Shown here piece by piece: positions 1 to 13,081 of a stretch of DNA of 13,081 nucleotides. The stretch's first letter is position 1. The number at the start of each line of letters is the position of its first letter. The position numbers were made by a program, and so were the translations under genes. This DNA comes from a candidate division TA06 bacterium SM23_40 (lineage in GTDB: Bacteria; LJUI01; SM1-40), in NCBI GenBank assembly GCA_001303705.1, contig LJUI01000069.1:1-13081 (forward strand), written 5' to 3'. The notes below the pieces were generated by a model. It saw nothing but the letters and a program-made list of their open reading frames with translations, ran no database searches and had not been told where the DNA came from.

Positions 1-1722
1 ATGGATGACGACACCCGATATCCCATCCACCTTCACGCCGGCGACAGCGGCCTCGCCCGGCAGGTGGTCTCCGATCAGGAGTCTCGGCTCGGGGGCGCGA
101 GGCATCACTCCCAGCTGCCGCAATACCCGCCCGGGCCAGAGCACCCCGCTCCCCACGTCGGCGAGAAGCTGATCCACCGCCGCATACTCGAGCTCCGCAG
201 CAGCCTGGCGGAGGTCCTTCATCTGGAGGCGGTGCCCGAGCCTCTCCGCCTCCTCCTCGAGTAACGCCCGGCCGCGCCGCGAATGTTCCTCCGCCTCGAG
301 CTCGCGGAAGTGGGCCCGCAGCTTGCTCCGTGCCTTGGAGGTCCGCACGATGCCGAGCCAGTCCCTGCTCGCCCGGACGGCGGGTGCAGTGATGATCTCG
401 ACCGTGTCCCCGCTCTTGAGCTCCGCGGAGAGGGGCATCATCTTGCCGTTCACTTTCGCGCCGATGCATCCAAACCCGACATCGGTGTGGACGGCGAACG
501 CGAAGTCGATGGGCGTCGCGCCCAGGGGAAGACGCTTCAGATCTCCCTTGGGTGTGAAACAGAAGACCTCATCCCGGAACAGATCGATCTTGAGCATCTC
601 CATGAATTCGCGGGAATCGATCTGATCCTGGAGCCAGTCGATCGTCCCCTTCAACCACGCGAACTGTTCCAGCACTCCTTCGCGGCGTCTGCCCGGCTCT
701 TTGTACTGCCAGTGGGCCGCGATCCCCACGTCTGCCCGTTCCTGCATCGCCTTCGTGCGTATCTGTATCTCGACGAGCCTGCCGCCGGGCCCGGCAACGG
801 TAGTGTGGAGGGCCTGGTACATGTTCGACTTGGGGGTGGCGATATAGTCCTTTATCCGCTCGGGGACGGGGAGCCAGAGTGAGTGGACGATGCCGAGAGT
901 ATGGTAGCAATCCCGTATCGTCTCGACGATGACACGTATGGCGAATAGATCATAGATCTCCTCGAATGGTTTCCCGCGGGTCCGCATCTTGCGCCAGACA
1001 CTGAAGATGTGCTTCGGCCTCCCGGTGATGGTGGCTGCGATCCCGGCCTCCTGGAGGGAGTCGAGGAGCGGCTCGCGGACCGATGCGATGTACGCCTCGC
1101 GCTCCCGTCTCGTCTCCCCCAGCTTCTGGGCTACCTCTTCGTAGGCCTCGTGGTCGAGGACCTTGAGCGCCAGATCCTCCAGTTCCCATTCGACCCGGGA
1201 GATCCCCAGCCGGTGGGCCAACGGTGCATAGACATCGAGCGTCTCCGTCGCCACCTCCACAGCGCGCTCGGGCTCCAGATAGAGTGCGGTGCGCATGTTG
1301 TGGAGGCGGTCTGCGAACTTGATCAGCACCACGCGGATGTCCTCGGCCATCGAGAGGAACATCCGCCGGAAATCCTCCATCTGCTGTTCTTCGCGAGTGG
1401 CGACGCGGAGCGAGGCGACACGCGTCACCATCTCCACGAGCCGGGCGATCTCCTCGCCGAACTCCTGCCCGATCTCTGCGACGGAGGTCTCCGTATCCTC
1501 GACAACGTCGTGGAGCAGCCCTGCGGCGACCGTCACCGAATCCATGTTGAGGTCAGCGAGGATCCTCGCTACCTCGAGGACATGGATGACGAACTCGTCC
1601 CCCGACCTCCGCAACTGGCCCCGGTGTGCCTGTTCGCTGAACCGATACGCCCTCTCGACCAGCGCTCCATCGAGGCGCGGATGCTCACTCAGTATCTCTT
1701 CGACTGCGGATACGGACTGCAC
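1..1722 (-). CDS. rel: Bifunctional-type (p)ppGpp synthetase/hydrolase (RelA/SpoT family), C-terminus beyond window
   Basis: This is a long RSH enzyme that makes and degrades (p)ppGpp in the stringent response. The open frame runs 574 codons from 1722 to the left edge without a stop, so the end of the C-terminal regulatory region is missing. An N-terminal HD hydrolase domain shows His33, His47, HDVVEDT at 71-77 and FADRLHNM at 136-143. The synthetase domain shows YDLFAIRV (257-264, Asp258), IKDYIATPK (290-298) and VEIQIRT (317-323, Glu318). The RxKD form (RIKD, 289-292) is typical of bifunctional Rel/SpoT rather than synthetase-only RelA. A TGS domain starts near residue 384 (DEVFCFTPKGD). 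I chose the GTG at 1722 because GGAG lies 8 nt upstream (1731-1734) and the distance to the HD domain fits the family. An in-frame GTG at 1764 is possible; a TAG stop lies further upstream. The gene follows recJ, an order also known from secDF-recJ-apt-rel clusters, but no apt is present. Confidence 0.95.
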   Translation of the reverse strand, partial: MQSVSAVEEILSEHPRLDGALVERAYRFSEQAHRGQLRRSGDEFVIHVLEVARILADLNMDSVTVAAGLLHDVVEDTETSVAEIGQEFGEEIARLVEMVTRVASLRVATREEQQMEDFRRMFLSMAEDIRVVLIKFADRLHNMRTALYLEPERAVEVATETLDVYAPLAHRLGISRVEWELEDLALKVLDHEAYEEVAQKLGETRREREAYIASVREPLLDSLQEAGIAATITGRPKHIFSVWRKMRTRGKPFEEIYDLFAIRVIVETIRDCYHTLGIVHSLWLPVPERIKDYIATPKSNMYQALHTTVAGPGGRLVEIQIRTKAMQERADVGIAAHWQYKEPGRRREGVLEQFAWLKGTIDWLQDQIDSREFMEMLKIDLFRDEVFCFTPKGDLKRLPLGATPIDFAFAVHTDVGFGCIGAKVNGKMMPLSAELKSGDTVEIITAPAVRASRDWLGIVRTSKARSKLRAHFRELEAEEHSRRGRALLEEEAERLGHRLQMKDLRQAAAELEYAAVDQLLADVGSGVLWPGRVLRQLGVMPRAPEPRLLIGDHLPGEAAVAGVKVDGISGVVIH

Positions 1723-2263
1723 TCGATCTGCTCCGGAATTCCACCGATTATCGGCAGGATTCACACGAATGGCGATCTCAGACCGTGCTCGGCCGTCAGG
1801 GCCGGTTTGGACGGTCTAGTCGACGATCTGTGCGACCACGGTCAGATGCCTGGTACCATCTACACAGACAGACATCCCACCGCGGGCAGGGGTCACATTG
1901 TGCTCCAGTCCACACTGTCTACGACAGCAGAGAGGGCCGAATACGGTCTCTCCGAACGTCTCTCCTCCCAAGAACCCAACCTGCTTGGGCTCTACTCCCG
2001 AATATCTATCCTGCCGCGGACTCGACCTGCTTACGATCTGCTCGCGGATATATCTCCCCACCCATACAGCGGCCGCGTACAGTCTCTGCCAGAATCCATC
2101 CGAGCAGGACCGATGCCGGCAGCGCGCTAATTTGACGACCGCTCCAGAACCGCTCCGGCCCCCGGGAATGGCTCGCTACGGCCCACTCCGGGCGAGTTGT
2201 GCTAAATGAGAAGCGCCCCCGCCGCCGATACATGTACATAATACGGCGAAATGGGGACGGCCG
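1723..2263. other. Gene-free spacer between recJ and rel
   Basis: No convincing gene is visible in this 540 bp. Short minus-strand frames exist (an 81-codon frame at 1816-2061 and a 77-codon frame at 2006-2239), but they overlap each other, match no family I know and lack good ribosome-binding sites. The adenine phosphoribosyltransferase gene often found between recJ and rel is not here, even as a recognisable relic. The stretch has a few short imperfect repeats on the minus strand: AAGCAGGT(C/T)G(A/G)GT(C/T)C occurs twice about 46 nt apart, and GGAGAGAC is doubled. It probably holds the recJ 3' end and the rel promoter and leader, though I could not pick a clear -35/-10 pair. Confidence 0.5.
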
Positions 2264-3979
2264 CTAGATGCTCTTTCCACGAAATCTCATGTCCTCTGCC
2301 CTGAGCTCCAGTCGCTTCTTCCCGCCGCGCCCGGTCTCGCAGGGCACGAATACGAGATCGAGCACCGGTTCACCCTGTCCCATCGCCCCCGCCATGTCGC
2401 CCAGGCCGAACCCTACGGACTGCACCACCCGATTCCCTGAGCGGACTTTGAATCTGAGATGAGATTTTCCGAAGGTGCGGGGCGATCCCACAAGCTTGAG
2501 CCCGCGTGCAACGAACCGGGGGCGCGGGTTCTGGTACCCGAACGGAGCGAACAGGTCGATCTGCCTGACAAGCTCGAGGTCGACCTCCCCGAGCGCTACT
2601 TCATCGTCGATCTCCAGGCTGGGAATGAGATCGTCTTCGCTCAGGACGACAGAGGCCATCTCGTTGAGCTGCTCACGTAACGTATCGATCTCGGCCGCGT
2701 CGATCGTCAGGCCGGCCGCCCGCGTGTGGCCCCCGAACGCGAGGAGGTGTCGCCTCGACGATTCGAGCGCCCTGGAGATGTCGTACCCGGCGATGCTCCG
2801 CGCCGAACCTCTCCCGATGCCCTCTTCGATTCCGATGAGGACGACGGGACGGTGGAAACGTTCGGTCACGCGCGCCGCGACGTATCCCAACAGACCCGTG
2901 TGCCAGTCCTCCCCGGCGAGGACTATGACCTTCTCTGAGGAGAGATCCACGTCCTGCTTGATCTTCTCCATCACTTCAGTGAGCAGGGCGTAGGCCATCA
3001 CCCGCCGCCGCTCGTTCTCTTGATCGAGTCGCTCTGCGATCTCGAACGCCCTCGCGTCATCCCTAGTGACGAACAACTCCACGGCGAGACAGGGCTCGGA
3101 GAGCCGCGCGGCCGCATTGATCCGGGGAGCGATGGCAGTCCGCACGTCGCGGCTCGTCAGTGTCGGCTGTGACTGGCCCGCAGTCTCGAGAAGGGCGACC
3201 AGCCCGCTCTTCCGCGTCGCGCTCAATATCTGGAGCCCCACGCTCACGAGAACGCGATTCTCATCCGTGAGCGGCACCACGTCAGCGATCGTCCCCAGCG
3301 CGACGAGATCGAGGTGCTGCAGGAGTTCATCCTCATGACGTGCCAGCTTCCGGTACAGCGCCTGCGCCAGCTTGAACGCCACACCTACCGCCGCCAGGCC
3401 CGTGAACGGATACCCCGAACCCGGGATTTCGGGGTCGAGGACAGCCACGGCCGAGGGGAGGATCTCCTGCGGCGCATGATGGTCGACGACGATGACATCG
3501 ATGCCGCGGTCCCGCGCCGCGTCCACGGCGTCGACAGCGGCGATCCCGCAGTCGACAGTGATGAGGAGCGTCGCCCTCCTCGCCGACGCCACCTCGAGCC
3601 CGGTCCGCCTCAGCCCATATCCTTCCCTGAAACGATCAGGAATGAAGTAGTCTGTTCTCGCCCCCACATCGCCCAGCGCGAGGCAGAGCAGAGCGGTTCC
3701 GGTGAGCCCGTCGACGTCACAGTCGCCATGTACGAGGAGCTGCTCATCGGCCCGCAGCGCCGCTACGAGCCGATCGGTAGCGCGCTCCATTCCGCGCAGC
3801 TCGAATGGATCGTGTAACTGATTGAGACTGGGATGGAGGAACGCTTCACCCTCGGCAACGCTGCGACACCCGCGACGCGCCAGCGCCCCGGCCAGAGGAC
3901 GCGCCATATCGAGCTCTCGCTCGAGTGCACGCTCCAGATCAGGCTCTCTCTGTGTCCGAACGATCCACCTGCGATCCAT
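2264..3979 (-). CDS. recJ: Single-stranded-DNA-specific exonuclease RecJ
   Basis: RecJ is a 5'-3' single-strand DNA exonuclease acting in RecF-pathway recombination, mismatch repair and base-excision repair. The 571-residue protein has full family length and the complete DHH/DHHA1 motif set: HGDCDVDG at 84-91, TVDCG at 141-145, VDHH at 165-168, ALGTIADVVPL at 227-237, RINAAARL at 286-293, GSARS at 391-395 and GGHTRAAG at 416-423. The C-terminal part (from about residue 460) is the expected OB-fold region. I start it at the ATG at 3979, with CAGGT placed 6 nt upstream. An in-frame GTG at 4027, with AGG close upstream, would add 16 residues encoded by repeat DNA and seems less likely. The start codon and its Shine-Dalgarno region are the last unit of a degenerate tandem repeat filling the leader. 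The gene follows rnpB and precedes rel on the same strand. Confidence 0.95.
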   Translation of the reverse strand: MDRRWIVRTQREPDLERALERELDMARPLAGALARRGCRSVAEGEAFLHPSLNQLHDPFELRGMERATDRLVAALRADEQLLVHGDCDVDGLTGTALLCLALGDVGARTDYFIPDRFREGYGLRRTGLEVASARRATLLITVDCGIAAVDAVDAARDRGIDVIVVDHHAPQEILPSAVAVLDPEIPGSGYPFTGLAAVGVAFKLAQALYRKLARHEDELLQHLDLVALGTIADVVPLTDENRVLVSVGLQILSATRKSGLVALLETAGQSQPTLTSRDVRTAIAPRINAAARLSEPCLAVELFVTRDDARAFEIAERLDQENERRRVMAYALLTEVMEKIKQDVDLSSEKVIVLAGEDWHTGLLGYVAARVTERFHRPVVLIGIEEGIGRGSARSIAGYDISRALESSRRHLLAFGGHTRAAGLTIDAAEIDTLREQLNEMASVVLSEDDLIPSLEIDDEVALGEVDLELVRQIDLFAPFGYQNPRPRFVARGLKLVGSPRTFGKSHLRFKVRSGNRVVQSVGFGLGDMAGAMGQGEPVLDLVFVPCETGRGGKKRLELRAEDMRFRGKSI

Positions 3980-4305
3980 GATATTACCTGATGCGGTTCG
4001 TCGTACTACCTGCTGCGGACCATGCACCTATCTGGTGCGATCTACGGTCCTACCCTGCTGCGGCCCACGGTTCTACCTGCTGAGGCCCACGCCCCTACAT
4101 GCGGTCTATGGTTCTAGCTGCTGCTATCGAGGGTCCTACATGCGACCCATGCTCCTACGTGCTGCGACCCGGCTGCTAGCTGCTGCAACCCATAGTGCTG
4201 AATGCGATGCATGCTCCTACCTGCTCCGATCCACGGTCCTACCTGCTCCGATCCATGCTCCTACAAGCTGCGATCCACGGTCCTACATGCGATCCGAAGT
4301 CATAG
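3966..4305 (-). repeat. Degenerate 19-23-bp minisatellite in recJ leader, each unit resembling the recJ start site
   Basis: About 15 head-to-tail units run from 3988 to 4305, and a further unit (3966-3987) contains the recJ start codon. Most units are 22 bp, with several 19-bp variants. On the recJ strand the consensus is roughly GTAGGAsC(A/G)TGGATCG followed by CAGCAG, so a purine-rich AGG stretch sits before ATG or GTG and then GATCG. The recJ start unit (GTAATATCATGGATCGCAGG) matches the plus-strand consensus at 17 of 22 positions by my count. The best-preserved units are at 4220-4286. Because 22 is not a multiple of 3, successive start-like codons fall in different frames. The spacers are not unique, so this is not a CRISPR array. 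Confidence 0.85.
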
Positions 4306-4396
4306 AATCATTTCATCCCCGCCCTCTCGCGCCCGGCTCTCCTTCCGCGGGGAACAAGTCTTTCGGGGCCGGTGCGAGGGCCCATAAGGATCAAGG

Positions 4397-4424
4397 TGCG
4401 CCTGCTCCCGTCAGGAGCGGCGCA
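4397..4424. other. Strong stem-loop between rnpB and the recJ leader repeat
   Basis: The arms TGCGCC(T)GCTCC and GGAGCGGCGCA form 11 base pairs with one bulged base and a 5-nt loop. The element lies about 30 nt past the 3' end of rnpB. On the minus strand a T-run (about 4434-4442) precedes the hairpin instead of following it, so it is not a canonical intrinsic terminator. It may act as a 3' stabilising or processing structure, or as part of the recJ leader. Confidence 0.5.
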
Positions 4425-4452
4425 TCCTCGATAACGAAAAACGTACTGGGAC

Positions 4453-4908
<456 letters not shown>

Positions 4909-4914
4909 CACTCA

Positions 4915-4943
4915 ATCCTACTCGCTTTTGATTCCTTTGTCAA
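4915..4943 (-). promoter_or_regulatory. Predicted sigma70-type promoter of rnpB inside the 3' end of the RNase H gene
   Basis: A perfect -35 box TTGACA (4943-4938) is separated by exactly 17 nt from TAGGAT (4920-4915), a 4-of-6 match to the -10 box. The TAG of the -10 box is also the stop codon of the RNase H gene. Transcription would begin about 4909-4908, at the G run just ahead of the P1 helix of RNase P RNA. This agrees with the structural 5' end. Confidence 0.75.
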
Positions 4944-5487
4944 TGGCCATATTGGCGAGCCTGTCCGCCAGCCGGTTCTCCTTCCGGGGCAGATGCGTAA
5001 CACCCCAGCTCGAGAATTTCTCCAGGAGCTCGTGCACCCGACGGAACCGTTCGCGGAGCTTCTCGTCCCTGACCCGATACTGTCCCCTCAGCTGGTGATG
5101 GAGGAGCTGACTGTCCGTCCGTATCGAGACAGATTCGGCACCGAGTGATTTCGCCTCCTGCAGTCCGAGGATGAGCGCCTCATACTCGGCAACATTGCTC
5201 GTCGACTCACCGATCGCCCGGCTCACCTCCTTGATGATCGCCCCGGAGGGATCCTGGATGACGACACCGATCCCCGCGGGACCCGGATTGCCCCGCGATG
5301 CGCCGTCCACGAAGACGAAGAGCTCCCGCCTCCCTTTTTGGCGCAGGCGCGTGGCGATGAGGCGGAGGAGTTCCTCGGCCTTGTCGGGGCTCATCCCCAG
5401 ATCGACTGCCGCCTGAGCACCCTCCTTCCCGTCTGCGAGCCGATCGAGGAGGTCGGGGAACTCTGCACGGCCTTTGGATCCGGTCAC
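4918..5487 (-). CDS. RNase HI-family protein with short N-terminal helical extension
   Basis: This is predicted to be a ribonuclease HI-type enzyme that cleaves the RNA strand of RNA-DNA hybrids. The RNase H fold occupies about residues 55-189 of 189, with all four acidic positions: Asp61 in FVDGASRGNPGP, Glu101 in NVAEYEALILGL, Asp125 in RTDSQLL and Asp175 in NRLADRLAN. It belongs to the archaeal/Gram-positive-like 'GNPGPAGIG' branch rather than the E. coli RnhA branch. Residues 1-52 form a helical extension without a domain I recognise. I chose the GTG at 5487, which overlaps the upstream TGA as GTGA with a G-rich stretch before it. The longer frame from 5553 would overlap the upstream gene by 70 nt. 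The zinc-ribbon/RNase H gene pair is also known in actinobacteria. Confidence 0.88.
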   Translation of the reverse strand: MTGSKGRAEFPDLLDRLADGKEGAQAAVDLGMSPDKAEELLRLIATRLRQKGRRELFVFVDGASRGNPGPAGIGVVIQDPSGAIIKEVSRAIGESTSNVAEYEALILGLQEAKSLGAESVSIRTDSQLLHHQLRGQYRVRDEKLRERFRRVHELLEKFSSWGVTHLPRKENRLADRLANMAIDKGIKSE

Positions 5488-6218
5488 GATGACCCACCCC
5501 CCCTCGTCTGCTCGTCCTTCCGCCAGACGAGAATCCTGCCGCAGCTCTCGCACGTGTGGATCTCGGCACCGAGCCTGATCTCGTTGAAGAACTGAGGAGG
5601 CAGTGTGCTGAAACAGCCCGTGCAGAGTGCCTTGTCAATGGCCACGACAGCGAGCCCTTTCTTCCCCAGCCTAATCCGCTCATACTTCTCGAGGATCCTC
5701 TCATCGATCCCCTTGACGAGTTCGGCCCGCGCTCTCTCCAGGTCCTCCACCTGCCCGTCGATCGAGCCGAGCTCCTCTTCCCGTTCGTTCTTGGTGGACT
5801 CGATGCGGACTCGCTCCTTTTCCAGGTCAGAGCGGTGCTCTTCGAGAGCGGCTGACCTTGTATCCCCCTCCTCGAGCATCGTTATGATCTCTTCTTCGAA
5901 GTCAGATATTTTCTTGTTCTGGTTCTCGATCTCGTGGAGCATCGCGGTATATTCCTTGTTCGTCTTCACGTCGAGGAGCTGACGCTTGTACCTCTTGAGT
6001 GTCTCGTTGGCACCTTCCAACTCGCGTTCCTGCATACGCCGGCGCCGCTGGAGGTCTTCGTACTCAGATTCCTCGCGACGAAGAGCCTCTTCCCGCTCCG
6101 CTAGCTCCGAGGTGAGCCGGGCGATCTCCTTCGGCAGCTCCTCCTTCCGTTTGACAAGCTCCGCCTGCCGTGTATCAACTTCCTGAAGGTCGAGAAGTAA
6201 CAGGAGTTGACGTTCCAT
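5484..6218 (-). CDS. Coiled-coil protein with C-terminal C4 zinc ribbon
   Basis: The 244-residue protein begins with a long, charged coiled coil (about residues 10-180). It ends with a zinc ribbon whose ligands are Cys199/Cys202 (CTGC) and Cys223/Cys226 (CESC). The stretch VKTNKEYTAMLHEIE at 84-98 is a hallmark of this widespread family (zinc ribbon PF02591, relatives of HP0958/FlgZ and CT398). Family members have been linked to RNA or protein chaperone roles, but the function here is unknown. The start at 6218 is preceded by an excellent AAGGAGG about 6 nt upstream. That Shine-Dalgarno can pair with CCTCC just 5' of it (7-nt loop), which might limit initiation. The gene shares a 4-nt overlap with the RNase H gene, so translational coupling is likely. 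Confidence 0.88.
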   Translation of the reverse strand: MERQLLLLLDLQEVDTRQAELVKRKEELPKEIARLTSELAEREEALRREESEYEDLQRRRRMQERELEGANETLKRYKRQLLDVKTNKEYTAMLHEIENQNKKISDFEEEIITMLEEGDTRSAALEEHRSDLEKERVRIESTKNEREEELGSIDGQVEDLERARAELVKGIDERILEKYERIRLGKKGLAVVAIDKALCTGCFSTLPPQFFNEIRLGAEIHTCESCGRILVWRKDEQTRGGGSS

Positions 6219-6235
6219 TCAGCCCTCCTTCAGGG

Positions 6236-6283
6236 GGAGGATAGTATGCACGGAGATGCTGTTATGCGCAAGGAGGATAGTAT
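6236..6283. repeat. Pair of 12-bp direct repeats around the operon promoter
   Basis: GGAGGATAGTAT occurs at 6236-6247 and again at 6272-6283, 36 bp apart. One copy overlaps the candidate -10 box and the other lies just upstream of the -35 box. The arrangement could be an operator for a dimeric regulator or a remnant duplication of the promoter region. Confidence 0.6.
6243..6271 (-). promoter_or_regulatory. Candidate promoter of the zinc-ribbon/RNase H operon
   Basis: TTGCGC (6271-6266) and CATACT (6248-6243) are spaced by 17 nt, directly after the tRNA terminator and 25 nt before the zinc-ribbon start codon. The -10 box matches at 4 of 6 positions and the -35 box at only 3 of 6, so the call rests mainly on spacing and placement. 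Confidence 0.45.
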
Positions 6284-6315
6284 AAAAAAGGGGTGCATCC
6301 GGTAGCGATGCACCC
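6284..6315 (-). terminator. Rho-independent terminator of the tRNA-Val transcript
   Basis: On the minus strand a perfect 9-bp stem, GGGTGCATC pairing with GATGCACCC around a 7-nt loop, is followed one base later by TTTTTT. This is a textbook intrinsic terminator, about 115 nt after the tRNA 3' end. It separates the tRNA from the downstream zinc-ribbon operon. Confidence 0.88.
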
Positions 6316-6430
6316 AGGCTTGAGGAGGCCTGTGGCCGCTCCACTCTATGTGCCATTGATCTGTGTTGTGTCATCTGATGCGGAGAGTTGTCCATTGAAG
6401 GGCGTATGGAGATGACGATACATATGACGA

Positions 6431-6507
6431 TGGTGGGCGGAAGAGGACTCGAACCTCTGACCTCCGGTATGTGAGACCGGCGTTCTAACCAGCTGAACTA
6501 CCCGCCC
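6431..6507 (-). tRNA. tRNA-Val, anticodon CAC
   Basis: The 77-nt minus-strand gene folds fully. The acceptor stem GGGCGGG pairs with TCCGCCC (one G-U). The D stem is GTTC/GAAC, the anticodon stem CCGGT/ACCGG with loop CTCACAT, and the T stem AGAGG/CCTCT with TTCGAGT. The anticodon CAC reads GUG codons, which are common in a high-GC genome. The discriminator is A73 as expected for valine tRNAs, and the CCA end is encoded at 6433-6431. Confidence 0.97.
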
Positions 6508-6949
6508 ACGCTTTTCGGGTGACCGGGCACAAGCCCCTCAGGCGCTGCCGCGTGCGCTGGGCTCCGGCGTCAGCGCGCCCGCTCCCCAGCGCGCCCGCTC
6601 GTGCGAGACGTGGCTTTGCACGCCTTGCGTTGCGCGCCGTGTTGTGAGCTCGCATTCCGCGTGAGTGTGAGTCCTCACGCTGTGCCGCGGCCTTTCGGCC
6701 CGCCTGCCCCCGTGTTGGGCATCCATGTGCGGGCCGTGTTCGCCCGTCGTCATGCGAACTCATGTCGCTCCGCGTCGCGCGGGCTCATGTTACCCTTCAG
6801 CAGAGAGGCTCGCCTTGCCCCTCATCATGGGGGCTCCTGCCGTACTCCGTGCCCACCATAACGAATTCCCCCGAGTTTGTCCAGCAGATTCTTGCGGTAA
6901 TTCGGAGGGACCCCGAAGGCCGTCGCTGCGTTGATCGATTGTCACGCAC
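6508..6949. other. Gene-free GC-rich stretch upstream of tRNA-Val
   Basis: No gene is supported on either strand. Short frames are present but overlap one another and match nothing. One 14-bp direct repeat (CAGCGCGCCCGCTC at 6571-6584 and 6587-6600) stands out. The following 100 bp are rich in alternating GC and GTG/CAC words, like a decayed repeat array. I do not see a convincing -35/-10 pair for the tRNA. Confidence 0.5.
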
Positions 6950-7051
6950 CCTCGTGACCCACAGCCGCAGGTGATCGGCACCCGCATGTCATCTGCAGCC
7001 CCACGTGATCGTTAGCCACGCGTGATCGCGAGCCGCATGCGACCGGGAGGT
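6950..7051. repeat. 17-bp tandem repeat, about six units
   Basis: Six consecutive 17-bp units begin at 6950, 6967, 6984, 7001, 7018 and 7035. The pattern is approximately gCaCGTGATCGgcAGCC, with GTGATCG and a terminal AGCC best kept. Units differ at several positions each, so this is an old or fast-decaying array. It lies between the tRNA and the first lipoprotein gene and does not overlap a gene. Confidence 0.75.
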
Positions 7052-7079
7052 GCAGCGTTTTGATGGGCGACCCGAAACC

Positions 7080-7442
7080 TCACTTTACCTTCCGGTATTT
7101 TCCAACATCGCCGCCGGCCAATGTCAGAGTCAATTCGTCTTTTGAAATTGAGACCTTTGCGACCACATCTATTGGGCCTGCCAGAATGCCCAACCCACCC
7201 AATTGCAACCTCATTCTATCCTTCTCGATGAATCTGTAGTCACCTGTCCTAGTTGTCCCTTTGTCAACCACGCTCACTGTGCCATCCTTGAAAAACTCCA
7301 ATGTCTCTGTGCCATCAATCTCGCTCCATTTGCCTACAATGGCATCCTCTGGCTTTGATGAACATGAGGCCAACGACGCCATTATACAAGCAATGGCAAG
7401 CCAGCACATCAACTGCCCAAGGTGTCTTTCTGTACCTTCCAT
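7080..7442 (-). CDS. Small lipoprotein with lipocalin-like 'IVGKW' domain
   Basis: The 120-residue protein starts with a lipoprotein signal ending in the lipobox LASC (lipidated Cys27), so it should be membrane-anchored and exported. The mature part opens with AIVGKWSE and has FFKDGTVSVVD about 20 residues later. This W...F..DGT pattern is typical of small lipocalin-like or DUF-type beta-barrel lipoproteins. Alternating beta-strand-like segments follow to the C-terminus. The start at 7442 has AGGA 7 nt upstream. A longer frame to 7556 would bury the signal peptide and is rejected. The related gene at 7622-7960 lies just upstream. Function is unknown. The region is clearly less GC-rich than its surroundings, which hints at a different origin. 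Confidence 0.75.
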   Translation of the reverse strand: MEGTERHLGQLMCWLAIACIMASLASCSSKPEDAIVGKWSEIDGTETLEFFKDGTVSVVDKGTTRTGDYRFIEKDRMRLQLGGLGILAGPIDVVAKVSISKDELTLTLAGGDVGKYRKVK

Positions 7443-7621
7443 GCTGAGTTCCTGATTGTAATTGGCTCTTGTCGCCTGGCGAATGATATGGGCTGCGCGA
7501 AAATTCTCACCGCAAGCATTCTGTCTCACCGAACCCACTTTCATGAAGCCACCCAAGAGCCTGCAACGACGCCAAAGGTTTTCACGTCAGGTTGGTTGCT
7601 GTTTTGGTGGCGCAAGTTGCT

Positions 7622-7960
7622 CTATTCGCTACTTTTTCTTTTCAGAGTCTGTTTTTCCCCTTGATATCCTTTGAGTTCAAACTCCATTTCATCATCACTA
7701 ATGAAAGTGACGAGATATTCAGCTTCTAAAGAGCCATCTTCCAATATGCTTAGAACTAAGGGTTCTTCATCACTCAGTTGCCATTCTGCTCTTCCCTCCC
7801 AGGACATAACAGTACCATCGGAGTTGAAGGTTACGGTTTCTCCTTCATTGCCCCCAACAGGATACCATACCCCCACAATCTTTTTTTGCGGTGATTCACT
7901 ACAGGAAACCACCAACATTGCTGATAGGAGTAGAATTCCAGATAGCATTGCTTGCTTCAT
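7622..7960 (-). CDS. Small lipoprotein, probable paralogue of the adjacent one
   Basis: The 112-residue protein has a short basic start, a hydrophobic segment and the lipobox VVSC (Cys20). The mature part begins with KKIVGVWYP, followed by ETVTFNSDGTVMSWEG. This is the same IVG-W and F-x-x-DGT layout as the next gene, so the two are likely an old tandem duplication. The C-terminal segments (LEAEYLVTFISDDEMEFEL) suggest beta strands. The start at 7960 has AAAGGAGG 8 nt upstream, one of the best ribosome-binding sites in the window. The 180-bp gap to the next gene leaves it unclear whether they are co-transcribed. No partner or substrate can be named. Confidence 0.78.
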   Translation of the reverse strand: MKQAMLSGILLLSAMLVVSCSESPQKKIVGVWYPVGGNEGETVTFNSDGTVMSWEGRAEWQLSDEEPLVLSILEDGSLEAEYLVTFISDDEMEFELKGYQGEKQTLKRKSSE

Positions 7961-8104
7961 TAGTCATTCCTCCTTTGCTTGTAAACCGACAAAGATCCAG
8001 TGACACCATGTTCCCGCCTCACTGTGGTAAGTATGGTTTCCGCATCAGAGCCTTGTACCCGGCTGTGCAACCAGATCGGAATCTCTGCCGATAGTTGTGC
8101 CCAA

Positions 8105-8428
8105 TCAAATGTCTATCTCGGACCTGCCATCATACGACGCCCCACGCTTCTTGCGGAGGTGTTGTATGGTATCTGCGTATGACCCTTGAGGCCGAATTCC
8201 CAGAACGAGCCGTCCGGGCAACGCGTAGTCGAATGCCGGTGATGAAAAACGTCGAGAACCAAGAAGCGACACTCCTTCAGCGGTATAGTCTGTCGCTCCC
8301 ACTCTGACCCTCGCCATGACCACCGGCTCCCTGATGAGGGACACCACCTCGGTGCCCGCGAGTTGCCGGCCTACGTCTTTGCCAGACTGAACGTCAACAG
8401 CTGGATTCGGGCTGTTAGCGTTCTCCAC
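8105..8428 (-). CDS. Doubtful small ORF of unknown function
   Basis: A 107-codon frame opens with GTG at 8428 and ends at 8105. It is the only frame of its size in this stretch whose composition looks protein-like (for example VVMARVRVGATDYTAEGVS). The middle vaguely recalls a PilZ-type strand pattern, but I cannot name a family. The only GGAG upstream is about 14 nt or more away, which is too far. Protein-like sequence continues upstream of the GTG until a TAG, so this may be the tail of a decayed gene rather than an intact one. Confidence 0.25.
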   Translation of the reverse strand: MENANSPNPAVDVQSGKDVGRQLAGTEVVSLIREPVVMARVRVGATDYTAEGVSLLGSRRFSSPAFDYALPGRLVLGIRPQGSYADTIQHLRKKRGASYDGRSEIDI

Positions 8429-8429
8429 T

Positions 8430-9207
8430 GAGCCGAGAAATGCTCCACCGTGGCGCTTGCGATTCTAGAGGAGGTATTTCCGACTGTCAACACGTTTTGG
8501 CTGTGATTCGCCCACACCGCTATGCAAGGCCAGCTTCACTTGTCCCGTCGAGTGCGCAGACCAGGACTCCCTGAGCTTCTTCTTCATTATGCGCGGCGCA
8601 TCTGAGGACAATCGCCACCCAACATCGCAAGACCTATCAATTCATATCTTTTGACGCGGCTCCATGGCCCGTATTGTTAGATGGATTCATTGCCTTGACG
8701 CTGAGTTCGCCCAGCTCTCGTGCCGTTCTCTCATGCCTTTTCTAGTCGCAGAACTGCCACACGGGTACCTGCTCCCGGAATTCCTCGCGCTCAATGTGAC
8801 GGTTACCTAGACCGACGGGAGTCTTGACTGGATCCTCCACCCCCTCGCCTTGCTTCCGACCGAGCCCCTCTACTCGAACTCGATTATCTCAGCAGACCCC
8901 GACACTGATCGAGGTCCTCAGGTCCCGCGCTCATCACCCATCACATTCTGGCCTTCTACGGATCAACCACGCACACCAGGAAGACCTGCTTCTCCCGTCA
9001 TCTCCATGCTTCAACTGGCCCTCCGCCTTCTCGACAATCTCCTCGGTGAAAATCCTTTCACGTTCCCGGCCATACCTCCGTTCCTGGTACTCCAGGCCTA
9101 CCTTGAATGCGAGTTGCCTCCGACTCCAACTGTGAAACCATCACTCGGTCTTCTCCACCGATCGCAATCGCAAGTACTAGTTACTATGGCACCGAAAGAG
9201 GCCCGCC
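8430..9207. other. Long stretch without an intact gene, possible gene relics
   Basis: No intact gene is visible. On the minus strand a 68-codon open stretch (9140-8934) encodes a strongly helical, charged segment containing GLEYQERRYGRERERIF, with no proper start codon. A neighbouring frame then continues with KQVFLVCVVDP and WVMSAGPEDLDQC, interrupted by stops. This is the look of a gene broken by frameshifts and nonsense mutations. A plus-strand frame (8850-9248) covers the same DNA but is proline-rich and looks accidental. I see no transposase motifs or terminal inverted repeats. Confidence 0.35.
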
Positions 9208-9271
9208 CTTCCCCAGAACGGGGAAGAGCGGCGAAACGGACGACTTAGCTCTCGCGCCTATCAGCAGGCGC
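9208..9271 (-). terminator. Two stem-loops downstream of the beta-helix gene, candidate terminator
   Basis: GCGCCT/AGGCGC (9254-9259 with 9266-9271, 6-nt loop) and CTTCCCC/GGGGAAG (9208-9214 with 9220-9226, 5-nt loop) are perfect inverted repeats placed 15 and 60 nt after the stop codon. Neither has a good T-run; the second is followed only by CCTCTTTC. They may act with Rho or protect the mRNA end. Confidence 0.45.
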
Positions 9272-9285
9272 AATTCGCATTTGCA

Positions 9286-10899
9286 CTACGGCGCCACCAC
9301 CCAGAACGCGAAGCTGTCTTCATCGTACAGTGTTGAGGGCGGCACGCCGATCCGGGAGCGATACCCATACAGACCGAGGGGTGCCACACCAGGCACATTG
9401 TGCGTGAGGTGCTGCTGCCTCGTGGTATTCGCCGGCAGGGTGTACTGGTCCGGCCCCATGACGGTCCTGGGATTGCCGTTCGGCAGCGTCGCCTCGGTGA
9501 GCACCCAGAAGGTCTCCGGCTGCGCCCACCGATTGATCGCGGTGTAGGTTACTCCGAGGACTCCTCCGGGCGACACCTCGGTCTCATCAGGCGTCAGGTA
9601 CAGCGTCATGTAGTCGTCCTGGTCGAAGAAGTACGCACCCATGTCGCATCGCGTCCCGTCCGGGTCGAGCGAGTCAGGATGCCCTGCGTCGATGCACGGC
9701 GAACCCCACCGGAGCCGGTAGTCACTCTTCTCCCCCAGCACGAACATCGGATCCTCATCGATGTTCCCTTCACCCCAGTTCAACGTGCAGCCTGCAGCGA
9801 CGTACACGCCCAATGAACCACCTGCGACATCGGAGTAACTGACAGTGATCGAACTCCCGACGCCAAACGTGTTGTCCAAGTAGATCTCCAGGGCCGTGCC
9901 TGCACTATCTCCCCACAGGATAGAGTTGATGACCATCGGAGAGCAGAGGGAGTCACACCAGATGCCGCCACCCCGTTCGGCTACGTTCCCCGTCATAGTA
10001 TTGCCGGCGATGATCGGCGAGCAGTTCCCGGTAAAGCCCATGCCGCCTCCTTGCGTGCCTGCCGCATTCCCGGTTATCGTATTGCCAGCGATAGTTGGGG
10101 AAGACGAGTAGCCAACGCCGATTCCTCCGGCGAAACCATGGACTGTCCAATTTCCCGCGATCATGTTACCCACAATCGCGGGAGAAGCGCCCCAACCGCA
10201 ACCGATCCCGCCGGAGTTCACCTCCGCCGTATTTCCCACGATCGTGTTGCCCTCAATAGTTGGGGAAGACGAGGCACAACCAATGCCACCGGCGTCTAGT
10301 CCCGCCATATTCCCCGTGATTGTGTTCTCTACGATCATCGGAGAAGAGAACTCGATGGCCCCGATACCCCCAGCGAAGCCGGTGGTAGCCGCGTTCCCAG
10401 TGATCGTGTTCCTTTCGATCGTGGGAGAAGACTGGCTACAGAAGATCCCGGCGCTGCCATAGTAACCGTACGAAGTATTCTGCGCGATGATGTTGCCAAC
10501 GATGGTTGGTGAAGAGGACACGCCGCAATAGAACCCAGCGCCCCAGCCGACCCATCCGTTGGTGATCGTGAATCCTTGTACCACCGAGCTCAAGTCCTCG
10601 CCGCTGTGGAAGTAGAACCCGCGGTGGGGCTCGGATGCGGTCCCCTCGCAATCGATAGTGGTCTTCTCCGGTCCGTTCTCCGACATCACAACCATGTTCA
10701 CGCCGCCGAAATCGAGGTCGCAGTTCCCGTCGCCGGTGTAGGTGCCGTCGGCCACAAGAACCGTGTCACCCTCCGCGGCAGCGCCTATGCCCGCCTGGAT
10801 GGTTGCGTATTGGCTCGGCACATACAGGATCGTTCCGCATACGCTTGCGCTCAGCCCAAGACACAAGGCTGCGATTACTACACTCATCTGGTTCTTCAT
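9286..10899 (-). CDS. Secreted right-handed beta-helix repeat protein
   Basis: The 537-residue protein has a signal peptide (about residues 1-22, hydrophobic core VVIAALCLGLSASV). A beta-helix capping segment follows (ILYVPSQYATIQAGIGAAAEGDTVLVADGTY), written here only to mark the family. At least seven coils of about 24-27 residues come next, built on SSPTIxGNTITGN and GGGIGC. Such parallel beta-helix folds occur in polysaccharide lyases, adhesins and surface proteins, but I see no lyase catalytic signature. The C-terminal about 100 residues (from YMTLYLTPDETEVSPGG) look like an Ig-like sandwich. No sorting motif or membrane anchor is present. The start has GGAGG 8 nt upstream. The role is probably extracellular binding or surface structure. 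Confidence 0.85.
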   Translation of the reverse strand: MKNQMSVVIAALCLGLSASVCGTILYVPSQYATIQAGIGAAAEGDTVLVADGTYTGDGNCDLDFGGVNMVVMSENGPEKTTIDCEGTASEPHRGFYFHSGEDLSSVVQGFTITNGWVGWGAGFYCGVSSSPTIVGNIIAQNTSYGYYGSAGIFCSQSSPTIERNTITGNAATTGFAGGIGAIEFSSPMIVENTITGNMAGLDAGGIGCASSSPTIEGNTIVGNTAEVNSGGIGCGWGASPAIVGNMIAGNWTVHGFAGGIGVGYSSSPTIAGNTITGNAAGTQGGGMGFTGNCSPIIAGNTMTGNVAERGGGIWCDSLCSPMVINSILWGDSAGTALEIYLDNTFGVGSSITVSYSDVAGGSLGVYVAAGCTLNWGEGNIDEDPMFVLGEKSDYRLRWGSPCIDAGHPDSLDPDGTRCDMGAYFFDQDDYMTLYLTPDETEVSPGGVLGVTYTAINRWAQPETFWVLTEATLPNGNPRTVMGPDQYTLPANTTRQQHLTHNVPGVAPLGLYGYRSRIGVPPSTLYDEDSFAFWVVAP

Positions 10900-11000
10900 G
10901 ATGCCATCCTCCTGTCGCCAGAGTGCACTGTGACTACACGCGTCCTCTCCCCTTTTCCATGCTCAGTCACCACCTCCCTTCCGCTGCTCACCCTTATCGC

Positions 11001-11062
11001 CAAATGCATACGGCTACCTGCCCGAAGCTCCCGTCATTGAGCTCGAGGCATGTAGCCGTTTG
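11001..11062. other. Large imperfect hairpin in the beta-helix gene leader
   Basis: ACGGCTACCTGCC (11010-11022) pairs with GGCATGTAGCCGT (11047-11059) at 12 of 13 positions. Inside it AGCTC pairs with GAGCT around an 8-nt loop, with CGA facing CGA as an internal loop. Outer CAAA/TTTG pairing is possible across a 5-nt bulge. No T-run follows on the minus strand. It lies about 110 nt upstream of the beta-helix start codon. Confidence 0.55.
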
Positions 11063-11243
11063 CACTTGCGATATTCTTTGTGTTACAACCCGACCCTCAG
11101 CCCCGCTCTCCGCAGGCCCCCCTTCCTCCCAACAACCGCCACCCCATCCTCCACCTCTCATCGCCCCCTCTCGCGTTCGGTACGAGGCTCCGCCTGCAAC
11201 CTGAGTCGGTGCATCGATGGCCCGCCGCCGGGTTCGCGCCGGG

Positions 11244-11264
11244 TCAAGGCCCACCTGGCCTTGA
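11244..11264. other. Perfect 8-bp hairpin
   Basis: TCAAGGCC and GGCCTTGA flank the 5-nt loop CACCT. No T-run follows on either strand, so it is not a clear terminator. Confidence 0.4.
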
Positions 11265-11435
11265 TGCGAACTATATCAGGCCGACTGGATCGCGTCAAGA
11301 AAAAAGACCGTCCCATACCCTTCGGCCAGGCCACAGATTCGCTATGTTTGTCAAGGAAGCCGCCCCCCGGATTTGTGCCACCCTCGTGCCCTCCTCCTTC
11401 CATACGACATAACTCACGCCGACCATTCCAACACA

Positions 11436-11473
11436 AACTTCCGCCTTCAGGGATTACGGACAAGGCGGAAGTT
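11436..11473 (-). terminator. Candidate terminator of the PfkB-family gene
   Basis: A perfect 12-bp inverted repeat (AACTTCCGCCTT / AAGGCGGAAGTT) with a 14-nt loop lies about 110 nt after the kinase stop codon. On the minus strand the second arm runs into TTTGTGTT, a short T-rich tract. The stem is strong but the loop is long and the T-run weak. Confidence 0.55.
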
Positions 11474-11582
11474 ATTGCTGTGGTGTATAATAACCGCCTA
11501 TGCTCAGACTTGACTTGAAGTCGTCTCCTGACACTCCCGGCAGCCGTGCGAGCCTCCTCACTGGCCGCGCCGCCCCGCATGC

Positions 11583-12482
11583 TCAGAACGCGGTCAGCTC
11601 TCCGAATTCGCGGTACCGCCGCTCGATTGCCTTCTCATCGATGTGCGCGAGTCGGCGGAGGCCGAACTCCTCCACGCAGAACGAGGCGAGGACGCTCCCG
11701 TACACGACCGCCCGCCGGACGGCCGGCTCGCTCAGATCGTCGGTCCTGGCCAGATATCCCATGAACCCCCCGGCAAAGCTGTCCCCTGCCCCTGTGGGAT
11801 CGAAGACGAACTCAAGAGGATAGGCGGGAGCGAAAAAGCGGGATCCGCCGGCGTCGCAGAGACACCCGTGCTCTCCCTTCTTCACGACAACCATCTTCGC
11901 CCCCATGGCGCGCAGCTCACTCGTCGCCATGATCAGGTTCGGCTCCCCGGTCAGCTGGCGGACCTCACCGTCATTCACCATGACCGCATCCACCCGGGAA
12001 ATAACCTCCAAGAGGAGCTCGCGTTCAGTCTCGATCCACAGGTTCATCGTGTCGCAGGCGACGAACTTCGGTGACACCATCTGATCGAGTACCGCGAGCT
12101 GCACTTCGGGGTGGATGTTGCCGAGGAAGAGGTACCCCTCTCCCCTTGCTTGCTCGGGCACCACGGGATCGAAGTCCTCGAAGACGTTCAAGCACGTGGA
12201 GAGCGTTTCGCGCTCGTTGAGGTCGTATCCGTACCGGCCGGACCACCGGAATGTCCGGCCCTCTCTCCGCTCCAGACCGGAGAGATCGATGTTGTGATCG
12301 GCAAGCAGCGCAACGTGCTCGTCGGAGAAGTCCTCTCCCACGACGCCGACGAGCGTCGGCGAGGTGAAGTGACTCGCGGCCACCGAACAGTATGTTGCTG
12401 ATCCGCCGAGCGCGTCCGTGCACTTTCCGAACGGCGTCTCAACTGTATCGAGCGCCACCGATCCGACAACAACAAGGCCCAT
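11583..12482 (-). CDS. PfkB-family (ribokinase-like) sugar or nucleoside kinase
   Basis: The 299-residue protein is an ATP-dependent kinase of the ribokinase superfamily and would phosphorylate a sugar or nucleoside; the substrate cannot be read from sequence. It starts with GLVVVGSVALDT and a substrate-site GGSATYCSVAAS (26-37). It carries the NDGEVRQL block (170-177) and VVKKGEHG (199-206). The signature DPTGAGDSFAGGF lies at 228-240, with catalytic base Asp234. I chose the ATG at 12482, preceded by AGGA 8 nt upstream, because the family begins right before 'VVVGS'. The frame stays open to 12644, but the extra 54 residues are arginine-rich, come partly from tandem-repeat DNA and have no family counterpart. 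It follows the dprA-like gene by about 390 bp. Confidence 0.88.
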   Translation of the reverse strand: MGLVVVGSVALDTVETPFGKCTDALGGSATYCSVAASHFTSPTLVGVVGEDFSDEHVALLADHNIDLSGLERREGRTFRWSGRYGYDLNERETLSTCLNVFEDFDPVVPEQARGEGYLFLGNIHPEVQLAVLDQMVSPKFVACDTMNLWIETERELLLEVISRVDAVMVNDGEVRQLTGEPNLIMATSELRAMGAKMVVVKKGEHGCLCDAGGSRFFAPAYPLEFVFDPTGAGDSFAGGFMGYLARTDDLSEPAVRRAVVYGSVLASFCVEEFGLRRLAHIDEKAIERRYREFGELTAF

Positions 12483-12585
12483 GCTGCTGTTCCTGAATGT
12501 CGACGTGCTGCCCTGCTCGATGATCTCACGTGCAGACGGTTGCGAGCAACGTCTCCAGGCGGGCTGTCCTCGTCCGCGGCCCAGC

Positions 12586-12836
12586 GTGCCCTTCCTGACG
12601 CTCGCCCGGGCCCGCACCACGCCCTTCATCACCCTCGCCGCCAACCCACCATGGCCATTTTCACGCTCCCCGTGCCCTCACCGCGCCCTTCATCACCTTC
12701 CCCGCCAGCCCACCGTGCCCTTTCTCACGCCCGCCGGGCCCTCACCGCACCTTTCATCGCACTCGCCCGGGCCCTTCATCACCTTCGCCGCCAGCCGACC
12801 ATGATTCCCATCGCACTCGGCCGCGCGCCTCACCAG
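12586..12836. repeat. ~32-bp tandem repeat upstream of the PfkB-family gene
   Basis: Units of about 32 bp follow one another, with a higher-order period of 64 bp. Copies at 12621, 12685 and 12771 begin GCCCTTCATCACC and agree at 28-29 of 32 positions. The intervening copies at 12653 and 12717 end GCCCTCACCGC and agree at about 26 of 32. A truncated unit (about 22 bp) sits at 12749. Further weak copies extend to both sides. The array fills most of the dprA-pfkB spacer. Confidence 0.8.
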
Positions 12837-12871
12837 CCTCACCCGTGCCGTCACTGCGTCCCAGATCGCGC

Positions 12872-13081
12872 TCACATAGCTCTGACAAAGGACTTCCCGG
12901 CGATCTGCCGCACCATCCCTCTCATCTCGAGCGCGAGCAGGTAGGTGAGCGCCTCCGACACGCTCACGCTCGTCTCCCTCACGATCGAGTCGATGTGCTT
13001 TGGCGTCGAGGAGAGTTGCTCCAGCAGCCTCATCTCCACCTCTGTGAGAACGGGCTCGCTCCCCGTGCCGCCGGGCCCGCT
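12872..13081 (-). CDS. dprA: C-terminal fragment of a DprA-like protein (5' part beyond window)
   Basis: The last 69 codons of a gene enter from the right edge and stop at TGA (12874-12872). The sequence contains VLTEVEMRLLEQL, STPKHIDSIVRETSVSVSEA and LEMRGMVRQIAGKSFVRA. This is the winged-helix C-terminal domain found at the end of DprA/Smf, which loads RecA on incoming single-stranded DNA in natural transformation and related repair. The preceding glycine/proline-rich SGPGGTGSEP fits the linker before that domain. The Rossmann-like core lies outside the window, so the assignment rests on this domain alone; another winged-helix protein is possible. Confidence 0.72.
   Translation of the reverse strand, partial: SGPGGTGSEPVLTEVEMRLLEQLSSTPKHIDSIVRETSVSVSEALTYLLALEMRGMVRQIAGKSFVRAM

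Follow-up and report, generated by a model that had tools for sequence, protein, structure and literature searches.

In candidate division TA06 bacterium SM23_40, the spacer between the RNase P RNA gene rnpB and the exonuclease gene recJ is filled by a degenerate tandem array whose last unit carries the start codon of recJ. This array probably arose through slippage-type tandem duplication of the recJ initiation region followed by mostly neutral decay, leaving a minisatellite that is private to the lineage. Most likely it is a by-product of repeat-prone spacer DNA rather than a dedicated switch, since the genome contains dozens of unrelated arrays of a similar kind. Both genes lie on the minus strand, and the relevant features of the window (the whole 13,081-nt stretch of DNA that was analysed) are as follows.

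2264-3979, minus strand: recJ, 571 aa, an intact member of the single-strand DNA exonuclease family with DHH, DHHA1 and RecJ_OB domains (Pfam, alignment).
3966-3979, minus strand: end of the array within recJ, comprising the likely native ATG (3979) and the first codons, with the register kept (unit alignment, N-termini of relatives).
3966-4294, minus strand: degenerate tandem array of 15 units of 19-23 bp plus an 11-nt half unit (Tandem Repeats Finder, shuffles, unit alignment).
3987-3989, minus strand: AGG, 7 nt ahead of the ATG and probably the core of the recJ Shine-Dalgarno sequence; it recurs in the units (sequence, listing of starts).
4295-4448, minus strand: remainder of the rnpB-recJ spacer, free of repeats and similar in length to the whole spacers of relatives (Tandem Repeats Finder, spacer measurements).
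4449-4905, minus strand: rnpB, RNase P RNA class A (Rfam RF00010, 302.8 bits).
4915-4943, minus strand: promoter-like site immediately ahead of rnpB, with TTGACA and TAGGAT separated by 17 nt, from a consensus scan that is not evidence of function.

The original prediction described about 15 degenerate units of 19-23 bp ahead of recJ and proposed a search with Tandem Repeats Finder (TRF). That search recovers a period-22 array of 15.0 copies at 3969-4290 (64% matches, 7% indels, score 131), and cutting the array by hand at the start codon likewise yields 15 units, nine of them 22 nt long, four of 19 nt, one of 21 nt and one of 23 nt. The 340-base region alone scores 145, against 65 for the best of 1000 dinucleotide shuffles, and identity at a lag of 22 reaches 0.52, against a maximum of 0.39 over all lags in 500 shuffles. 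The real values thus exceed every shuffle, and a lack of periodicity above shuffled controls, which the prediction had named as grounds for abandoning it, was not observed. The array is accordingly a minisatellite, in the sense of head-to-tail repeats of 10-100 bp above chance. Read in the sense of recJ, its consensus is GATCGCAGCAGGTAGGACC[G/A]TG, and the columns that vary least across units are CGCA and TAG. The ATG of recJ (3979) stands in register in the start-codon column of unit 15, the last full unit, which agrees with the proposal that the genuine start is itself the final repeat. Moreover, the register continues for about 11 nt into recJ past the ATG, and GTGGATCG is found again 11 nt later within the coding sequence, as had also been predicted for a motif of the start region. 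The further claim that every unit resembles the start region stands only in part. The repetition is real, but ATG or GTG occupies the start-codon column in only 10 of the 15 units, and only three further unit starts (4234, 4212 and 4068) have an AGG 7 nt ahead of them, as the recJ start does.

Position 3979 is most likely the native start of recJ, since homologues begin 2-5 residues ahead of the same invariant Trp, which is residue 5 of RecJ in an alignment with six relatives (39-45% identical). The second GTGGATCG falls within the codons for the conserved R-W-I of RecJ. Both points make it more likely that the array grew upstream out of the start region. This direction, with the recJ start as founder, may be regarded as favoured rather than proved, as unit 15 lies some way from the array consensus in the unit alignment. 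In the same alignment, adjacent units are no more similar to each other than distant ones, and the units as a whole are diverged; recent turnover of units is therefore the less likely course.

The gene order around the array is widely shared. Directly upstream of recJ and on the same strand, rnpB is found at 18 of the 46 other recJ loci examined (L178, L180-L182, L185, L186, L189, L191, L194, L198, L199, L008-L010 and L013-L016), a count drawn from two collections in which some loci may be from the same species. The phyla with this order include Zixiibacteriota, KSB1, Calditrichota, Ignavibacteria, Neomarinimicrobiota and Cloacimonadota. From the end of rnpB to the start of recJ, the 11 loci measured have 11-172 bp, as against 469 bp here; the excess is explained by the array, which takes up roughly 315 bp ahead of the ATG. 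No array of at least three copies (period at least 10) was detected near recJ in the relatives. Because distant bacteria share the gene order with short, array-free spacers, the array is a lineage-private expansion. No close relatives were found within the phylum; of two genome scans, the first gave none and the second only relatives of at most 43% identity. A second recJ-like gene in the same genome (G000:C100:48114-49607), 38% identical to the first, has no rnpB nearby.

Adjacency of the two genes across several phyla suggests that recJ is expressed by read-through from the rnpB promoter. Several relatives have gaps too short for recJ to have a promoter of its own, some of only 11-15 bp, and recJ is therefore probably read through from rnpB. 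Given these gaps, and given that a scan of the present spacer found no terminator-like site, the array itself is probably transcribed. The site at 4915-4943 is a candidate promoter for such a transcript. A literature search on rnpB-recJ linkage yielded nothing useful.

Tandem arrays are abundant elsewhere in this genome. Across 1.71 Mb (stretches L038-L177 of the 2.88-Mb genome G000, with genes called by our own hexamer-based caller), we counted 122 intergenic arrays of period at least 10, of which 45 have at least three copies, and intergenic arrays cover 5.5% of intergenic bases. Their consensus units are unrelated by inspection, except for one dispersed motif common to several. The unit of the recJ array does not recur in the genome, where other matches extend over 15-18 bp at E>0.8; its presence at unrelated loci, another outcome said to speak against the original prediction, was thus not found. 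One exact 17-base match lies in viral contigs. Periods are multiples of three in 46 of the 122 intergenic arrays compared with 61 of 71 in genes, indicating no frame preference between genes. When genic and intergenic arrays of at least three copies are counted together, their density is 38.5 per Mb here, against 2.9 per Mb across 80 recJ loci of other organisms, and 196 kb of control loci with at least 55% GC contain none, against 7.8 expected at the rate of this genome; the controls being recJ neighbourhoods only, one per genome, the contrast is indicative. Loss of mismatch repair or of RecA was rejected as the cause of so many arrays, as mutS, mutL and recA are present, and the host genome seems unusually rich in intergenic arrays despite them.

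Several further repeats were noted in passing. A dispersed motif near GGACGTTGGTAGGTTCAGAAGGTTA occurs in 58 copies (up to four mismatches) over 22 stretches, often as tandem pairs or triplets; these stretches include L096, L098, L135, L068, L046, L095 and L074, and the window holds no copy. Within the window, a second degenerate array (12580-12767; 64-bp period, 32-bp sub-period) lies some 100 bp ahead of a gene for a pfkB-family kinase (called at 11583-12482, minus strand). Long arrays at L086:1094-15275 and L048:4444-6815, with periods of 156, 279, 312 and 468 that are each divisible by three, probably encode repeat proteins.

The recJ array is not alone in ending at a gene start, as at least two others hold one in their last unit. 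At L066:3310-3407, the final unit of a 23-bp array, whose units resemble AGGATGACGGGAACAGATGGAGA, is the Shine-Dalgarno sequence and start (ATG 3405) of a macro-domain gene, and at L077:8630-8716 a 23-bp array runs through the start (8650, minus strand) and first six codons of a methyltransferase gene. The idea that initiation sites are a preferred substrate for repeats was nevertheless rejected: arrays overlap 5 called gene starts where random placement predicts 16.8, and 23 stop ends where it predicts 17.4, called starts being approximate. Some arrays simply happen to include an initiation site.

The consensus of the recJ array forms a chain of short frames, AUG/GUG-GAU-CGC-AGC-AGG-UAG-GACC-AUG/GUG, in which each stop falls 4 nt before the next start. 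Numerous short start-stop frames are indeed present in the units, consistent with the predicted leader of many potential initiation sites. It is conceivable, though unlikely, that these are serial coupled minicistrons, each comprising a unit start, five codons and a UAG stop 4 nt before the next start, at which ribosomes reinitiate, so that the array would deliver or waste ribosomes ahead of recJ and the number of units would set the output. The chain of consensus frames fits such a scheme, the leader is probably read through, and the stops are largely intact, the UAG columns being preserved in 13 of 14 units (null mean 10.0, P=0.04 uncorrected, best of 17 triplets). Furthermore, a 3-nt deletion shared by four units preserves the frame between start and stop. 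MIRUs provide known examples of short coupled frames at start codons, and a stop-to-start distance of +4 nt would permit translational coupling, which works best between -4 and +3 nt and, less strongly, out to about +40 nt (PMC12548453). The start codons, however, show no protection: they are missing in 5 of the 15 units, and their columns are intact in 9 of the 14 units besides the real start (null mean 10.0, P=0.84). Few units have a well-spaced AGG, the last intact frame (ATG 4023) stops 26 nt short of the recJ ATG, and many arrays in the genome are without such frames. The original proposal that the array tunes recJ is not supported, the array being one of more than 100 intergenic arrays in the genome and its start columns decaying like the rest of the unit. 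A weak effect of leftover mini-frames on recJ translation is possible.

A broader version holds that the lineage amplifies initiation regions into coupled-minicistron arrays, as at recJ, the macro-domain gene and the methyltransferase gene, and that unit copy number and decay set downstream translation. If true, expression would be tuned by repeats, each gene having a unit of its own, but we regard this as decidedly improbable. We likewise place little weight on an iteron-like or operator-like array bound by protein on the DNA or the leader RNA. A 22-bp unit does approximate two helical turns, and the strong conservation of the CGCA and TAG columns also speaks for it. Against this, four 19-bp units disrupt helical phasing, a copy of the unit was not found elsewhere in the genome, and the locus has no origin-like feature or switch in GC skew.

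Tandem repeats before a gene are a classic substrate for phase variation. The recJ array has this placement, and several adjacent units, such as units 3 and 4, are similar. It is nonetheless very improbable that gain and loss of units alters the leader and switches recJ among cells as a contingency locus. Divergence among the units is strong, and neighbours resemble each other no more than units further apart do, a pattern that suggests turnover has been slight of late. Lying outside the reading frame, repeats with a period of 22 have no means of switching the frame of recJ itself, and recJ is a housekeeping repair gene rather than a surface antigen. Least credible of all are a structured cis-regulatory RNA leader, rejected because the array has no Rfam match and its fold (z=+0.66) is no better than shuffles, and a coding repeat on the opposite strand, where a frame of 212 codons (3822-4460, plus strand) stays open across the entire array, as expected from a unit with no stop codon in that direction, but has no Pfam match and a period, 22, that is not a multiple of three.

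Tandem duplication followed by neutral decay remains the account we prefer. The 22-bp initiation region of recJ, with its AGG, ATG and first codons, would have been duplicated locally in tandem within the rnpB-recJ spacer, lengthening it by about 315 bp. Such growth would have been tolerated upstream only, because the conserved R-W-I codons hold the coding side. The copies would then have decayed mostly without selection, as in the dozens of unrelated intergenic arrays in the genome, probably within a leader read through from rnpB. The AUG/GUG-to-UAG mini-frames would be a by-product, exerting at most a mild capture or reinitiation of ribosomes before recJ. Slippage as the mechanism, the recJ start as founder, read-through transcription and a small effect on translation are inferences. 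The array itself, its register through the start, the conserved gene order, the long spacer, the private unit, the genome-wide abundance of arrays and the unprotected start codons are direct observations. Counting against this account are the intact UAG columns, the in-frame deletion and the two other arrays that end in a gene start. The locus illustrates how a minisatellite can take in an initiation site as its last unit and leave the gene unbroken. Should the units bind ribosomes, serial minicistrons could be tested here, in a natural setting, for a role in tuning expression; at present, the locus is chiefly an example of a spacer in which repeats have grown neutrally.

Among known systems, two resemble the array in placement or unit size only. 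The TAACTGA repeats of Beggiatoaceae are likewise tandem, stop-containing and situated directly before start codons, with a suggested translational role, but they consist of one heptamer shared by 169 sets in one genome, whereas here each locus has its own longer unit (PMC4679880). The BrickBuilt elements of Porphyromonas gingivalis share internal 23-nt tandem repeats, an intergenic location and partial read-through transcription; they are, however, transposable-type minisatellites or MITEs present in 19 copies and always at least 49 bp from genes (PMC4596501), while the recJ array is undispersed and overlaps a gene start. The closest parallel in anatomy is the MIRUs of mycobacteria, which insert at start codons, bringing a short coupled frame with them (PMC12548453), and stand in tandem between senX3 and regX3 (PMC4213456). 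What they share with the recJ array is a repeat unit situated at the beginning of a gene and bearing a short open frame next to the start codon, in some cases in tandem (PMC12548453, PMC4213456). MIRUs form a dispersed family with -4 nt coupling, whereas the 22-bp recJ unit occurs at a single locus in the genome, with a consensus stop-to-start spacing of +4 nt and a last intact frame 26 nt from the recJ ATG. In its head-to-tail units of 10-100 bp, intergenic position and locus-private sequence, the array resembles the private intergenic minisatellites of bacteria (VNTR-type loci), from which it differs in that its copies are old and diverged and its terminal unit holds the start codon of the next gene. 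We rate it as a private intergenic minisatellite in which the start of a gene forms the last unit.
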